A stretch of DNA of 64,000 nt from Neisseria bacilliformis (GTDB lineage Bacteria; Pseudomonadota; Gammaproteobacteria; Burkholderiales; Neisseriaceae): NCBI RefSeq assembly GCF_014055025.1, contig NZ_CP059571.1, positions 2,108,001 through 2,172,000 on the forward strand. The letters run 5' to 3'. The translations under genes were made by a program, and so were the position numbers. Shown here piece by piece: positions 1-64,000 of this stretch. The notes below the pieces were generated by a model. The model worked only from the letters and a program-made list of their open reading frames with translations, was not told the DNA's origin and searched no databases. Each line of letters opens with the position of its first letter. Position 1 is the stretch's first letter.

Positions 1-1
1 C

Positions 2-463
2 ACCGGCCGGCTGGATTTGTCGGAAAACGCGCATCAGGAACAGCTCACGCGCGACCACACTGCCGCCTGGCGCATCGTGGAAACGGTAAAGGAAAGCCAG
101 CATTTGCAGAAAAACATGCAACAGTATCTGACCGATGCCGCCTCGCCCGCCGCCGCCGACTACCTGCGCCTGCGCCGCCACGTGTTCCAAACCCTGCGCC
201 TCTTCTGCCGCGCCGACGATCTGCCCTCGGGCGCAGAACGCGCCGCGCTGCTGGACAAGCTGCGCACCCACACCGACTCGCTGGAAACCTTCCGCGGCCG
301 CGTGATGGTGAAACTGCGCAACAAGGAACTCAACGGCTGGCAGGCGTCCTCGCTGCTCAACGACATCAACTACGCCCGCCGCATCGGCCTGGGCGTGGCC
401 GAAATCCTGCAATCGCGCACGATCGAAAACGCGGCGCAGGAGGAAGGCGCGGCGGCGGCGTAG
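2..463 (+). CDS. C-terminal part of a probable Na/Pi cotransporter family protein (PhoU-like tail)
   Basis: The reading frame is open to the left edge of the window, so only the C-terminal ~153 residues are seen. A TTG at 17 could be read as a start, but the frame continues upstream of it. The visible part is entirely helical and polar, with no membrane segment. It resembles the PhoU-like cytoplasmic tail that follows the transporter domain in NptA/YjbB-type Na/phosphate cotransporters. Near the end it has the segment LNGWQASSLLNDINYARRI, typical of this tail. If this is right, the missing part is a membrane Na+/phosphate symporter. The call is family resemblance only; another PhoU-like helical protein is possible. 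Confidence 0.5.
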   Translation, partial: TGRLDLSENAHQEQLTRDHTAAWRIVETVKESQHLQKNMQQYLTDAASPAAADYLRLRRHVFQTLRLFCRADDLPSGAERAALLDKLRTHTDSLETFRGRVMVKLRNKELNGWQASSLLNDINYARRIGLGVAEILQSRTIENAAQEEGAAAA

Positions 464-484
464 AGAGACAGCACGGATACATTG

Positions 485-527
485 GAGGCCGTCTGAAAAG
501 CCGTTTATGGCCTTTTCAGACGGCCTC
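485..527. terminator. Inverted DUS pair, terminator of the first gene
   Basis: Two AG-dialect uptake sequences (GAGGCCGTCTGAAAAG and its complement) face each other across a short loop, 22 bases after the stop codon at 463. They form a long GC-rich hairpin, the usual neisserial terminator design. Confidence 0.7.
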
Positions 528-537
528 TGCCGTTGAA

Positions 538-644
538 GTAGGGTGTGTGGCACAAGCCACGCACGCGGTTTCGGATTTTTGGGAAAACACAGAATCCGTT
601 GCATGGCAGAGACCGCGTGCGTCGCCTCGGGCGACACACCCTAC
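538..644. repeat. Head-to-head REP-like pair (GTAG palindromes)
   Basis: A palindrome starting GTAGGGTGTGTGGC at 538 is followed 44 bases later by its inverted partner, which ends GACACACCCTAC at 644. Each half can form its own hairpin. The same unit occurs many times in this window. This fills part of the 464-827 gap, which has no gene. Confidence 0.7.
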
Positions 645-665
645 GTATGATTCCACCCTTCCGTC

Positions 666-759
666 ATTCCCGCGCAGGCGGGAATCTTGGCGGTTGGACA
701 AATGCTTGTTTCTTCAAACATTGTCTAATTTCAAAAAAGATTCCCGCCTGCGCGGGAAT
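666..759. repeat. Pair of dRS3 elements
   Basis: Two perfect 20-base dRS3 units (ATTCCC, 8 bases, GGGAAT) lie at 666-685 and 740-759 in inverted orientation. They are flanked by a longer shared arm (CGTC before and AATCTT after). dRS3 units are known in Neisseria as repeat-array components and as insertion targets of filamentous Nf/MDA-type prophage. The ~54 bases between them show no gene. Confidence 0.85.
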
Positions 760-827
760 GACGGAACAACAAGGGTTTTGGCTGCGCCGAAGCTGCGCTT
801 TCAGACGGCCTCGTTCCCCTGCCCTGC

Positions 828-2168
828 CTACGTTTTGCGCCGCCGCTGCGCGGCCTGCGGCGGCAGCAGGCTGGGGATGTTGCGTTCGGACAGGGCAGCC
901 TGCCATTGGCTGAGGATGTCATCCGCGTCTTCGGGTACGGGGTCGGCTTGCAATAGCTGCACGATTGCGCCGCCTTGCGCGGCGGCGGCGAGGGCGGCGG
1001 TTTGGCGCAGAATGCCCCGGTCGGGCACGGTGTGGGCGCGGATGCCGATCAGGAGCTGCACCGGCTGCGCGGCCAATTCGGCCAGCAGCGCGGCCACGGC
1101 GTCGCGGCTGTCGGCAACGCCTTTATCGAGCCACTGCCGCGCCGCCACGCTGCGGTGCCAGTTTTTGTCCGGCCACGCGGTTTCCAGCATCACCGCCCAC
1201 TGCGCCGCGCCGGTGTCCGCCGGCGGGGGCGGCAGCACGGGCACGCTTTCGCCCTGCGTGTCGGCATCGGTAATCTGCGTCTGCCAGCGGCGGATGATGT
1301 TTTGGTAATACGGTTTGTCCAGCGGCAGGCCAGAAGCGGCGCGGCGCAGCAGCAGTTTGCACGCCGCCCACGCAATCAGGCGCGGCAGGATGCCGTAGCA
1401 GAGGATGCAGCCGACCAGCAGCCACGCCCAAGCCTGCGCGTCGGCGGCGTTGCCGTGCGTGCGCCCGTGCAGCACGGCGGCGGCATCGGGCGCGGGGAAG
1501 CCGAGCGCGGCGGGCAGGCGGGCGAGCGCGGCGACGATGCCCGCGAGCGCGGAGCCGTCGAGCAGGGTGCTTTCCCAATTGAAGGTGTACTGGCGCACGG
1601 AAAGCAGCAGCAGGATGCACACCAGCATGCCGCAAAGCGCGGCCAGCCACAGGCTGTGCGCGGCCGCGCCGGCCAGCCAGCGGGCTTCCGGCCTGCGCCA
1701 TTCGGCGGCGGTGAGGCGCAGCAGGGCGAGGCTGACCGGATCGCGCCCGTGCAGCCAGCCGGTGGGACTCGATACCGGCAGCGTGCCTTTGCGCCGCAGC
1801 AGAACGGCGGCAGCCAGCCAGGCCAGCAGCATCACGGTATTGGTGCCCAGCACGCCGGCAAGGACGAGGAAGAAATTCAGCCCTTTTTCGTCCATCAGGG
1901 CGTAAGTGGCGGAAAAGGAGGCGGAAAACAGCAGAGTGGCGGCCACCACCCACAGCCAGAACACGCCGCTGCGGCTGCGTTGCAGCGCGTCGGCGAGGCG
2001 GCCGTCGCTGTCGATCAGCGCGGCGCGGCGCAGCAGGCGTTGCTCCGCCCCGCCTCCCTCATAGCGCAGCGATTCGGTAACGGTTTCGGGGTCGGCGGGG
2101 AAAACATGGCCGTCTTCTTCGAGCAGGCGGACAAGTTCGGCCAGGCGGCAGGCGGGGTCGGATAACAT
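828..2168 (-). CDS. DUF2868 domain-containing membrane protein
   Basis: A ~446-residue protein of the DUF2868 family, function unknown. It has a soluble N-terminus, two hydrophobic segments at about residues 65-115 (rich in V, A and L), more membrane segments around residues 180-205 and 270-300, and a soluble C-terminal region of about 150 residues. The frame runs back to an ATG at 2231, but that stretch contains an uptake sequence and codes for an unlikely leader. The ATG at 2168 (MLSDPACRLAELVRL) is therefore preferred. No good Shine-Dalgarno is seen for either start. The gene is transcribed away from 2371. It may act in membrane stress or transport, but that is a guess. Confidence 0.7.
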   Translation of the reverse strand: MLSDPACRLAELVRLLEEDGHVFPADPETVTESLRYEGGGAEQRLLRRAALIDSDGRLADALQRSRSGVFWLWVVAATLLFSASFSATYALMDEKGLNFFLVLAGVLGTNTVMLLAWLAAAVLLRRKGTLPVSSPTGWLHGRDPVSLALLRLTAAEWRRPEARWLAGAAAHSLWLAALCGMLVCILLLLSVRQYTFNWESTLLDGSALAGIVAALARLPAALGFPAPDAAAVLHGRTHGNAADAQAWAWLLVGCILCYGILPRLIAWAACKLLLRRAASGLPLDKPYYQNIIRRWQTQITDADTQGESVPVLPPPPADTGAAQWAVMLETAWPDKNWHRSVAARQWLDKGVADSRDAVAALLAELAAQPVQLLIGIRAHTVPDRGILRQTAALAAAAQGGAIVQLLQADPVPEDADDILSQWQAALSERNIPSLLPPQAAQRRRKT

Positions 2169-2200
2169 GGTTCGGATTCTGATGGCGGCGCAGCGGATGC

Positions 2201-2325
2201 AGGCCGTCTGAAAAGCTGTGGATTCTAACATACCTTTTCAGACGGCCTTTTCGTGCTTTGAGGCCGTCTGAAAAAACGGATTTGCCGTTTCGGCTGCGGC
2301 TAAGCCGCGCTTTCAGACGGCCTTT
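2201..2325. repeat. Two inverted DUS pairs between divergent genes
   Basis: One inverted AG-DUS pair spans 2201-2249 and a second spans 2261-2325. They lie between two divergent genes, so they do not terminate either neighbour. The second pair carries the extended arm (GCCGCGCTTTCAGACGGCCT) seen repeatedly in the window. Confidence 0.7.
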
Positions 2326-2370
2326 ACTGTATCACTCCATTCCCTTTTTACCCGTTAAGGAGCAAAAAAA

Positions 2371-2850
2371 ATGCCAAGCCTAAACCACCCCTATTTCGGC
2401 GAGCTTGACACCGACGCGCTGGAAGAAGTGGACGTACTCTGGGAGAGCGAAACCGATTTGAACGGACAGGCCGTCAATACCCAGCTTTGGGCGGCGGCAG
2501 AAACCGAACCGGATGCCGCCGAATTGGATCAGTTTGCCGAACGCCTGCAAAACCTCGCCGAACTGAACAGCCGCGCCCGCGCCGCGCTGCAAGCCTATCT
2601 GGAAAAGGACAACATCTACATCACCTGCCACCGCGAAGAAATGGAAGGCGGCGACGCCCTGCCCGACACGCCCGCCGCCTTTGTTGCCGCCATGACCCTG
2701 CACAGCATCGCGCTGTGGCACCAAGACCCGTATGAAGAAGGCAGCCCGCTGGTGCTGGACTATATGATAGACCCCGACAACAGCGATGAGATTCTGGCGG
2801 TTTCCGTAGCGGCGGACGGCGAAATCCAAGAAATCAGCTGGGAAAGCTGA
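2371..2850 (+). CDS. DUF2004 domain-containing protein
   Basis: A 159-residue acidic, soluble protein with no signal peptide or membrane segment. It resembles the DUF2004 family of small hypothetical proteins, with the N-terminal phrase HPYFGELD followed by a domain rich in D and E. A strong Shine-Dalgarno (TAAGGAG, 2356-2362) sits at the right distance from the ATG. It stands alone: DUS hairpins lie on both sides and the next gene is convergent. The function is unknown. The family is sometimes found near immunity-type genes, but nothing here shows that role. Confidence 0.65.
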   Translation: MPSLNHPYFGELDTDALEEVDVLWESETDLNGQAVNTQLWAAAETEPDAAELDQFAERLQNLAELNSRARAALQAYLEKDNIYITCHREEMEGGDALPDTPAAFVAAMTLHSIALWHQDPYEEGSPLVLDYMIDPDNSDEILAVSVAADGEIQEISWES

Positions 2851-2860
2851 ACAACGCGCA

Positions 2861-2895
2861 GAGGCCGTCTGAAAACCTGTTTTTCAGACGGCCTC
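2861..2895. terminator. Inverted DUS pair shared by convergent genes
   Basis: GAGGCCGTCTGAAAAC and its complement are separated by only a few bases. They lie 10 bases after the stop at 2850 and 20 bases before the end of the convergent gene at 2916, so the hairpin can stop transcription from both sides. Confidence 0.75.
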
Positions 2896-2915
2896 TGCCT
2901 TAACGCTACGCCTGT

Positions 2916-3458
2916 TTACTTCTGCCTCACCCGCCACCACACCGCGCCCAGCCCGGCCGCCAAGCCCAGCAGCGCGGGCGCAACCAAGGCGCGGGCGGAT
3001 GCGCCGCTGCCCATCAGGCTGAACGCCACTTTGCCCAAGGCCGCCGCGGCCAAAACCGCTGCCAAGCCCTTGCCGCTGCGCTGCCATGCCATACCGACCA
3101 GCAGCGCGAAATACGCCAGCACGGCAAGCGTGTACAGCCCGGTTTGCAGCGTCCAGCCGCCGCGCAAAAAAGCAATTTCATCGGCAAGAAAACGCGCCAC
3201 ATCGGCATCGGCAACAGCGGGCGCGGGAAACCACGCCATGCTGGTGAGCAGCGCGAAGATGCCCGCCATCAGCCCCGCCCAACTGCGCCGCCACGCCGCC
3301 AACATGATGGGAATCAGCAGCAGCGGACGGACATACCAGCTTAATACGTTGTGATGCCGCGCAAACAGCCAATCCTGAAACGCATGGTTCACCAATGCTT
3401 GTTCCACAAACACGATGGAAAGGGCGAGAAAAACAAACGCAATGATGCGGCGGGGCAT
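2916..3458 (-). CDS. Small integral membrane protein, unknown function
   Basis: A 180-residue hydrophobic protein with about five predicted membrane segments (about residues 5-25, 45-62, 64-80, 108-130 and 150-172). It ends in a basic tail (WWRVRQK). I do not recognise the family. A Shine-Dalgarno (AAGGA) precedes the ATG at 3458. A ~165-bp inverted-repeat element begins only 10 bases upstream, so its promoter must lie inside or beyond that element. Confidence 0.6.
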   Translation of the reverse strand: MPRRIIAFVFLALSIVFVEQALVNHAFQDWLFARHHNVLSWYVRPLLLIPIMLAAWRRSWAGLMAGIFALLTSMAWFPAPAVADADVARFLADEIAFLRGGWTLQTGLYTLAVLAYFALLVGMAWQRSGKGLAAVLAAAALGKVAFSLMGSGASARALVAPALLGLAAGLGAVWWRVRQK

Positions 3459-3467
3459 GGGGATTCC

Positions 3468-3634
3468 TTAGGGTTTGTTGGCAATCAGCTTTTGACGCGG
3501 ATTTTGCGTCATAAAACGGCAGATGCAAGGCGCAAATGCGAGCTTATACCGCCCATTGAGAGTATTTGCAACGCGGTAGATGCTGTTTTATGACGCAAAA
3601 TCCGCGTCAAAAGCTGAATGTTAACAGCCCCTAA
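3468..3634. mobile_element. MITE-like element with long terminal inverted repeats, copy 1
   Basis: The ends match for about 50 bases: TTAGGG(T/G)(T/C)TGTT at the left and its complement at the right, followed by GCTTTTGACGCGGATTTTGC. The middle (GGCAGATGCAAGGCGCAAA and its partner) continues the palindrome. There is no coding capacity. Similar copies or remnants lie at 5782, 18758, 49158 and 57955. The TTA/TAA flanks suit a TA-type target duplication. Confidence 0.7.
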
Positions 3635-3639
3635 CGGCA

Positions 3640-3680
3640 GAGGCCGTCTGAAAAAACGAAACCGCTTTTTCAGACGGCCT
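3640..3680. terminator. Inverted DUS pair downstream of ubiD
   Basis: AGAGGCCGTCTGAAAAA faces TTTTTCAGACGGCCT. On the minus strand the hairpin lies ~80 bases after the ubiD stop at 3762. A further DUS-like piece at 3689-3699 is incomplete. Repeat debris fills the rest of the 3459-3761 gap. Confidence 0.65.
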
Positions 3681-3761
3681 TTCCGTATTTTTCAGACGGC
3701 ATCAGAGGCAGCCTGCGGAGCGCAGCGGAGTTGCGAAGCTAAAACCGATTTTAAACCCGTA

Positions 3762-5255
3762 TCACAACCCCAGCTCCCCCCAAATCCCGTCCACTTTCGC
3801 CACCACCGCCGCGTCGCGCGTAATCGGCACGCCCCATTCGCGGCTGGTTTCGCCTGCCCATTTGTTGGTCGCGTCCAAGCCCATTTTGCCGCCCAAGCCG
3901 CTGACGGGGCTGGCGAAGTCCAGATAATCAATCGGCGTGTTTTCCATCAACACGGTATCGCGCACAGGGTCCATGCGCGTGGTGATGGCCCAGATGACTT
4001 GTTTCCAGTCGCGCACGTTGATGTCGTCGTCCACCACGATGATGAATTTGGTATACATAAATTGGCGCAGGAACGACCAGCAGCCCATCATCACGCGCTT
4101 GGCGTGGCCGGCGTATTGTTTTTTCATGCTCACCACTGCCATGCGGTAGGAGCAACCTTCGGGCGGCAGATAGAAGTCCGCGATTTCGGGGAACTGTTTT
4201 TGCAACAGCGGCACGAAGACTTCGTTCAAAGCCTCTCCCAACACGGCGGGTTCGTCGGGCGGCGCACCGGTGTAGGTGCTGTGGTAAATCGGGTTTTCGC
4301 GCATGGTGATGCGCTCGACGGTGAACACGGGGAAGTGGTCTTGCTCGTTGTAGTAGCCCGTGTGGTCGCCGTAGGGGCCTTCCAGCGCGGTTTCGTTGGG
4401 GTGGATTACGCCCTCTAACACGATTTCGGCGCGGGCGGGCACTTGCAAATCGCTGCCGAGGCACTTCACGAGTTCGGTGCGTGCGCCGCGCAATAATCCT
4501 GCGAACTGGTATTCGCTGAGGGTATCGGGCACGGGGGTTACTGCGCCGAGTATGGTGGCGGGGTCGCAGCCGAGGACAACGGCAACAGGATAGGGCGCGT
4601 CGGGGTTTTGGGCGCGGAAGGCTTGGTAGTCCAACGCGCCGCCGCGATGGGCGAGCCAGCGCATGATGAGTTTGTTTTTGCCAAGCAGCTGCTGGCGGTA
4701 GATGCCGAGGTTTTGCCGTTTTTTGTGCGGCCCGCGCGTTACCGTCAAGCCCCACGTTACCAGCGGGGCGACGTCGCCCGGCCAGCAGTGCTGAATGGGC
4801 AGGTCGTACAGGTTTACCGCGTCGCCTTCCAGCACGATTTGCTGGCAGGGGGCGTTTTTGACGATTTTGGGTGCCATGCTCCAAATGTCTTTGAGCAGCG
4901 GCAGTTTGGCGAAGGCGTCTTTGATGCCTTTGGGCGGCTCGGGTTCTTTGAGGTAGGCGAGCGTTTTGCCGATTTCGCGCAACTGGCTGATGTCGCTTGC
5001 GCCCATGCCGAGGGCGACGCGCTCAGTTGTGCCGAACAGGTTGGCGAGCACGGGGTAGGCGTAGCGGCTGCCGTCTTGCCGCACGGGGTGTTCAAACAAG
5101 AGCGCGGGCCCTTGCGCACGCAGCACGCGGTCGGCGATTTCGGTGATTTCCAGATGGGGGGAGACGGGGGCGGCGATGCGTTTCAGGCTGCCTTGTTGTT
5201 CCAGTTGGGCGAGGAAGTCGCGCAGGTCTTGATATTTCACAGGCAGCTGCCCCAT
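3762..5255 (-). CDS. ubiD: 4-hydroxy-3-polyprenylbenzoate decarboxylase UbiD
   Basis: UbiD removes the carboxyl group from 4-hydroxy-3-polyprenylbenzoate in ubiquinone synthesis, using prenylated FMN supplied by UbiX. The 497-residue protein has the full family length and layout. It begins [20 protein letters not shown] and carries the conserved central [17 protein letters not shown] segment. The late segments [17 protein letters not shown] and [21 protein letters not shown] are also family hallmarks. The ATG at 5255 lies inside the last codons of an upstream lipoprotein gene (19-base overlap), so the two are probably co-transcribed and translationally coupled. ubiX is not in the window. Confidence 0.95.
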
Positions 5256-5620
5256 GAGTTGAGTTCTTTGCCCTGCAAGCGGTTTTGCTTGTCCATTTTC
5301 AGTTTGAGTACAAGGAAATAGCCGTCGCAGATTCTGTTTTTGGCATGGACTTCGGCGCGGCCGTCCGGCAGGTTGGTGGAGGAGTAGCTGGCGGTGGCGG
5401 CGTCGTAGTCCAGTTTCACGCCGTGCCGTGCCTGCCAGTCTTTAATCTGCGCCTCATCTGCGCCGACAGGCAGCTCGTCCACGCGGTTTTGCCATTGGGC
5501 TTTGGCGGCGGCGATTTGTTGGCGGGTGGTTTTGTCTGCGTCGCCTGCGTCGGAAGCAGGCAGGCTGCACGCGGCCAGCAGCAGGAGGGCGGCAGCAGCA
5601 GCGGACATAAACGGTTTCAC
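5237..5620 (-). CDS. Small lipoprotein upstream of ubiD, unknown function
   Basis: The product is a ~127-residue lipoprotein. A hydrophobic run rich in A and L ends in the lipobox LLAAC, followed by a soluble domain with two further cysteines near the end (NRICDG and WGSCL), which may form a disulfide. Two starts are possible: GTG at 5620 ([15 protein letters not shown]), which gives a positively charged signal-peptide front, and ATG at 5608. I prefer the GTG. The frame is open far upstream, but that part is repeat-derived. The gene overlaps ubiD by 19 bases. A tract of ten C (coding strand) lies 31-40 bases before the start and could affect expression. Family not recognised. Confidence 0.55.
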
Positions 5621-5650
5621 GGGGTTTCTCGCTTTCTTTGGAGGGTGAAT

Positions 5651-5660
5651 GGGGGGGGGG
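5651..5660. repeat. Homopolymeric G10 tract (C10 on the minus strand)
   Basis: Ten consecutive G on the plus strand lie 31-40 bases upstream of the GTG start of the minus-strand lipoprotein gene. Tracts of this kind in neisserial promoters and leaders slip during replication and switch expression. I see no convincing -10 or -35 around it. Confidence 0.6.
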
Positions 5661-5781
5661 CAGGCAGCCGGAAAGCTGCGATACGGTTTTTCAGACGGCC
5701 TCTTGTTATTTTCGGCAAAAAGACAAAAACCGCCGGCAATGATACCCCACTGCCGACGGTTTGCGCTGCGCTGTTTTGCCC

Positions 5782-5960
5782 GGGGGCTGTTTGCAATTGG
5801 TCTGCGCAGCGGGTTTTGCGTCAGAAATCGGCAGATGCGAGGCGCAAACCGCAGCAAGGTTGGACACCTTGCGGGGATTTGCAACGCGGCAGATGCCGTT
5901 TTATGGCTGCCGTTTTATGGCGCAAAAACCGCCGTAACACCAAATGCAAACAGACCCTAA
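5782..5960. mobile_element. MITE-like element, diverged copy 2
   Basis: This copy shares the core GCGGGTTTTGCGTCA...CGGCAGATGC and its inverted half with the copy at 3468. Its middle is different (GCAAGGTTGGACACCTTGC, itself a hairpin). The right end, CAGACCCTAA, reaches 5960. The complement of CTA at 5957-5959 is the TAG stop of the adjoining lipoprotein gene. Confidence 0.6.
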
Positions 5961-6274
5961 CGGAAGGCGCGGATGATGGCTGCCGTGCCGCCGATCAGGC
6001 CGACCGCACCGGCGGCGGTGCCCATGCCCTGACGGATGCTGTCGTGCTTGTTGGCGCGTTTTTCGCGTTCCAGTGCCAGCTCTTCGGACACGTTGGCGCG
6101 CTGGCGGCGGTGCTGTTCGAGCTGGGCGCGGCTGATTTGCGCTTCTTTGCGGTTGCGGCCGGCGTTGATGGCGGCGTTGTCGTCGCCGATGGCGTAGTCG
6201 CCGACCGACTGGCCGGGGCTGGTGCAGGCGGATAAGGCCAATGCGATCATCAGGGAGGCGGCTAATGCTTTCAT
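5957..6274 (-). CDS. Small lipoprotein, unknown function
   Basis: A 105-residue protein: MKALAASLMIALALSACTS gives a clear lipoprotein signal with cysteine at residue 18. A charged helical middle rich in R, E and Q follows (about residues 40-80). The end is glycine- and alanine-rich (GTAAGAVGLIGGTAAII), which may be membrane-associated. A TTG six bases upstream extends the frame, but the AGGAG at 6282-6286 is correctly spaced only for the ATG at 6274. The gene follows the lipoprotein gene at 6316 by 41 bases on the same strand, so they may be an operon. The TAG stop is provided by the end of a repeat element. Confidence 0.65.
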   Translation of the reverse strand: MKALAASLMIALALSACTSPGQSVGDYAIGDDNAAINAGRNRKEAQISRAQLEQHRRQRANVSEELALEREKRANKHDSIRQGMGTAAGAVGLIGGTAAIIRAFR

Positions 6275-6315
6275 GTTCAAACTCCTATGTTCCTGTTATT
6301 TAATATGTTTGCGGT

Positions 6316-6555
6316 TTAACGCAGGATATAGACGCGGCGGCCTTCGTTGGCGCGGCGCACGGCGTCGGCGGCGTTCATCATTTCTTCGCGGTCTTCGGCG
6401 CGGCGTTCGGCGCGTTCGGCACGCTCGGCGCGGTTGACGGCCTCGGCGTTTTGTTCCAACTCGGCGGGGGAAAGGCGGCTGACATAAGGCTGGCTGCCGA
6501 CGCACGCGCTGAGCGAAACGGCGGCGGCCAAGGCCAAAACGGCGGATTTCAACAT
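6316..6555 (-). CDS. Small lipoprotein with charged RAE repeats
   Basis: A 79-residue protein beginning MLKSAVLALAAAVSLSACVG, a lipoprotein signal with lipobox LSAC. After it comes a strongly charged helix in which the triplet R-A-E repeats (AERAERAERRAEDREE), probably a coiled coil. The ATG at 6555 has AAGGAA upstream. Longer versions of this frame start in non-coding sequence and are rejected. It lies just upstream of another small lipoprotein gene, and both are probably envelope proteins made together. Confidence 0.6.
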   Translation of the reverse strand: MLKSAVLALAAAVSLSACVGSQPYVSRLSPAELEQNAEAVNRAERAERAERRAEDREEMMNAADAVRRANEGRRVYILR

Positions 6556-6951
6556 GGTTGTTCCTTTGTTCGGATGATTAAAAACAACAAAATTCTGTTT
6601 ACCGAATTTAACCAAAATGCTGCCGTCCATCAAGTAATTCCTCCATGAAACCATATTCCGCCCGCCCTCTGCTGTAACGGGAAAACGCCGTTGCTTTGCG
6701 GGCGCGTTGCGCCGCCGCGCCGGACGGTTTCGGCTGCGCCGAAGCTGCGTTTTCAGACAGCCTGTTTGCCTGCTCTCTGTCCACTGTTGTCTGCCGGGAT
6801 CTGTTTGCAATTGGCACTCGCAAAACTTTACACAAACCAGTATGATGGCAGCCTTTTTTATTATCCCGTTTTGCCCGCCGCCCGTTTTTCAGACGGCCTC
6901 TGCTTTTGCATACGGCGGCAAACGGGCAGGCCAACATCAAGGAGGCGTTCC
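6556..6951. other. Intergenic region without a gene
   Basis: About 400 bases between divergent genes. It should hold promoters for both directions, but I see no consensus pair I would defend. It contains an incomplete DUS (TTCAGACAGCCT near 6750), the extended DUS arm (GCTGCGCCGAAGCTGCG near 6732) and a complete DUS near 6888. Confidence 0.6.
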
Positions 6952-8478
6952 GTGTCGGAACAACAAGAACAACGCGCAACCTTTTCCAGCCGCAAGGCGT
7001 TTATCTTCGCCGCCATCGGCTCGGCCGTGGGGCTGGGCAACATCTGGCGGTTTCCCTATGTCGCCTACGACAACGGCGGCGGGGCGTTCGTCATCCCCTA
7101 CCTCGTCGCCCTGCTCACGGCGGGCATCCCGCTTCTGCTTTTGGAATACGCCATCGGCCACCGCTATCGCGGCTCGCCCCCGCTGGCCTTCCGCCGCGTG
7201 CGCAAATGGCTCGAACCTTTGGGCTGGTGGAACGTGATGACCAACGTCGTCATCTGCATCTACTATGCCGTCATCCTCGGCTGGGCGGCCAGCTACACCT
7301 GGTTTTCCTTCACCGCCGCATGGGGCGCGGATCCGCAGGCGTTTTTCTACAACGACTACCTGCGCATGGCCAAAGACCCCGGTGTGAGCCTGGACATGGT
7401 GTGGCCGGTGTTCCTGCCGCTCTTGGGCGTGTGGCTGTTTACCATCGCCATTATCGTGCTGGGCGTGCAAAAAGGCGTGGCGCGCTCCTCGGCAGTGTTC
7501 ATGCCGCTTTTGGTGATTATGTTCCTGATTATGGTGGGCGTCGCCCTGACGCTGCCGGGCGCGGCCAAAGGGCTGGACGCGCTGTTTACGCCCGACTGGT
7601 CGAAGCTGGGCGACTCGGGCGTGTGGATTGCCGCCTACGGGCAGATTTTCTTCTCGCTTTCCATCTGCTTCGGCATCATGGTTACCTACTCTTCCTATTT
7701 GAAGAAAAAATCCGATTTGGCGGGCACGGGGCTGGTGGTCGGCTTTGCCAACAGCAGCTTTGAAGTGCTCGCCGGCATCGGCGTGTTCGCCGCGCTGGGC
7801 TTTATGGCGCAGGCGGCGGGCAAGGAAGTGTCGGAAGTGGCCGCCTCCGGTCTGGGGCTGGCCTTCGTCGCCTTCCCCACCATCATTAACCAGGCACCCT
7901 TCGGTACGCTTTTGGGGCTGCTGTTTTTCGCCTCGCTGGTGTTTGCCGGCATCACTTCGATGATTTCGATTGTGGAAGTGATAGTGGCGGCGGTGCAGGA
8001 CAAATGGCGGCTCGGCCGCGTATCCGCCACACTGGCCGTGGGCATCCCGATGATGATTGTTTCCTCGCTGCTGTTCGGCACAACCACCGGCCTGCCCGTG
8101 CTCGACGTGCTCGACAAATTCGTCAACGCCTACGGCATCGTCGCCTCGGGCTTCCTGTATGTGCTGCTGATGGCGGCCACCAAAACCCTACCCAAGCTGG
8201 CCGCGCACATCAACGGCATCTCCTCGTTCAAAGTCGGCAAAATCTGGTACGCCTGCGTGGCGGCCACCTTCGGCATCCTCGGCTACATGCTGGTTTCCGA
8301 CAGCATCAGCCTGCTGGACAAAAACTACGGCGGCTATCCCGACTGGTTTCTCAACATATTCGGCTGGGGCATGTCGCTGGCCCTGGTTGCCGGCGGCCTG
8401 CTTCTGAGCGCGCTGCCGTGGAAAAAGGAAGAACCGTTTGACGCCGACGCCGAAGACGTGAAAGGAGACGAAAAATGA
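6952..8478 (+). CDS. Sodium-dependent amino-acid transporter (NSS/SLC6 family)
   Basis: A 508-residue member of the neurotransmitter:sodium symporter family, which imports amino acids with Na+. The first membrane helix carries the family signature [24 protein letters not shown]. About eleven to twelve membrane segments follow, with the later segment [17 protein letters not shown] also typical. Longer frames upstream are non-coding. The start is GTG at 6952 ([11 protein letters not shown]), with AAGGAGG at 6939-6944. The stop overlaps the next ATG (ATGA) of a tiny membrane subunit, as in the methionine/alanine importer MetP-MetS. The substrate is therefore probably methionine or alanine, by analogy. 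Confidence 0.9.
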
Positions 8479-8576
8479 ACGCTTCCGCCATTGTCATGAT
8501 GCTGGTCGCGCTGGTGGTGATCTGGGGCGGCTTCGTCCTCGCCATCCTGCGCCTGCCCGAAGAAGACGGCGAATAA
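8475..8576 (+). CDS. MetS-like small subunit of the NSS transporter
   Basis: A 33-residue protein consisting of one membrane helix and an acidic end: [19 protein letters not shown] begins it and EEDGE closes it. AAAGGAG lies just upstream and the ATG overlaps the transporter stop by four bases, so the two are translated together. Size, sequence character and position match the MetS family, needed for methionine/alanine import by MetP-type symporters. Confidence 0.8.
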
Positions 8577-8602
8577 ACCGCCGCGCCGGAAACGCAAACA
8601 AA

Positions 8603-8645
8603 GAGGCCGTCTGAAAACCGTAAAACACGGTTTTCAGACGGCCTC
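8603..8645 (+). terminator. Inverted DUS pair after the transporter operon
   Basis: GAGGCCGTCTGAAAACCG and its complement form a long hairpin 27 bases after the stop of the small subunit. Confidence 0.75.
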
Positions 8646-8654
8646 TGCCCTTAG

Positions 8655-8890
8655 GTAGGGTGTGTGGCGCAAACCACGCACGCGGTTGCTGCGGACGGCG
8701 GCATTCGGTGTTGGAAAACGATAGGCCGTCTGAAAAACGGGTTTGCATTTTTCAGACGGCCTTTGCGCAATAAAAACCGCGTGCGTCGCCTCGTGGCGAC
8801 ACACCCTGCCTTAGGAGGCTGAATCCGCGTACACGGCGGAGGCCGTCTGAAAGGCATAGGCCGCGTGCGTGGCTGCGCCGCACACCCTGC
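8655..8890. repeat. REP-like pair around a DUS hairpin, plus a single REP
   Basis: A GTAGGGTGTGTGGC unit at 8655-8685 faces an inverted partner at 8775-8808. A DUS inverted pair (8723-8762) sits between them. A further half unit lies at about 8861-8890. There is no gene in 8577-8934. Confidence 0.7.
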
Positions 8891-8934
8891 TTCGGCTACG
8901 GCGGATTCGGCATAGCGGGACATGGAGCGGTTCG

Positions 8935-10350
8935 TCAGAACTGTTTGGACACGTCCAAAAACACGCGGTTTTCGTGGCGGCGGTAGTAGAAATGGTTGCT
9001 TGCCAGATACGACCATGTCCAGTTCAGGTGCGGGGTGAAGCTTTTCCACGACAGTTTTTTGTGGCCGACGGCGGCGAGGACGAAATATTCCGTGTCGCGG
9101 CGGCGGATGTTGAAAAAATCCTCGCTGCGGTAAAGGCTGCGGCGGATGCTGCCGTTAAGCGAAGTAAGCAGGCCGTCGCCGCCTGACCAGCGGCGCGTCC
9201 AGCCTGCGCGCAGGCTTGCGTGGCGGTAGGCTTCCGCAGGGTCGCGGGCGTTTTCGCGCCCCGCGCCCGCGCCGAACACGAAATACTGCTGCGGCGAGCT
9301 TTGGTACACCAGCGAGAGTGCGCCGCCGTGGCTTGCGCCGTCGAGATAGTCGCGTTCTTCATGCTTTTTATAGCCCGTCTGCCAGCTTGCAAACAGCATG
9401 GTTTTCGGCGACAGATTGTGCGAGCGGCGCAGCACGCCGCCTGCGGTGTGCGAATAGGCTTCCGTGCCGTACCAGCGTTTTTCGGCAAAGGGCGTCAGGG
9501 CGGTTTCGCCGCTGCCGCTGCGGTACACCGGCCCGGCTTCGATGCGGGCGTTCAAATCGTCGTAATCGTGCGCGTCCCAATAGAATTTGCCGTAAACGGA
9601 AGCCTGCACCCGCGCCGCCCAGTGTTTTTTTACGGGCAGGGTTTTGACGGCGGAGGCATCGTAGCCCAGCCCGTGCGCGGCGCGGGGTTCGGGGAAACGC
9701 CAGGGGCCGTATTCGCGCTCTTTCGGCGCGCGGCCGACATTGCGATCGGCGAGGTAGTAGGCGTTGGCGTCAAACTGCCAGGCGCGGTCGCGTTTGAGGT
9801 AGTCGGAAAAGCTGTTGAGAAAGGCGGCCGCATCGGGCGGCAGTTCGGAGGTTTCCTTCACTTCCGCCACTTCGGCGGCGGCTTCGCGCGTTTGGCCGCT
9901 TTGCGACAGGGTGAGCGCGAGTTGCAGGCGTACGGGGGCGTAGCCCGGGTTTTGCGCAAGGATGCCGCGCAGCTTTTCTTCGGCGCGGGCATATTGCCCG
10001 TCTTCGCGCAGCAGGAAGGATTCGGCGTAGTCTTCCAGCACCGCGTCGCGCCGTTCTTCGTCCAAACGGCGGTAAAGCGGCAGCAGGAAGCGGATGTTTT
10101 CAACCTGCTGCCGCGCCACGGCGGTGTCGAGGACGTTTTGCAGCAAATCGGGCTGCGCGATCAGCTCGTCTTCGCTCATGGAAACAGAGCCGTCGTCTCC
10201 TTCATGTTCGGACGCGGGCAGACGGGCTTCGTGCTGCATTTGGCGGATTTGGCTACGGTTGGGGTCGGGGTTGTCGTCGTGCGGCGTGGAAAGGGGATCG
10301 GCGGCAGCCGCGCAGGCGGCGGCGCAGAGTATCAGGATGGGATAGCGCAT
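8935..10350 (-). CDS. Slam: surface lipoprotein assembly modulator (DUF560)
   Basis: Slam proteins sit in the outer membrane and move certain lipoproteins to the cell surface. This 471-residue protein has the family layout. It starts with a signal peptide (MRYPILILCAAACAAAA) and a periplasmic TPR-like helical region at about residues 75-190 (for example ARAEEKLRGILAQNPGYAPV). A C-terminal beta-barrel follows (about 200-471), with alternating aromatic strands and a terminal phenylalanine (FLDVSKQF). It lies 112 bases downstream of a lipoprotein gene of the Slam-client type on the same strand, the usual gene pair. Whether it is Slam1- or Slam2-like cannot be decided by eye. The start ATG at 10350 has only a poor Shine-Dalgarno. 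Confidence 0.88.
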   Translation of the reverse strand: MRYPILILCAAACAAAADPLSTPHDDNPDPNRSQIRQMQHEARLPASEHEGDDGSVSMSEDELIAQPDLLQNVLDTAVARQQVENIRFLLPLYRRLDEERRDAVLEDYAESFLLREDGQYARAEEKLRGILAQNPGYAPVRLQLALTLSQSGQTREAAAEVAEVKETSELPPDAAAFLNSFSDYLKRDRAWQFDANAYYLADRNVGRAPKEREYGPWRFPEPRAAHGLGYDASAVKTLPVKKHWAARVQASVYGKFYWDAHDYDDLNARIEAGPVYRSGSGETALTPFAEKRWYGTEAYSHTAGGVLRRSHNLSPKTMLFASWQTGYKKHEERDYLDGASHGGALSLVYQSSPQQYFVFGAGAGRENARDPAEAYRHASLRAGWTRRWSGGDGLLTSLNGSIRRSLYRSEDFFNIRRRDTEYFVLAAVGHKKLSWKSFTPHLNWTWSYLASNHFYYRRHENRVFLDVSKQF

Positions 10351-10360
10351 GGCGGTAAAG

Positions 10361-10399
10361 AGGCCGTCCCCGCCTGTGCGGGGATGGCGTTTCTGAAAA
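10361..10399. repeat. Uptake sequence split by a 25-base dRS3-like hairpin
   Basis: AGGCCGT (10361-10367) and CTGAAAA (10393-10399) would join to a perfect DUS. Between them is the 25-base insert CCCCGCCTGTGCGGGGATGG plus CGTTT, a hairpin similar to dRS3. The same insert at the same point occurs at 31641, 42554 and 46386. Confidence 0.75.
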
Positions 10400-10462
10400 A
10401 AAAGGGAAAAACCCGTCTGGCCGGTATGGCGGACGGGCTGACGCTTGGCAAGGCGGACGGGC

Positions 10463-11426
10463 TTACTGTTTTTTCGCGCCGAAGGAGCCGACTATGCCAA
10501 GATAGTTTCCATTATTCTCGCCATAATCAGTTTGTCCTTTAAAAATGCCGCCCAACTCGGCCGCCTTCGGGCCGTAGAAATTGCCCTGCATTTCCACTGC
10601 GCCTTTTGTGCCGCTAAACGAGTTGCCGCTGATTTTTCCGGATAAAGCCACATAAGCCTTGGAAGGTGCCACATCAGATGCGTCATAAATCTTTCCGTCA
10701 ATAGTTTTTTCGCCGAAATCAACATTAAATAAAGACGCATTAAGATACCCTGCGAGAGCAGTTTCGGTATGCACATAACCTTTATAGGTGGCCTTGCCGG
10801 ATGCGGGCACATCATTGGCGACTGTCAGCTTGCCGTAAGCAAATTCATACGTTTTTTCCTCAGCTCCACTTGAAGTGAAAACTGTGGCCATACCGAAACG
10901 GACATAGCTCAAGTTGCTTCCGCTAACTTCGATACTGCCATTTTTATCAATAACTTTCAGTAATTTACCGGCTGTCATTCCCAGGCGGACAACAGTAATC
11001 TTATGGCTGCCAATCGTGATAACGGAATCTTTGTCGCCGCTGATACTGGCTTTTGTTACTTTTTCGGGCAAATGCCTAGCCAAACCAGTAACATCATAAG
11101 CATTGCCGCCTTGGGCTGAGGCAGACGTATTCGGTTTGGACGGTGTACTTGGTGTGGAGGGTTTCGACGGTGTTGTCGGATTGGAAGGCTTCGACGGTGT
11201 GCTCGGCGTTGCCGGTTTGGAGGGATTGGCAGGCTGCGAGGGCGTGCCCGGATTGGAAGGTGTAGAAGGTTTCGACTGGTTGTTGCTGCTGTTGCCGTTT
11301 TGGCTGTTCTGGTTGCCGTTGGTGTTCGGCGTGGGGTTTACATTGGGCCGGTCGTCCCCCCCCCCCGCTGCTGCACGCGGCGAGGCCGAGGACGGAAGCA
11401 AGGGCGGTCAGTTTCAATTTTTTCAT
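10463..11426 (-). CDS. Slam-dependent surface lipoprotein, frameshifted at a poly-G tract (probably phase-OFF)
   Basis: The front, MKKLKLTALASVLGLAACSS, is a clear lipoprotein signal starting at 11426. Eleven G (coding strand) follow at once. With eleven, the frame leaves the gene and stops at 11094. With ten or thirteen it joins the long downstream frame, giving about 320 residues. That frame has a disordered linker of P-S/T-rich repeats (about residues 25-95) and then an eight-stranded-barrel type domain. It ends in AELGGIFKGQTDY and a final IVGSFGAKKQ. The end closely matches the second lipoprotein at 58148. It is the likely client of the slam gene just downstream. A tract right after the lipobox is a known phase-variation design (as in hpuA). 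A sequencing error in the run is the alternative. Confidence 0.8.
11356..11366. repeat. Phase-variation tract, 11 C (G11 on the coding strand)
   Basis: The run lies directly after the codons for the lipobox C-S-S in the minus-strand lipoprotein gene. In-frame lengths would be 10 or 13; 11 puts the gene out of frame. Confidence 0.85.
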
Positions 11427-11478
11427 AATGCAGTTTCCTTAAAATAAATATTGTGAAATGTCTTAACGACGAGGCGCA

Positions 11479-11484
11479 ATTATA
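11479..11484 (-). promoter_or_regulatory. Possible -10 box of the lipoprotein-slam operon
   Basis: On the minus strand a perfect TATAAT lies 53 bases before the ATG at 11426. No good -35 is visible 16-18 bases upstream, so the promoter may need an activator. The stretch is AT-rich compared with its surroundings. Confidence 0.35.
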
Positions 11485-11532
11485 ACGGAAAACATTGTTT
11501 CTGTGTATGATTTCTTTAAGTTTTGTTGCGAA

Positions 11533-11576
11533 GAGGCCGTCTGAAAAACTGTGTTTTGCGGTTTTCAGACGGCCTC
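11533..11576 (-). terminator. Inverted DUS pair after the polyamine-binding protein gene
   Basis: GAGGCCGTCTGAAAA faces its complement. On the minus strand it lies 27 bases after the stop at 11603. Confidence 0.7.
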
Positions 11577-11602
11577 TTCATGCTTCCAATCAGGCACTCG
11601 GT

Positions 11603-12742
11603 TTAGCTACCCGCTTTGATTTTCTGCCACAAATCAACGGTTTGTTTTTTCGCCTCATTGCTCATCTGCGGCATCACAAAGCCGTCGGCCATGTCCTGGT
11701 CGGTGGGGAAAATCGAGCGCACTTTGGTGAGCTTCTGATCCATCAGGGCTTTGGCCGGCAGGCTGGCGGGGGCGAAGGTTACGTAGTTGCCGTTTTTCGC
11801 CGCCACTTCCGGCTGTAAGGTGTAGTCGATGTATTTGTGCGCGTTGACCACGTTTTTCGCGTCGGCCGGAATCAGCCATGATTCAATCCAAAAGCCCATG
11901 CCTTTGGGGTTGAGCACTTCGATGCCGAATTTGTTGCCTGCTTCTTCGGAACGTTTTTTCGCCATGTTCAAATCGCCGCCGTTGCCCACCGCCAGGCACA
12001 CGTCGCCACGCGCCAGCTCGTCGATCAGCGAGGGGCTGAACCGTTTGATGTCGGGGCGCACTTTTTTCAGCACTTCGCCCGCTTCGGCGATGTCGGCGGG
12101 ATTTTTTCCGGCCGGGTCTTTGCCCAAATATTTGAGCAGAATCGGGAACACTTCGCTGGGGCTGTCCCACATGGCGATACCGCAGCCTTTGAGTTTGGAC
12201 GTGTATTCGGGCTTGAACAGCAGATCCCAGCCGTTTTCCGGCAGCTTGCCGCCCAAAGCCTCTTTGCCCTTGGCGGTAATCGCCACGGTGTTCACGCCGG
12301 AGAAATAGGGCACGGCGTATTCGTTGCCCGGATCGGCAGTGGCCAGCATTTCGAGCAGCTTGGGATTGATGTCTTTATAGTGTGGCAGCAGGTCTTTGTT
12401 GATTTTCTGATACGCCCCCGCCTGAATCTGGCGCGGCAGGAAGGCGATGCCGGGCACAACCAAATCGTAGCCCGATTTGCCGGTCAGCACCTTGGCTTCA
12501 AGGGCTTCGTTGTTTTCGTAGAGGTCGTAAACCAGCTTGATGTTGTTGGCTTTTTTGAAATCGTCAACGGTTTCTTCATCGACGTAGTTCGACCAGTTGT
12601 AGATATTCAGCGCGTCGGTCGCGCCGCTATTGGCGGCAGTTGCAGGGGTTTGGCCTTCGGCTTTCGGATCGGTCTGTCCGGCGTTTCCACCGCAGGCGGC
12701 CAGTGCCAGTGCAATCGTTGCAGTCAATAAGGTTTTTTTCAT
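11603..12742 (-). CDS. Spermidine/putrescine ABC transporter substrate-binding protein (PotF/PotD family)
   Basis: A 379-residue periplasmic lipoprotein that captures polyamines for an ABC importer. It starts MKKTLLTATIALALAACGG with a lipobox at LAAC. The mature part shows family motifs: LNIYNWSNYVDEETVDDF, then the VVPGIAFLPRQIQAGAYQ region. The late IESWLIPADAKNVVNAHKYI is also typical. Upstream in-frame ATGs at 12751 and 12793 are poorly placed; the AAGGA at 12755-12759 suits the ATG at 12742. The permease and ATPase genes are not adjacent, so this is an orphan binding protein here, as is common in Neisseria. Confidence 0.9.
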   Translation of the reverse strand: MKKTLLTATIALALAACGGNAGQTDPKAEGQTPATAANSGATDALNIYNWSNYVDEETVDDFKKANNIKLVYDLYENNEALEAKVLTGKSGYDLVVPGIAFLPRQIQAGAYQKINKDLLPHYKDINPKLLEMLATADPGNEYAVPYFSGVNTVAITAKGKEALGGKLPENGWDLLFKPEYTSKLKGCGIAMWDSPSEVFPILLKYLGKDPAGKNPADIAEAGEVLKKVRPDIKRFSPSLIDELARGDVCLAVGNGGDLNMAKKRSEEAGNKFGIEVLNPKGMGFWIESWLIPADAKNVVNAHKYIDYTLQPEVAAKNGNYVTFAPASLPAKALMDQKLTKVRSIFPTDQDMADGFVMPQMSNEAKKQTVDLWQKIKAGS

Positions 12743-12967
12743 GATGGCTATCATTCCTTGCTGTTGATATAAAAATCCGCCGGAACGGAACATTCCGGTA
12801 CGCGGCGGATTGTAACGGTTTTTTTACAAAAAAACAAAATATTAAACAAACCGTCTCCCCGCCGCCCGCGCAAACGACCGCCAATCGCGCGTGCCGCTTC
12901 GGCCGCAGAGGCCGTCTGAAAAGCCGCCCGCAAGCCGAATGCCGGCAGATCCCGATGCTAAAAACCC

Positions 12968-12996
12968 TTGCTTTCGGGCGGTTTGCTTATTAGAAT
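12968..12996 (+). promoter_or_regulatory. Promoter of rpsT
   Basis: TTGCTT (12968-12973) and TAGAAT (12991-12996) are separated by exactly 17 bases and lie 41 bases before the rpsT ATG. This is a good sigma-70 pair in otherwise gene-free DNA (12743-13037). Confidence 0.6.
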
Positions 12997-13037
12997 GCGC
13001 GGTTTGCAAAATTCCACTTATTCAGGAGACAACCAAT

Positions 13038-13301
13038 ATGGCCAACAGCGCACAAGCCCGCAAACGCGCCCGTCAGGCGGTGAAAAACCGCGCCCACAAC
13101 GCCGGTCTGCGCACCGCATTCCGCACCGCAGTGAAAAAAGTCCTCAAAGCCGTCGAAGCCGGCGACAAAGCCGCCGCCCAGGCCGTTTACGTGCAGTCGG
13201 TAAAAATCATCGACCGCATCGCCGACAAAGGCGTGTTCCACAAAAACAAAGCGGCACGCCACAAAAGCCGCCTGTCGGCCAAAATCAAAGCCATGGCCTG
13301 A
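13038..13301 (+). CDS. rpsT: 30S ribosomal protein S20
   Basis: S20 binds 16S rRNA early in 30S assembly. The 87-residue product is of usual size and very basic. It starts [20 protein letters not shown] and ends [11 protein letters not shown], both typical. A Shine-Dalgarno (CAGGAG) lies at 13023-13028. The gene is monocistronic, with its own promoter upstream and a Rho-independent terminator 24 bases after the stop. Confidence 0.97.
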
Positions 13302-13325
13302 CGCAGTCGCGCGTGAAAGCACACC

Positions 13326-13367
13326 AGCCCCCGAAAGCCGCCGCCATGCGGTTGGCGGGGGCTTTTT
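13326..13367 (+). terminator. Rho-independent terminator of rpsT
   Basis: The stem AGCCCCCG/CGGGGGCT (13326-13333 with 13356-13363) encloses a GC-rich inner stem, and T residues follow. Unusually for this window it is not made from uptake sequences. Confidence 0.8.
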
Positions 13368-13427
13368 GCAGCCGCCCGAACCGTGTATAACGGCGCACGC
13401 GCAACCGCCTTTTCCGGAGCAAGCCGC

Positions 13428-14564
13428 ATGAAACAAACGCTTTACCTGTCCGCCCTCCTCCCCGCCCTGCTGCTGCCAGCCGCCCGCGCCGCCGACGATG
13501 CCGCCCTGCAATGCGCCCTGTTGCAGGACGACGCGCTGCGCCTGGCCTGCTACGACAAAATCTTCGCCGCCCAGTTTCCGCCCGAGCGCAGCGTGCAATC
13601 GCCACAGCCCGAGGCCAAGCCGCAGCCGGACATCGTGGAGAGCGTGCGCGAAAGCGTGCAATTGCGCGAGCCGGTGCTGGTGGAGCACCAAAACGGCGAA
13701 GCGGTGCCCACGGCGGAACTGGCCGACGCGGCGCAGGCCTACACGCCGCTGAGCCGCATGTACGATTTGGACGCCAACAGCCCCGGAGGCATCCTCACTG
13801 TGCGCGAACACAACCCGATGTACCTCATGCCCGTGTGGTACAACAGCAGCCCCAACCGCACGCCCTCCTCGCCCACGCGCGGTACCACCACCCAAGAGCG
13901 GTTTACCGACCAAAAACGCACCGAAACCAAAATGCAGGTTTCCTTCAAAAGCAAAATCGCCGAAGACCTGTTCAAAAGCCGCGCCGACCTATGGTTCGGC
14001 TACACGCAGAAATCCGACTGGCAGATTTACACCCAGGGCCGCCGCTCCGCCCCCTTCCGCAACACCGACTACGAACCCGAAATCTTCATCACCCAGCCCG
14101 TGCGCTCCAAGCTGCCCTTCGGCGGCCGCCTGCGCATGATCGGCGCGGGTTTCGCCCACCAGTCCAACGGCCAGAGCCGCCCCGAATCGCGCTCGTGGAA
14201 CAGGGTTTACGCCATGGCGGGCATGGAATGGGGGCGGCTCACCGTCATCCCCCGCGTGTGGACGCGCGTGTTCGATGAAAAGGGCGACAAAAACGACAAC
14301 CCCGATTTGGCCGACTACATGGGCTACGGCGATTTGAAACTGCAATACCGCTTCAACGACAAAAAAAACCTGTCCGCCACGCTGCGCTACAACCCGCGCA
14401 CCGGCTACGGCGCGGCCGAAGCGGCTTACACCTTCCCCATCAAAGGCAAGCTGCAAGGCATCGTGCGCGGCTTCCACGGCTACGGCGAAAGCCTCATCGA
14501 CTACAACCACAAGCAAAACGGCATCGGCTTCGGCCTGATGTTCCAAGGCTGGGACGGCCTCTGA
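13428..14564 (+). CDS. pldA: Outer membrane phospholipase A
   Basis: PldA is an outer-membrane beta-barrel that hydrolyses mislocalised phospholipids. The 378-residue protein has a signal peptide (MKQTLYLSALLPALLLPAARA), an N-terminal extension to about residue 110, and the barrel. The catalytic motif HQSNGQ places His244 and Ser246, and Asn258 falls in SWNR, twelve residues after the serine, exactly as in E. coli PldA. The ATG at 13428 has GGAG upstream. The last strands (NGIGFGLMFQGWDGL) end in an aromatic residue shortly before the C-terminus. The final codons run into the DUS terminator. Confidence 0.93.
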   Translation: MKQTLYLSALLPALLLPAARAADDAALQCALLQDDALRLACYDKIFAAQFPPERSVQSPQPEAKPQPDIVESVRESVQLREPVLVEHQNGEAVPTAELADAAQAYTPLSRMYDLDANSPGGILTVREHNPMYLMPVWYNSSPNRTPSSPTRGTTTQERFTDQKRTETKMQVSFKSKIAEDLFKSRADLWFGYTQKSDWQIYTQGRRSAPFRNTDYEPEIFITQPVRSKLPFGGRLRMIGAGFAHQSNGQSRPESRSWNRVYAMAGMEWGRLTVIPRVWTRVFDEKGDKNDNPDLADYMGYGDLKLQYRFNDKKNLSATLRYNPRTGYGAAEAAYTFPIKGKLQGIVRGFHGYGESLIDYNHKQNGIGFGLMFQGWDGL

Positions 14565-14605
14565 GGCCGTCTGAAAGCCGCAAAAACGTTTTTTCAGACG
14601 GCCTC
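14563..14605 (+). terminator. Inverted DUS pair after pldA
   Basis: GAGGCCGTCTGAAAG begins at the pldA stop codon and pairs with CTTTTTTCAGACGGCCTC-type sequence ending at 14605. Confidence 0.7.
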
Positions 14606-14727
14606 ACACCCCAAAAGGCCGTCTGAAACCAGCCCCGCACGGAAAACCAACCCGCAGGCCGCAAAGCGCAACAGGCCGTCTGAAAAAACCGCCCCCGCCC
14701 CAACCCATTTGCACACCGAAAACCAAC

Positions 14728-15411
14728 ATGGCAGACCCCAAAACAGAAAAAGAAAAAACCACCGTCGGCAAAGCACTGAAAAAATACCTGCTCACCGGCG
14801 TGCTCGTATGGATGCCCATCGCCGTAACCGTATGGGTCATCGGCTACATCATCTCCGCCACCGACCGCCTCGCCGCCCTCATCCCCGCCCAGTGGCAGCC
14901 AGAACGCTACCTCGGCTTCAACATCCCAGGCACCGGCTTCATCGTTGCCGTCATCGTCCTCTTCCTCACCGGCGTGTTCGCCGCCAACGTGCTCGGCCGC
15001 AAAATCCTCGAAGGCTGGGACAGCCTGCTCGGCCGCATCCCCGTGGTCAAATCCATCTATTCCAGCGTCAAAAAAGTGTCCGAATCGCTGCTCTCCGACA
15101 ACAGCCGCTCCTTCAAAACCCCTGTGCTCGTCCCCTTCCCCCAGCGCAACATCTGGACCATCGGCTTCGTTTCCGGCAGCCTGCCCGACAACATCGCCGC
15201 CGTCCTGCCCGACGCCGCACCGCGCATCCCCGTGTACGTCCCCACCACCCCCAACCCCACCGGCGGCTACTATATTCTGGTTAAACAAAGCGACATCCGC
15301 GAACTCGATATGAGCGTGGACGAAGCCCTAAAATACGTCATCTCGCTGGGCATGGTACTGCCCGACGACGCCCCCGCCAAAACGCAAAACGGCACGCAGG
15401 AGGCCGTCTGA
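14728..15411 (+). CDS. DUF502 family membrane protein
   Basis: A 227-residue inner-membrane protein with two membrane helices near the front (about residues 20-44, GVLVWMPIAVTVWVIGYII, and 67-90). A soluble domain follows, containing the DUF502 hallmarks GRIPVVKSIYSSVKKV and VPTTPNPTGGYYILV. The function of the family is unknown. The last codons GAG GCC GTC TGA are an uptake sequence, so the C-terminus EAV is DUS-encoded. No clear Shine-Dalgarno is seen at 14728. Confidence 0.85.
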   Translation: MADPKTEKEKTTVGKALKKYLLTGVLVWMPIAVTVWVIGYIISATDRLAALIPAQWQPERYLGFNIPGTGFIVAVIVLFLTGVFAANVLGRKILEGWDSLLGRIPVVKSIYSSVKKVSESLLSDNSRSFKTPVLVPFPQRNIWTIGFVSGSLPDNIAAVLPDAAPRIPVYVPTTPNPTGGYYILVKQSDIRELDMSVDEALKYVISLGMVLPDDAPAKTQNGTQEAV

Positions 15412-15638
15412 AAAACGCGGTTGCGGCACGGAAAACCCCGCAAACCTACCTGAACGCCGCGCAAAGCATTAAAATCCGCCCGTTTTGCATTTTTTATCCG
15501 CAAAACGCAACACCGTTTCCGCTTTTGGCTGCGCCGAAGCCGCGCTTTCAGAAACACCATCCCCGCGTTTATGCTCCGCAGGAGTACTGGCGGGAACGGC
15601 CACTGCCGCAACCCAACCCCTTTGAGAAAGGACATCCC

Positions 15639-16115
15639 ATGACCCGCACCCTAAAAACCCTTGCCGTCCTCACCCTCGCGCTGTCCGTTGCCGCCCCCAC
15701 CGCCGCCAAGTCCGCGCAAACCGGCCAGGCATCTCAACAGGTCAGCGAAAAAGACGCCAACACCTACCTGTTCTACCTGCTGGAAAAACCCGCCTACCGC
15801 AAAGTGTGGCGCAGCCAAATCGTGCCACACACGCCCCAAAGCGACAGATATTGGATTAAAGACGCCGATGGCCCCACCGTCCCCAAAGGTGCGATAACTG
15901 TGGACGGCAAACGCTACATCGTCACCACCATGTGCCAGCCGCACAACTGCATCAGCAACAGCATCTACATCCTGCTGAACAAACAGCGCGCCGTGGTGCT
16001 GCATGTCGAAAGAAACGGCACCCAAGAAATCCTCGCCACCCGTTACTACGGCAAACCCACTGATGCCGAAAAAGCCGCCCTGCAGAAACTCGCCGCCGAC
16101 GAAGAAGAAAAATAA
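15639..16115 (+). CDS. Ivy-family C-type lysozyme inhibitor
   Basis: Ivy proteins are periplasmic inhibitors of vertebrate C-type lysozyme. The 158-residue product has a signal peptide (MTRTLKTLAVLTLALSVAAP, cut after AAKSA or nearby) and the Ivy layout. The helical segment with YRKVWRSQIVPHTP comes first. The inhibitory loop CQPHNC then matches the family's CKPHxC motif, and the strand SIYILLNKQRAVVLHV follows. GAAAGGA lies before the ATG at 15639; longer frames are non-coding. A related gene that lacks the loop follows at 16232. Confidence 0.82.
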   Translation: MTRTLKTLAVLTLALSVAAPTAAKSAQTGQASQQVSEKDANTYLFYLLEKPAYRKVWRSQIVPHTPQSDRYWIKDADGPTVPKGAITVDGKRYIVTTMCQPHNCISNSIYILLNKQRAVVLHVERNGTQEILATRYYGKPTDAEKAALQKLAADEEEK

Positions 16116-16190
16116 ACCTTTTCAGACGGCCTCAGAGGCCGTCTGAAAGCCCGATAAAACCGCACAAAGTTTTGCAATCCGCCCGTTTAC

Positions 16191-16212
16191 CTTTTCAGGC
16201 AGCCTGAAAAGG
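16191..16212. repeat. Palindromic Kingella-dialect uptake sequence
   Basis: CCTTTTCAGGCAGCCTGAAAAGG contains AGGCAGCCTGAA (16197-16208), the AG-kingDUS dialect, in a window where nearly all copies are AGGCCGTCTGAA. A related site, AGGCTGCCTGAA (Simonsiella-type), lies at 16881-16892. The Ivy-like gene between them is thus flanked by foreign-dialect sites. Confidence 0.7.
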
Positions 16213-16231
16213 CTTTAACCCGCTTTATCAA

Positions 16232-16759
16232 ATGCCCGCCATGCCCCGCCTTGCCCGAATTGCCGCCGTCCTTGCCCTGATGCTGGCCGTTTCCGCTCCC
16301 GCCGCCGCCAAATCCGTAGAAATCGAATGGATGGCCGATCGCCATCTGTCCGAGCTGCTCAAAAAACCCGCCTACCGCCAAGTCTGGCGCAGCCAAATCC
16401 TGTCCGAAATCCCCGCAGAAGATCAGGTTTGGATTGAAGACGCCCTGAGTTCGAGCGGCCCCCACGGCGAAATAAGGATAAACGGCCAACGCTATCTCGC
16501 TTCCACCCTGCGCCATCCACGCGACGACAACAAGCTCTATATCCTAATCAACGAGCAACGTGCCGTGGCGGCACACGCGCAGTTTCACGAAGCGGACCGG
16601 ATGCCTGCACACAACGAATCCGGAAAACGCACCGAAGCCTTCACCCTCCGCTACTACGGCCGGCCCGACCAAGCCGAAAAAGAAGCCCTGAGAGAGCTGA
16701 TGTTTCAGGAATGGAAAGCGGAAGCAGAAAAAAACGCCCGGCAAAACCGAGCACCATAG
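16232..16759 (+). CDS. Ivy-like paralogue lacking the CKPHxC loop
   Basis: The 175-residue product is clearly related to the preceding Ivy gene: LLKKPAYRQVWRSQIL against LLEKPAYRKVWRSQIV, and KLYILINEQRAVAAHA against SIYILLNKQRAVVLHV. The cysteine loop that plugs the lysozyme active site is replaced by LRHPRDDNK, and the mature protein has no cysteine. It has a signal peptide (about residues 1-26). Starts at 16232 and 16241 are both possible. It is probably exported, but unlikely to inhibit C-type lysozyme in the usual way. The TAG stop forms the end of a repeat element. Confidence 0.7.
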   Translation: MPAMPRLARIAAVLALMLAVSAPAAAKSVEIEWMADRHLSELLKKPAYRQVWRSQILSEIPAEDQVWIEDALSSSGPHGEIRINGQRYLASTLRHPRDDNKLYILINEQRAVAAHAQFHEADRMPAHNESGKRTEAFTLRYYGRPDQAEKEALRELMFQEWKAEAEKNARQNRAP

Positions 16760-16859
16760 TGAAACAAAATAGGAAAGATACAAGGCAGCAAGCCGCAGAC
16801 AGTACAGGTAATACGGCAAGGCGCAGCAACGCCGTAGATTTTCTATTTTGGTTCACTAT
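16756..16859. mobile_element. 104-bp Correia-related repeat (TATAGTG-type ends)
   Basis: The ends ATAGTGAAACAAAATAG and CTATTTTGGTTCACTAT are inverted repeats. The inside carries AAGCCGCAGACAGTAC and ACGGCAAGGCGCAGCAACGC, matching the inner part of well-known neisserial ATAGTG repeats. No coding capacity. It lies between the Ivy-like gene and aspS. Confidence 0.75.
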
Positions 16860-16951
16860 CAAAACGAATAAACCTTTTTCAGGCTGCCTGAAAGGCCGTC
16901 TGAAAGCCCCCAGCCCCATTTACATTGACGACTAACAGAAAGACCCAAAAC

Positions 16952-18760
16952 ATGCGTACCAACTATTGCGGCTTAATCAGCGAACAATATCTCGACCAAA
17001 CCGTAACCGTGAAAGGCTGGGTGCACCGCCGGCGCGACCACGGCGGGGTGATTTTCATCGACCTGCGTGACCGCGAAGGCATCGTCCAAGTCGTGATTGA
17101 CCCCGATACGCCCGAAGCGTTCAAGCTGGCCGATTCTGCCCGCAACGAATACGTTTTGAGCATCACCGGCCGCGTGCGCAACCGCCCCGAAGGCACGACC
17201 AACGACAAAATGGTGTCCGGCAAAATCGAGATTTTGGCCAAAGAAATCGAAATCCTGAACCCCGCCGCCACGCCGCCGTTCATGATTGACGACGAAAACA
17301 TCAGCGAAACCGTGCGCCTGCAAAACCGCGTCATCGACCTGCGCCGCCCCGTGATGCAGCGCAACCTGCGCCTGCGTTATCAGGTAGCCATGGGCGTGCG
17401 CCGCTATTTGGACGCGCAAGGCTTCATCGATATCGAAACCCCGATGCTGACCCGCTCCACCCCCGAAGGCGCGCGCGACTATCTCGTGCCGAGCCGCGTT
17501 CATCCGGGCGAGTTTTTCGCTTTGCCGCAATCGCCGCAATTGTTCAAACAACTGTTGATGGTGGCAGGTTTCGACCGCTACTACCAAATCACCAAATGCT
17601 TCCGCGACGAAGATTTGCGTGCCGACCGTCAGCCCGAATTCACCCAAATCGACTTGGAAACCTCGTTCTTGAACGAGGATGAAATCATGGACATCACCGA
17701 AGGCATGGCCAAACAGGTATTCAAAGAAGCTTTGGGCGTGGAACTGGGCGATTTCCCGCGTATGCCCTATTCCGAAGCCATGTTCTACTACGGCTCCGAC
17801 AAGCCCGATATGCGCATCAACCTGAAATTCACCGAGCTGACCGATTTGATGAAAACGGAAGAGTTCAAAGTGTTCCGTGGCGCTGCCGATATGAAAGGCG
17901 GCCGCGTGGTGGCTCTGCGCGTGCCGAACGGCGCGAAACTCAGCCGCAAGGAAATCGACGAATACACCCAATTTGTCGGCATCTACGGCGCGAAAGGCCT
18001 GGCCTACATCAAGGTGAACGATGTAAGCAATTTGAGCAACGGCGAAAACAGCGGTTTGCAGTCACCCATCGTTAAATTCTTGTCTGAAAGCAGCCTGCAC
18101 GAAATCATTAAGCGCACCGGCGCGCAAAACGGCGACATCATCTTCTTCGGCGCAGACAAAGCCAAAGTGGTGAACGAAGCCATCGGCGCATTGCGGATTA
18201 AAATCGGCAAAGAACACGGCGCAGAAAATGGTTACTTCGTGGACGAATGGAAACCGCTGTGGGTGGTGGATTTCCCGATGTTCGAATACGACGAGGAAAA
18301 CGACCGCTGGGCCGCCATGCACCACCCGTTCACCTCGCCCAAACCCGGCCACGAAGACCTGATGGAATCCGACCCTGAAAACTGCCTGGCTCGCGCCTAC
18401 GACATGGTGCTAAACGGCTGGGAAATCGGCGGCGGCTCTATCCGTATCCACCGTGCCGACATTCAGGAAAAAGTGTTCGCCGCGCTCAAAATCAGCCCCG
18501 AAGAGCAGCAGGAAAAATTCGGCTTCCTCTTGGACAACCTCAAATTCGGCGCGCCCCCGCACGGCGGCCTCGCCTTCGGTTTGGACAGGCTGGTAACCCT
18601 GATGACCGGCGCAGAATCCATCCGCGACGTCATCGCCTTCCCCAAAACCCAGCGCGCCCAATGCCTGCTCACCAACGCCCCCGGCGCAGTGGACGACAAG
18701 CAACTGCGCGAACTCGGCCTGCGCCTGCGGCAGAAAGCGGCGGAGAGTAAAGAAGTCTAG
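16952..18760 (+). CDS. aspS: Aspartyl-tRNA synthetase
   Basis: AspRS charges tRNA-Asp. The 602-residue protein has the bacterial layout: an OB-fold anticodon domain ([20 protein letters not shown]) and class II motif 2 ([18 protein letters not shown]). The inserted GAD domain occupies about residues 290-420, and motif 3 ([15 protein letters not shown]) comes near the end. The ATG at 16952 matches the family N-terminus MRTNYCG; the frame upstream is dropped. In Neisseria the enzyme may also charge tRNA-Asn for GatCAB, which would be inference here. The TAG stop lies at the boundary of a MITE-like element. Confidence 0.97.
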
Positions 18761-18923
18761 GGCGTGTTGACATTCAACTTTTGCAGCGGATTTTGCGTCA
18801 TAAAACGGCAGATGCAAGGCGAAAATGCGAGCCTATGCCGTCCATAGGCGAGTATTTTCAACATGGCAGATGCCGTTTTAGGGCGTAAAAGCCGCCAAAA
18901 TGTTGATTGTCAACACGCCCTAA
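18758..18923. mobile_element. MITE-like element, copy 3
   Basis: Ends TAGGGCGTGTTGACATTCAA and the complement of TTGTCAACACGCCCTAA form terminal inverted repeats. The inner repeats (TTTTGCGTCATAAAACGGCA) match the copy at 3468. The first three bases are the aspS stop codon. Confidence 0.75.
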
Positions 18924-18940
18924 CGCCGAAACAGCCGAAA

Positions 18941-18980
18941 AGGCCGTCTGAAAACCCGTTTGCCGGTTTTCAGACGGCCT
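18941..18980. terminator. Inverted DUS pair downstream of aspS
   Basis: AGGCCGTCTGAAAACC faces GGTTTTCAGACGGCCT just beyond the element that follows aspS, so the insertion separated the gene from its terminator. Confidence 0.65.
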
Positions 18981-19014
18981 CAATTACAAAACAGCGAAAC
19001 AAAACAAGCCCTTC

Positions 19015-19044
19015 GTAGGGTGTGTGGCGCAGCCACGCACGCGG
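19015..19044. repeat. Single REP-like palindrome
   Basis: GTAGGGTGTGTGGCGCAGCC followed by ACGCACGCGG; one unpaired copy of the GTAG family, between aspS and pyrC. Confidence 0.65.
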
Positions 19045-19134
19045 TCTCGACATATCACCGCCTATCCGCGATAAAGCAGCACAGCCCCGCAAGTATCTTG
19101 CAAACCGTTTCGCAAACAATCCCAAGGAACGACC

Positions 19135-20169
19135 ATGCAAACCCTCACCATCACCCGCCCCGACGACATGCACCTGCACCTGCGCGACGGCGACGCACTC
19201 CAAGCCGTCGCCCCCTACACCGCCCGCCAGATGGGGCGTGCCGTGATTATGCCCAACCTCAAACCGCCCGTCGCCACCGTTGCCGACGCGCTCGCCTACA
19301 AACAGCGCATCCTCGCCGCCCTGCCCGAGGGCAGCCGCTTCGAGCCGATGATGACGCTTTACCTCACCGACAAAGCCACGCCCGAACTCGTGCGCGAGGC
19401 CAAAGCCGCCGGCATCGCCGCCTTCAAACTCTACCCCGCAGGCGCGACCACCAATTCCGATTCCGGCGTAACCGACCTGTTCAAACTCATTCCCGTGTTG
19501 GAAGAAATGGCGCGGCAGGGCGTGCTGTTTCTCGTCCACGGCGAAGTAACCGACCCCGAAATCGACATTTTCGACCGCGAAGCCGCCTTTATCGAGCGCG
19601 TGATGAAACCCGTTTTGGCGCAAGTGCCGAACCTGAAAGTCGTATTCGAGCACATCACCACCGCCGAAGCCGCGCGGCTGGTGCTGGAAGCGGGCGACAA
19701 CGTGGCCGCCACCGTAACCCCGCAACACCTGCTGCTCAACCGCAACGACCTCCTGGTCGGCGGCGTGCGCCCGCACCATTTCTGCCTGCCCGTGCTCAAA
19801 CGCGAAACCCACCGCCAAGCCCTCGTCGCCGCCGTTACCGGCGAAAAATCGCACAAATTCTTCCTCGGCACAGATTCCGCCCCGCACGAAAAAGCCGCCA
19901 AAGAAAACGCCTGCGGCTGCGCCGGCATGTTCAGCGCAATGACCGCCATCGAGCTTTACGCCGAAGTATTCGAGCAGGCCGGCGCATTGGACAAACTCGA
20001 AGCCTTCGCCTCGAAAAACGGCGCGCGCTTTTACGGCATTCCCGAAAACAGCGGCACCATCACGCTGGTAAAACAGCCGCAGCAGATTCCCGAAAGCATC
20101 CCCTACGGCAGCGGCCGGCTCGTCCCCATGCGTGCGGGTCAGACCGTGGGCTGGACGGTGCAATACTGA
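19135..20169 (+). CDS. pyrC: Dihydroorotase
   Basis: PyrC closes carbamoyl-aspartate to dihydroorotate in pyrimidine synthesis. The 344-residue protein is of the E. coli (type II) class. The metal ligands are visible: His13 and His15 in MHLHLRD, Lys98 (carboxylated in the family) in AFKLYPAG, and His135 in LVHGEV. His173 in FEHITT and Asp247 in GTDSAPH complete the set. AAGGA lies 7 bases before the ATG at 19135. A DUS hairpin ends the unit; it is apparently monocistronic. Confidence 0.96.
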
Positions 20170-20192
20170 ACAACAGCCGCAGCAAAACAGCA

Positions 20193-20234
20193 AAGGCCGT
20201 CTGAAAATCTACAAACAGGTTTTCAGACGGCCTT
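20193..20234 (+). terminator. Inverted DUS pair after pyrC
   Basis: AAAGGCCGTCTGAAAAT pairs with TTTTCAGACGGCCTTTT, 24 bases after the pyrC stop. Confidence 0.75.
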
Positions 20235-20278
20235 TTATGTATAAAATCGGCGCAGGTTTGCACAAAAAGGAGCGCATC

Positions 20279-20515
20279 ATGCCACCACTGTTTTTCAGTA
20301 TCGCCGTCGGTCTCGCCGTTGCCTGGCTGCTGTTTATATTGCTGTTCGACGGCTGGGACGAAGTGTGGGACTGCATCAAACTCTCGTTCATCCCCGACAT
20401 CATCAGCGCGTGGCAGGGCAGATGGTTGGAAGACCAATGGGCGGGCATCAAGCTGCTGCTGTGGCTCGGCATCAGCTTTTTGGCTGCCTGGGGCGCGTAT
20501 GCCGCCATGAGTTAG
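20279..20515 (+). CDS. Small membrane protein, unknown function
   Basis: A 78-residue protein with a membrane helix at each end (about residues 3-23, FFSIAVGLAVAWLLFILLF, and 56-76, LLLWLGISFLAAWGAYAAM). An amphipathic acidic/aromatic middle (WDEVWDCIKLSFIPDIISAW) joins them. AAAAAGGAG sits just before the ATG at 20279. The family is not recognised. Between two DUS hairpins, it appears to be a single-gene unit. Confidence 0.65.
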   Translation: MPPLFFSIAVGLAVAWLLFILLFDGWDEVWDCIKLSFIPDIISAWQGRWLEDQWAGIKLLLWLGISFLAAWGAYAAMS

Positions 20516-20539
20516 ACCGCAAATCGTTCAACAGCCAAG

Positions 20540-20779
20540 GTAGGTTGGGTCGAGACCCAACACCTGCGCAACCTGCCAATGTTGAGTTTGCAACCCAACC
20601 TACCTTGCTGCCGTTCAGGTAGGGTGTGTCGCCCCAAGGCAACGCACGCGGTTGTTGGGGTGCGGCGGTCGTCAGATGTGTTGGAAAACGGAAGGCCGTC
20701 TGAAAATCGGGTTTGGGGATTTTTCAGACGGCCTTTGTGTGGTGGAAACCGCGTGCGTGGCTTGCGCCACACACCCTAC
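20540..20779. repeat. Two REP-like pairs of different types
   Basis: At 20540-20603, GTAGGTTGGGTCGAGACCCA faces an inverted partner ending CAACCCAACCTAC. At 20619-20651 and 20747-20779 a GTAGGGTGTGTCGCC unit faces its inverted partner, with a DUS hairpin (20692-20735) between them. No gene lies in 20516-20883. Confidence 0.75.
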
Positions 20780-20820
20780 GTATGATCCACCCTGCCTTCG
20801 GTTCGGCATGGGCGGGATGG

Positions 20821-20872
20821 CAAAGAGGCCGTCTGAAAAACCGGTTTACCGGCTTTTCAGACGGCCTCTTTG
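20821..20872. terminator. Inverted DUS pair downstream of pepN
   Basis: CAAAGAGGCCGTCTGAAAAA and its complement give a near-perfect ~20-bp stem, 12 bases beyond the pepN stop on the minus strand. Confidence 0.75.
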
Positions 20873-20883
20873 TTACCCGCCGT

Positions 20884-23493
20884 TCAGGCGAGGATTTTGC
20901 CGACGATTTCGCCGGTTTCGGCGGAGAGGTCTGCCACGGCGGCGATGCGTTGGAGCTCGGCCTGCATCAGTTTCTGCCGCTGGGGTTCGAGGCGGCGGCA
21001 GAGGTTGAAGGCGCGGGCGAGACCGGCGGCCAGGGAGGGGTTGAAGCGGTCGGTTTCGATGATTTTGTCGGCCAGAAAACGGTAGCCCGCGCCGTCAGCG
21101 GCGTGGAAGTGCGGCACGTTGCGGGCGAACGCGCCGATGAGGGCGCGGACTTTGTTGGGGTTTTGCGCGTTGTACTGCGGGTGTCGCAGGGCGGCCTGTA
21201 TCTGCGCGGGGGTATCTGCGCGGCGGGAGGAGGCGGTGAGGACGAAGTATTTGTCCATCGCCAGCGGGTCGGCAGCGAATTTTGCGCCGAAGCGGGCAAG
21301 CAGTTCGTCGCGCAGGGGCGAGGGGTTGCTGTTGACTGCGCTCATGATGCCCCATTCGTGGGTCATGTTGTGCGCCATCGCGCCGTAGTTGCGGGCGGCG
21401 AGTTCGATGTGGGCGGGGTCGGCGCGCAGGATGAAGGCGCGGCAGACGTTGCGCAGGGCGCGCCAGCCGGCGGGTTCGGGGGCGTATTCGTAGGGGTTGG
21501 GGCAGGCTTCTTCGCGCTCGCGGGCGGTTTGGTTGAGGGCGTGGAATTCGTTGAGGAAGCGTGCGGCGATAAGGTCGAGCAGGGCTTTGCGGGCGCGGTG
21601 GACGGCGAGCGGGTCAAAGTTTTCCATGTCCGACCACAGCTCGGCTTCGGGCGGCACGGCAAGCAGCACGGCTTTGTAGGCGGGGTCGATGTCGGCGGCG
21701 AGGACGTGGCCGAGGGCTTCGAGCAGGGCGGCATGGTCGGGCAGCGGGCGGTTTTCGGCGGCGGCGGCGATGTTGGCGGACACGGCGCGGCGCAACAGGG
21801 TTTGGCCGGCTTCCCAGCGGGCGAAGGGGTCGGGATCGTGCGCGAGCAGCAGGGCGAGTTCGGCGTCGGTGTAGGCGTAATTGAGGCGCACGGGGGCGGA
21901 GAAGCCGCGCAGCAGGGAGGGGACGGCGTCCTGCGCCACGCCGCCGAGGACGAATTCCTGTTCGGCTTCGGTGAGCATGAGCACGGCTTCGCGGCCGCGT
22001 TTGCCTTGGTATTCGAATTCGAGGCTTGCGCCGTCGCGGCCGATGAGGCCGGTTTTGAGCGGCATCTGCATGGGCTGTTTGGCGGCCATGTCGGGGGTGG
22101 GCGGCACGGTCTGTTTCACGTTGAGGACGAAATTTTCGTCTTTCAGACGGCCTGAAACGTCCAAAACGGGCGTGCCGGCCTGGCTGTACCACAGGGCAAA
22201 CCGGTTGAAATCGAAGCCGTCGGCGTCGGCCATGGCGGCGCGGAAGTCGTCGCAGGTTACGGCTTGGCCGTCGTGGCGTTGGAAATACAGTTTCATGCCG
22301 TCTTGGAAGCCCGCTTCGCTGAGGAAGGTGTGGTACATGCGCACCACTTCCGCGCCTTTTTCATAGACGGTCATGGTGTAGAAGTTGTTCATGTCTTCAT
22401 AGCTGGCGGGGCGCACGGGGTGCGCCATCGGGCCGGCGTCTTCGGGAAACTGGAAGGCGCGCAGGCGGGAAACGTTTTCGATGCGGCGCACGGCGCGGCT
22501 GGCGCGGTCGGCGGAGAATTCCTGGTCGCGGAACACGGTGAGACCCTCTTTGAGGGAGAGCTGGAACCAGTCGCGGCAGGTTACGCGGTTGCCCGTCCAG
22601 TTGTGGAAGTATTCGTGGGCAATCACGCCTTCGACGCGCTCGAAGTCGGCATCGGTGGCGGTGCGGCTGTCGGCCAGCACGCAGGCGGTGTTGAAAATGT
22701 TCAAGCCCTTGTTTTCCATCGCGCCCATGTTGAAGTCGCCCACGGCCACGACCATGTAAACGTCCAAATCGTATTCGAGGCCGAAGCGGGTTTCGTCCCA
22801 TTTCATCGCGTGTTTGAGCGACTCGATGCCGAAGCGCACCTTGATTGCGTCTTCTTTGCGGGTGAAAAATTCGATGGCCACGCTGCGGCCGCTGCGGGTA
22901 AGGAAACGGTCGGCGGTGCAGACCAAATCGCCCGCCACCAGCGCGAAGAGGTAGCACGGCTTTTTGAACGGGTCTTCCCATTTGGCCCAGTGGCGGCCGT
23001 CTGAAAAGCGGCCGCCGCCCACTTTGTTGCCGTTGGAGAGCAGCACCGGATAGCGTTTTTCGTCGGCAATGATGGTGGTGGAAAACCTGGCCATCACGTC
23101 GGGGCGGTCGGGATAGAAGGTGATTTTGCGGAAGCCCTCCGGCTCGCACTGGGTGTAAAGATTGCCGCCGCTCTCGTAAAGCCCCATCAGGGTTTTGTTT
23201 TCAGACGGCTTCACGCAGGTGCGGATGTCAACGGCAAACTCACCCTCGGGCGGCGCGGCCACGGTGAGCCGGCCGTTGTCCAGCGTGTAGGGCACGTCTT
23301 CACCGTTGATTTTGAACGATATAAGCTCCGCCGTGCCGTCCAACACCAGCGGCGCGCCCGCGCGCTCGCCGCGCATGGCGAGGCGGGCGGTGATGTCGGT
23401 GTGGCTCTCTTGGATGTCGAAGGTTAAATCGGTGCGGGAAACCGAATGGGCGGGGGCTTGGTAGTCTTTCAGATAATGTACGGTTTTACTCAT
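20884..23493 (-). CDS. pepN: Aminopeptidase N
   Basis: PepN is a zinc metallo-aminopeptidase (M1 family) that trims peptides in the cytoplasm. The 869-residue protein matches the length of the E. coli enzyme. It has the exopeptidase motif GAMEN at 257-261 and the zinc site HEYFH at 293-297. The second glutamate follows in the [15 protein letters not shown] segment. No signal peptide. Three uptake-like sequences lie inside the gene (about 22143, 22995 and 23205), read as ordinary codons. The gene stands alone between DUS hairpins. Confidence 0.97.
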
Positions 23494-23563
23494 GACGCGC
23501 TTTCCAATGCAATGTAAACGAAAACGCGCATTCTAGCCTTTCGGCGGCGGCGGAGAAAGGCAG

Positions 23564-23604
23564 AAGGCCGTCTGAAAACGCGTTTTGCGGTTTTCAGACG
23601 GCCT
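23564..23604 (-). terminator. Inverted DUS pair after the XRE regulator gene
   Basis: AGGCCGTCTGAAAACGC faces GCGGTTTTCAGACGGCCTC; on the minus strand it follows the stop at 23615 within 15 bases. Confidence 0.65.
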
Positions 23605-23614
23605 CTGTTTTAGC

Positions 23615-23863
23615 TTATCCGATTTTTGTCAAATCCTGTAACAGCAGTTTGTCCAAAGGAACTTCCAAAGCATCGGATATTCTGCCCATTACGTCGATGG
23701 TTACATTTCTGCTTCCACGCTCCACTTCTCCGATATAAACCCTGCTGATATTCGCAGCAAAAGCCAATTCTTCTTGGGAGATTTCCTTCATTCTCCTTAT
23801 TTGCCTGATGTTTTGCGCGAAGATCATCCGATACGCGTGCGGGGAGTTTTGTGTTTCATCCAT
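23615..23863 (-). CDS. XRE-family helix-turn-helix regulator
   Basis: An 82-residue DNA-binding protein with a single HTH_3 domain. FAQNIRQIRRMKEISQEELA forms helices 1-2, the recognition helix is in ISRVYIGEVERG, and the fold ends at DALEVPLDKLLL. The ATG at 23863 is chosen; a TTG at 23899 would add 12 residues with no better Shine-Dalgarno. Base composition is clearly AT-richer than the surroundings. It is divergent from the two small genes at 24007 and 24148, so it may control them and itself. Such solitary regulators often come with mobile DNA. Confidence 0.75.
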   Translation of the reverse strand: MDETQNSPHAYRMIFAQNIRQIRRMKEISQEELAFAANISRVYIGEVERGSRNVTIDVMGRISDALEVPLDKLLLQDLTKIG

Positions 23864-23930
23864 GTACGGCAGTATTGATTTTATCCGCCTTACAAACAAT
23901 CAACCATAAATTTCATAAAGACAACTATAA

Positions 23931-23959
23931 TTGACTTTTAAAGCAGGTAGAGATAAAAT
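23931..23959 (+). promoter_or_regulatory. Promoter of the zinc-ribbon gene pair
   Basis: TTGACT (23931-23936) and TAAAAT (23954-23959) are 17 bases apart, 47 bases before the ATG at 24007. It lies in the divergent region with the XRE gene, where the regulator could bind. Confidence 0.65.
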
Positions 23960-24006
23960 TTCGGCCATTCATCCTACTTTCCATAACCAACCATAAGGAA
24001 TATCAA

Positions 24007-24135
24007 ATGAGCATCCTTTACAGGGCAAAATGTTTAGACTGCAAACACGAATGGACAAGCAGGCAAGGGCGGGGAACGCCTGACCGCTGCCCGAAATGCA
24101 ACAGTAAACGTATTTCTTCCAGTCCGATCGGCTAA
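24007..24135 (+). CDS. 42-residue zinc-ribbon protein
   Basis: MSILYRAKCLDCKHEW starts the protein; CLDC and CPKC (Cys9, Cys12, Cys28, Cys31) form a four-cysteine zinc ribbon. It resembles the short rubredoxin-like or FmdB-like ribbons of unknown role. Its stop overlaps the Shine-Dalgarno (TAAGGAGG) of the next gene, so both are made together. Composition is AT-rich, as for its neighbours. Too short for many gene finders. Confidence 0.65.
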   Translation: MSILYRAKCLDCKHEWTSRQGRGTPDRCPKCNSKRISSSPIG

Positions 24136-24147
24136 GGAGGAAGCAAA

Positions 24148-24390
24148 ATGGGCTTTTGGAGTATGCTGGGTTCATTATTAAAGGATTTCGCTGCCATGGC
24201 AGAGGAGAATAACAACAGAAGAGAAGCTACGAGAATGCGATATGAAGAAAAAGACTCTTCTGATTTAGTAAATATTGTCAAATCAGACGGTTGGTTTTCT
24301 CCATCGGATGAAGAAAAAGCGATTGCCGTAAAAATTCTGAAAGCGCGTAGGCAAAAGGCGCAGGAAAGCCGGGAAGAGAACGACGAATAA
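24148..24390 (+). CDS. 80-residue protein of unknown function
   Basis: A charged helical protein starting MGFWSMLGSLLKDFAAMAEE, with an amphipathic front that could touch a membrane and a K/R/E-rich end. It has a perfect Shine-Dalgarno (TAAGGAGG) that includes the stop of the zinc-ribbon gene 12 bases upstream. I do not recognise it. Composition and the following Kingella-type uptake pair suggest acquisition from another Neisseriaceae genus. Confidence 0.6.
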   Translation: MGFWSMLGSLLKDFAAMAEENNNRREATRMRYEEKDSSDLVNIVKSDGWFSPSDEEKAIAVKILKARRQKAQESREENDE

Positions 24391-24400
24391 CCCCGATGTA

Positions 24401-24446
24401 AAAAGGCAGCCTGAAAACCCCAATCCGGTTTTCAGGCTGCCTTTTT
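24401..24446 (+). terminator. Terminator made from Kingella-dialect uptake sequences
   Basis: AAAAGGCAGCCTGAAAACCC faces GGTTTTCAGGCTGCCTTTTT, a complete inverted pair of AG-kingDUS followed by T residues, just after the small AT-rich operon. Confidence 0.8.
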
Positions 24447-24467
24447 ATGCAACAGCTTTCAGACGGC

Positions 24468-25913
24468 CTATTTTCCTTTGGCCACTTTGTCCACCCAGGC
24501 AAACAGCTCGTCCAAATCGTAATCGCCGCTGTGCGGCACGTCCCACGGCAGGGCGTAATCGACGGATTTGCCGCTGTTTTGCAGTTTGGCGGCCAGAATC
24601 GCGCTCACGGCCAGCGAGGTGTCGCGGTCGGCGGTGCCGACACGGATGCGCCAGTGCTGCGTGGGCGTTTTGGCGATGTAGTGCATGGGGTTCATCATTT
24701 TCACGGTTTGCGCGTCGGCTCTGCCCGCGCCTTTGACGGTGCTGTTTTGCGCGCCGAACTCGGTGAAGTGGCGCGTGTCTTGCGTTGCGCTGCCGAAAAG
24801 CTGGTTTTCGCCGGCAGACAAATCCACGGCATCAAAGGCGGGCGGGGTTTTCTGGCGGCCTGCGGCGGCTGCGTATTTGTCGAAATCCACGGCGCTTACT
24901 TTGCCGTTTTTCACGGTGAGCCAGCGGCGGTCGGAGAGGTTTTTGCCTGCGTCAAGCTGCCCTTGCGCGGATTTGGCCAGGAAGGAGGCGACGTAGTTTT
25001 TGAAGCTGCCGTTGCCGTTTTTGTCGAGCGTGAGCACTCGGCCTTGCGCGTCTTTGAGTTTGAGGCTGTTGAGATAGGGGGCGAACAGCGGTTTCAGACG
25101 GCCTGAAAGGGATTGTTCGGCTTCGTTGAGCGTGCCTTTGACCAGCTTGCGTTCGACTTTGTAATCGAGCATGGAGATGTCCATTTTCTGATAGTCGTTT
25201 ACGCCGTTGAACTGCCATTCGTAGGCCGCGTCGGCATGGTCGAGTATCGAAATCGGGCAGTAGGCGGACACGGCGAAGATGCTGTCGTCGGCTTCAGCCG
25301 CGCCGAGAGCTTTCAGGCTGCCTTCGTAGTCGGCCTGATTGGCGGACGCGCCGAGCAGAACCGACAACGCGCCGCCCGCGCTGGTGCCGTTGGAGATGAT
25401 TTTGCGCGCGTCGCCCGGCATGGCGCGGTCGTTGGCTTTGAGGTAGCGCACGGCGGCTTTCAGATCGACGATGGCGGCGGGGGCTTTGCCGGTGGACGAA
25501 GTGCGCCCGCGCGCGCCGGGGCTGGCGACGACGAGGCCTCGTGCGAGGGCGGTCTGCATCGCGTCCGCGCCTTTGCTTTGGCCGTGGCCGCCTTTGCCCG
25601 GCACGCCGGCTTTGGCGGGCATGTAGCCGCCGATCCGGTTGGGCAGGAACACGGGCGCGGTGGCAGCGGTGTAGCCGTTGACGCTGCCGCCGTTGAAATA
25701 GGCTTCGGGGATGTAGATGTTGATGGTCTGATAGTCGGCTTCGACGGGGTTTTTCACATAGGGGATGTTTTCAAAGGCGCGGTACTGCACGGTTTGGCCG
25801 TTTACCTCGGCGGTTTGCGCGGTGTAGGGCTGTTTGGAAAAATCCAAATCCGCCGCCTGCGCGTGGGTGGCCAGCGCGGTAAGGGCGGCAAGGGCAAAGG
25901 GTTTGAATGGCAT
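24468..25913 (-). CDS. Subtype B tannase-like serine hydrolase
   Basis: A 481-residue secreted alpha/beta hydrolase resembling subtype B tannases (esterases of galloyl or feruloyl esters). It has a signal peptide (MPFKPFALAALTALATHAQA) and the oxyanion/entrance segment near APVFLPNRIGGYMPAKAGVP. The nucleophile elbow is GTSAGG, with the serine in the middle. The C-terminal DVPHSGDYDLDELFAWVD holds the likely catalytic His. GGAG precedes the ATG at 25913. An internal DUS at about 25095 is read as codons. The true substrate is unknown; this is family resemblance. Confidence 0.78.
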   Translation of the reverse strand: MPFKPFALAALTALATHAQAADLDFSKQPYTAQTAEVNGQTVQYRAFENIPYVKNPVEADYQTINIYIPEAYFNGGSVNGYTAATAPVFLPNRIGGYMPAKAGVPGKGGHGQSKGADAMQTALARGLVVASPGARGRTSSTGKAPAAIVDLKAAVRYLKANDRAMPGDARKIISNGTSAGGALSVLLGASANQADYEGSLKALGAAEADDSIFAVSAYCPISILDHADAAYEWQFNGVNDYQKMDISMLDYKVERKLVKGTLNEAEQSLSGRLKPLFAPYLNSLKLKDAQGRVLTLDKNGNGSFKNYVASFLAKSAQGQLDAGKNLSDRRWLTVKNGKVSAVDFDKYAAAAGRQKTPPAFDAVDLSAGENQLFGSATQDTRHFTEFGAQNSTVKGAGRADAQTVKMMNPMHYIAKTPTQHWRIRVGTADRDTSLAVSAILAAKLQNSGKSVDYALPWDVPHSGDYDLDELFAWVDKVAKGK

Positions 25914-26027
25914 GGTAAAACTCCGTTTCAGGGTGGGAAAGGCGGCAGGGTAGGCGCGGCGGGGGGGCCTGTCAAACGGCAGGCGGGCGGCGGGTCTCAG
26001 GCGGCTGCGAACGCGCGGCGGATACAA

Positions 26028-26069
26028 AAGGCCGTCTGAAAACCGTGTTTCACGCTTTTCAGACGGCCT
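26028..26069. terminator. Inverted DUS pair between divergent genes
   Basis: AAAGGCCGTCTGAAAAC pairs with CTTTTCAGACGGCCTTT between the tannase-like gene (minus) and the YihY gene (plus). It terminates neither, and may be an uptake site only. The rest of 25914-26204 includes a second DUS (about 26111-26122) and no gene. Confidence 0.55.
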
Positions 26070-26204
26070 TTCAATACATCCGGGCGGCTTCGGCGCAGCC
26101 GGAACCCGTTTTCAGACGGCCTCTGCCGCCCTTTTCCGCTACAATGCCGCCGCCGCGTTTTCAACTTTCAACTTTCAAACGGCCGCCCGCATTACGGAAA
26201 ACCC

Positions 26205-27434
26205 ATGCCCCTCCCCCGTCTCCGCCAAGCCCTGCGCCGCTCGCGCACGCTCGGTTTCGCCGCCTTCCTCTGCCGCCGCTTCGACGCGCTCGAAGTGCCG
26301 CAAGTGGCCGCCAGCCTCACCTTCACCACCCTGCTGGCACTCGTGCCCGTGCTCACCGTCGCCCTCTACGTCCTCTCCGCCTTCCCTATGTACGACCGCC
26401 TCGCCGCCGCCGTGCTCCACTTCATCGACAGCAACCTCGTCCCCCAGGGCGCAGGCGCGGTGCGCGGCTACCTCGCCACCTTCCAAAGCAACGCCGCCAA
26501 CCTCACCGCCATCGGCCTCGCCTTCCTCGCCCTCACCTCCCTGCTGCTCATCCGCACCATCGACCACACCTTCAACCGCATCTGGCAGGTGCAAAACCTG
26601 CGCCCCTTATGGATGCAGTTTCTTGTTTACTGGCTGCTGCTCGCCTTCGCCCCCCTGGCCGTCGGCGCGGGGCTGGCCGCCTGGGAAATCCTCATCAAAG
26701 ACAACATCCTCTCCGCGCAAAACCCCCTCTCCGAAGCCCTGCGCACCCTCGCCGCCGCCGCCGGCGGCACCCTCGCCCTCTTCCTCCTCTACCGCCTCGT
26801 CCCCAACCGCCACGTTCCCGCCCGCCACGCCCTCACCGGCGCGGCCGCCACCGCCGTCCTGCTCGAAATGCTGCGGCGCGGCTTCGCCTGGTACATCGGC
26901 ACCTTCAACAGCTACACCCTCATTTACGGCGCGTTCGCCGCCATCCCCGTCTTCCTCCTCTGGCTCAACCTCGTCTGGACCCTGCTGCTCACCGGCGCAG
27001 TGTTCACCTCCTCCCTCTCCTACTGGCAGGGCGACGCCTTCCGCACCACCTACGGCGCGCGCACCCGCTTCGACGACGTACTCAAAATCCTCCTCCTGCT
27101 CCACCGCGCCCAAAGCCAAAGCCGCAGCCTGCGCATCCAAGACTTCCGCCGCCGCATCAGCATGGGCTACGACGAACTGGGCGACCTGCTCGACACACTC
27201 GCCCGCCACGGCTACGTTTGCAGCGGCCGGCGCGGCTGGGCGCTCAAAACCGACGCCGCCCGCATCCGCCTCGCCGACCTCTTCGCCCTCTTCGTCTACC
27301 GCCCCGCCCCCCCGGGCCAAGACCGCATAGCCGACGCCGTCTCCCGCCTCCTCGCCCCCGCCCTCGCCAACATGGACACCAGCCTCGAAGCCTTCGCCGC
27401 CGTCCAAACCGAAAACGGCACAGAGGCCGTCTGA
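26205..27434 (+). CDS. YihY family inner membrane protein
   Basis: A 409-residue member of the YihY/UPF0761 family (once mis-named ribonuclease BN), probably an inner-membrane transporter or flippase-like protein. About six membrane helices occupy residues 35-280. They carry the family phrases AASLTFTTLLALVPVLTVAL and IYGAFAAIPVFLLWLNLVW. A soluble C-terminal domain (about 285-400) contains a winged-helix-like segment. The C-terminal residues EAV and the stop are encoded by an uptake sequence (GAGGCCGTCTGA). The gene is C-rich, with a C7 run near 27307. Confidence 0.85.
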   Translation: MPLPRLRQALRRSRTLGFAAFLCRRFDALEVPQVAASLTFTTLLALVPVLTVALYVLSAFPMYDRLAAAVLHFIDSNLVPQGAGAVRGYLATFQSNAANLTAIGLAFLALTSLLLIRTIDHTFNRIWQVQNLRPLWMQFLVYWLLLAFAPLAVGAGLAAWEILIKDNILSAQNPLSEALRTLAAAAGGTLALFLLYRLVPNRHVPARHALTGAAATAVLLEMLRRGFAWYIGTFNSYTLIYGAFAAIPVFLLWLNLVWTLLLTGAVFTSSLSYWQGDAFRTTYGARTRFDDVLKILLLLHRAQSQSRSLRIQDFRRRISMGYDELGDLLDTLARHGYVCSGRRGWALKTDAARIRLADLFALFVYRPAPPGQDRIADAVSRLLAPALANMDTSLEAFAAVQTENGTEAV

Positions 27435-27488
27435 AAGCACCGCTCGGCGCAGCCAAAACCCGTTTTCATGTTTTTCAGACGGCCTCTG
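27422..27488 (+). terminator. DUS pair overlapping the yihY-type stop codon
   Basis: The left DUS overlaps the last codons of the gene; the right one (TTTTTCAGACGGCCTCTG) ends at 27488. The extended arm GCTCGGCGCAGCC follows the left copy. Confidence 0.65.
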
Positions 27489-27496
27489 TCGTTGAG

Positions 27497-27743
27497 GTAG
27501 GGTATGTGGCGCAGCCACGCACGCGGTTTGGATTTTTCGGGAAACGCGCGGATTTATTGCACGGCACAAACCGCGTGCGTTGCCTCGGAGCTGCACACTC
27601 CACATCGGCAGAGATTGGGTAGGGTGGGTCTCGACCCACCGTTTGCGGGAAGCGGCATGGTTGCAGTGATTGTGGCGGGTCAAGACCCACCCTACTGCTG
27701 TTTTGGCTGCGCCGAAGCTGCGCTTTCAGAAACATAGGCGGGG
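27497..27743. repeat. REP-like pairs and a deleted split-DUS unit
   Basis: A GTAGGGTATGTGGC unit at 27497-27527 has a degenerate inverted partner at about 27569-27602. A different pair, GTAGGGTGGGTCTCGACCCA facing GACCCACCCTAC, spans 27619-27694. At 27723-27750 a DUS is split by a 14-base remnant (AAACATAGGCGGGG) of the 25-base insert seen elsewhere. No gene lies in 27435-27942. Confidence 0.7.
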
Positions 27744-27942
27744 ACGGCCTCCGCCCCGCCTGACAAAGAACGCATACACCGCTTGGCACAGCACCCGTCC
27801 TGCCTACCGCCGGAAAAAAATCCGCAACCGATTATCGGCGGCGCAACTCATTCACCTGTTACCGAGCTTATGATTTTCCACCCAAAGACACGGATTTCCC
27901 ACAAAATCCCCCGCTAAAATCCATTAACGAACCGGAACCGAC

Positions 27943-28443
27943 ATGAGTTTTTCCCACACCGAACTGAGCAAACGCTTCGCCCTCCTCGCCGGCAGCCTGC
28001 CCGAATTCAACCTTCCCCGCACCCTCACCGCCCAACTGCTGCGCGTAACCGCCGAATGCCTCAGCACCCACATGAACCGCTGCCTCAAAGCCGAAGGCAT
28101 CACCGAAAGCCTGTGGTACGCCCTCCTCTTCGTCTACGTCAGCCCCAACCGCGAAATCATGCCCTCCCACCTGAGCGACCTGCTCAACCTCACCCGCACC
28201 AGCGCCACCCGCCTGGCCGACGAAATGTCCGCGCGCGGCTGGATACGGCGCGAACGCGGCGGCAACAACTGCGACCGCCGCCAAATCCTCCTGCGCCTCA
28301 CCCCCGAAGGCGAAGCCTTCATCCGCAAAATCCAGCCCCTCATCACCGCCAAACGCGACCGCATCTGGGCCGGTTTCACCGACGCCGACCACGCCGAACT
28401 GCAACACCTCCTCGGCCGCCTGCTCGAAAAATTCAAAGACTGA
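27943..28443 (+). CDS. MarR-family regulator, MprA/EmrR-like
   Basis: A 166-residue winged-helix repressor. The central region resembles E. coli MprA/EmrR: a lead-in GITESLWYALLFVY, the recognition helix in LTRTSATRLADEMSARGWI, then the wing with RRQILLRLTPEGEAFI. MprA-type proteins usually sense small aromatic compounds and repress efflux pumps. No pump gene is adjacent, so the target is unknown. It is a single-gene unit, closed by a DUS hairpin. Confidence 0.85.
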   Translation: MSFSHTELSKRFALLAGSLPEFNLPRTLTAQLLRVTAECLSTHMNRCLKAEGITESLWYALLFVYVSPNREIMPSHLSDLLNLTRTSATRLADEMSARGWIRRERGGNNCDRRQILLRLTPEGEAFIRKIQPLITAKRDRIWAGFTDADHAELQHLLGRLLEKFKD

Positions 28444-28468
28444 ACCGCCCCGCCGCAATCGCAATAAA

Positions 28469-28503
28469 AAGGCCGTCTGAAAAACAGATTTTCAGACGGC
28501 CTC
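28469..28503 (+). terminator. Inverted DUS pair after the MarR gene
   Basis: AAAGGCCGTCTGAAAA pairs with TTTTCAGACGGCCTC across a few bases, 26 bases after the stop. Confidence 0.75.
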
Positions 28504-28520
28504 TGCCGTTTACCGTTTAT

Positions 28521-29074
28521 GCAGGGTGTGTGGCGCAAGCCACGCACGCGGTTCCGGGTGCGGCGGTCGTTGGGCGCATTGGCAAACGGAGGCAATGTAG
28601 GCCGGGCTTCAGCCCGGCAAAATAGCGGGTAACAGCGGGTTCGCCGGGCTGAAGCCCGGCCTACGGTACGATAAGAGACCGTCTGAAAACTTGTTTTTCA
28701 GCAAAGTAGCTTGGGTCGAGACCCAACACCCGCACAAGCCGCCTATGTTGGGTTTGCAACCCAAGCTACCCGCTGCCGTTAAGCCGTAGGTCGGATACTT
28801 GTATCCGACACCCGCGCGGCAGGGTTGGGCAAATGGTTGTTCCTCCCAAAAAGTGCCGAATGCCAAAGAAGATTCCCGCCTGCGCAGGAATGACAGGATA
28901 GGGGTTTCAGACGGCCTCTGCCGTTGGGGTGGGGTATGCGCAAGCCACACATGCGGTTTCCACCCTAAGGTAGGGTGTGCCGCCCCGAGGCGACGCACGC
29001 GTTCCCTGCCGCATAACCAATCCGTGCATTTCCCCAAAGTCCAAACCGCGTGCGTGGCTTGCCACACACCCTAC
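28521..29074. repeat. Cluster of REP-like palindromes with a degenerate dRS3
   Basis: In ~550 gene-free bases there are at least five GTAG-type units or pairs: a single at 28521-28552, GTAGGCCGGGCTTCAGCCCG paired at 28597-28664, and GTAGCTTGGGTCGAGACCCA paired at 28706-28769. A single, GTAGGTCGGATACTTGTATC, lies at 28786-28810, and a GTAGGGTGTGCCG pair spans 28970-29074. A degenerate dRS3 (ATTCCCGCCTGCGCAGGAAT) lies near 28870. No coding sequence lies in 28444-29206. Confidence 0.8.
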
Positions 29075-29084
29075 CTTGGCGGCA

Positions 29085-29127
29085 GAGGCCGTCTAAAAAA
29101 AGCAAACCCGCTTTTCAGACGGCCTCT
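29085..29127 (-). terminator. Inverted DUS pair with one mutated arm
   Basis: The left arm reads GGCCGTCTAAAA instead of GGCCGTCTGAAA; the right arm is intact. On the minus strand it lies ~80 bases after the hemerythrin stop. Confidence 0.6.
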
Positions 29128-29206
29128 TTTGCGCCGTTGCGGCATGAACACGGTGCGGCTGTGCCGCGCATTCTGCCTTTACGGCGGAATCCGCCGCCCG
29201 TGCGCC

Positions 29207-29716
29207 CTACCCTTTCCTGCGCCGCGCCATGTTTTTGCCGATGCGCGCCAGCTCGTCGGCGGGGATGTGGGTTTTGCCCAGCTCGAACAGCCCTTCTTCC
29301 AGGGCCAGATGCACGGCGTAGCCGTCGGTGAAGGCTTTGAAGGCGGCGGCGTCGGGGCGGTAGGCCGCGTCGGCTTCGAGTTTGGCGAACTCGGCGGCCA
29401 CAGCAGACCAGTTGGCGTGCAGCAGGCCGTGCTGGCGCAGGAGTTCGTCCACGTCGGCCTGCGCCTGCGGCGCGTAACGCAGCAGCAGCGGGAAGAAGTC
29501 CTGTTCTTCGTCTTCGTGGTGCAGCGGGGCGGCAACGTTGAAATACTGGGCGATCTGGCGCACGGCCTGCATCACGATGTCGTTACGGCCGTGTTCGGCG
29601 ATGTAGTTGTCGAGCATGCCGACCTGTTCGCAGAAGCGGCGCACTTTGCCGTGGCAGGCGTAGAGCATTTCCACCGGCTCGTCGAATGTTACGCTTTTTG
29701 TGTTGAAAAGATTCAT
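29207..29716 (-). CDS. Hemerythrin-like domain protein
   Basis: A 169-residue soluble protein with the hemerythrin HHE four-helix fold. This family binds a di-iron centre and carries or senses O2 or NO, or protects iron centres. Candidate ligands are [12 protein letters not shown] in helix 1, [14 protein letters not shown] in helix 2, [10 protein letters not shown] in helix 3 and [12 protein letters not shown] in helix 4. The frame runs further upstream, but [14 protein letters not shown] at 29716 is the natural start. It stands alone beside the azurin gene on the same strand. Confidence 0.82.
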
Positions 29717-29899
29717 GTTTTTCCGTTTGAGGCCGTCTGAAAACATGGTTTCGGCGGCCTTTCCTCTTGATTGGCGAAGGGCGCAGTATAGTGAATCGCG
29801 CGCCGCGCCGCACGGGCTTTTCAGACGGCCTCTGTGTCGTGCAGGCCGCGCACGCAAAAACGGCCTGCGTGTGCAGGCCGTCTGAAAATGGCGCAAACC

Positions 29900-30499
29900 T
29901 TATTTCAAGGTAACGTGGCCGAGCATTTGCGCGGAGTGGGCGGGGAAGGAGCAGTAGAACTCGTATTTGCCGCCGTCGGCCAGTTTGGAAGTGTCCACGG
30001 TAACGCTGGTTTCTTCGCCGCCGCCGATCAGTTTGGTGTGGGCGATGACGCGCGCGTCGCCGGCTTTGACGTAGTCGGCATCCGCGCCGGCAGCCGCGCC
30101 GTCGGCAAGCACGCCTTTGGTGTCTTCGGCTTTGGAAATCACGATGTTGTGCCCCATTGCGGTTTTGGGCATTTTGCCGGTGTGTTTGAGGGTTACTTTG
30201 AATTCTTTGCAGTTGGTTTTGTCGATGACCAGCTCTTTGGTGTTGAAGTTCATCGCGTCGTCGGATTCGACCACGGTTTCACACGCGCCGGCGGCAGGGG
30301 CTGCGGCCGCTTCGGAAGCGGCGGGGGCGGCTTCGGAGGCGGGCGCGGCGGGGGTTTCGGAAGCGGGTGCTTCGGAGGCCGGGGCGGCGGGCGCTTCGGA
30401 GGCGGCGGGCGGGGCGGCCGGGGTTTCGGCGGGTTTGTTGTCGCCGCACGCGCTCAATGCCAGTGCCGCTGCGGAAATCAGTGCCAGATATGCTTTCAT
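29900..30499 (-). CDS. laz: Lipid-modified azurin (H.8-type)
   Basis: Laz is an outer-membrane-anchored blue copper protein that passes electrons and supports defence against oxidants. The 199-residue product has a lipoprotein signal (ending ALSAC, Cys18) and a flexible linker of repeated A-P-A-S-E-A units (about residues 25-70), related to the H.8 epitope. An azurin domain of ~128 residues follows. Copper ligands are visible: His in MGHNIVI, and Cys, His and Met in [17 protein letters not shown] precedes the ATG. It is monocistronic. Confidence 0.93.
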
Positions 30500-30612
30500 G
30501 TTTTAGCTCCTTAATGATGATGGTGGAAAATAATCGGAAACAAAAAACAATCCGTCGTAAACAACCAACGGAACCGGGCGCAATGTACCACGATTCGGCA
30601 ATTGAGGGATAA

Positions 30613-31062
30613 CTATTTTTGATATTTGCCGACCAAACGGCGCAGGGCGGCGGCCAGTCCGGGGTGGTGTTGCAGCCTGTCTGCGCCGTCGGCGAGGGCT
30701 TCGAGGGCGGCGGGGCTGAGTTTGAGGGTGTTTTGTTTGGGCGGGGCGGACGGTTTGGGAACGGTTTTGACGCGCACGGCGCGAATCAGGCCGCCGTATG
30801 CCTGTAACTGTGGCAGGAGGGCGGGGGCGAGCATTTTGAGGCGGGCGGCGGCGGTGCTGTTGGCGGCCAGCAGCACGAGGCTGCCGTCGGGGTCGATGCA
30901 GGCCGTCCGAATGTGGGGATGGAGGTTGGCGGGCAGGTGCTGTTTGACGGCTTGGTCGAGCTGCCGCCATGCCTGCGCGCTTTGCAGCAGGAATTTGAGT
31001 TGGGCGGCGGCGGAGGGGTCGTCGCCCGTCCCGCTGCGTTTGCCGATGTGTGCGAAATCCAT
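30613..31062 (-). CDS. DciA-family (DUF721) protein
   Basis: A 149-residue soluble basic protein of the DciA/DUF721 family. DciA helps load the replicative helicase DnaB in bacteria without DnaC. The front FLLQSAQAWRQLDQAVKQHL and the fold around IRTACIDPDGSLVLLAANSTAAARLKM match the family; the tail is unstructured and rich in K and A. It lies 22 bases downstream of rnhA on the same strand, a setting fitting nucleic-acid metabolism. The role in this organism is inference. Confidence 0.7.
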   Translation of the reverse strand: MDFAHIGKRSGTGDDPSAAAQLKFLLQSAQAWRQLDQAVKQHLPANLHPHIRTACIDPDGSLVLLAANSTAAARLKMLAPALLPQLQAYGGLIRAVRVKTVPKPSAPPKQNTLKLSPAALEALADGADRLQHHPGLAAALRRLVGKYQK

Positions 31063-31084
31063 TTTTCAGACGGCCTCTGTCTTG

Positions 31085-31531
31085 TTACCCGCGTCCTGCC
31101 GCTTCTGCTGCGCCCCGGTTGGCCAGCGCGTCGGCGCGTTCGTTTTCGGGATGGCCGGCGTGGCCTTTGACCCATTTCCAGCTGACGTTGTGGGCGGCGG
31201 CGAGGCGGTCGAGTTCACGCCACAGGTCTTCGTTTTTCACCGGCTGTTTGGCCGAGGTTTTCCAGCCGTTTTTCTTCCAGCCGTGTATCCAGCTCTGCAT
31301 GCCGTTTTTGACGTATTGAGAGTCGGTGCAGATTTCCACGCAGCTGGTGCGTTTGAGGGCTTTGAGCCCTTCGATGACGGCGGTGAGCTCCATGCGGTTG
31401 TTGGTGGTTTCGGCTTCGCCGCCGAACAGTTCTTTTTCGTGGCGGCCGTAGCGCAGCAGCACGCCCCAGCCGCCCGCGCCGGGGTTGCCTTTGCACGCGC
31501 CGTCGGTGTAGAGGTAAACGGTTTGTTCCAT
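31085..31531 (-). CDS. rnhA: Ribonuclease HI
   Basis: RNase HI cuts RNA in RNA-DNA hybrids. The 148-residue enzyme has all four catalytic acids: Asp10 ([11 protein letters not shown]), Glu48 (NNRMEL), Asp70 (CTDSQYV) and Asp134 (ERADALA), and the basic handle around WKKNGWKTS. The ATG at 31531 gives the family start [11 protein letters not shown]. It is followed closely by the DciA-like gene, with an uptake sequence in the space between. Confidence 0.96.
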
Positions 31532-31640
31532 ATGGGTTTTCTTTCGTATGGCTCGGACGGAGGCGGCGGATTATAGCAGGCCGTATGAAAAACACGGCGC
31601 GGCCGCTGCGGAATGCTTGGAGGCCGTCTGAAAACGGTAT

Positions 31641-31678
31641 TTTCAGAAACGTCATCCCCGCGCAGGTGAGGACGGCCT
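31641..31678. repeat. Uptake sequence split by a 25-base dRS3-like hairpin
   Basis: TTTCAG (31641-31646) and ACGGCCT (31672-31678) are separated by 25 bases (AAACGTCATCCCCGCGCAGG plus TGAGG). An intact DUS at 31621 would be the other arm of this terminator hairpin. Confidence 0.75.
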
Positions 31679-31682
31679 GTGT

Positions 31683-33050
31683 TCAATCGGGCAGCAGTTT
31701 GCCGGGGTTCATGATGCCGTGCGGGTCGAAGGCGGTTTTTACAGCCTTCATCAGGGCGATTTCCGCCGCGCTGCGTACTTGGCTCAGGCGGTGGCGTTTG
31801 ACTTGACCGATGCCGTGCTCGGCGGCGATAGTGCCGCCGCAGGCGAGGACGTGTGCGTACACGATGTCGTTCACCGCGTTTTCAAAGGCGTATACACCGT
31901 TGTCGGACACACCGGGCAGGAAGGTGTTGTAGTGCAGGCTGCCGTCGCCGAGGTGGCCGAACACGACGATGCGGATGCCGTCGAAGGCCGCTTGCAAGGC
32001 CGCGCCGCAACGTTTGACAAATTCGGCGACGCGTGCGATGGGGAGGGCGATGTCGTGTTTGATGCTCGCGCCGAGACCGCGCTGGGCGGCGGAGATGTTT
32101 TCGCGCAAAGCCCACAGGGTACGCCGCTCGGTTTCCGACTGCGCCAACACGCTGTTGTCAAAGCCGTTTTCCAGAAGGCACTCGGCCAAGAGGCCGCCAA
32201 GGTCGGCGCGCGACTCGCTGTCGGTCAGTTCCAGCAGGACGTGCCACGGCGCATCGGCGGGCGGCGCGGCGCGGCAGAAGGCGGACGACAATTCGAGCGC
32301 GTAACGCCCGACCAACTCGAAGCTGACCAGGCGTTCGCCGAAACGGCTTTTGACCAAAGCCAGCAGCTCCACCGCCTGCGCGATACTGCCCACGCCCGCC
32401 CAAACGGTTTCGCGCGTTTGCGGCAGGGGGAAGAGTTTCAGCGTGGCGGCGGTAATCACGCCCAGCGTGCCCTCGCTGCCGATGAAAAGCTGGCGCAGGT
32501 CGTAGCCGGTGGTGTTTTTGTGCAGCGGCGCGAGGTGGGACACCAGTTCGCCGTCCGGCAGTACCACTTCCAAACCCATCACCAAATCGCGCATCGTGCC
32601 GTAGCGCAGCACGTTCAGCCCGCCGGCATTGCAGGCGATGTTGCCGCCGATCTGGCACGAGCCTTCGCTGGCCAGACTCAGCGGAAACAGCCGCCCCGAA
32701 GCCGCCGCCGCGTCCTGCACGTTTTGCAGGATGCAGCCGGCCTCGGCGGTGAGGGCGTTGTCGGCAGTGCTGACGCTGCGGATGCGGTTCAGACGGCCTA
32801 AATTGAGCAAAACGCCACCCTGCGGCACGGCCGCGCCGCACAGGCCGGTGTTGCCGCCCTGCGGGGTAACGGGCAGGCGGCGCTCAAAACAGAAACGCAT
32901 GATTTTGCGCACGGATTCGGTGTCGCGCGGCTGCAAAAGCAAATCCGCCCGCCCGGTGTAGCGGCGGCGTTGGTCGGTGAGCAGGGCGGCGTTGTCGGAA
33001 ATTTCGTCGGGCGCAAGCAGGGCGGCGAGGCGGCGGTAGGGGGTGTGCAT
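31683..33050 (-). CDS. FAD-linked oxidase, D-2-hydroxyglutarate/D-lactate dehydrogenase type
   Basis: A 455-residue flavoenzyme of the VAO/PCMH type (FAD_binding_4 plus FAD-oxidase C). It has the FAD-pyrophosphate loop LPVTPQGGNTGLCGAAVPQG and the segment SEGSCQIGGNIACNAGGLNV. The C-terminal AAEHGIGQVKRHRL, typical of D-2-hydroxyacid dehydrogenases, is also present. The likely reaction is oxidation of a D-2-hydroxyacid with electrons passed to a quinone or ETF; the exact substrate cannot be read. The long frame upstream of 33050 is low-complexity antisense of a lipoprotein gene and is excluded. Confidence 0.85.
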   Translation of the reverse strand: MHTPYRRLAALLAPDEISDNAALLTDQRRRYTGRADLLLQPRDTESVRKIMRFCFERRLPVTPQGGNTGLCGAAVPQGGVLLNLGRLNRIRSVSTADNALTAEAGCILQNVQDAAAASGRLFPLSLASEGSCQIGGNIACNAGGLNVLRYGTMRDLVMGLEVVLPDGELVSHLAPLHKNTTGYDLRQLFIGSEGTLGVITAATLKLFPLPQTRETVWAGVGSIAQAVELLALVKSRFGERLVSFELVGRYALELSSAFCRAAPPADAPWHVLLELTDSESRADLGGLLAECLLENGFDNSVLAQSETERRTLWALRENISAAQRGLGASIKHDIALPIARVAEFVKRCGAALQAAFDGIRIVVFGHLGDGSLHYNTFLPGVSDNGVYAFENAVNDIVYAHVLACGGTIAAEHGIGQVKRHRLSQVRSAAEIALMKAVKTAFDPHGIMNPGKLLPD

Positions 33051-33225
33051 GGTTTGTGTTTTTTGATGTGCAGACGGGTTGGAGCTTTGCCGAAAGCCGT
33101 TTTGGCTGCGCCGAAGCGGTGCTTTCAGACGGCCTGCCGCCCGTATCCCAAATATAAAGGAATAAAGGCGGCGGATAGACAAACGGGACGCTTGCGCGTC
33201 CCGTTTGCCATGCTGCAAAAGCGGC

Positions 33226-33492
33226 TTATTTGCTGGCGGCTGCGTCGGAAGCGGCGGCATCGGCAGCAGAAGCGGCGGCGGCGGCATCCATAGCGGCGGA
33301 AGCTGCGCCTTCGGCTGCGGAAGCGGCACCTTCGGCGGCAGAAGCCGCGCCTTCGGCTGCGGAAGCGGCGGCAGAAGCGGCTTGTGTGGCAGCTTCGGAT
33401 GCTGCGTTTGCAGCATCGGTAGCGGCTTTTTCACCGCCGCAGGCGGCCAGGAACAGGGACATCAGGGTAGCGGCTAACAGGGATTTTTTCAT
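33226..33492 (-). CDS. Small alanine-rich repeat lipoprotein
   Basis: An 88-residue lipoprotein: MKKSLLAATLMSLFLAACGG has a clean lipobox. The rest is almost only A, S, E and D. It includes a 7-residue unit (A-S-A-A-E-G-A) repeated in tandem about three times, encoded by near-identical 21-base DNA repeats (about 33300-33365). It is presumably helical and surface- or periplasm-facing, in the style of neisserial repeat lipoproteins. Copy number of the unit could vary between strains. AAGG precedes the ATG. Confidence 0.75.
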   Translation of the reverse strand: MKKSLLAATLMSLFLAACGGEKAATDAANAASEAATQAASAAASAAEGAASAAEGAASAAEGAASAAMDAAAAASAADAAASDAAASK

Positions 33493-33989
33493 TTTTCAAA
33501 TACCTTACGAAATAAACTAAATTGATAAAACATCAGCAAATAATGTTGCCCGCAACAGCATGGTTACGGGCTTTTGCTTGTGCTGAACGCCGCCATTATG
33601 CCCATGTGCACGCCTAAAATCAATTCGCGCCTTGATTTGAATCACAATGCGCCGCCGCAGCGCGGGATACGATGCGCGGTTTTTTGCGACAGCAAAATAC
33701 CTTTTCACGCCGTCCGGCGCAATAATCCGACCGCTTATTCAAATTTGACGGTTTATTGTTATCCTGTATCGCCCCGATATGCCGCCCGAGTGAGCTTTGC
33801 CGCCGCCTATCCCCGCCGCCGCTTCGGTGGCAAAAAAGCAACATTTTCCTGCCGGCCGTCTGAAAAACGCCGCGCGCAGGCCGCCGCCGCAAGGCCGCGC
33901 ATGCACGCGGCGCGGGGCAAATAAACAGGCCGCGCCGCCACCATGATGTTACAATGCCCGCTTTCCAATTCCTGTTCCGAAAGACAGCC
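33493..33989. other. Intergenic region without a gene
   Basis: About 500 bases between the divergent repeat lipoprotein and slyD. AT-richer than average from 33493 to 33790. One DUS-like site lies near 33854. A TTGACG at about 33744 has no convincing -10. No hairpin terminator, repeat or coding sequence is visible. Confidence 0.6.
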
Positions 33990-34463
33990 ATGATTAAAAA
34001 AGACACCGTTGTCGGCCTGCATTACCAAATGTTCGATGCCAACGACCAGCTTATCGACGAAACACAGCAGCCCATCGTGTACCTGCACGGCGGTTACGAC
34101 GGCATTTTCCCGCTGGTGGAGGAAGCCCTGCACGGGAAAACCGTCGGCGACGAAGTGGACATCGTCCTGCAACCGGACGACGCTTTCGGCGAACAGGATC
34201 CCGAGCTGGTGCGCATCGAGCCGGCCGACGCCTTCCCGTCGGAAGTGAAGCCGGGCATGATGTTCGAGGCCGACATGCCCGACGGCGATGTGGTGGTGTT
34301 CCGCGTTACCGATATGGCCGAGGGCAAAGTGGTTGTGGACGGCAACCACCCGCTGGCAGGCATGAAAATCCGCTTCAAAGCCAAAGTGGAAAGCATCCGC
34401 GAAGCCACCAAGGAAGAAACCGAACACGGCCACGTCCACGGCCCGCACGGTCATCATCATTAG
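33990..34463 (+). CDS. slyD: FKBP-type peptidyl-prolyl isomerase SlyD
   Basis: SlyD is a cytoplasmic prolyl isomerase and chaperone that also handles nickel for metalloenzymes. The 157-residue protein has an FKBP domain interrupted by the insert-in-flap domain (about residues 70-120). It ends in a histidine-rich metal-binding tail (EHGHVHGPHGHHH), shorter than in E. coli. The ATG at 33990 gives the natural start MIKKDTVVGLHY; the 12 residues upstream are dropped. A DUS hairpin follows. Confidence 0.93.
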   Translation: MIKKDTVVGLHYQMFDANDQLIDETQQPIVYLHGGYDGIFPLVEEALHGKTVGDEVDIVLQPDDAFGEQDPELVRIEPADAFPSEVKPGMMFEADMPDGDVVVFRVTDMAEGKVVVDGNHPLAGMKIRFKAKVESIREATKEETEHGHVHGPHGHHH

Positions 34464-34482
34464 CATCGGCATGAATACGGAC

Positions 34483-34521
34483 AGGCCGTCTGAAAAATCC
34501 GTTACGGTTTTCAGACGGCCT
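34483..34521 (+). terminator. Inverted DUS pair after slyD
   Basis: AGGCCGTCTGAAAAATCCG and its complement across a short loop, 20 bases after the slyD stop. A lone inverted REP-like unit (34561-34594) follows. Confidence 0.75.
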
Positions 34522-34678
34522 CAACGTTTCCTATCAGCCCAAACATCCGCCCAAGCCCGCAACCGCGTGCGTCGCCTTGGGACGACACGCCCTACGGATG
34601 CTTCGGCGCGGGCGGATTCGGCTGTAAAGATAGGAGTGTGGCGCAAGCCATGCCCACGATTTAGGCTGCTTGTCGCAA

Positions 34679-34722
34679 GAGGCCGTCTGAAAGCGCAGAA
34701 GCTGCGCTTTCAGACGGCCTCT
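34679..34722 (-). terminator. Perfect extended-DUS palindrome at the end of the CinA-like gene
   Basis: GAGGCCGTCTGAAAGCGCAG and its exact complement flank only two to four bases. The left end of the minus-strand gene (stop at 34710) lies within it, so the stop codon is part of the uptake sequence. Confidence 0.75.
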
Positions 34723-35519
34723 TGCGTGTCGTGCAGTTGTGCGCCGAGGCGGCGCAGGGTGTCGAGGGCGTATGTCCAGGCAGTGTCGATATAGGTGCAG
34801 GCTTCGCCTTCGGCTTTGAGGCCGAATTCGATGTGGGGGCGGGTGTGTTGTCCGTCGGGGGTGGTGCAGCCGACGCTGGGTAGGCTGTATGTGCGGATGC
34901 CGGGGTAGGTGTGTTCGATGTGTTCCATCAGTGGGGTGATGCGGGATTCGGGCAGGCCGTAAACGAGGATGGCGCGTTGGTCGGTTGGGACGCGGTGGAA
35001 GCTCTCGGCGTAGTGGGTGTGCAGCACCCATTCGGCCATGGGGTGCGCCATGACGGGGAAGCCGGGCAGGAAGTGGTGGTGCAGGAGGGTGAAGCCGGCG
35101 ATGCCGTTGTAGGGGTTGGGGATGATTTGCGCGCCTTGAGGGAAATCGGCCATGTGCAGGCGTTGGCGGTGTTCGGGGGAGTCGGTGGATTCGCCGCGTT
35201 TGCGGGTTACGGCTTCGATTAGGGCGGCGGCTTCGGGGTGGCGTTGGAGCGGGCATTTGGCGGCTTCGGCGGCGGCCTGGCGGGTGTGGTCGTCGGGTGT
35301 GGCGCCGATGCCGCCGGTTACGAAGGCGGGCAGGCCGTCTGAAAAGCTGCGTTCGAGCTGTTTGGCGAGCTGGGGGCGTTCATCGGGGAGGTATTGGACG
35401 CTGTTGAGGCGCAGGCCGTGTGTTTCGAGCAGGTTTTTGAAGTAGGGGAAGTGTTTGTCTTGGCGGCTGCCGTGGAGAATTTCGTCGCCGATGATGATGA
35501 GGTTGAAGTCGCGGGTCAT
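34710..35519 (-). CDS. Molybdopterin-binding (CinA/MoaB N-domain) protein
   Basis: A 269-residue protein with the MoCF-type fold found in MogA/MoaB and in the N-terminal half of CinA. It has the front FNLIIIGDEILHGSRQD and the substrate loop FVTGGIGATPDDHT. It lacks the nicotinamide-nucleotide amidase domain of full CinA, so it is the stand-alone type common in Neisseria. The role (nucleotide or cofactor repair) is uncertain. The C-terminus TQEAV and the stop are encoded by an uptake sequence. The start ATG at 35519 is plausible; upstream is non-coding. Confidence 0.8.
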   Translation of the reverse strand: MTRDFNLIIIGDEILHGSRQDKHFPYFKNLLETHGLRLNSVQYLPDERPQLAKQLERSFSDGLPAFVTGGIGATPDDHTRQAAAEAAKCPLQRHPEAAALIEAVTRKRGESTDSPEHRQRLHMADFPQGAQIIPNPYNGIAGFTLLHHHFLPGFPVMAHPMAEWVLHTHYAESFHRVPTDQRAILVYGLPESRITPLMEHIEHTYPGIRTYSLPSVGCTTPDGQHTRPHIEFGLKAEGEACTYIDTAWTYALDTLRRLGAQLHDTQEAV

Positions 35520-35609
35520 GTTGGTGGCCGTCTGAAATGGGTTGCGGCGGGCGGACGTCTGAAATGGGGTTTTGCTGTGTTTTCAGACGGTCTGCTTTGT
35601 CCGGTTTGT

Positions 35610-35639
35610 AAAAAAAGACTGCCGGAGCAGTCTTTTTTT
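35610..35639. terminator. Bidirectional terminator next to rpmE
   Basis: A run of A, the stem GACTGC/GCAGTC with loop CGGA, then a run of seven T. It is symmetric, so it works for rpmE on the minus strand. Confidence 0.85.
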
Positions 35640-35654
35640 GTTTCTCCGGCGGGT

Positions 35655-35873
35655 TTAGCTGCGTTTGAACAGTTTGCCGAATTTGCTGTTGAATTTGTCG
35701 ACGCGGCCGGTAGTATCGACGATTTTCTGGGTGCCGGTGTAGAAGGGGTGGCACTGGGAGCAGACTTCGATGGTGAAGTTGTCTTTTTCCATGGCGGACT
35801 GGGTAACGAATTGGTTGCCGCAGGAGCAGGTTACTTTGACTTCGTGGTAGTTGGGGTGGATGTTTTGTTTCAT
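35655..35873 (-). CDS. rpmE: 50S ribosomal protein L31
   Basis: L31 bridges the ribosomal subunits. The 72-residue product is the zinc-binding (C+) type. Cys16 and Cys18 (TCSCG) pair with Cys38 and Cys41 ([10 protein letters not shown]). It starts [15 protein letters not shown] at 35873; a longer in-frame extension to 35900 is not used. It has its own promoter and terminator. Zn-type L31 often serves as a zinc reserve when a C- paralogue exists; none is in the window. Confidence 0.96.
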
Positions 35874-35958
35874 GTGTTTGTCCTTTCGGGTGGCGGGCAT
35901 AGGGGTTGTGCCTATGCTTCAAAGAAACGGCGGCTTCGTGCCGTCGGGAAAGCGGCGG

Positions 35959-35987
35959 ATTATTGCGCAAATGCGTTGTTTTGGCAA
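35959..35987 (-). promoter_or_regulatory. Promoter of rpmE
   Basis: On the minus strand TTGCCA (35982-35987) and AATAAT (35959-35964) are 17 bases apart, 86 bases before the rpmE ATG. The leader of ~80 bases has no obvious riboregulator. Confidence 0.55.
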
Positions 35988-36067
35988 GTGAGGCCGTCTG
36001 AAAAATGCGGGGGCGGGTTTTAACTTCGTTGAAGCTGCGCTTTCAGACGGCCTGCGTTTAAAGGCAG

Positions 36068-36286
36068 TCAATAATGCGGCGGGATTTCGTCGCGCAGGCT
36101 GTATGTTTCTGCGCCGCCGTCCGTGCTTTTGTCCTGCATGCGGCGGTAGAGCAGCCTCAGCTGCGCCTGCTGCAAGTCGAGCGTTTCGCGCATTTTGGCG
36201 ATGGTGCCGTTAAGGTCGGCGATGGTGTCTTCCTGTAAGGCCGTCTGAATTTCCAATTCGGTGATGCGTTGTTCGAGTTCGTCCAT
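36068..36286 (-). CDS. slyX: SlyX family protein
   Basis: A 72-residue coiled-coil protein starting MDELEQRITELEIQTALQED, with the family end SLRDEIPPHY. The function of SlyX is unknown. Its ATG follows the stop of the antiporter gene with no space between, so it is co-translated with that gene. In many bacteria slyX lies near slyD; here slyD is ~2 kb away. Confidence 0.85.
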   Translation of the reverse strand: MDELEQRITELEIQTALQEDTIADLNGTIAKMRETLDLQQAQLRLLYRRMQDKSTDGGAETYSLRDEIPPHY

Positions 36287-37675
36287 TTACAGCACCATCG
36301 CGGCAATCCAGCCGGCAATCAGCAGCGGGATGTTGTAGTGGATGAAGGTGGGGACGACGGAGTCGCGGATGTGGTCGTGCTGGCCGTCGGCGTTCAGGCC
36401 CATGGTGGGGCCGAGGGTGGAGTCGGAGGCGGGCGAGCCGGCGTCGCCCAGCGCGCCGGCGGTGCCGACAATGGCGACGGTGGCCGGCGGCGAGAAGCCG
36501 AGGCTGATGCACAGGGGCACATAAATCGCGGTGATGATGGGCAGGGTGGAGAAGGAGGAGCCGATGCCCATGGTTACCAAAAGGCCGACAAACAGCATGG
36601 CGAAGGCGGCCATGCCTTTGCTGCCGCCGAACATTTTCATGCTGCCGTCCACCAGCGGCTGGATGTCGCCGGTGGCCTGCATCACGGCGGCGAAGCCCTG
36701 CGCGGCAATCATGATGAAGCCGACCATCGCCATCATGCGGATGCCCGCGCCGAACACGTCGTTGGCGTCGTGGCGTTTGACCACGCCCAGGGTCATGAAC
36801 ACGGCAAAGCCGAGCATCGCGCCCAAGAGCAGCGCGTCGTTGTAAACAAGCTGGATGGCGAAGCAGACGGCGATGGCCACGCCCGCCACCAGGCTGCGGT
36901 AAGACGAGGGTTCGGGCTGGTCGGCGGCGGCGCGGTTGTCGTCGGCATCGACCTGGTTGTCTTCATAAACGCGCGGTTTGCGGTAATGGACAAAGGCCAG
37001 CAGCAGCCCGGCCACCATGCCCAGCGCGGGAATCGCCATGGCTTCCATCACGTTGATGCCGTCCACGTTCATGCCCGAGGATTTGATGTTGCCCAGCAGG
37101 ATTTCGTTTAGGAAAATCGCGCCGAAGCCGTAGGGCAGGAACATATAGGTGGTTACCAGCCCGAAGGTAATGACGCAGGCAATCAGGCGGCGGTCGATTT
37201 TCAGGCGGTTGAACACCAGCAGCAGCGGCGGCACCACCATCGGGATAAAGGCGATATGGATGGGCACGACGTTCTGGCTCATGATGCCCATCGCCAACAA
37301 CAATATCAGCAGCGTCCACTTCACCGCGCCTGCGCCCGACGCGCTGTTTTGGTTCAGCCTGCGCACCACCGCGCCGGCAAGCTGCTGCGGCAGGCCGGAA
37401 TGGGTAATCGCCATGGCAAACGCGCCCAGCATGGCATAGGAGAGTGCAATCTTCGCCCCGCCCGACAGGCCGTTTTGAAACACGGTGATGATGCCCTGCC
37501 GCGATACGTTTCCGGCGGCGTCGGCCGTGTCGGCCAGCGGCATTCCCGCCAGCAGGCCGCCGGCAAACGCGCCCACAGTCAGGCTCAACACCACATGCAC
37601 CCGCGCCAGCGACAAGGCCAGCATGATGACGACGGCGGCCACCACGGCGTTCAGGTGTGCTGCGATAAAATCCAT
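36287..37675 (-). CDS. Na+/H+ antiporter family protein
   Basis: A 462-residue inner-membrane protein with about eleven to twelve membrane helices. It belongs to the family annotated Na+/H+ antiporter in Neisseria (NhaC-like, ion-transporter superfamily). The front is AVVAAVVIMLALSLARVHVV. Conserved glycine-rich loops include MGIGSSFSTLPIITAIYVPL and GTAGALGDAGSPASDSTLGP. A GTG at 37681 is in frame, but AAGGAG is correctly spaced only for the ATG at 37675. slyX follows directly. The transported ion is not proven by sequence. Confidence 0.82.
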   Translation of the reverse strand: MDFIAAHLNAVVAAVVIMLALSLARVHVVLSLTVGAFAGGLLAGMPLADTADAAGNVSRQGIITVFQNGLSGGAKIALSYAMLGAFAMAITHSGLPQQLAGAVVRRLNQNSASGAGAVKWTLLILLLAMGIMSQNVVPIHIAFIPMVVPPLLLVFNRLKIDRRLIACVITFGLVTTYMFLPYGFGAIFLNEILLGNIKSSGMNVDGINVMEAMAIPALGMVAGLLLAFVHYRKPRVYEDNQVDADDNRAAADQPEPSSYRSLVAGVAIAVCFAIQLVYNDALLLGAMLGFAVFMTLGVVKRHDANDVFGAGIRMMAMVGFIMIAAQGFAAVMQATGDIQPLVDGSMKMFGGSKGMAAFAMLFVGLLVTMGIGSSFSTLPIITAIYVPLCISLGFSPPATVAIVGTAGALGDAGSPASDSTLGPTMGLNADGQHDHIRDSVVPTFIHYNIPLLIAGWIAAMVL

Positions 37676-37901
37676 CTTCACTCCTTTGTTTTGCGGATTG
37701 GGAAAGCAAAAAGGCCGTCTGAAAAACGGTTTGGGGCGCGCGGGCGTTTGCGTGCGGCGTTTTCAGACGGAACCGGCATCCGGCGAAATCCGCTGTCGGC
37801 GGATTTCAGATTGTAAACATTTTGCGAATATTAACATATTGCCGCAGCCGCACCAACAATCCGCAACTTTGAAAAGCCACGGGATTCGTTCGGGCGACGT
37901 C

Positions 37902-38136
37902 GTTTCCGCGCGGGCGGGAATCCCCTGCGCCCTGCAATGTTTTGTTTGGCGGGACACGACGGAACGGCACGAAAATATCCGTCCCGCCGTTTGCGCGGCA
38001 GGCAGAAACCTCGGCAAACCTCGGGTGTTGCCAAACGGCGTCATTCCCGCGCGGGCGGGAATCTTGCCAGAATTTCAACAGTTTGTTTATTCGGAAATTA
38101 TTGAAATCCAACCAAGATTCCCGCCCGCGCGGGAAT
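37902..38136. repeat. dRS3 elements upstream of the antiporter gene
   Basis: A perfect inverted pair of 20-base dRS3 units lies at 38043-38062 (ATTCCCGCGCGGGCGGGAAT) and 38117-38136. An imperfect one is at about 37902-37921. The pair is flanked by CGTC and AATCTT arms as at 666-759. No gene lies in 37676-38311; a mutated DUS is near 38220. Confidence 0.8.
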
Positions 38137-38264
38137 GACGGCTTTTATGAAGTACCAGGCTTAGCAAAGTTTCTGCCCGCAGTGCGAACGGCAGAACGGG
38201 AGCGCGGCGGACGGTGTTTTCAGACAGCCTCATGCGGCAAAACGGCACGGCCGCAAACGAAACA

Positions 38265-38295
38265 GCCTCCCGCAGGCGTGTGGCTGGCGGGAGGC
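38265..38295 (-). terminator. Terminator of rpmB-rpmG
   Basis: GCCTCCCGC pairs with GCGGGAGGC; on the minus strand this follows the rpmG stop by about 16 bases and a T-rich stretch comes after. It is not built from uptake sequences. Confidence 0.7.
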
Positions 38296-38311
38296 GGCGG
38301 CAGAAACCGGA

Positions 38312-38467
38312 TTATTTCAATTTGGTTTCTTTATAGATAACGTGTTTGCGGGCAACGGGATCGAATTTTTTGATTTCCAGTTTGCCGGGCATGGTGCGTT
38401 TGTTTTTGGTGGTGGTGTAGAAATGACCGGTACCCGCACTCGATTCCAGTTTGATTTTGTCGCGCAT
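38312..38467 (-). CDS. rpmG: 50S ribosomal protein L33
   Basis: The 51-residue product starts [20 protein letters not shown] and ends [10 protein letters not shown], the typical L33 pattern of the zinc-free type (no CxxC pairs). It is preceded by rpmB 30 bases upstream on the same strand, the conserved rpmB-rpmG order. Confidence 0.95.
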
Positions 38468-38497
38468 TGCTTAATTCCTTATCGAAAATCGTGAAAA

Positions 38498-38731
38498 TCA
38501 GGCTTCGCCGCGCGCGCGCAAATCGGCCAGAACGGCGTCGATGCCCAGTTTGTCGATAGTGCGCAGGCCGGCGTTGGATACGCGCAGACGCACCCAGCGG
38601 TTTTCGCTTTCAACCCAAAAACGGCGTGTTTGCAAGTTAGGCAAAAAACGGCGTTTGGTTTTATTGTTGGCATGCGACACGTTGTTCCCGCTCATCGGGC
38701 GTTTTCCGGTCACTTTACAAACTCGTGCCAT
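38498..38731 (-). CDS. rpmB: 50S ribosomal protein L28
   Basis: The 77-residue product starts [20 protein letters not shown] and contains [16 protein letters not shown], characteristic of L28. A promoter precedes it. It is the first gene of the L28-L33 operon. Confidence 0.96.
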
Positions 38732-38767
38732 GGTTGGACTCCAAACTTCTGAAAAAATAAAACGCGG

Positions 38768-38797
38768 TTTATACCACGAATCCGCCCGCCGCTTCAA
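38768..38797 (-). promoter_or_regulatory. Promoter of rpmB-rpmG
   Basis: On the minus strand TTGAAG (38792-38797) and TATAAA (38768-38773) are 18 bases apart, 37 bases before the rpmB ATG. Confidence 0.6.
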
Positions 38798-38882
38798 GCC
38801 CGCGTTTGCCTGCGCGGTGCAATCTGTCTGCCAAACCGCTGAAAATGTGGCTTTTTGCCAACCGCCCTGCCCTACCCGCTTT

Positions 38883-39629
38883 TCAGACGGACTCTGCCCG
38901 GTTTGCCAGCGGCCGGATTTCGCAGCCCGCTTCGGACACGGCAAGATAGCCGCCGCGCCCGTCGTGCCAGTCGGGCAGCACGTAGCGTTTGACTTCGCGG
39001 CCGGCGAAGCTGTGGCTGTGGATGGCGGGGCGGTGGGTGTGGCCGTGAATGAGGGCGTCGGCCTCTGGGTGGCGCGCGAGGGCGGCCTGCACGCCGCTTT
39101 CGCTGACGTCGGAGACGGCACTAAGGCCGGTTTCGCGTTTGCGGCGGCGGCTGGCGGCGCGCATGTCGGCGGCGATTTTCCTGCGCCATTTCTGCGGCAG
39201 CGACAGCAGGATTTTCTGCACGGCCCTGTTGCGCATGATGCGGCGGAAGCGTTGGTAGGCGGTGTCGGCGGTGCACATTTCGTCGCCGTGCGAAATCAGG
39301 TAGGTTTGGCCGTAGAGGCTGATTTGGCGCACTTCGGGCAGCAGGGTCATGCCCGCCTGCGCGGCGTAGCGGCGGCCGAGCAGGAAGTCGCGGTTGCCGC
39401 AGATGAAGTACACGGGGGCATGGGCGGAAAAGGCTTTGAGCCGCGCCGCCGCGTCGCGTGCCGCCGCGTCGGGCATGTCGTCGCCCAGCCAGGCTTCAAA
39501 GAGGTCGCCCAAGATATAAAGCGCGTCGGTGTTTTCCCGCCAGAGGTTTAGGGCTTGGGCGAACAGGCGGTTGAGGTCGGGGGTGTCGTCGGAGAGGTGG
39601 AGGTCGGCGATGAAGACGGTTTGGCGCAT
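38883..39629 (-). CDS. lpxH: UDP-2,3-diacylglucosamine diphosphatase
   Basis: LpxH cleaves UDP-2,3-diacylglucosamine to lipid X in lipid A synthesis. The 248-residue enzyme shows the metal-binding calcineurin-type motifs in order: [31 protein letters not shown] and HGHTHRP. The ATG at 39629 gives [14 protein letters not shown]; the longer frame is dropped. The end overlaps an incomplete DUS. It acts just before LpxB, whose gene lies ~3 kb away on the other strand. Confidence 0.93.
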
Positions 39630-39704
39630 GGCAGTCGGGCGGGGAAGGCGGGCGGCGATTATACCCGCCATCGGCGGCCGTCTGAAAACGGGGGCAGACG
39701 TGAT

Positions 39705-39732
39705 TTGACAGGCGCGGTTTTATCGGTATAAT
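39705..39732 (+). promoter_or_regulatory. Consensus promoter of a candidate small RNA
   Basis: TTGACA (39705-39710) and TATAAT (39727-39732), both perfect consensus, are 16 bases apart. It points away from lpxH and into a gene-free stretch that ends in a strong terminator. Confidence 0.75.
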
Positions 39733-39740
39733 CCGGCCTC

Positions 39741-39807
39741 ACATTTCATCGTAAATTCCTTTCTTAATTAATCGCCCGCAAAATTTTGTGTTTTGCGGGA
39801 TTTTTTT
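39741..39807 (+). ncRNA. Candidate ~67-nt small RNA between lpxH and ruvC
   Basis: Predicted transcript from about 39739-39741 to the T run at 39801-39807. The first ~30 bases are unstructured and pyrimidine-rich, with ATTCCTTTCTTAAT (39755-39768). They end in a perfect terminator stem CCCGCAAAA/TTTTGCGGG (39775-39799) plus seven T. There is no open reading frame. The pyrimidine patch could pair with Shine-Dalgarno sequences (AAGAAAGGAAT). It is on the plus strand, while ruvC and lpxH are on the minus strand and do not overlap it. I cannot assign it to a named neisserial sRNA. Promoter and terminator are seen; that it is made, and what it does, is inference. Confidence 0.65.
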
Positions 39808-39824
39808 GTCCGGTTGGCGAGCAT

Positions 39825-39859
39825 GAGGCCGTCTGAAAGCTGCGCTTTCAGACGGCCTT
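39825..39859. terminator. Extended inverted DUS pair downstream of ruvC
   Basis: GAGGCCGTCTGAAAGC pairs with GCGCTTTCAGACGGCC; a T run follows on the plus strand. On the minus strand it lies ~50 bases after the ruvC stop. Confidence 0.75.
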
Positions 39860-39907
39860 TTTTTGTTGCACGGCAGCGGGCGCATGCCGTTTATGTCTTC
39901 CTGTTTG

Positions 39908-40447
39908 CTATTTGAAACGCCCGCCTTTGATTTGCAGGCCGTCGGGGTTGAGGCGGGCGGCGAGGCTGTTGTTGCGCAGGGCGTGGGTGAGGGCGGTGGC
40001 GAGGCCGTCGGCAGCGTCGGGCTGGGGGGTGCCGGAGAGGCGCAGCATGCGCACCACCATGTGCTGCACTTGTTCTTTGGCGGCTTTGCCCTGGCCGACG
40101 ACGGCCTGTTTGACTTGCAGGGCGGTGTATTCGTACACGGGCAGGCCGCGCATGACGAGGGCGGCGACGGCCGCGCCGCGCGCCTGGCCGAGCATGAGGG
40201 TGGAGGCGGGGTTGGCGTTGACAAACACTTTTTCCACGGCGGCCTGCTGCGGGCGGTAGCAGTCGATGATTTCGGCGAGGTTTTCCACGATGACGCCGAT
40301 GCGGCCGGCCAGTTCGTCGCCGGCGATGGTTTTGATGCAGCCGGAGGCGACATAGTGGTGTTCGCGGCCGATAAGGTCGATGATGCCGAAGCCGGTGGTG
40401 CGGCTGCCGGGGTCGATGCCGAGGATGCGCAGGGGTTTGTTATTCAT
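39908..40447 (-). CDS. ruvC: Holliday junction resolvase RuvC
   Basis: RuvC cuts four-way DNA junctions with RuvAB. The 179-residue enzyme has its four acidic residues: Asp12 ([12 protein letters not shown]), Glu72 (VEKVFVN), Asp144 and Asp147 ([10 protein letters not shown]). The ATG at 40447 lies inside the end of the GIY-YIG gene (8-base overlap), so the two are translationally coupled. The longer frame upstream is that gene in another frame. Confidence 0.96.
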
Positions 40448-40745
40448 TTGGTTTTTCCGTACCGACCAACGGGGCGGCGGTGTGCCAGAGCGCGGTTTTT
40501 GCGCTTTTGGGCAGGCGTTTGATGGCGGCTTCGCGTTTTTGTGCCGCGCTTTTGGTAAGGCCGCTGTCGGTGAGGCGCATTTCTTCGGGTTTGTGCATGC
40601 GGGTGTAGCGCGCGCCGCGTCCGGCGAGGTGGGCGGCGTAGCGTTGCGCGGGGCGGTTGCTGATGCCGCAATAGAGTGCGCCGTTTGCACAGCGGACGAG
40701 GTAGACGCTCCACGTGCCGTCGGCATCGGGCGGGGTTTGGGTCAT
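40440..40745 (-). CDS. GIY-YIG nuclease family protein
   Basis: A 101-residue protein of the YhbQ type (UPF0213). The GIY-YIG motif is present as [19 protein letters not shown], with the family arginine in [15 protein letters not shown]. Such small proteins are assumed to act on DNA; YhbQ-type activity is not well known. It overlaps and precedes ruvC, which supports a link to recombination or repair. Confidence 0.85.
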
Positions 40746-40837
40746 TTGAGGCCGTCTGAAAAAGCAAAGAGGCCGTCTGAAAAGGGCAGACCCGTTTCAG
40801 GCGTACCGAAGCGGGGTTTTCAGACGGCCTCTGCGGT

Positions 40838-41269
40838 TTATTTGATGCGGTTGGCCGGCAGGGGGACGACGCGGCCGTCGGTGAGGGCAAACCACCAGTA
40901 GCCGGTGCGGCCGGCTTCGCTGGCGTGGTCGACGCGGCAGAAGGCGAAGGCTTTGTTGTTGATGCAGCCGAAGTTGTGCGGCTGCCAGCTTGCGGGCAGG
41001 TGTTTTTTCCATTTGTCCACGTCAGCTTTGGACGAAACGACAAGGCGGCACTCGCCCGTGCCTCTGCATACGGGCTGCCATTGGCCGCCGGCTTCGCGCC
41101 CGTTCATAATCCATTGCGATCCTTGCAGGGCAAACTGCATCTGCATGGGGGTGGGGTTTTCGTTTTGGTCGAGCAGGACGTAGTCGCCCTGGTCGGCGGC
41201 GGTGAGGGGGGCGGCGGCAAGCTGCGCGGCGGCGGCGAGGGCGAGGAGTGCTGCGGCGGTTTTTTTCAT
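40838..41269 (-). CDS. Secreted protein with four cysteines, unknown function
   Basis: A 143-residue exported protein: a signal peptide MKKTAAALLALAAAAQLAAA, then a compact domain with two cysteine pairs (VCRGTGEC and GCINNKAFAFC) that could form disulfides. Aromatic residues cluster near the end (TGYWWFALTDGRV). I do not recognise the family; similar secreted proteins of this size exist in Neisseria. It is flanked by DUS hairpins, so it forms a single-gene unit. Confidence 0.6.
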   Translation of the reverse strand: MKKTAAALLALAAAAQLAAAPLTAADQGDYVLLDQNENPTPMQMQFALQGSQWIMNGREAGGQWQPVCRGTGECRLVVSSKADVDKWKKHLPASWQPHNFGCINNKAFAFCRVDHASEAGRTGYWWFALTDGRVVPLPANRIK

Positions 41270-41307
41270 ACGGGTTTCCTTTCTGCTTTGCAGGTTGGTG
41301 GAACGTT

Positions 41308-41351
41308 GAGGCCGTCTGAAAACACGTTATCCGCCGTTTTCAGACGGCCTC
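41308..41351 (-). terminator. Inverted DUS pair after prfB
   Basis: GAGGCCGTCTGAAAAC and its complement, directly beyond the prfB stop on the minus strand (9 bases). Confidence 0.75.
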
Positions 41352-41359
41352 GAAGGGCA

Positions 41360-42463
41360 TTATACGCCCTGTTTCAAACTGGCTTCGATGAAGCCGTCCA
41401 AGTCGCCGTCGAGCACGGCTTTGGTATTGCCGACTTCATAGCCGGTACGCAGGTCTTTGATGCGCGAGGAATCGAGCACATAAGAGCGGATTTGGCTGCC
41501 CCAGCCGACATCGGCCTTGCCTTCTTCGAGGGCTTGTTTTTCTTCGTTGCGCTTGCGCATTTCCAGCTCGAACAGTTTGGAACGCAGCATTTCCATCACG
41601 ATGCGGCGGTTTTCGTGCTGCGAACGGCTGGATTGCGACTGGACGACGATGCCGGTGGGAATGTGGGTGATGCGCACGGCGGAGTCGGTTTTGTTGATGT
41701 GCTGGCCGCCCGCGCCGGATGCGCGGTAGGTGTCGGTGCGCAAATCGGCGGGGTTGATTTCGATCTCGAAGCTGTCGTCCACTTCGGGATACACGAACAC
41801 GGAGGCGAACGAGGTGTGGCGTTTGTTGTTGGAATCGAAGGGCGAGTAGCGCACCAGGCGGTGCACGCCGGTTTCGGTGCGCAACAGGCCGTAGGCGTAT
41901 TCGCCTTCCACGCGCAGGGTGGCGCGGTTGATGCCGGCGATTTCGCCGTCGTCTTCTTCGATGATTTCGAGTTTGAAGCCCTTGCGCTCGGCGTAGCGGC
42001 TGTACATGCGGAACAGCATGCCCGCCCAGTCTTCGGCTTCGGTGCCGCCTGCGCCTGCGGTGATGTCCACAAAGCAGTTGTTGTGGTCGGCGGGCTGGTT
42101 GAACATGCGCTTGAATTCGAGGCCGGCCATTTGGCTTTCGAGTTCGGCCACGTCGCTTTCGATGGCGGCGAAACCGTCTTCGTCGTTTTCTTCGACCGCC
42201 ATTTCAATCAGCATGCGGTTGTCTTCGATGCCGCCGCCGATGTTGTCCAGCGTGAGCACCACGCCTTCGAGCAGCTTGCGCTCTTTGCCGATTTCCTGGG
42301 CGCGTTTGGGGTCGTTCCACAATTCCGGATCTTCGGAGAGGCCGATTACTTCCTCCAAACGTTCTTTTTTGCCCTGATAGTCCATATAGCTGCGGATGGC
42401 CGCGCTGCGCTGTTCGAGGTCGTTCAGATGGTTGTTTAACTGGTTGATGCGTTCGGCTTCCAT
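41360..42463 (-). CDS. prfB: Peptide chain release factor 2
   Basis: RF2 ends translation at UGA and UAA. The 367-residue protein has the stop-recognition motif SPF ([14 protein letters not shown]) and the catalytic GGQ ([14 protein letters not shown], about residue 252). The frame is continuous from ATG 42463. At the place where most bacterial prfB genes carry the in-frame UGA frameshift site, the protein reads [15 protein letters not shown] with ordinary codons. The self-regulating frameshift is therefore absent. Confidence 0.96.
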
Positions 42464-42553
42464 AGTGGTTCTGCTGTGGGTTCTATTGTTGAAATAAGGG
42501 GCGCATTTTAAAGGATTTCGCCCCGCCTTGCCATTTGAGGCCGTCTGAAAGCC

Positions 42554-42592
42554 TTTCAGAAACGTCATCCCCGCGCAGGCGGAGACGGCTTC
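42554..42592. repeat. Uptake sequence split by a 25-base dRS3-like hairpin
   Basis: TTTCAG (to 42559) and ACGGCTTC (from 42585) enclose AAACGTCATCCCCGCGCAGG plus CGGAG (42560-42584). The intact partner DUS lies just upstream at about 42539. Confidence 0.75.
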
Positions 42593-42651
42593 AAACGCGG
42601 TTTTCCAGTACAATGCGCCGCTTTACAAAAACAAACCCTTTGGCCAAACAC

Positions 42652-43809
42652 ATGACCGCCCCCTCCCCCCTCATCGCCCTGTGCGCCGGCGAAGCCTCCG
42701 GCGACCTGCTCGGCGCGCATCTGATCGAAGCCATACGTGCCCGCTGCCCGCAGGCGCGCTTTACCGGCATCGGCGGCGCGCGCATGGCCGCGCTCGGTTT
42801 CGAGAGTTTGTACGAACAGGAAAAACTCGCCGTGCGCGGCTTTGCCGAAGTGGTCAGACGCCTGCCCGAAATCCACAAAATCCGCAAAGGGCTGACCGCC
42901 GACATGCTGCGCCTGCGCCCCGACGTGTTCGTCGGCATCGACGCGCCCGACTTCAACCTCGCCGTTGAAGGCCGTCTGAAAGCGGCGGGCATCGCCACCG
43001 TGCACTACGTCAGCCCCTCGGTGTGGGCGTGGCGGCGCGGGCGGGTCAACAGCATTGTGAAACAGGCCAACCGCGTGCTCTGCCTCTTCCCGATGGAGCC
43101 GCAGCTTTACCGCGACGCGGGCGGACGGGCGGAATTTGTCGGCCACCCGATGGCGCAGACCCTGCCGCTGGACGCCGACCGCGCCGCCGCCCGCAAACGC
43201 ATGAAACTCGACGAAAACACGCCCGTGTTCGCCTTGCTGCCCGGCAGCCGCGTCAGCGAAATCGACTACATGGCACCGGTCTTTTTTCAGACGGCCGGAT
43301 TGGTGCTGCAACGCCTGCCCCAAGCCCGCTTCCTACTACCCGTGGCCACCCACGCCACCCGTGTGCGCCTGCTCGAAATCCTGGCCAAAGACGAATACAA
43401 ACGCCTGCCCGTGCAGCTGATGACCACCCACGCCGACCTGGCCTGCACCGCCGCCGACGCCGTGCTGGTTACCAGCGGCACGGCCACGCTGGAAGTGGCC
43501 CTGTGCAAGCGTCCGATGGTGATCAGCTACAAAATCTCGCCGCTCACCTACGCCTATGTGAAGCGCAAAATCAAAGTGCCGCACGTCGGCCTGCCCAACA
43601 TCCTGCTCGGACGCGAAGCCGTGCCCGAGCTGTTGCAGGGCAAAGCCAAACCCGCGCTTTTGGCCGACGCGCTGATCAAGTGGTACGAATCGCCCGAAGC
43701 CGTCGCCGCGCTGGAAAACGACTTCCGCGAACTGCACCTCACCCTGCGCAAAGACACCGCCGCGCTGGCGGCGCAAAACGTGCTGGAAGAAGCGGGCGTG
43801 GCGGTTTGA
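42652..43809 (+). CDS. lpxB: Lipid-A-disaccharide synthase
   Basis: LpxB joins UDP-diacylglucosamine and lipid X. The 385-residue enzyme has the family start IALCAGEASGDLLGAHLI and the phrase SPSVWAWRRGRV. The nucleotide-binding end contains TSGTATLEVALCKRPMV. The ATG at 42652 is chosen over upstream frame. Two uptake sequences lie inside the gene, read as EGRLKAAG (about 42967) and FQTAG (about 43286). It stands ~3 kb from lpxH. Confidence 0.96.
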   Translation: MTAPSPLIALCAGEASGDLLGAHLIEAIRARCPQARFTGIGGARMAALGFESLYEQEKLAVRGFAEVVRRLPEIHKIRKGLTADMLRLRPDVFVGIDAPDFNLAVEGRLKAAGIATVHYVSPSVWAWRRGRVNSIVKQANRVLCLFPMEPQLYRDAGGRAEFVGHPMAQTLPLDADRAAARKRMKLDENTPVFALLPGSRVSEIDYMAPVFFQTAGLVLQRLPQARFLLPVATHATRVRLLEILAKDEYKRLPVQLMTTHADLACTAADAVLVTSGTATLEVALCKRPMVISYKISPLTYAYVKRKIKVPHVGLPNILLGREAVPELLQGKAKPALLADALIKWYESPEAVAALENDFRELHLTLRKDTAALAAQNVLEEAGVAV

Positions 43810-43819
43810 AGGTGCGAAA

Positions 43820-43873
43820 AGGCCGTCTGAAAGCGCAGCTTCGGCGCAGCCAAAACAGGTTTTCAGACGGCCT
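43820..43873 (+). terminator. Extended inverted DUS pair after lpxB
   Basis: AGGCCGTCTGAAAGCGCAGC with the common arm TTCGGCGCAGCC, then TTTTCAGACGGCCTA; 11 bases after the lpxB stop. Confidence 0.7.
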
Positions 43874-43903
43874 ATTTGCCATCCAGCCCATACCGAACCA
43901 AAC

Positions 43904-44089
43904 GTAGGGTGTGTCGCCCCAAGGCGACGCACGCGTTCCCTGCTGTTTCAACCAATCCGCGCGTTTCCTAACAACCCCAACCGCGTGCGTGGCTGCGCCA
44001 CACACCCTACAAAAGCAACAGAGGCCGTCTGAAAAACCTGTTTTGGCTGCGCCGAAGCTGCGCTTTCAGACGGCCTCTGATTATTTGCG
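43904..44089. repeat. REP-like pair and extended DUS pair
   Basis: GTAGGGTGTGTCGCCCCAAG starts a unit at 43904 that faces an inverted one ending CACACACCCTAC at 44010. A DUS pair with the GCTGCGCCGAAGCTGCGC arm spans about 44024-44089 and can terminate the Lrp gene. Confidence 0.75.
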
Positions 44090-44101
44090 CAGCCCGCGTC
44101 C

Positions 44102-44620
44102 TTACGCCTGCCGCGCTTCCGTTTCCGTTTCGGCTTCCATGCCCGCATACAGATGTTCCAGCGGCAGCGCGGTCGTGTTTTTCAACTCGTCGAGCACGAA
44201 GCTGGATTTCGCGTCGCGCACGCCCGGGTGCGAGAGCAGCACGTCGAGCACGAAATGGGAAAACGCGGTCATGTCGGGGAAGAAGGCGTGCAGCAGGTAG
44301 TCGGTTTCCCCGGTCAGCGCGAAGCAGCTGAGCACCTGCGGCCAGAGACCCACCGCCTGCGCGAAGTCTTCGCGCGCGGCCACCGATTTGTCGATGGACA
44401 CGCGGATAAACGCCTGCAAGCCCAGTTTCAGGGCTTGTGGCGAGAGCAGCGCGGCATAGCCGCGTATGTAGCCCTCGCTTTCGAGCTGTTTGAGCCGCCG
44501 CAGGCAGGGCGAGGGCGAGAGGGATACGCGCTCGGAAAGCTCCACGTTGGTGAGCCTGCCCTCGGCCTGTACCACGTGCAGAATCCGCAAATCGGTTTTG
44601 TCTATTGCAAACTGCGCCAT
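44102..44620 (-). CDS. Lrp/AsnC family transcriptional regulator
   Basis: A 172-residue feast/famine regulator. The N-terminal winged helix runs from DKTDLRILHVVQAEGRLT to the recognition helix in LSPSPCLRRLKQLE. A C-terminal RAM domain (about residues 70-150) contains TGETDYLLHAFFPDM, the amino-acid sensing region. Lrp proteins form octamers and respond to amino acids. No amino-acid gene is divergent from it, so the targets are unknown. Confidence 0.9.
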   Translation of the reverse strand: MAQFAIDKTDLRILHVVQAEGRLTNVELSERVSLSPSPCLRRLKQLESEGYIRGYAALLSPQALKLGLQAFIRVSIDKSVAAREDFAQAVGLWPQVLSCFALTGETDYLLHAFFPDMTAFSHFVLDVLLSHPGVRDAKSSFVLDELKNTTALPLEHLYAGMEAETETEARQA

Positions 44621-44862
44621 ACTGTTTTCCTTGTGTTTTTTCTGATGGGATGAGTGCCGTGCAATATAAAGTAAATCCGCTTAACGCACAATAGACCAAA
44701 ATCACGCTTTCGTTGGCATAAACCGTCGGTTGCGCCGCGCTCTTGCGAAGATTGTTCCGTGAGAAACGATGCGAACGGCGAAGTGTAAAGAATGGGGCGC
44801 GGCAAAAAGGCCGTCTGAAAACCCGTTTGCGGTTTTCAGACGGCCTGTTGTTTTGGCAACGG

Positions 44863-45342
44863 TTAAAACATCGAGTGTCCGCTGGCGGTTTTTTCGGGCA
44901 CGGCTTGGATCACGTCCCAATGCTCGACGATTTTGCCCGCTTTGTTCACGCGGAAAATATCCACCACGGCTTCGCCCCGATCCTGCGGCGAGGTGCGGCT
45001 GAACACGTGCAGCCACACCAGATCGCCGTCGGCCGCCGCGCGTTTGACTTCGGCGCGGGACTGCGGGTTTTCTTTCAGAAACGGCACGAACGAGTCGATA
45101 AACGCTTTGCCGCCGTCGGCCACGGTGGGGTTGTGCTGGATGTAGGGCTCGGCCACGTATTTGCGCACGGCTTCGTCGAGTTTGTGTTGGTTGAACGCCA
45201 AATCGTAAAACGCCAAAACATTGGCTTTGTTGCGCTGCGCCCGGCTCTGGCTGTGCGCGGCGGCTTTGGCTTTGGGCGCGGCGTGGGCGGTGCCGGCGGC
45301 CAGCGCGGCGGCGGTGAGGATGAGGGCGAAGGTTTTTTTCAT
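44863..45342 (-). CDS. Exported SnoaL/NTF2-like protein
   Basis: A 159-residue protein with a signal peptide (MKKTFALILTAAALAAGTAH). The NTF2-like fold is of the SnoaL type (predicted aldol-condensation-like enzymes). NKANVLAFYDLAFNQHKLDE and the downstream KYVAEPYIQHNPTVADG are characteristic. The paired GDLVWLHVFSRTSP and DIFRVNKAGKIVEHWDVIQ also fit. The substrate is unknown. AAGGAAA precedes the ATG. A DUS hairpin follows the stop. Confidence 0.78.
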   Translation of the reverse strand: MKKTFALILTAAALAAGTAHAAPKAKAAAHSQSRAQRNKANVLAFYDLAFNQHKLDEAVRKYVAEPYIQHNPTVADGGKAFIDSFVPFLKENPQSRAEVKRAAADGDLVWLHVFSRTSPQDRGEAVVDIFRVNKAGKIVEHWDVIQAVPEKTASGHSMF

Positions 45343-45390
45343 GTCGGTTTCCTTTTAATGTATGGAATGTTTAAGACCGTCTGAAATTTG

Positions 45391-45512
45391 CTCCTCTCCT
45401 GCGCTTGCGCGGGGGAGGGCCGGGGTGGGGGTGCGGTTTCGGCAGAAACCGAATCGGCGGGTACGTCGGGCGTTTGCCCCACTCTAACCCTCCCCCGCAA
45501 GCGGGAGAGGGG
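45391..45512. repeat. Inverted repeat of the CCCTCTCC...GGAGAGGG type
   Basis: CTCCTCTCCTGCGCTTGCGC plus GGGGGAGGG faces CCCTCCCCCGCAAGCGGGAG plus AGGGG over ~60 bases. Similar palindromes are scattered in many proteobacterial genomes. No coding sequence. Confidence 0.65.
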
Positions 45513-45561
45513 ATAAACGGTTTTAACTTCGTTGAAGCTGCGCTTTCAGACGGCCTGTATT

Positions 45562-46218
45562 TTACATTTCGGCCACGGTAAAGCGTTCAAACAAATGCGC
45601 TTTGTTTTCCACGTCGTCGGCGATGGCGCAGGCGAGGTCGGCGGTGGAAATGTCGGCGGGTGCGCCGTTTGCGTCAAACAATACGTCGTCTCGGCCGGTG
45701 CGGTATCGGCCGCTGCGTGCCGTGTTGTCGGGGTGGCTGCCGAACATCGCGGCGGGCGAGAGGAAGGCCCAGTTCACATCGCGGCGTTCGCGCAAACCGT
45801 CCAACAGCTCGCGGGCGGCGTTTGCGCCGGGGTAGATGTCTTGCGGAAATTCGGGTGTGTCGACCAGTTGCACGCCGGGTGCGACATTCAGGCTGCCCGC
45901 GCCGCCGACAATCAAAAGATAGGGCACGGCGGCGGCTTTGGCCGCTTCGTTAATGCTGTTTGCGCCGCGCGTGAAATCGGCCGCCAGATTCGGGTTGTCC
46001 CAGCCCGGGTTGAACGCGCTGACGACGGCATCGAAGCCTTTGAGCTGTTCGGCGAAATCCGCCGCGTTCACATCCGCCGCGCGGGCGGTAACGTTTGGGG
46101 CTTGGAACACTTTGTCGGTGTTGCGGGCGAAAGCCGTTACTTCGTGGCCGCGTGCGGCGAGTTCCTGTACGGCTGCGTTGCCGACCAGGCCGGTTGCGCC
46201 GATGACTGCGATTTTCAT
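45562..46218 (-). CDS. NAD(P)H-binding oxidoreductase (atypical SDR)
   Basis: A 218-residue Rossmann-fold protein of the NAD(P)H-binding family (YwnB type). It has the nucleotide loop VIGATGLVGNAAVQEL and the later PYLLIVGGAGSLNV and WAFLSPAAMF. The substrate is not known; relatives include flavin or quinone reductases. AAAGGCAG-type ribosome site precedes the ATG. It is divergent from a LysR gene ~230 bases away, which may regulate it. Confidence 0.82.
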   Translation of the reverse strand: MKIAVIGATGLVGNAAVQELAARGHEVTAFARNTDKVFQAPNVTARAADVNAADFAEQLKGFDAVVSAFNPGWDNPNLAADFTRGANSINEAAKAAAVPYLLIVGGAGSLNVAPGVQLVDTPEFPQDIYPGANAARELLDGLRERRDVNWAFLSPAAMFGSHPDNTARSGRYRTGRDDVLFDANGAPADISTADLACAIADDVENKAHLFERFTVAEM

Positions 46219-46385
46219 GATGCTGCCTTTCTTTAAGTGCTGTTGTCGAATCGATGCCGTGCATTTTATTGACTTTGCCGCCGCATGATAATAGCGTGTC
46301 GGCTTATGCGCGGATTAAGCCGCGCTTAACAATGGCCGTCTGAAAAGGCCGTCTGAAAGCGCAGCTTCAACGAAGTTAAAATCGG

Positions 46386-46424
46386 TTTTCAGAAACGTCA
46401 TCCCCGCGCAGGCGGGGACGGCCT
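46386..46424. repeat. Uptake sequence split by a 25-base dRS3-like hairpin
   Basis: TTTTCAG (to 46392) and ACGGCCT (46418-46424) enclose AAACGTCATCCCCGCGCAGG plus CGGGG (46393-46417). This is the most symmetric copy. It lies ~30 bases before the LysR start. Confidence 0.8.
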
Positions 46425-46452
46425 CAAACAAGCAAAAATAAGGAACCCCGCC

Positions 46453-47349
46453 ATGCGCGAAATCAAGCCCTTATTGGTGTTCGCCACCCTGCTCGAATGC
46501 CGCACGATGACCGCCGCCGCGCAAAAGCTCGGCATGAGCGCGCCGGCGGTCAGCCAGCATGTCGCCCATTTGGAGCGCGAATACGGCGTGAAGCTGCTCA
46601 ACCGCAGCACACGCACGCTCACGCCCACCGACGCGGGGCGCGCCATGGCCGAGTCCTGCCGCCGCCTGCTGCGCTGCTCGGAAGACGCCTTCGCGCTGCT
46701 TGCGCAGGTAAACGGCGAAATCGCCGGCACCGTCCGCATCGCCCTGCCCTCGGGCATGGCCGCCCATCCCGCGCTGCGCCGCAGCCTCGAACGCCTGCTG
46801 GCCGAACATCCCGCCGTGCGCCCCGAGCTGCTGTTTGACGACGGCCTGCTCGACTTGCAGCGCGCCAACGCCGACATCGCCCTGCGCGGCGGCGAACACG
46901 CGCTCGACGACGAAAACCTGGTCGCCCGCCTTCTTACCCGCCAGCACTGGGTGATTTGCGCCGCCCCCGCCTACGCCGCCCGCCACAGCGTGTCCGCGCC
47001 GCACGATTTGGCCGCCTGCCGCTGGCTGTATTACCGGCCCGCCCGCCTGCCCATGCGGCGCGGCGCGGAATTTGCCGACCTGCTGATCGGCGACGAGGGC
47101 ATCCGCTGCACCCAGCTTGGCGCGCTGCTCGAACTGGTGCGCGCGGGTCTGGGGCTGGCGGTGTTCCTCGAAGGCGACGTGGCGGACGACTTGGCCTCAG
47201 GCCGTCTGAAACGCATCCTGCCCGACTGGACGCTGTCGGCGGTGGACGTGTACGCGGTAACGCCCTACCGCGTGCAGTCCGCCCGCACCGAAGCCGTGCT
47301 GCGCATCCTGCTGGAAGAATTCGCCCGCACAAGCGCAAAGGCCGTCTGA
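46453..47349 (+). CDS. LysR-type transcriptional regulator
   Basis: A 298-residue LysR protein: winged helix at residues 1-60 with MTAAAQKLGMSAPAVSQHVA as the DNA-reading part, then a periplasmic-binding-like effector domain. The subgroup resembles CrgA/DsdC-like solitary regulators. Divergent from an NAD(P)H oxidoreductase, its likely target. AAGGAA precedes the ATG at 46453. The C-terminal codons and stop (AAG GCC GTC TGA) are an uptake sequence; another sits inside (GRLKR, about 47202). Confidence 0.9.
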   Translation: MREIKPLLVFATLLECRTMTAAAQKLGMSAPAVSQHVAHLEREYGVKLLNRSTRTLTPTDAGRAMAESCRRLLRCSEDAFALLAQVNGEIAGTVRIALPSGMAAHPALRRSLERLLAEHPAVRPELLFDDGLLDLQRANADIALRGGEHALDDENLVARLLTRQHWVICAAPAYAARHSVSAPHDLAACRWLYYRPARLPMRRGAEFADLLIGDEGIRCTQLGALLELVRAGLGLAVFLEGDVADDLASGRLKRILPDWTLSAVDVYAVTPYRVQSARTEAVLRILLEEFARTSAKAV

Positions 47350-47374
47350 AAACGCGGTTTTCAGACGGCCTTTT
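47337..47374 (+). terminator. Inverted DUS pair at the LysR stop codon
   Basis: AAAGGCCGTCTGAAAACGC overlaps the stop and pairs with GCGGTTTTCAGACGGCCTTT, followed by T residues. Confidence 0.8.
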
Positions 47375-47418
47375 CCCTTATAATCCGCCGCTTTCCGTTT
47401 CAATCGAAAGGTTGCCCT

Positions 47419-48288
47419 ATGGCCTTCGCCTCCCTCTTCACCCTGCTCGACGACATCGCCTCCGTACTCGACGATGTTTCCCTGATGGCCAAAGCCGCCG
47501 CCAAAAAAACCGTCGGCGTGGTGGGCGACGACCTCGCGCTCAACGCCGGACAAGTAACCGGCGTGGCCGCCGAACGCGAGCTGCCCGTAGTGTGGAAAGT
47601 GGCCAAAGGATCGTTTAAAAACAAGCTGATACTCATCCCCGCCGCCCTGCTGCTCTCCGCCCTGCTGCCCGTTTTAATCACCCCGCTGCTGATGCTCGGC
47701 GGCCTCTTCCTCTGCTTTGAAGGCGTGGAAAAACTTCTGCACAAATTCCTCCACCGCCCCGCCCCCGGCCACTCGCCGCAGGCCGTGCCCGACGAGTTGG
47801 AAAGCGAAGACGACAAAATCAAAGGCGCGGTGCGCACCGACTTCATCCTCTCCGCCGAAATCATCATCATCGCCCTGGGCACGCTCGCCCCGCAGGCCAC
47901 GCTGGCCGACCGCACGCTGGTGCTGCTGGCCATCGGCATCGGCATGACCGTGTTCGTGTACGGATTGGTGGCCGTCATCGTCAAACTCGACGACTTCGGC
48001 TTCTTCCTCGTCAAACGCGGCGGCGCGCTGAAAAAAACCGGCGAAGGGCTGATTGCCGCCATGCCGTGGCTGATGCGCGGCCTGAGCGTGGCCGGCACAC
48101 TGGCCGTGTTCCTCGTCGGCGGCGGCCTCATTGCCCACAACGCCCCCGTCCTGTCCGACTGGCTGCACCACATGCACTGGCACGACGGCCTCCCCGGCGC
48201 ACTTGCCTCCCTGCTCACCGGCCTCGCCGCAGGCACGGCCGCCTGCGCCGTGGTGCTGCCGCTGATGAAGCTGTTCGGCAGACATTAA
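47419..48288 (+). CDS. DUF808 family membrane protein
   Basis: A 289-residue inner-membrane protein of the DUF808/YedI family. The front LFTLLDDIASVLDDVSLMAK and GVVGDDLALNAGQVTGV are diagnostic. Several membrane helices follow (about residues 75-105, 150-190, 210-240, 255-285). The function is unknown. It is followed by the nitrilase gene 68 bases downstream, with an uptake sequence between, so a shared transcript is possible. Confidence 0.85.
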   Translation: MAFASLFTLLDDIASVLDDVSLMAKAAAKKTVGVVGDDLALNAGQVTGVAAERELPVVWKVAKGSFKNKLILIPAALLLSALLPVLITPLLMLGGLFLCFEGVEKLLHKFLHRPAPGHSPQAVPDELESEDDKIKGAVRTDFILSAEIIIIALGTLAPQATLADRTLVLLAIGIGMTVFVYGLVAVIVKLDDFGFFLVKRGGALKKTGEGLIAAMPWLMRGLSVAGTLAVFLVGGGLIAHNAPVLSDWLHHMHWHDGLPGALASLLTGLAAGTAACAVVLPLMKLFGRH

Positions 48289-48356
48289 GGCAGGCAACCC
48301 CCCGACTCCGCAAACAAATACCTGCAACGGCAACAGGCCGTCTGAAAAAAGAAAAC

Positions 48357-49160
48357 ATGCAAAACATCCGCGCCGCCGTCATCCAAACCGTTTCCACCAC
48401 CGACCCCGAAGCCAACATCCGCACCATGCGCCGCCTCGTGCGCCAGGCCGCCGACGCAGGCGCAGACTGGGCAGTGCTGCCCGAATACTGGCCGCTAATG
48501 GGGCGCAGCGACAGCGACAAACTCGCCCTCGCCGAACCCTTCGGCGTAGGCCGTTTTCAGACGGCCTTGTCCCAAGCCGCCGCCGAATGCCGCCTCATCC
48601 TCTTCGGCGGCACCGTCCCGCTGCACAGCGGCGACGCGGGCAAAGTGCTCAATACTATGCTCGTTTACGGGCGCGGCGGCGAACTGCTCGGCCGCTACGA
48701 CAAAATGCACCTCTTCGGCTACTCCGGCCTCGGCGAGCGTTACGCCGAAGCCGACACCATCGCCGCAGGCACAAGCGTGCCGCAGCTTGCCGCCGACGGC
48801 TGGCTGCTGGCGCAGGGCATCTGCTACGACCTGCGCTTCCCCGAATTCTTCCGCGCCCAAGCCCCCTTCGACGCCCTCGTCCTGCCCGCCGCCTTCACCC
48901 ACACCACCGGCCGCGCCCATTGGGAGCTGCTGCTGCGCGCCCGCGCCGTGGAAAACCAATGCTACGTCCTCGCCGCCGGACAAGGCGGCCATCACCAAAG
49001 CGGCCGCCGCACCTTCGGCCACAGCATGATCATCGACCCCTGGGGCGACACCCTCGCCCTCCTGCCCGAAGGCGAAGGCGTCATCACCGCCACCCTCGAC
49101 CCCGTCCGCCTGCACAGCGTCCGCACCCGCCTCCCCGCCCTGTCGCACCGCATCTTGTAG
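48357..49160 (+). CDS. Carbon-nitrogen hydrolase, probable deaminated glutathione amidase
   Basis: A 267-residue nitrilase-superfamily enzyme (Nit1/NIT-type), which in relatives repairs deaminated glutathione. The catalytic triad is visible: Glu43 (LPEYWPLMG), Lys116 (RYDKMHLFGY) and Cys156 (GICYDLRFPE). The ATG at 48357 comes directly after an uptake sequence and has only a weak ribosome site. An internal uptake sequence encodes VGRFQTAL. The TAG stop is the first part of a MITE remnant. Confidence 0.88.
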   Translation: MQNIRAAVIQTVSTTDPEANIRTMRRLVRQAADAGADWAVLPEYWPLMGRSDSDKLALAEPFGVGRFQTALSQAAAECRLILFGGTVPLHSGDAGKVLNTMLVYGRGGELLGRYDKMHLFGYSGLGERYAEADTIAAGTSVPQLAADGWLLAQGICYDLRFPEFFRAQAPFDALVLPAAFTHTTGRAHWELLLRARAVENQCYVLAAGQGGHHQSGRRTFGHSMIIDPWGDTLALLPEGEGVITATLDPVRLHSVRTRLPALSHRIL

Positions 49161-49222
49161 GGTCTGTTGACATTCAACTTTTGCAGCGGATTTTGCATCA
49201 TAAAACGGCAGATGCAAGGCCG
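49158..49222. mobile_element. Half copy of the MITE-like element
   Basis: TAGGGTCTGTTGACATTCAA and GCGGATTTTGCATCATAAAA match the left half of the copy at 18758. The element breaks off where a DUS (AAGGCCGTCTGAAAAC) begins, as if a DUS recombined into it. The TAG is the stop of the nitrilase gene. Confidence 0.7.
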
Positions 49223-49298
49223 TCTGAAAACACACGCCGGCCGCATTCCCGCCGCAGTGCAGAAAGCAAACCAACGGAGATTTGCCAAAAATACATTG

Positions 49299-49363
49299 AG
49301 GCCGTCTGAAAGCGCAGCTTCGGCGCAGCCAAAAACCCGTTTTACGCTTTTCAGACGGCCTCA
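49299..49363. repeat. Extended inverted DUS pair
   Basis: GAGGCCGTCTGAAAGCGCAG with the arm CTTCGGCGCAGCC, then TTTTCAGACGGCCTC. It lies 24 bases before the thioredoxin-like gene. Confidence 0.65.
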
Positions 49364-49386
49364 ACCCAAACACAAAACACCCGACC

Positions 49387-49749
49387 ATGCCCAAACCCAC
49401 CGCCGCCGAGCAGCAAACCTTTGCCGAACACACCGCCGCATTCGCCCCCGTTACCCCCGCCGAGTTGGCGCACATCATCAAATGCAGACAAACCGCCGTG
49501 GTTTTCCTCGGCCGCGCAAGCTGCTCCTACTGCCGCCGTTTCGCGCCCAAGCTCCAACGCGCTGCCGCGCAAACCGGCGTATCCGTGCGTTTTGCCGACA
49601 GCAGCGACAAAGCCGCATGGGCGGATTTTCGCGAAGAACACGACATCGACACCGTGCCCGCGCTGATTAAAATCCTTTCAGACGGCCTGCATGTGGTGTG
49701 TAATTCCAAATTGTCCGAACAGGACATCGAAAAATTTTTAACGTCATGA
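49387..49749 (+). CDS. Thioredoxin-like protein
   Basis: A 120-residue cytoplasmic thioredoxin-fold protein. The redox motif is CSYC (LGRASCSYCRRFAPKL), with the cis-proline in IDTVPALIKIL. It has no signal peptide. It resembles the small thioredoxins annotated as bacteriocin-transport accessory proteins. Its stop overlaps the hemW start (ATGA), so it is translated with hemW. It may protect or serve the iron-sulfur enzyme, which is inference. An uptake sequence lies inside (ILSDGL). Confidence 0.78.
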   Translation: MPKPTAAEQQTFAEHTAAFAPVTPAELAHIIKCRQTAVVFLGRASCSYCRRFAPKLQRAAAQTGVSVRFADSSDKAAWADFREEHDIDTVPALIKILSDGLHVVCNSKLSEQDIEKFLTS

Positions 49750-50921
49750 CCCAAATCACTTTCCAAAAACCCGGCCATCTCGCCGCCCTGCCGCCCCTAT
49801 CGCTCTATATCCACATCCCGTGGTGCATCAAAAAATGCCCGTATTGCGACTTCAATTCCCACAGCCTGAAAAACGGGCTGCCCGAAGCCGCCTATATCGA
49901 CGCGCTGCTGACCGACTTGCAGCTTGAATTGCCCAATATTTGGGGCAGGCCGGTGGAAACGATATTTTTCGGCGGCGGTACGCCCAGCCTGTTTCAGGCG
50001 GAATCGATTGACCGTTTGTTGAGCGGCGTGCGTTCGCTGTTGCGCTTGCAGCCCGAAGCGGAAATTACGTTGGAAGCTAATCCGGGTACGTTTGAAATCG
50101 AGAAATTTCAAGGATTTAAAGACGCAGGCATTACGCGGCTTTCTATTGGCGTGCAGAGTTTCAACGACGATATGCTTGCGCGGTTGGGGCGCGTCCACAA
50201 CGGCAAAGAAGCCTTAACCGCCATAGCTACCGCCTTGAAATTATTTGATAAAGTCAATATCGACTTGATGTATGCCCTGCCGAACCAGACCGTTCAGACG
50301 GCCTTAAACGACGTACAAACCGCCATCACTACGGGCGCGACCCACATCAGCGCGTATCATCTGACGATGGAGCCGAACACGCCGTTCGGCCACACGCCGC
50401 CGAAAGGTTTGCCGCAAGACGAAGCGGCTCTCGACATCGAAGACGCGGTACACGGCGCGCTGGAGGGCGCGGGTTTTATCCACTACGAAACATCGGCTTT
50501 TGCGAAACCTGCCATGCAGTGCCGCCACAATTTGAACTACTGGCAGTTCGGCGATTATTTGGGCATAGGCGCGGGCGCGCACGGCAAAATCTCCTATCCC
50601 GACCGCATCGAGCGCACCGTCCGCCGCCGCCATCCCAACGACTATCTCGCCCTAATGCAAAGCCAACCGAGTGAAGCCGTCGAACGCAAAACCGTCGCCG
50701 CCGATGATTTGCCGTTCGAATTCATGATGAACGCCCTGCGCCTGACCGACGGCGTACCTGCCGCGATGTTGCAGGAGCGCACGGGCGTACCCGCCGCCAA
50801 AATCATGGCGCAGATCGAAACGGCAAGGCAAAAAGGCTTGCTGGAAACCAACCCGACTGTGTTCTGCCCGACTGAGCAGGGACGGTTGTTTTTAAACGAT
50901 TTATTGCAATGCTTTTTGTGA
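49746..50921 (+). CDS. hemW: Radical SAM heme chaperone HemW
   Basis: HemW binds heme and a [4Fe-4S] cluster and is thought to deliver heme. The 391-residue protein has the cluster motif Cys27-xxx-Cys31-xx-Cys34 (PWCIKKCPYCDF). The family sequence TIFFGGGTPSL and the central LSIGVQSFNDDMLARLGRVH are present. It ends in the HemN_C-like domain (about residues 300-385). It differs from HemN, which needs an extra cysteine (CxxxCxxCxC). Overlaps the thioredoxin-like gene by four bases. Confidence 0.93.
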   Translation: MTQITFQKPGHLAALPPLSLYIHIPWCIKKCPYCDFNSHSLKNGLPEAAYIDALLTDLQLELPNIWGRPVETIFFGGGTPSLFQAESIDRLLSGVRSLLRLQPEAEITLEANPGTFEIEKFQGFKDAGITRLSIGVQSFNDDMLARLGRVHNGKEALTAIATALKLFDKVNIDLMYALPNQTVQTALNDVQTAITTGATHISAYHLTMEPNTPFGHTPPKGLPQDEAALDIEDAVHGALEGAGFIHYETSAFAKPAMQCRHNLNYWQFGDYLGIGAGAHGKISYPDRIERTVRRRHPNDYLALMQSQPSEAVERKTVAADDLPFEFMMNALRLTDGVPAAMLQERTGVPAAKIMAQIETARQKGLLETNPTVFCPTEQGRLFLNDLLQCFL

Positions 50922-50927
50922 ACGCAA

Positions 50928-50968
50928 AGGCCGTCTGAAACCCGTTTTTACGATTTTCAGACGGCCTT
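50928..50968 (+). terminator. Inverted DUS pair after hemW
   Basis: AAAGGCCGTCTGAAAC pairs with GATTTTCAGACGGCCTTG, close behind the hemW stop. Confidence 0.7.
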
Positions 50969-51005
50969 GATAATGACCGGCACGAAACCGTCAGAAAGGA
51001 AAACC

Positions 51006-51341
51006 ATGCTACCCACCCCCGAACAGGCGCAGCAGCGCATTGACGAAATCCAAGCCCTTTACCGCCGCTGGCTGCAACTTTTGCCGCAGCTTGAAGCCGC
51101 GCAGCAGCAATGGCGGCAGGCGGCGCAAATCATGACGGAGCTGGACAAGTTTTACGCCACCGAATATATGGCATACGCGAATGCCGTGGCGGACGGGCTG
51201 CCCGTGTCGCTGCGCACCGAAGGCGAATACAGCGTGTTGAGCGAAGACGCGCTGTTTGACGCGTTCGGCGACCACTACCGCCTTGCATGGCAATGGCTGC
51301 GCGAAGCCACCGCCGCGCTTGACCCCGAAAACCGCGCGTGA
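51006..51341 (+). CDS. DUF4298 domain-containing protein
   Basis: A 111-residue helical soluble protein with the DUF4298 pattern: RIDEIQALYRRWLQLLPQLE and MTELDKFYATEYMAYANAV. The function is unknown. GAAAGGA lies just before the ATG at 51006; the 13 codons of frame upstream lie over non-coding DNA. Confidence 0.7.
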   Translation: MLPTPEQAQQRIDEIQALYRRWLQLLPQLEAAQQQWRQAAQIMTELDKFYATEYMAYANAVADGLPVSLRTEGEYSVLSEDALFDAFGDHYRLAWQWLREATAALDPENRA

Positions 51342-51491
51342 GGCCGTCTGAAAACGGCGTTTCGGCCTTGCACCGCCGGAACAAACACGGCAAACGGTTT
51401 TCAAATATCATCTGTAAACAAACATCTATAAAACGCCCATAAAAAACGGCTTGACGAAGCAAAAACACGTTTATAGAATGCGCGGCTTCTT

Positions 51492-51567
51492 TCCCCGATA
51501 GCTCAGTCGGTAGAGCGACGGACTGTTAATCCGCAGGTCCCTGGTTCGAGCCCAGGTCGGGGAGCCA
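51492..51567 (+). tRNA. tRNA-Asn (anticodon GTT)
   Basis: A complete cloverleaf: acceptor TCCCCGA/TCGGGGA, D arm with AGTCGGTA, anticodon loop CTGTTAA, T arm with TTCGAGC, discriminator G and an encoded CCA. No variable-arm extension. A strong terminator follows. Confidence 0.97.
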
Positions 51568-51574
51568 GATACGG

Positions 51575-51606
51575 AAAAAGCCAAATCTTTGCGATTTGGC
51601 TTTTTC
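51575..51606 (+). terminator. Terminator of tRNA-Asn
   Basis: AAAAAGCCAAATC and GATTTGGCTTTTT form a perfect stem with a T run. Confidence 0.9.
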
Positions 51607-51665
51607 TTTTGCCGTTTTGTTGGCAAGAGGCCGTCTGAAAACGCCACTTTGGCCGGAGCGTGTTT

Positions 51666-52760
51666 TCAGACGGCCTTGCGCCGTAGCAGCACGCCGCTTT
51701 CGATGTGCGCGGTAAACGGAAACTGGTCGAACAGCGCGGCGGCTTTGATTTCATGCGTTTGCAGCAGCACATCGAGGTTGGCGCGCAGGGTTTCGGGGTT
51801 GCAGGAGATATAGATGATGTTGTCGAAACCCTGCATCAGGCGCAGGGTGGCCTCGTCGACGCCGGCACGGGGCGGGTCGACGAAAATGGTGGAAAAGGCG
51901 TAGTCGGACAGGCTGATGCCCTGTTCGCGCAGGCGGCGGAATTCGCGGCCACCCCCGTAGGCTTGGGCGAACTCTTCCGCTGAGAGCCGCGCGATGCGGA
52001 TGTTGTCCGCGCCGTCGGCTTCGATGTTCCACTGCGCGGCGCGCACGGAGGTTTTCGACACTTCGGTGGCCAGCACGCGGCCAAAATGGCGCGCCAGCGG
52101 CAGGGTGAAATTGCCGTTGCCGCAATAGAGTTCGAGCAGGTCGCCACCCAGGCCAGCCGCGCAGCCGCACGCCCATTCCAGCATTTTGGCGCACACCGCC
52201 GCATTGGGCTGGCTGAACGCGCCCTCGGGTTGGCGGTAGCGGAAGATGCGGCCGCCCGCTTCAAGCTCTTCGGTTACGAAGTCGCGCGACAAAACGATTT
52301 TCTGCCCCTTGCTGCGGCCGATGAGGGCGATGCCCAGCCGCCGCTGCAAATCCTGCGCCGCCGCCTGCCATGCGTCGTCGAGTTTGCGGTGGTAAATCAG
52401 GCTCACCAGCATGTCGCCCGACAAGGTGGAAAGAAATTCGCACTGGAACAGGCGGTTTTTCAGCACAGGCTTGGTCGACAAGGCGGCCAGCAATTCGGGC
52501 ATCAGGGCGTTGATGGCGGCGGAGGCGGCGGGAAACTGTGCCAGACGGACAACCGACGCGCCACCGGCCTTTTTGCCATTTTCAAACATGGCGTAGCTGG
52601 TGCCGCCGCCCTCGTGCCAGATGCGGAACTCGGCGCGCATCCGGTAATGCCTCTCGGGCGAGGGGAACACCGCCCATTCGGGCATGGCGACGCCCGCGAA
52701 CAGGCGGCGGAGGAAGTCGGTTTTGTCTGCGAGCTGGCGGGCGTAGCCGGAATCAGTCAT
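51666..52760 (-). CDS. trmA: tRNA (uracil-5-)-methyltransferase TrmA
   Basis: TrmA makes 5-methyluridine at position 54 of tRNA. The 364-residue enzyme is of E. coli size. It has the SAM site LLELYCGNGNFTLPLA, the FVDPPRAGVD segment, the catalytic cysteine in YISCNPETL, and a glutamate in the final SGVLLRRK region (HIESGVLL). The C-terminus KAV and the stop are DUS-encoded. It is convergent with tRNA-Asn. It lacks the iron-sulfur cysteines of RlmD. Confidence 0.95.
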   Translation of the reverse strand: MTDSGYARQLADKTDFLRRLFAGVAMPEWAVFPSPERHYRMRAEFRIWHEGGGTSYAMFENGKKAGGASVVRLAQFPAASAAINALMPELLAALSTKPVLKNRLFQCEFLSTLSGDMLVSLIYHRKLDDAWQAAAQDLQRRLGIALIGRSKGQKIVLSRDFVTEELEAGGRIFRYRQPEGAFSQPNAAVCAKMLEWACGCAAGLGGDLLELYCGNGNFTLPLARHFGRVLATEVSKTSVRAAQWNIEADGADNIRIARLSAEEFAQAYGGGREFRRLREQGISLSDYAFSTIFVDPPRAGVDEATLRLMQGFDNIIYISCNPETLRANLDVLLQTHEIKAAALFDQFPFTAHIESGVLLRRKAV

Positions 52761-52982
52761 GGCGGTTTCACAGGCGGGAAAAAGGGGCGGATTATAGCGG
52801 CTTTCGGCAGAAACACGGCAGAGGCCGTCTGAAAAAGGCGGAAAATGTTAAGACGGCCGCATTATTGCAAAAAAGCGCAAACGGCGGGGCGGCTGCGCTA
52901 TCTCAAACCGCAAACCGCGTGTTAAGATAGAATTGTAAAGATTTTTTCCAAACCGGATTTTAACCATATAGGATTGAGAAAC

Positions 52983-53660
52983 ATGAGCCGCGTATTATTA
53001 GTAGATGACGATGCCGTACTGACCGAGCTTCTGACCGAATACCTGACCGCCGAGGGCTTGGAAGTGCGCAGCGTGCCCGACGGCGAGGCCGGGGTGCACG
53101 AAATCCTGTCGGGGCAGTACGACGTGGTGGTGCTGGATTCCATGATGCCGAAAATGAACGGCTTGGACGTTTTGAAAACCGTGCGCACGCAAAGCAGCAT
53201 CCCCATCATCATGCTCACCGCCAAAGGCGACGACATCGACCGCATCATCGGCCTGGAAATGGGCGCGGACGACTATGTGCCCAAGCCCAGCACGCCGCGC
53301 GAACTTCTGGCGCGCATCAACGCCATCCTGCGCCGCGCCCAGCACACGCACGACCAAAACAACATTTCCAACAGCATTTCCGTCAGCAACGTTACCCTGC
53401 ACCCCTCCAAACGCCAGGCCACCGTCGGCGACGCGCCGCTGGAACTCACCAGCACTGAGTTCAACCTTTTGGAAGTGCTGATGCGCCACGCCGGACAGGT
53501 CGTCAGCAAAGAAACCCTCTCCATCGAAGCCCTCGACCGCAAGCTGGCCAAGTTCGACCGCAGCATCGACGTGCACATTTCCAGCATCCGCCACAAGCTC
53601 GGCGACCCCTCGCTGATCCAGACCGTGCGCGGGCTGGGCTACCTGTTTGTGAAAAACTGA
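52983..53660 (+). CDS. misR: Response regulator MisR
   Basis: MisR is the OmpR-type regulator (CpxR homologue) that controls envelope stress and surface genes in Neisseria. The 225-residue protein has the receiver domain with Asp8/Asp9, the phosphorylated Asp52 (VVVLDSMMP) and Lys101 (VPKPST). A winged-helix output domain follows (about 130-225). An ATG nine bases upstream is in frame, but MSRVLLVDDD is the natural start. The histidine kinase gene follows 40 bases downstream. Confidence 0.94.
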   Translation: MSRVLLVDDDAVLTELLTEYLTAEGLEVRSVPDGEAGVHEILSGQYDVVVLDSMMPKMNGLDVLKTVRTQSSIPIIMLTAKGDDIDRIIGLEMGADDYVPKPSTPRELLARINAILRRAQHTHDQNNISNSISVSNVTLHPSKRQATVGDAPLELTSTEFNLLEVLMRHAGQVVSKETLSIEALDRKLAKFDRSIDVHISSIRHKLGDPSLIQTVRGLGYLFVKN

Positions 53661-53700
53661 TTTTCCAAACCACCCAAACCATTTGAAAGCAGACGCTTAA

Positions 53701-55098
53701 ATGAAGCTCTTTCAACGGATTTTCGCCACGTTTTGCGCCGTCATCATCTGCGCCATATTCGTGGCGAGTTTTTCTTTCTGGCTGGTGCAGCAGACGCAGG
53801 CCGAAACCCATTTCAACCAGCAGCGGGCAATCGACGAAATCCTGCTCTCCAACGCCGTGGCCGCCTTCCGCGTCCGGGGCGAGGCGGGCGCGCGCGAAAT
53901 GCTCGAAGGCTGGCACGAAGCGCAGGGGCCGGAAAAAATCTTCATCATCAGCGGCGACGACCAGGCCGATCTGCTCGGGCGCAAAGTCGATCCCAAACGC
54001 ATCGAAAAAGCCCGCGCCTTTGCGCTGGAAAACCCCGAAAGCAAAAGCGTCCACCTCGAATACGGCCGCTGGGGCGAAGAATACCTGTTCTTCATCCGCA
54101 ACTGGGACAACACCGAAATCCAACGTCGCCCCAGCCCGCTGTTCATCCCCGGCCTGCCGTTGGAACAAACCTGGCACGAAATCATCATTTTGGGCTTCAT
54201 CTTCCTGGTCGGCCTCACCCTGGCCTACATCCTCGCCAGCAACATCACCCGCCCCATCCGCATCCTCGGGCGCGGCATGAACCGGCTGGCCGAAGGCGAT
54301 TTTGAAACCCGCATCGCGCAGCAGATGGACAACCGCGACGACGAACTCTCCCAGCTTGCCGCCCAATTCGACAAAATGGCCGACAAACTGCAACAGCTCG
54401 TCGCCAAAGAACGCCACCTGCTGCACCACGTTTCCCACGAAATGCGCTCCCCGCTGGCGCGGATGCAGGCCATCGTCGGCCTTATCCAGTCGCAGCCGCA
54501 AAAGCAGGAACAATACCTGCAAAAACTGGAAAACGAGCTGGTGCGCATGGACACGCTGGTGGGCGAGCTGCTCACCCTCTCCCGCCTCGAAACCGCCAAC
54601 GTCAAAATCGAAAAAGAGCCGCTCAAACTCATCCCCTTCATGCGCAATCTGGTGGACGACAGCCAGGCCGTTGCCGAGAAAAACCACCAAACCATCGAGC
54701 TGACCCTGGAAAAAATGCCCGAAAACGCCGAAATGCCCGCCAACGAAAGCTACCTCTACCGCGCCTTCGACAACGTCATCCGCAACGCGATGAATTACAG
54801 CCCAGAAGGCAGCAGCATCCGCGTGGAAATGCGGCAGGACGCGAAAAACTGGCTGGTCGACATCACCGACAACGGCCCGGGCGTGGCGGAAAACCAGCTT
54901 CCGCACATCTTCACCGCCTTCTACCGAGCCGACAGCAGCGGCAGCAAACCCGGCACCGGCCTCGGCCTGGCCTTGGCCAAACACATCGTCGAGCAGCACG
55001 GCGGCCGCATCTTTGCCGAAAACATCGCCCCCAACGGCCTGCGGATGCGCTTTGTTTTCCCGAAACAGCCTTGCAAAACCGACGACGCGAAAGAATAA
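53701..55098 (+). CDS. misS: Sensor histidine kinase MisS
   Basis: The 465-residue membrane kinase has a first membrane helix at residues 10-30, a periplasmic sensor domain (about 31-155) and a second helix at about 160-180. A HAMP domain follows (about 181-235), then the phosphorylated His246 in HHVSHEMRSPLARM. The ATPase domain has N (NVIRNAMNYSPEG), G1 (ITDNGPGV) and G2 (GTGLGLALAKHI) boxes. It pairs with MisR. The 40-base space fits one operon. Confidence 0.94.
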   Translation: MKLFQRIFATFCAVIICAIFVASFSFWLVQQTQAETHFNQQRAIDEILLSNAVAAFRVRGEAGAREMLEGWHEAQGPEKIFIISGDDQADLLGRKVDPKRIEKARAFALENPESKSVHLEYGRWGEEYLFFIRNWDNTEIQRRPSPLFIPGLPLEQTWHEIIILGFIFLVGLTLAYILASNITRPIRILGRGMNRLAEGDFETRIAQQMDNRDDELSQLAAQFDKMADKLQQLVAKERHLLHHVSHEMRSPLARMQAIVGLIQSQPQKQEQYLQKLENELVRMDTLVGELLTLSRLETANVKIEKEPLKLIPFMRNLVDDSQAVAEKNHQTIELTLEKMPENAEMPANESYLYRAFDNVIRNAMNYSPEGSSIRVEMRQDAKNWLVDITDNGPGVAENQLPHIFTAFYRADSSGSKPGTGLGLALAKHIVEQHGGRIFAENIAPNGLRMRFVFPKQPCKTDDAKE

Positions 55099-55110
55099 GC
55101 GCGGCGGGCA

Positions 55111-55409
55111 GAGGCCGTCTGAAAGCGCAGTTCAACGAAGTTAAAACCGCTTTTCAGACGGCCTCATACCTTTCAAACACCCCCCGCCAAAACAAACAGC
55201 CACCCCGCCGCTTACGTAGGGTGTATCGCCCCGAGGCGACGCACGCGGTTTCCCACGCATAAAGGTTCAAAAGGGAGCTTGGAGTGAGACCCGACATCCG
55301 TGCAACCCACCGGTTTTGGGTCTGCAAACCAAGCTAACCGCCAAATATCAAGAGGCCGTCTGAAAGCGCAGCTTCAACGAAATTGAAACCGCTTTTCAGA
55401 CGGCCTCTC
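55111..55409. repeat. Extended DUS pairs and REP-like units
   Basis: A DUS pair with the arm AGTTCAACGAAGTTAAAA (55111-55166) ends the misRS operon. A single GTAGGGTGTATCGCC unit lies at 55216-55249, a degenerate REP-like pair at about 55275-55336, and a second extended DUS pair at 55352-55409. A further DUS is near 55483. No gene lies in 55099-55668. Confidence 0.7.
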
Positions 55410-55668
55410 TGCCTGCGTGCCGCCGCAAAGCTGCCTTTTTATGGCATAATCCGCCGCTTTCAGACGGCCTGTTCATAACATTAGGCCGTCTGAAAACGTA
55501 AAACATATCCTGGGCTTCGGCGGCCGCCGCAGCCTTTTTTCCAACCCGATGCGCAGCCTGAAACCCTAACCGTGCCTGTTGGCCTCAGGGTCTGTTGGCA
55601 ACCAACAAACCCCAGCACGCACCGTTAGCGTTTTAGACTGGCGCAATCCCAACATTAAGGAATCCCAA

Positions 55669-57774
55669 ATGTTTGACAAGCACGTCAAAACCTTCCAATA
55701 CGGCAGCCAAACCGTAACCCTCGAAACCGGCGAAATCGCCCGCCAGGCCGCAGGCGCGGTGAAAGTGGCTATGGGCGACACCGTAGTGCTGGTGGCCGTT
55801 ACCGCCAACAAAGAAGTCAAAGCCGGACAGGACTTCTTCCCGCTCACCGTCGATTATCTCGAACGCACCTACGCCGCAGGCAAAATCCCCGGCGGCTTCT
55901 TCAAACGCGAAGGCAAACAGAGCGAGAAGGAAATCCTCACCAGCCGCCTGATCGACCGCCCCATCCGCCCGCTGTTCCCCGAAGGCTTCTACCACGACAT
56001 CCAAATCGTTGCGATGGTGGTATCTGTCGATCCCGAAATCGATTCCGACATCCCCGCCATGATTGGGGCTTCCGCCGCGCTGGTGTTGAGCGGCGTACCC
56101 TTTGCCGGCCCCATCGGCGCGGCGCGCGTGGGTTATGTGGACGGCGGCTATGTGCTGAACCCGACCAAAACCCAGCTCGAAAAATCGCAGCTTGATTTGG
56201 TGGTGGCCGGTACCGAACAGGCTGTCTTAATGGTGGAATCCGAAGCGCAAATCCTGCCCGAAGACGTGATGCTCGGCGCGGTGGTGTACGGCCATGAACA
56301 GATGCAGGCCGTTATCCGCGCCATCAACGAGCTGGCCGACGAAGTCAACCCCGAAGTGTGGGACTGGAAAGCCCCCGAGCCGAACGCCGAACTGATTGCC
56401 AAAGTGAAAGAAATCGCCGGCGACACCATCGCCGAAGCCTTCAAAATCCGCTCCAAACAGGCGCGCGGCGCGAAAATCGCCGAAGCCTGGGCCGCCGTTC
56501 AGGCTGCCCTGATTACCGAGGACACCGACACCCTCGCCGCCAACGAAATCAAAGGTATCTTCAAACACTTGGAAGCCGACGTGGTGCGCAGCCAAATCCT
56601 CGACGGCCAGCCGCGCATCGACGGCCGCGACACCCGCACCGTGCGCCCCATCAACATCCAAACCAACGTGCTGCCGCGCACCCACGGCTCCGCCCTGTTC
56701 ACACGCGGCGAAACCCAAGCCCTCGCCGTGACCACCCTCGGCACCCAGCGCGACGAGCAGATTATCGACGCCCTCTCCGGCGAATACACCGACCGCTTCA
56801 TGCTGCACTACAACTTCCCGCCCTACTCCACCGGCGAATGCGGCCGCATGGGCGCGCCCAAACGCCGCGAAATCGGCCACGGCCGCCTCGCCAAACGCGC
56901 CCTGCTGGCCGTGCTGCCCGAGCCGGAAGATTTCAGCTACACCATGCGCGTGGTGTCCGAAATCACCGAGTCCAACGGCTCGTCTTCGATGGCCTCCGTC
57001 TGCGGCGGCTGCCTGAGCCTGCTCTCCGCCGGCGTGCCGCTGAAAGCCCACGTGGCTGGCATTGCCATGGGCCTGATTTTGGAAGGCAACAAATTCGCCG
57101 TGCTCACCGACATTCTGGGCGACGAAGACCACCTTGGCGACATGGATTTCAAAGTGGCCGGCACCACCGACGGCGTAACCGCCCTGCAAATGGACATCAA
57201 AATCCAGGGCATCACCAAAGAAATCATGCAGATCGCGCTGGCACAGGCCAAAGAAGCCCGCCTGCACATCCTCGGCCAGATGAAAGAAGCGGTGCAAGGC
57301 CCGCAGGAACTGTCGCAACACGCCCCGCGTCTGTTCACCATGAAGATTAATCAGGACAAAATCCGCGACGTGATCGGCAAAGGCGGCGAAACCATCCGCG
57401 CCCTCACTGCCGAAACCGGCACCGAAATCAACATCGAAGACGACGGCACCATCACCATCGCCGCCGTCAGCGCGGATGCCGTGGAAGCCGCCCGCAAACG
57501 CATCGAAGAAATTACCGCCGAAGTGGAAGTGGGCAAAGTGTACGACGGCACCGTAGTCAAAATCCTCGACAACAACGTCGGCGCGATTGTCGATGTCCTG
57601 CCCGGCAAAGGCGGCCTGGTGCACATCAGCCAAATCGCCCACGAGCGCGTGAAAGACGTGAACGACTACCTCAAAGTCGGCCAAGTCGTGAAAGTGAAGG
57701 CTTTGGAAGTGGACGACCGAGGCCGCGTGCGCCTATCGATCAAAGCCCTGATTGACGCGCCCGCCGAAGAATAA
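55669..57774 (+). CDS. pnp: Polyribonucleotide nucleotidyltransferase
   Basis: PNPase degrades RNA from the 3' end with phosphate. The 701-residue protein has two RNase PH domains (about 10-140 and 310-545), joined by a helical domain. A KH domain ([20 protein letters not shown]) and an S1 domain ([20 protein letters not shown]) close it. AAGGA precedes the ATG at 55669. rpsO, the usual upstream neighbour, is absent here; the upstream region is repeat-filled. A DUS hairpin follows. Confidence 0.97.
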
Positions 57775-57795
57775 GGCAGCATCCGCAGCGCAAAA

Positions 57796-57836
57796 AGGCC
57801 GTCTGAAAACCCGTTTTACAGGTTTTCAGACGGCCT
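57796..57836 (+). terminator. Inverted DUS pair after pnp
   Basis: AAGGCCGTCTGAAAACC and its complement across CGTTTTAC, 21 bases after the stop. Confidence 0.75.
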
Positions 57837-57954
57837 CAAACATACGGCAAGCCTGCCTGCACCGGATTTGCGCCGCCGATGCAGGGAGCATCGTCCTGCG
57901 GCGCACACGGTTTCGGAACGTCCGCACCACAAGACCGGTGCGCGGCTGCGCCAC

Positions 57955-58065
57955 TGCAAGGAAAAAAACGCAGCAAGGTTGGACACCTTGTGAGCATTTT
58001 TGACGCGGTAGTCGGGTGTTTTTTGCCAAAAATACCGCCGCAAGGCTGATTGTCAACAGCCCCTA
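57955..58065. mobile_element. Remnant of the MITE-like element
   Basis: The inner sequence CGCAGCAAGGTTGGACACCT is identical to the middle of the copy at 5782, and the right end TGATTGTCAACAGCCCCTA matches the element end. The left end is lost or diverged. It forms most of the 57775-58147 gap with a second DUS pair (58075-58127). Confidence 0.65.
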
Positions 58066-58147
58066 CAAACACAGAGGTCGTCTGAAAGCGCAGCTTCAAC
58101 GAAGTTAAAACCTTTCAGACGGCCTCTTTACCTTATACGTCAAACGT

Positions 58148-58936
58148 TTACTGCTTTGCCGCACCGAACGCGCCGGTGATTTTCTTCGCGTCGTTGCGGA
58201 AGGTGCCGCCCATCTCGGCCGCACCACTGCCGAAGAAATTGCCCTGCACCACGGTTTTGTCGGACGACGTGCCTTTGAAGCTGTTGCCGTTGATGTTGGC
58301 GGACACATTAAACGTATTGGCCGCCGAAGCCAGCTTGCCGGTCAGCGTTTTCTTGCCAAAATCGACATCGAAATTCGCGCTTTTGCCGTTGTCGGCGGCG
58401 GTTACGATTGCGCCGGATGCGTCGGTGTAAACATGATAGCCGGAAAACTTGGCCGTGCCGCTTGCGGGCATATTCTGCGTCAGCTCGCCCTGCGCGAACA
58501 CGGTTTTGCCTCCGCTGCCGTTTTCAATCACGCCGTATTTCATGCTGCGCACATGATCACCGCTCACCGCGCCGGCAAACCCCTGTTTGCCGTTTATCGT
58601 CGTGTTGCCGTTTAAGACATAAAATGTTCCCGCGCTGATGCCGCCGCCAAAATCCAAGGGGATTTCCTGATTACCGATTTTCAGCACGTTGACGGCATTG
58701 GTGGCCGGCGTGGCCTTGTTGGCTTCGACGCTGCCGCCGATTTTGGCGGTGTAGTAGTTGCCCGCGATGGGATTTTGCATCTGGCTGCCGTTGTTGCCGC
58801 TGTTGCTGCCGCCGTTCTGGTTTTGGCTGCCGCCGTTTTCGTTCAGCGAAACATTGGGGCCGTCGCCGCCCCCGCCGCCGCATGCCGCCAGCAGCACAGC
58901 CGCGCCAATCAGAATGCCCAAAGACGTTTTGTTCAT
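58148..58936 (-). CDS. Slam-dependent surface lipoprotein (second copy, in frame)
   Basis: A 262-residue lipoprotein. The signal MNKTSLGILIGAAVLLAACGG is followed by a short Gly/Asn/Gln-rich linker and a barrel-type domain. Its end, AEMGGTFRNDAKKITGAFGA plus AKQ, closely matches the phase-variable lipoprotein at 10463. So do INGNSFKGTSSDKTVVQGNFF and the HVYTDASG region. It is probably carried to the surface by Slam, but no slam gene is next to it. The glycine codons after the lipobox are mixed (GGC and GGG), so there is no slippery tract. GGAGGGG precedes the ATG at 58936. Ligand unknown; it is not recognisably TbpB, LbpB or fHbp. Confidence 0.8.
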   Translation of the reverse strand: MNKTSLGILIGAAVLLAACGGGGGDGPNVSLNENGGSQNQNGGSNSGNNGSQMQNPIAGNYYTAKIGGSVEANKATPATNAVNVLKIGNQEIPLDFGGGISAGTFYVLNGNTTINGKQGFAGAVSGDHVRSMKYGVIENGSGGKTVFAQGELTQNMPASGTAKFSGYHVYTDASGAIVTAADNGKSANFDVDFGKKTLTGKLASAANTFNVSANINGNSFKGTSSDKTVVQGNFFGSGAAEMGGTFRNDAKKITGAFGAAKQ

Positions 58937-58981
58937 GGTTCCCCTCCGGTTGTCGTTAAAAAACAGCAAAATGCGTCGGTC

Positions 58982-59010
58982 ATTGTAAAGAAAACAGGCG
59001 TTTTAGGCAA
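58982..59010 (-). promoter_or_regulatory. Promoter of the second surface lipoprotein
   Basis: On the minus strand TTGCCT (59005-59010) and TACAAT (58982-58987) are 17 bases apart, 46 bases before the ATG. Confidence 0.6.
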
Positions 59011-59134
59011 ACCGCCGCGCCATTTTTCTCATACAGGCCGTCTGAAAAGGTGTTCAGACGGCCTCTGCGGTTGAATTCGCCGCGCCTGCCCCAACAATGG
59101 CGCACATTGGACAACTTTTGCAGCGATAAAAAAC

Positions 59135-60091
59135 ATGGCAGAAAAAACCTATTACGACATACTCGGCGTGGAAAAAACCGCCGACGCCGACACCATTAAA
59201 AAAGCCTACCGCAAACTGGTGCGCAAATACCATCCCGACGTCAGCAAAGAGCCCGACGCCGCCGAGCGCACCGCCGAAATCAACCGCGCCTACGAAACCC
59301 TGTCCGACAAGGACAAACGCGCCGAATACGACGAAATGCTGGCCAACCCCTACGGCCGCAGCGCGGGCGGCAGCCCGTTCGGACAAGGCTTCGGCGGCGC
59401 GCAGGACGGCGGCGGCTTCCATTACGAATACCGCAGTGGCGGCGAGCCTTTCGGCGCGGGCGATTTCAATTTTGAAGACCTGTTTTCACACTTCGGCCGC
59501 AGTCATTATCAGGAGCCGCCGCGCCAAACCGGCCCGCAAAAAGGCGAAGACCAGCACGCCGAGCTGGCCGTCGATATTTACGCCGCCTACGTCGGCGCGG
59601 AGCGCACGCTGACGCTGAACGTGCCCACCATCGACGAATACGGCCGCGCCGCCTATCAGGCCAAAACCCTGAACGTCAAAATCCCCAAAGGCATCAGCGA
59701 AGGCCAGCAAATCCGTCTCGGCGGGCAGGGGCTGCCGGGCTACAACGGCGGCGCGAACGGCGATTTGTACTTGAAAATCAAGTTTCACGACCGCCCCGAT
59801 TTATATGTTAAAAACAAAAAAGACGTGTACCAGACCATAGACGTGAAGCCGTGGGAAGCCGTGCTCGGCGGCAAAATCATCGTCCCCACCGCCGCAGGCC
59901 GTTTGCAGGTGAACCTGCCCGCCAACAGCCAAAACGGCAAAAGCATCCGCCTCAAAGGCAAAGGCATCCCCGCTAAAGAAGCGGGCGATCTGTATCTCAA
60001 CATCCGCATCAGCGTTCCGCCCGCCGAGAGCGAAGCCGACCGCGCCGCATGGGCGCGGCTTGCCGAACACTTCGCCGCCAAAACCGCATAA
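59135..60091 (+). CDS. DnaJ-class co-chaperone, CbpA type
   Basis: A 318-residue J-protein without the zinc-finger domain. The J domain (residues 1-70) has the HPD motif (VRKYHPDVSKEP), then a Gly/Phe-rich linker (about 72-125) and two C-terminal peptide-binding domains (about 130-305). It stimulates an Hsp70 partner. The next gene encodes a CbpM-like modulator, as in the cbpA-cbpM operon. The convergent Hsp70 gene hscC may be its partner. Confidence 0.88.
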   Translation: MAEKTYYDILGVEKTADADTIKKAYRKLVRKYHPDVSKEPDAAERTAEINRAYETLSDKDKRAEYDEMLANPYGRSAGGSPFGQGFGGAQDGGGFHYEYRSGGEPFGAGDFNFEDLFSHFGRSHYQEPPRQTGPQKGEDQHAELAVDIYAAYVGAERTLTLNVPTIDEYGRAAYQAKTLNVKIPKGISEGQQIRLGGQGLPGYNGGANGDLYLKIKFHDRPDLYVKNKKDVYQTIDVKPWEAVLGGKIIVPTAAGRLQVNLPANSQNGKSIRLKGKGIPAKEAGDLYLNIRISVPPAESEADRAAWARLAEHFAAKTA

Positions 60092-60114
60092 GGCACGATA
60101 CGAAAGGATACCCC

Positions 60115-60408
60115 ATGACGCAGCACACCGACATCACCCTCACCTTTGAAGAAATCATCGCCGCCAGCCGCTGCCGCCGCGACTGGCTGCTGCAACTGAT
60201 CGAAGAAGACATCATCAGCATCGACGGCGCACCCGAACACACCCTGTTCAGCGGCTTCCAACTCGCCCGCATCCGCCGCGCCCAACGCCTCAGCCGCGAT
60301 TTTGAAGCCGGCATCCCCGCGCTGGGCCTGATTATGCGGCTGCTGGACGAAGTGGAAGAACTGCGCAAATCGCAGCCGCCGACGGTTTTACTGGACGAAA
60401 GCCGCTAA
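60115..60408 (+). CDS. CbpM-like chaperone modulator
   Basis: A 97-residue MerR-like helical protein. In E. coli CbpM binds the J domain of CbpA and blocks it. The sequence LTFEEIIAASRCRRDWLLQL and FSGFQLARIRRAQRLSRDFE fits the family. The ATG at 60115 has GAAAGGA upstream and lies 23 bases after the DnaJ gene, so the two form an operon. Confidence 0.78.
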   Translation: MTQHTDITLTFEEIIAASRCRRDWLLQLIEEDIISIDGAPEHTLFSGFQLARIRRAQRLSRDFEAGIPALGLIMRLLDEVEELRKSQPPTVLLDESR

Positions 60409-60418
60409 ACGATAGGCA

Positions 60419-60462
60419 AGAGGCCGTCTGAAAAGCATCAAAACACCTTTTCAGACGGCCTT
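60419..60462. terminator. Inverted DUS pair between convergent chaperone genes
   Basis: AGAGGCCGTCTGAAAAG faces CTTTTCAGACGGCCTTT. It lies between the ends of the CbpM-like gene and hscC and can serve both. Confidence 0.75.
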
Positions 60463-60484
60463 TCGGCGTGCGGGACAACACCCT

Positions 60485-62194
60485 CTACAACAGCCAGCCG
60501 CCGTCGTAGTGTTCGAGAAACTCGCCGAATTCTTTTTGCGCCCTGCGGATGGCGGTGGGATCCTGGCCTTCCAGCACGCGCTCGAATTGGGCGAGGGCGT
60601 GGCTGATGGTTTGGCGTTGGTCGCCGAGGTATTCCTCGTAAAGCCGTTTGGCTTTTTCCAAAAGATAAACGTTTTCCTGCTGCTCGCGCGGGTGCACTTT
60701 AAGGGCGGCGAGTTTGGCCAGCGAGGCTTGGATTTCGGCTTCGCTCAAATTCGCGCTGTTGTGGCGGAAGGTCTGGTTGGCGCGGATGTCGAACTCGTCG
60801 TTGGTGATGTCCACGTCGAGCAGGCCGTTGATGTCGTAGCTGAAACGCACGTCTGCATGCACTTCGCCGGCGGGGCGCGGCGGGATTTTGATTTTCATCG
60901 TGCCCAGCAGCAGGTTTTCGCGGGCGATGGCGGATTCGCCCTGGAACACTTCAAATTCCAGCGCGTCCTGGTTGTCGCGCACGGTAACGTAGCGTTCGAC
61001 GCGGGAAACGGGCACGGGCATGTTGCGCTCGATAATCGGCGAAAAGCGGCCGACGATCAGCTCGCCGTCATCCGCCGTGATACTGCTGTTCACGCCCAGC
61101 GAGAAGGGCATCACGTCGGTGAGCACCACTTCGTCCACGCTTTGGTCGCGAGCAATCAGGGCGGCCTGAACCGCCGCGCCGCGCGCGATGGCTTCGTCGG
61201 GGTTGACGGAAACATTGGCGATGCGGCGGAACAGTTGGGCGATGCTCTGGCGAATCAATGGCATACGGGTCGCACCGCCGACGAGGATGATGCTGTCGAT
61301 CTGGTCGGGGCGCAGCTTGGCGTCGCGCAGGGCGCGTTCGAGCGGGCGGCGCAGACGCGCCATCAGCGGCTTGGCGGCTTCGTGGAACTCGTGGCGGGTA
61401 ACGGTGGCGGCAACCATGCGGCCGCCGACGTTGACGGCGATTTCGGCCTGCATTTCTTCGCCGAGTTTGCGTTTGGCAGTTTCCAGTGCCTGCCACAATT
61501 CGCTGCTGTCGGCGAGTCTGGCGCGCTCGTCGTCGTTCAGATCCTTGCACTGGCGCAAAAAGCAGTGGCGCAGCACCTGCACGAAGTCTTCGCCGCCCAA
61601 ATGGTTGTCGCCCGCGCTGGCGGACACCTGCACCACGCCGTCGAAATAGTCGAGCACGGACACGTCAAACGTGCCGCCGCCGAGGTCGTAAATCAGAAAA
61701 CGGGTATCGTCGGGACGTTCCTGCAAGCCGTAGGCCAGACCGGCGGCGGTGGGCTCGTTCAACAGACGCAGCGCGTTCAGCCCGGCCATCTGCGCGGCGT
61801 TGCGCGTGGCCTGCCGTTGGATGGCGTTGAAATAGGCGGGCACGGTAATCACCGCGTCGGTAACGGTTTCGCCCAAAAAGGCTTCGGCGTCCTCTTTGAG
61901 CTGTTTCAAAACCAGCGCGGACAATTCTTCGGCGCGGAAGGTTTTGCCGCCGATACGGAAGGTTTTGTCGGTGCCCATAAAGCGTTTGAAGGCTGAGGCG
62001 GTGGACTGCGGCGCGGTGCGCAGCCGCTCGCGGGCGGCAAGGCCGACCAGGATGTTGCCCGCGTCGTCGGCACTGACGACGGATGGGGTGAGGAAGTGGC
62101 CGAGGCGGTTGGGAATCAGGCGGGTTTCGCCGTCAAGAAACTGGGCGACGAGGCTGTTAGTGGTACCCAGGTCGATGCCGATTTGCAGGGTCAT
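60485..62194 (-). CDS. hscC: Hsp70-family chaperone HscC
   Basis: A 569-residue short Hsp70 resembling E. coli HscC rather than DnaK or HscA. It begins LQIGIDLGTTNSLVAQFLDG and has the second phosphate loop LIYDLGGGTFDVSVLDY. LRRPLERALRDAKLRPDQID and SFSPIIERN-like RFSPIIERNMPVPVSRVERY follow. The substrate domain is short and lacks the DnaK lid tail. The ATG at 62194 is chosen; 15 upstream codons are non-coding. It converges with the CbpA/CbpM operon, its likely partner. Confidence 0.88.
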   Translation of the reverse strand: MTLQIGIDLGTTNSLVAQFLDGETRLIPNRLGHFLTPSVVSADDAGNILVGLAARERLRTAPQSTASAFKRFMGTDKTFRIGGKTFRAEELSALVLKQLKEDAEAFLGETVTDAVITVPAYFNAIQRQATRNAAQMAGLNALRLLNEPTAAGLAYGLQERPDDTRFLIYDLGGGTFDVSVLDYFDGVVQVSASAGDNHLGGEDFVQVLRHCFLRQCKDLNDDERARLADSSELWQALETAKRKLGEEMQAEIAVNVGGRMVAATVTRHEFHEAAKPLMARLRRPLERALRDAKLRPDQIDSIILVGGATRMPLIRQSIAQLFRRIANVSVNPDEAIARGAAVQAALIARDQSVDEVVLTDVMPFSLGVNSSITADDGELIVGRFSPIIERNMPVPVSRVERYVTVRDNQDALEFEVFQGESAIARENLLLGTMKIKIPPRPAGEVHADVRFSYDINGLLDVDITNDEFDIRANQTFRHNSANLSEAEIQASLAKLAALKVHPREQQENVYLLEKAKRLYEEYLGDQRQTISHALAQFERVLEGQDPTAIRRAQKEFGEFLEHYDGGWLL

Positions 62195-62387
62195 GGTGTC
62201 CGTTAAGTGTTTGTGAAGAAAGGGCGCATTGTAAAGCAATGCAGCCGGAAACGCTGGCTTTTGCTTGCCTGCTGCGCTGCCGTGTGGCGGAAACGGCGGT
62301 TTAGGGAGGATTTGTAACGGAAAGGCCGTCTGAAAACGCTTTTACCGGTTTTCAGACGGCCTATTCCCATCCAGCCGCCGCATGGTG

Positions 62388-62416
62388 CAAAAAAACCTGC
62401 CGCAGAGGCGGCAGGT
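62388..62416 (-). terminator. Terminator of the rimM-trmD-rplS operon
   Basis: On the minus strand AACCTGCCGC and GCGGCAGGTT form a perfect stem with loop CTCT, followed by seven T. It begins about 15 bases after the rplS stop. An inverted DUS pair (62321-62362) lies further on. Confidence 0.9.
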
Positions 62417-62430
62417 TCGGTCTTGGCGTA

Positions 62431-62802
62431 TCAGCCCTGCGCTTTGCGGGTGGGCAGTTTTTCTTTGATGCGGGCGGCTTTGCCGGTGAGGCCGCGCAGG
62501 TAGTACAGCTTGGCGCGGCGCACGTCGCCACGGCGTTTGACTTCGATTTTTTCAACGGTGGGCGAGTAGAGCTGGAAGGTACGCTCCACGCCTTCGCCGC
62601 TGGAAATTTTGCGCACGATGAAGTTACTGTTCAGACCGCGGTTGCGGCGGGCGATAACCACGCCTTCGTAAGCCTGCAAGCGGCTGCGGGTGCCTTCGAC
62701 CACGCGCACGTGCACGACAACGGTGTCGCCCGGTGCGAATTCGGGGATTTGTTTGCCCAAGCGGGCGATTTCTTCCTGTTCGAGTTGCTGGATCAGGTTC
62801 AT
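62431..62802 (-). CDS. rplS: 50S ribosomal protein L19
   Basis: L19 sits at the 30S-50S interface. The 123-residue product has [20 protein letters not shown], the central [20 protein letters not shown] and the end [20 protein letters not shown], all conserved. Its ATG overlaps the trmD stop by four bases, the classic trmD-rplS coupling. Confidence 0.97.
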
Positions 62803-63569
62803 TGTTTATTTCCTAAGTCTAATGGGATTGCCCGTTGCTCTTCTTCAATTTTGCGCAAGAGGCGGGCTTCCTGTGGGATCAAACTGCGCCGTGCCAGCAA
62901 ATCCGGCCGGCGCGCCAAAGTGCGTCGCAGCGATTGTTCCAACCGCCACTCGGCTATCAGGCCGTGGTTGCCCGAGCGTAAAACCGCCGGAACAGCCATG
63001 CCCTGAAATTCTGTCGGGCGTGTGTAGTGCGGGCAGTCCAAGAGGCCGTCTGAAAACGAGTCCTGCTCGGCCGAACGCATGTCGCCCAATACGCCCGGAA
63101 CGAGGCGCAGCACTGCGTCCATCAGCATCATTGCGGGCAGTTCGCCGCCGGAGACGACAAAGTCGCCGATGGCGATTTCCTCGTCCACGCTGCTTTGCAG
63201 CAGGCGTTCGTCTATGCCTTCGTAACGGCCGCACAGCAAAATAAGGTCGGGCAGTTTGGCCAGCTCGGCCGCTTTGGCGTGGCTCATCGGCTGCCCCTGC
63301 GGGCTGAGGTACACCACCCTGCCCCGCCCGCTTTCGGTTTGCGCCTGCGCGGCGCGGATGGCGGCTTCGAGCGGCGGCGCCATCATAATCATGCCCGGCC
63401 CGCCGCCGAAGGGGCGGTCGTCGATGTAGCCGAGCTTGTTGTCGGCGAAGCGGCGCGGGTTGATTGTTTCAAACCGCCATATGCCCTGTTTGAAAGCCCG
63501 TCCGGTTACGCCGCAGCCTGTGATGGCGGCGAACATTTCGGGAAACAGGGTAACGGCTTGGATTTTCAT
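62799..63569 (-). CDS. trmD: tRNA (guanine37-N1)-methyltransferase
   Basis: TrmD methylates G37 of tRNA to hold the reading frame. The 256-residue SPOUT enzyme has the conserved [14 protein letters not shown], the SAM knot [15 protein letters not shown] and [20 protein letters not shown], and the region after it with PHYTRPTEF. Its ATG shares one base with the rimM stop and its stop overlaps the rplS start. An uptake sequence lies within the gene (about 63043). Confidence 0.97.
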
Positions 63570-64000
63570 CAGTAGTCGGCGGCCCAGTCGGCGGTGATGG
63601 TGCGGGTTTCGCGGTTGACTTCGCCGACAAACTGCGCCACGAACGGAATCAGGGTTTCCCCGCCTTCATGCCGCACGACCAGTATGTCGTGCGCGCCGGT
63701 TTCCATCAGGCCGCTGACCGTGCCGAGGGTTTCGCCGGCGGGCGTGATGACGGTCATGCCGACCAGATCCGCCCAGTAGTATTCGCCTTCTTCGGTTTCT
63801 TCAAAGTCGGCGCGGTTGATTTCGACGGTATAACCGCGCAGCAGCTGCGCGGCGTCGCGGTCGCCGATGCCTTGGAATTTGACGTGCAGGCCGTCGGCGG
63901 CGGTTTTGCCGGCCTCCAAAACGACAGAAACGGCTTTACCGTTTCTGCTCAAACGCCATTCGGGATAGTCCAAAAGGCTGTCGGCGTATTCGGTGTCGAC
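63569..64000 (-). CDS. rimM: Ribosome maturation factor RimM (N-terminus outside the window)
   Basis: RimM helps mature the 30S head. The C-terminal ~143 residues are seen: end of the N-terminal domain ([15 protein letters not shown]), then the PRC-barrel ([20 protein letters not shown] to [12 protein letters not shown]). The frame is open to the right edge. It is followed at once by trmD and rplS, the usual order; rpsP should lie just beyond the window. Confidence 0.95.

What the first reader, a model, noticed from the sequence alone, without database searches (positions are those of the whole stretch)
10463..11426. Phase-variable, currently OFF, surface lipoprotein next to its own Slam translocon
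Seen: a lipobox followed at once by G11, which shifts the frame; G10 or G13 would restore ~320 residues. The slam gene lies 112 bases downstream on the same strand. Known: hpuA and other neisserial surface genes switch through such tracts, and Slam moves lipoproteins of this fold to the surface. Inferred: the client flickers ON/OFF while the translocon gene stays intact. The client does not look like TbpB, LbpB, fHbp or HpuA, so the ligand may be new.
Basis: partly seen in the sequence, partly recalled or inferred. Interest (0 to 1): 0.72.

Follow-up and report, generated by a model that had tools for sequence, protein, structure and literature searches.

The report
Frame-shifted surface lipoprotein beside Slam gene
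A Neisseria genome carries a surface-lipoprotein gene that a run of eleven Gs, placed just after its lipid-anchor site, puts out of frame in this assembly, next to an intact gene for the kind of protein that exports such lipoproteins; this closely resembles the known haemoglobin-receptor switch hpuA, in a different lipoprotein.

Summary
On the minus strand an ATG at 11426 starts a signal peptide ending in a lipobox. Two codons after the anchor cysteine come eleven Gs (11356-11366). The assembled frame closes after 110 residues; another frame, open from 11407 to 10463, carries a TbpB-type barrel. An intact Slam gene follows 112 bases on. The tract is no mere by-product of a glycine linker: of 49 distinct lipobox-glycine sites in my loci, 47 have G runs of at most 5; the exceptions are this gene (11) and hpuA (10). 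So it sits where hpuA's phase-variation tract sits, but beside a Slam of another clade. In its seven-member Slam clade the client is broken in three genomes by three lesions, while all seven Slam frames are open. Tract variation could not be tested: no reads or second strain. Verdict: probable phase-variable Slam client, a new member of a known kind, ligand unknown.

The parts
11373..11426 (-). Signal peptide and lipobox (LAAC) of the client
   Evidence: ORF; sequence
11356..11366 (-). G11 homopolymer two codons after the anchor cysteine; the frame break
   Evidence: control of 49 sites
11094..11426 (-). Client reading frame as assembled, 110 aa, without barrel
10463..11407 (-). Open second frame holding the rest of the client
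11102..11341 (-). Pro/Ser/Thr/Asn-rich stalk with a 27-base repeat (2.7 copies at 11133-11206)
10469..10810 (-). TbpB_B_D barrel domain (PF01298, E 2.6e-24)
11479..11507 (-). Promoter-like site TACACA-17-TATAAT (10 of 12) before the client
   Evidence: consensus match only (2 sites found in 8600-11700, 0.9 expected)
10511..10538 (-). Weaker promoter-like site AGGACA-16-AATAAT (9 of 12) inside the client's 3' end, about 160 bases before the Slam start
   Evidence: consensus match only
10351..10462 (-). Client-Slam gap with two predicted hairpins
   Evidence: z -2.5, folded 10345-10470; the terminator scan lists none here
8935..10350 (-). Slam gene, 471 aa, TPR_Slam plus SlipAM barrel, frame intact
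58148..58936 (-). Orphan paralogue: intact single-barrel lipoprotein, possible second client in trans
   Evidence: the nearest listed Slam of this genome is the one of this finding

Best explanation
This is a contingency locus: a Slam-type surface lipoprotein, built as lipid anchor, disordered stalk and one TbpB C-lobe-like handle and barrel, whose expression is probably switched by slipped-strand changes in a poly-G tract just behind the lipobox. Shown here: the tract, its place, the closed frame in this assembly, the open frame with the barrel behind it, the intact Slam gene. Inferred: that the tract length varies in cells; that in the present state only a short lipoprotein without barrel (the part thought to direct cargo to Slam) is made; that with the barrel in frame the adjacent Slam displays it. 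Also inferred, the advantage: escape from antibody, or binding of a host ligand only when needed, as for hpuA.
For: Tract and frames. Barrel family and fold (pLDDT 76, pTM 0.77). Slam domains. Same kind of tract at the same site in hpuA of G004 and G014, a gene known to phase-vary (PMC3786947, passages; PMC7857515, passages). Of 49 lipobox-glycine sites only these two kinds reach 10. Two of the genome's other 7 long tracts lie inside TonB-dependent receptors; past one of them the C-terminal end reads on in another frame (by eye; families), so other surface genes carry such tracts here too. A published phasome survey uses poly-G of 9 or more as its cut-off (PMC5953494, passages). Listed completeness of 99.99% speaks against a frameshift-ridden assembly.
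Against: No second strain, reads or population data, so variation itself is unseen. The number of tracts of 9 or more in the genome is not above a Markov expectation. Neither of the two nearest relatives of the client has the tract (G005, G016). A closed frame in one genome can also be a plain pseudogene, and in G005 the frame is broken without a tract. NCBIfam's Slam-lipoprotein model is under its cut-off for the downstream piece (65.5 against 80 bits).
Confidence: 0.72

Rival explanations
1. Assembly error: the homopolymer length is miscalled and the gene is in frame in the living strain.
For: Homopolymers are a common error of long-read assemblies (general knowledge); the genome is one contig.
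Against: Completeness 99.99%. A length wrong by a base or two would still leave a long G tract, which is the mutable element, so phase variation would remain likely.
Confidence: 0.15
2. Decaying pseudogene: the client is lost for good and the tract is incidental.
For: In the same Slam clade the client is broken in 3 of 7 genomes, in two of them without any tract (frame change in G005, insertion sequence in G054).
Against: The frame behind and through the tract is open over 314 codons with the complete barrel and a TbpB-like C-terminus; the one break found lies in a mutable tract.
Confidence: 0.12
3. Co-switching: the closed frame also lowers expression of the downstream Slam gene by polarity, so translocon and client flicker together. 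This can hold on top of the best explanation.
For: Same strand, 112-base gap; the better of two promoter-like sites lies before the client.
Against: The other promoter-like site (10538-10511, 9 of 12) lies about 160 bases before the Slam start and could serve it alone; hairpins in the gap could insulate the genes. No transcript data.
Confidence: 0.22
4. Slippage of RNA polymerase or ribosome on G11 makes a mixture, so the gene is never fully off.
For: Long homopolymers allow transcript slippage (general knowledge); no call bears on it.
Against: For hpuA, with the same kind of tract, ON and OFF states were scored and compared with phenotype; the passages I saw tell of one mismatch, explained by a nonsense mutation (PMC3786947).
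Confidence: 0.1

Closest known systems
hpuA with slam2 (Neisseria)
   Same: Single-lobe surface lipoprotein; poly-G tract directly after the lipobox; slam gene in the neighbourhood; phase variation known for hpuA (PMC3786947, passages)
   Different: Slam of another clade; client and slam on one strand here, on opposite strands in the two hpuA loci with tract; no TonB receptor among five larger neighbours tested; fold nearer the TbpB C-lobe than HpuA
TbpB, C-lobe
   Same: Nearest by sequence and fold
   Different: One lobe only; the N-lobe is absent; no TonB receptor of the tbpA kind among five neighbours
T11SS cargo class 'disordered N-terminus 1' (PMC12282271, section 15 read, passages)
   Same: Lipoprotein with long disordered N-terminus, handle and barrel, found beside Slam/DUF560 genes
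   Different: That paper's main text has no hit for phase variation, phase-variable, frameshift or homopolymer; I assign the class by description only
Slam-adjacent lipoproteins of Hooda 2017 (PMC5449769, abstract and passages)
   Same: Lipobox gene next to slam, barrel domain
   Different: No hit for phase or poly-G in the main text
Neisseria phasome (PMC5953494, passages)
   Same: Poly-G of 9 or more in a surface gene of a Neisseria
   Different: No hit for Slam, transferrin or tbpB in the main text; its supplementary gene tables were not read

Membership tests
TbpB_B_D barrel proteins (Pfam PF01298) | Barrel domain over the Pfam cut-off | tested here: met
   86.6 bits against 26
Intact surface-lipoprotein gene (as assembled) | Signal peptide with lipobox in frame with the barrel | tested here: not met
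   Lipobox and barrel are in different frames in this assembly; they are in frame in the relative of G016
Slam-dependent surface lipoprotein (NCBIfam NF041636) | Score over the curated cut-off | tested here: not met
   65.5 of 80 bits for the downstream piece; so not filed under this model
Slam-dependent surface lipoprotein (NCBIfam NF041636) | Surface display depends on Slam | not testable with these tools
   needs cells
Slam / SlipAM (PF04575 with PF24575) | TPR_Slam and SlipAM domains over cut-off in one open frame | tested here: met
   93.1 bits (cut-off 35.2) and 226.8 bits (cut-off 22)
Simple-repeat phase-variable gene | G tract of 9 or more within or just before the coding region | tested here: met
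   G11; cut-off from PMC5953494
Simple-repeat phase-variable gene | Tract length varies between cells or strains | not testable with these tools
   no reads; one genome per species
HpuA | Neighbouring slam is of the hpuA (slam2) clade | tested here: not met
   the five Slams beside hpuA-type genes form a separate clade (100/99)
HpuA | hpuB TonB-dependent receptor beside it | tested here: not met
   five neighbours between 3765 and 15408 are UbiD, SNF symporter, solute-binding protein, PLA1 and DUF502; small ORFs there were not tested
TbpB | Two lobes, each handle plus barrel | tested here: not met
   one PF01298 stretch; single-lobe model of 213 residues

The most novel reading that the evidence does not exclude
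The glycine codons behind the lipobox of Slam clients are a recurrent birthplace of phase-variation tracts: one arose in hpuA and one, independently, in this other client. In this Slam clade the client is under such strong pressure to be silent at times that it is shut by a switch in one lineage and by fixed lesions in others, while the translocon is kept, perhaps for other clients such as the orphan lipoprotein 47 kb away.
Probability: 0.3. Interest if true: 0.5.

Novelty: new member of a known kind. Interest (0 to 1): 0.34.

Why it matters
If real, it extends on/off switching of Slam cargo beyond hpuA to a stalked single-lobe lipoprotein in a different Slam clade. Display of such proteins, one of which is a vaccine antigen in Pasteurella multocida (PMC10075479, abstract in the listing), could then not be judged from one genome. 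It also offers a test of whether a Slam is tied to one client or serves several.

Tried and rejected
Considered and rejected: that the tract simply reflects a Gly-rich linker (47 of 49 sites show no run over 5); that the gene is TbpB or HpuA (membership table). The test of GC by codon position was uninformative, because the barrel part is poor in GC (about 46% against 60% for the window) and shows no third-position bias. A claim that clients break more often than Slams was not pursued: Slam genes with stops or in pieces also occur in the genus, one of them in this genome (1577279-1577978).

Searches that led nowhere: plasmid records, no match; alignment A1 too diverse for a pattern scan; PDB search with the Slam, no match. 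The genome-contig scan gave 32 loci, none of which I could tie to the window's species, and the tool says that records of the window's own genome may be left out, so no strain comparison was possible. The species was not identified; I take the genus as Neisseria because a same-genus genome, G027, has a contig of the same length (242,520) as NZ_JAUKWH010000003.1, Neisseria sp. MVDL19-042950. No metagenome scan was allowed.

Both source lists were themselves cut at the end. Whether a client is in frame was judged by eye from the N-termini that one search prints; clients without lipobox there begin with an ordinary-looking signal peptide. Among the 49 sites a few are probably chance frames (for example the rows of L102 and L116), and the hpuA site of L181 was merged with that of L176. 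One search lost three Slams (L159, L178, L147), which my tblastn step did not find.

Full report
What is there. On the minus strand of the window an ATG at 11426 opens MKKLKLTALASVLGLAAC, a lipoprotein signal peptide with lipobox. Two serine codons later stand eleven Gs at 11356-11366. The assembled frame ends after 110 residues. A second frame is open from 11407 to 10463; its 312-residue reading has a stalk rich in Pro, Ser, Thr and Asn and then a TbpB_B_D barrel (residues 198-311, E 2.6e-24). After 112 bases follows a 471-residue Slam with TPR_Slam and SlipAM domains.

Is it more than chance? The genome, one contig of 2,492,712 bases, has 8 G/C runs of 9 or more: lengths 9, 10, 13, 10, 15, 10, 10 and 11. 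A third-order Markov model of the window gives about 10, 3 and 0 for lengths of at least 9, 10 and 11, against 8, 7 and 3 observed. So the total is ordinary and only the longest are in excess. The place is the telling part. In all loci held at the time I looked, by a simple pattern in six frames, for a lipobox followed within four residues by three or more glycines: 49 distinct sites, of which 47 have a longest G run of 2 to 5, one has 10 and one has 11. The one with 10 is hpuA (two genomes, merged), the one with 11 is this gene.

Comparison with hpuA. Among 46 genomes of the genus I paired TbpB_B_D genes with Slam genes closer than 4.5 kb, from lists that the search tool had cut at the weak end: 49 client genes, all looked at. 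Poly-G of 7 or more in the client's open frame or within 100 bases before it occurs in 4 of 49: this gene, hpuA of G004 and G014, and a client of G042. In the last the tract of 12 lies before the start codon, and that genome is listed as 85% complete. Eight pairs have client and Slam on opposite strands, which I call hpuA-type; 2 of these 8 have the tract, both in frame. The published hpuAC primer matches these two loci, so they are hpuA; for the other six the name rests on arrangement. hpuA phase variation by poly-G is established (PMC3786947 and PMC7857515, passages seen). A tract in only some lineages thus holds for the hpuA-type genes too; PMC5953494 (passages seen) says that novel phase-variable genes often occur in only one isolate.

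The Slam and its relatives. In a tree of 35 Slams the window's is sister to that of G005 (100/100) within a clade of seven (98/96), each beside a single-barrel lipoprotein or its remains; the five Slams of hpuA-type pairs form another clade (100/99). All seven Slam frames are without stops. The client is broken in three of the seven: here at the tract; in G005 by a frame change between lipobox and barrel without any tract, where an assembly error cannot be excluded; in G054 by an 874-base insertion with perfect 28-base inverted ends and a DDE transposase. It is intact in G016, G081 (two copies), G082 and G066. With three lesions of three kinds this is a lead, not a statistic: among the 49 client genes of the genus 5 are broken in all (this one, one in G005, one in G015 by a stop in the signal peptide, two in G042), one is undetermined at a contig end, and Slam genes break too.

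How it probably works. Slipped-strand mispairing in the tract would change the frame. Of the three frames behind the tract, one leads through the barrel and two close early. In the closed states a short lipoprotein without barrel is made, which Slam should not recognise, since the barrel is held to be the targeting part (PMC12282271). Of two promoter-like sites the better lies before the client and the weaker inside its 3' end, about 160 bases before the Slam start; both may be chance (0.9 expected). The gap has two predicted hairpins. So whether Slam expression falls with the client is open. An orphan paralogue at 58148-58936 is intact and could keep the Slam in use. G005 has a 21-base repeat (12.2 copies) in the stalk and this gene a 27-base one (2.7 copies); both units keep the frame, so stalk length may vary as well.

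Verdict. Ordinary in kind, well supported in anatomy, untested in its key claim, the variation of the tract. In the titles and abstract openings listed by four full-text searches I saw no phase-variable Slam client named other than HpuA; of the papers opened I read passages or sections, not whole texts, and no supplementary tables.

Noticed in passing
window 5651-5660: G10 on the + strand, that is C10 about 40 bases before the likely start of a small lipoprotein on the minus strand; could be a promoter or leader switch. No Pfam match for the protein.
   Followed up: partly
L048 1501-1515 (genome place 1163058-1163072): G15 inside a TonB-dependent receptor with a His-rich stretch; past the tract the C-terminal end reads on in another frame. 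ZnuD-like by recall only.
   Followed up: partly
L046 1501-1510 (genome place 725087-725096): G10 in the plug region of another TonB-dependent receptor, in frame.
   Followed up: partly
L055 1501-1510 (genome place 1846471-1846480): G10 in an ORF with Hint / pretoxin-Hint matches, next to a topoisomerase B-subunit-like reading frame (the latter by eye).
   Followed up: partly
L121 2883-3756: IS4/5-type insertion sequence with perfect 28-base ends inside the client gene in a genome of another genus.
   Followed up: yes
L022 and L036, upstream of the client: Runs of 18 and 20 A just before single-barrel lipoprotein genes, possible promoter switches.
   Followed up: no
window 10463-11055: The barrel part has about 46% GC in a window of 60%, which suggests import from a relative of lower GC.
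   Followed up: no
window 1-64000: 116 exact copies, both strands, of AGGCCGTCTGAA, a Neisseria DNA-uptake sequence (count; name by recall).
   Followed up: no
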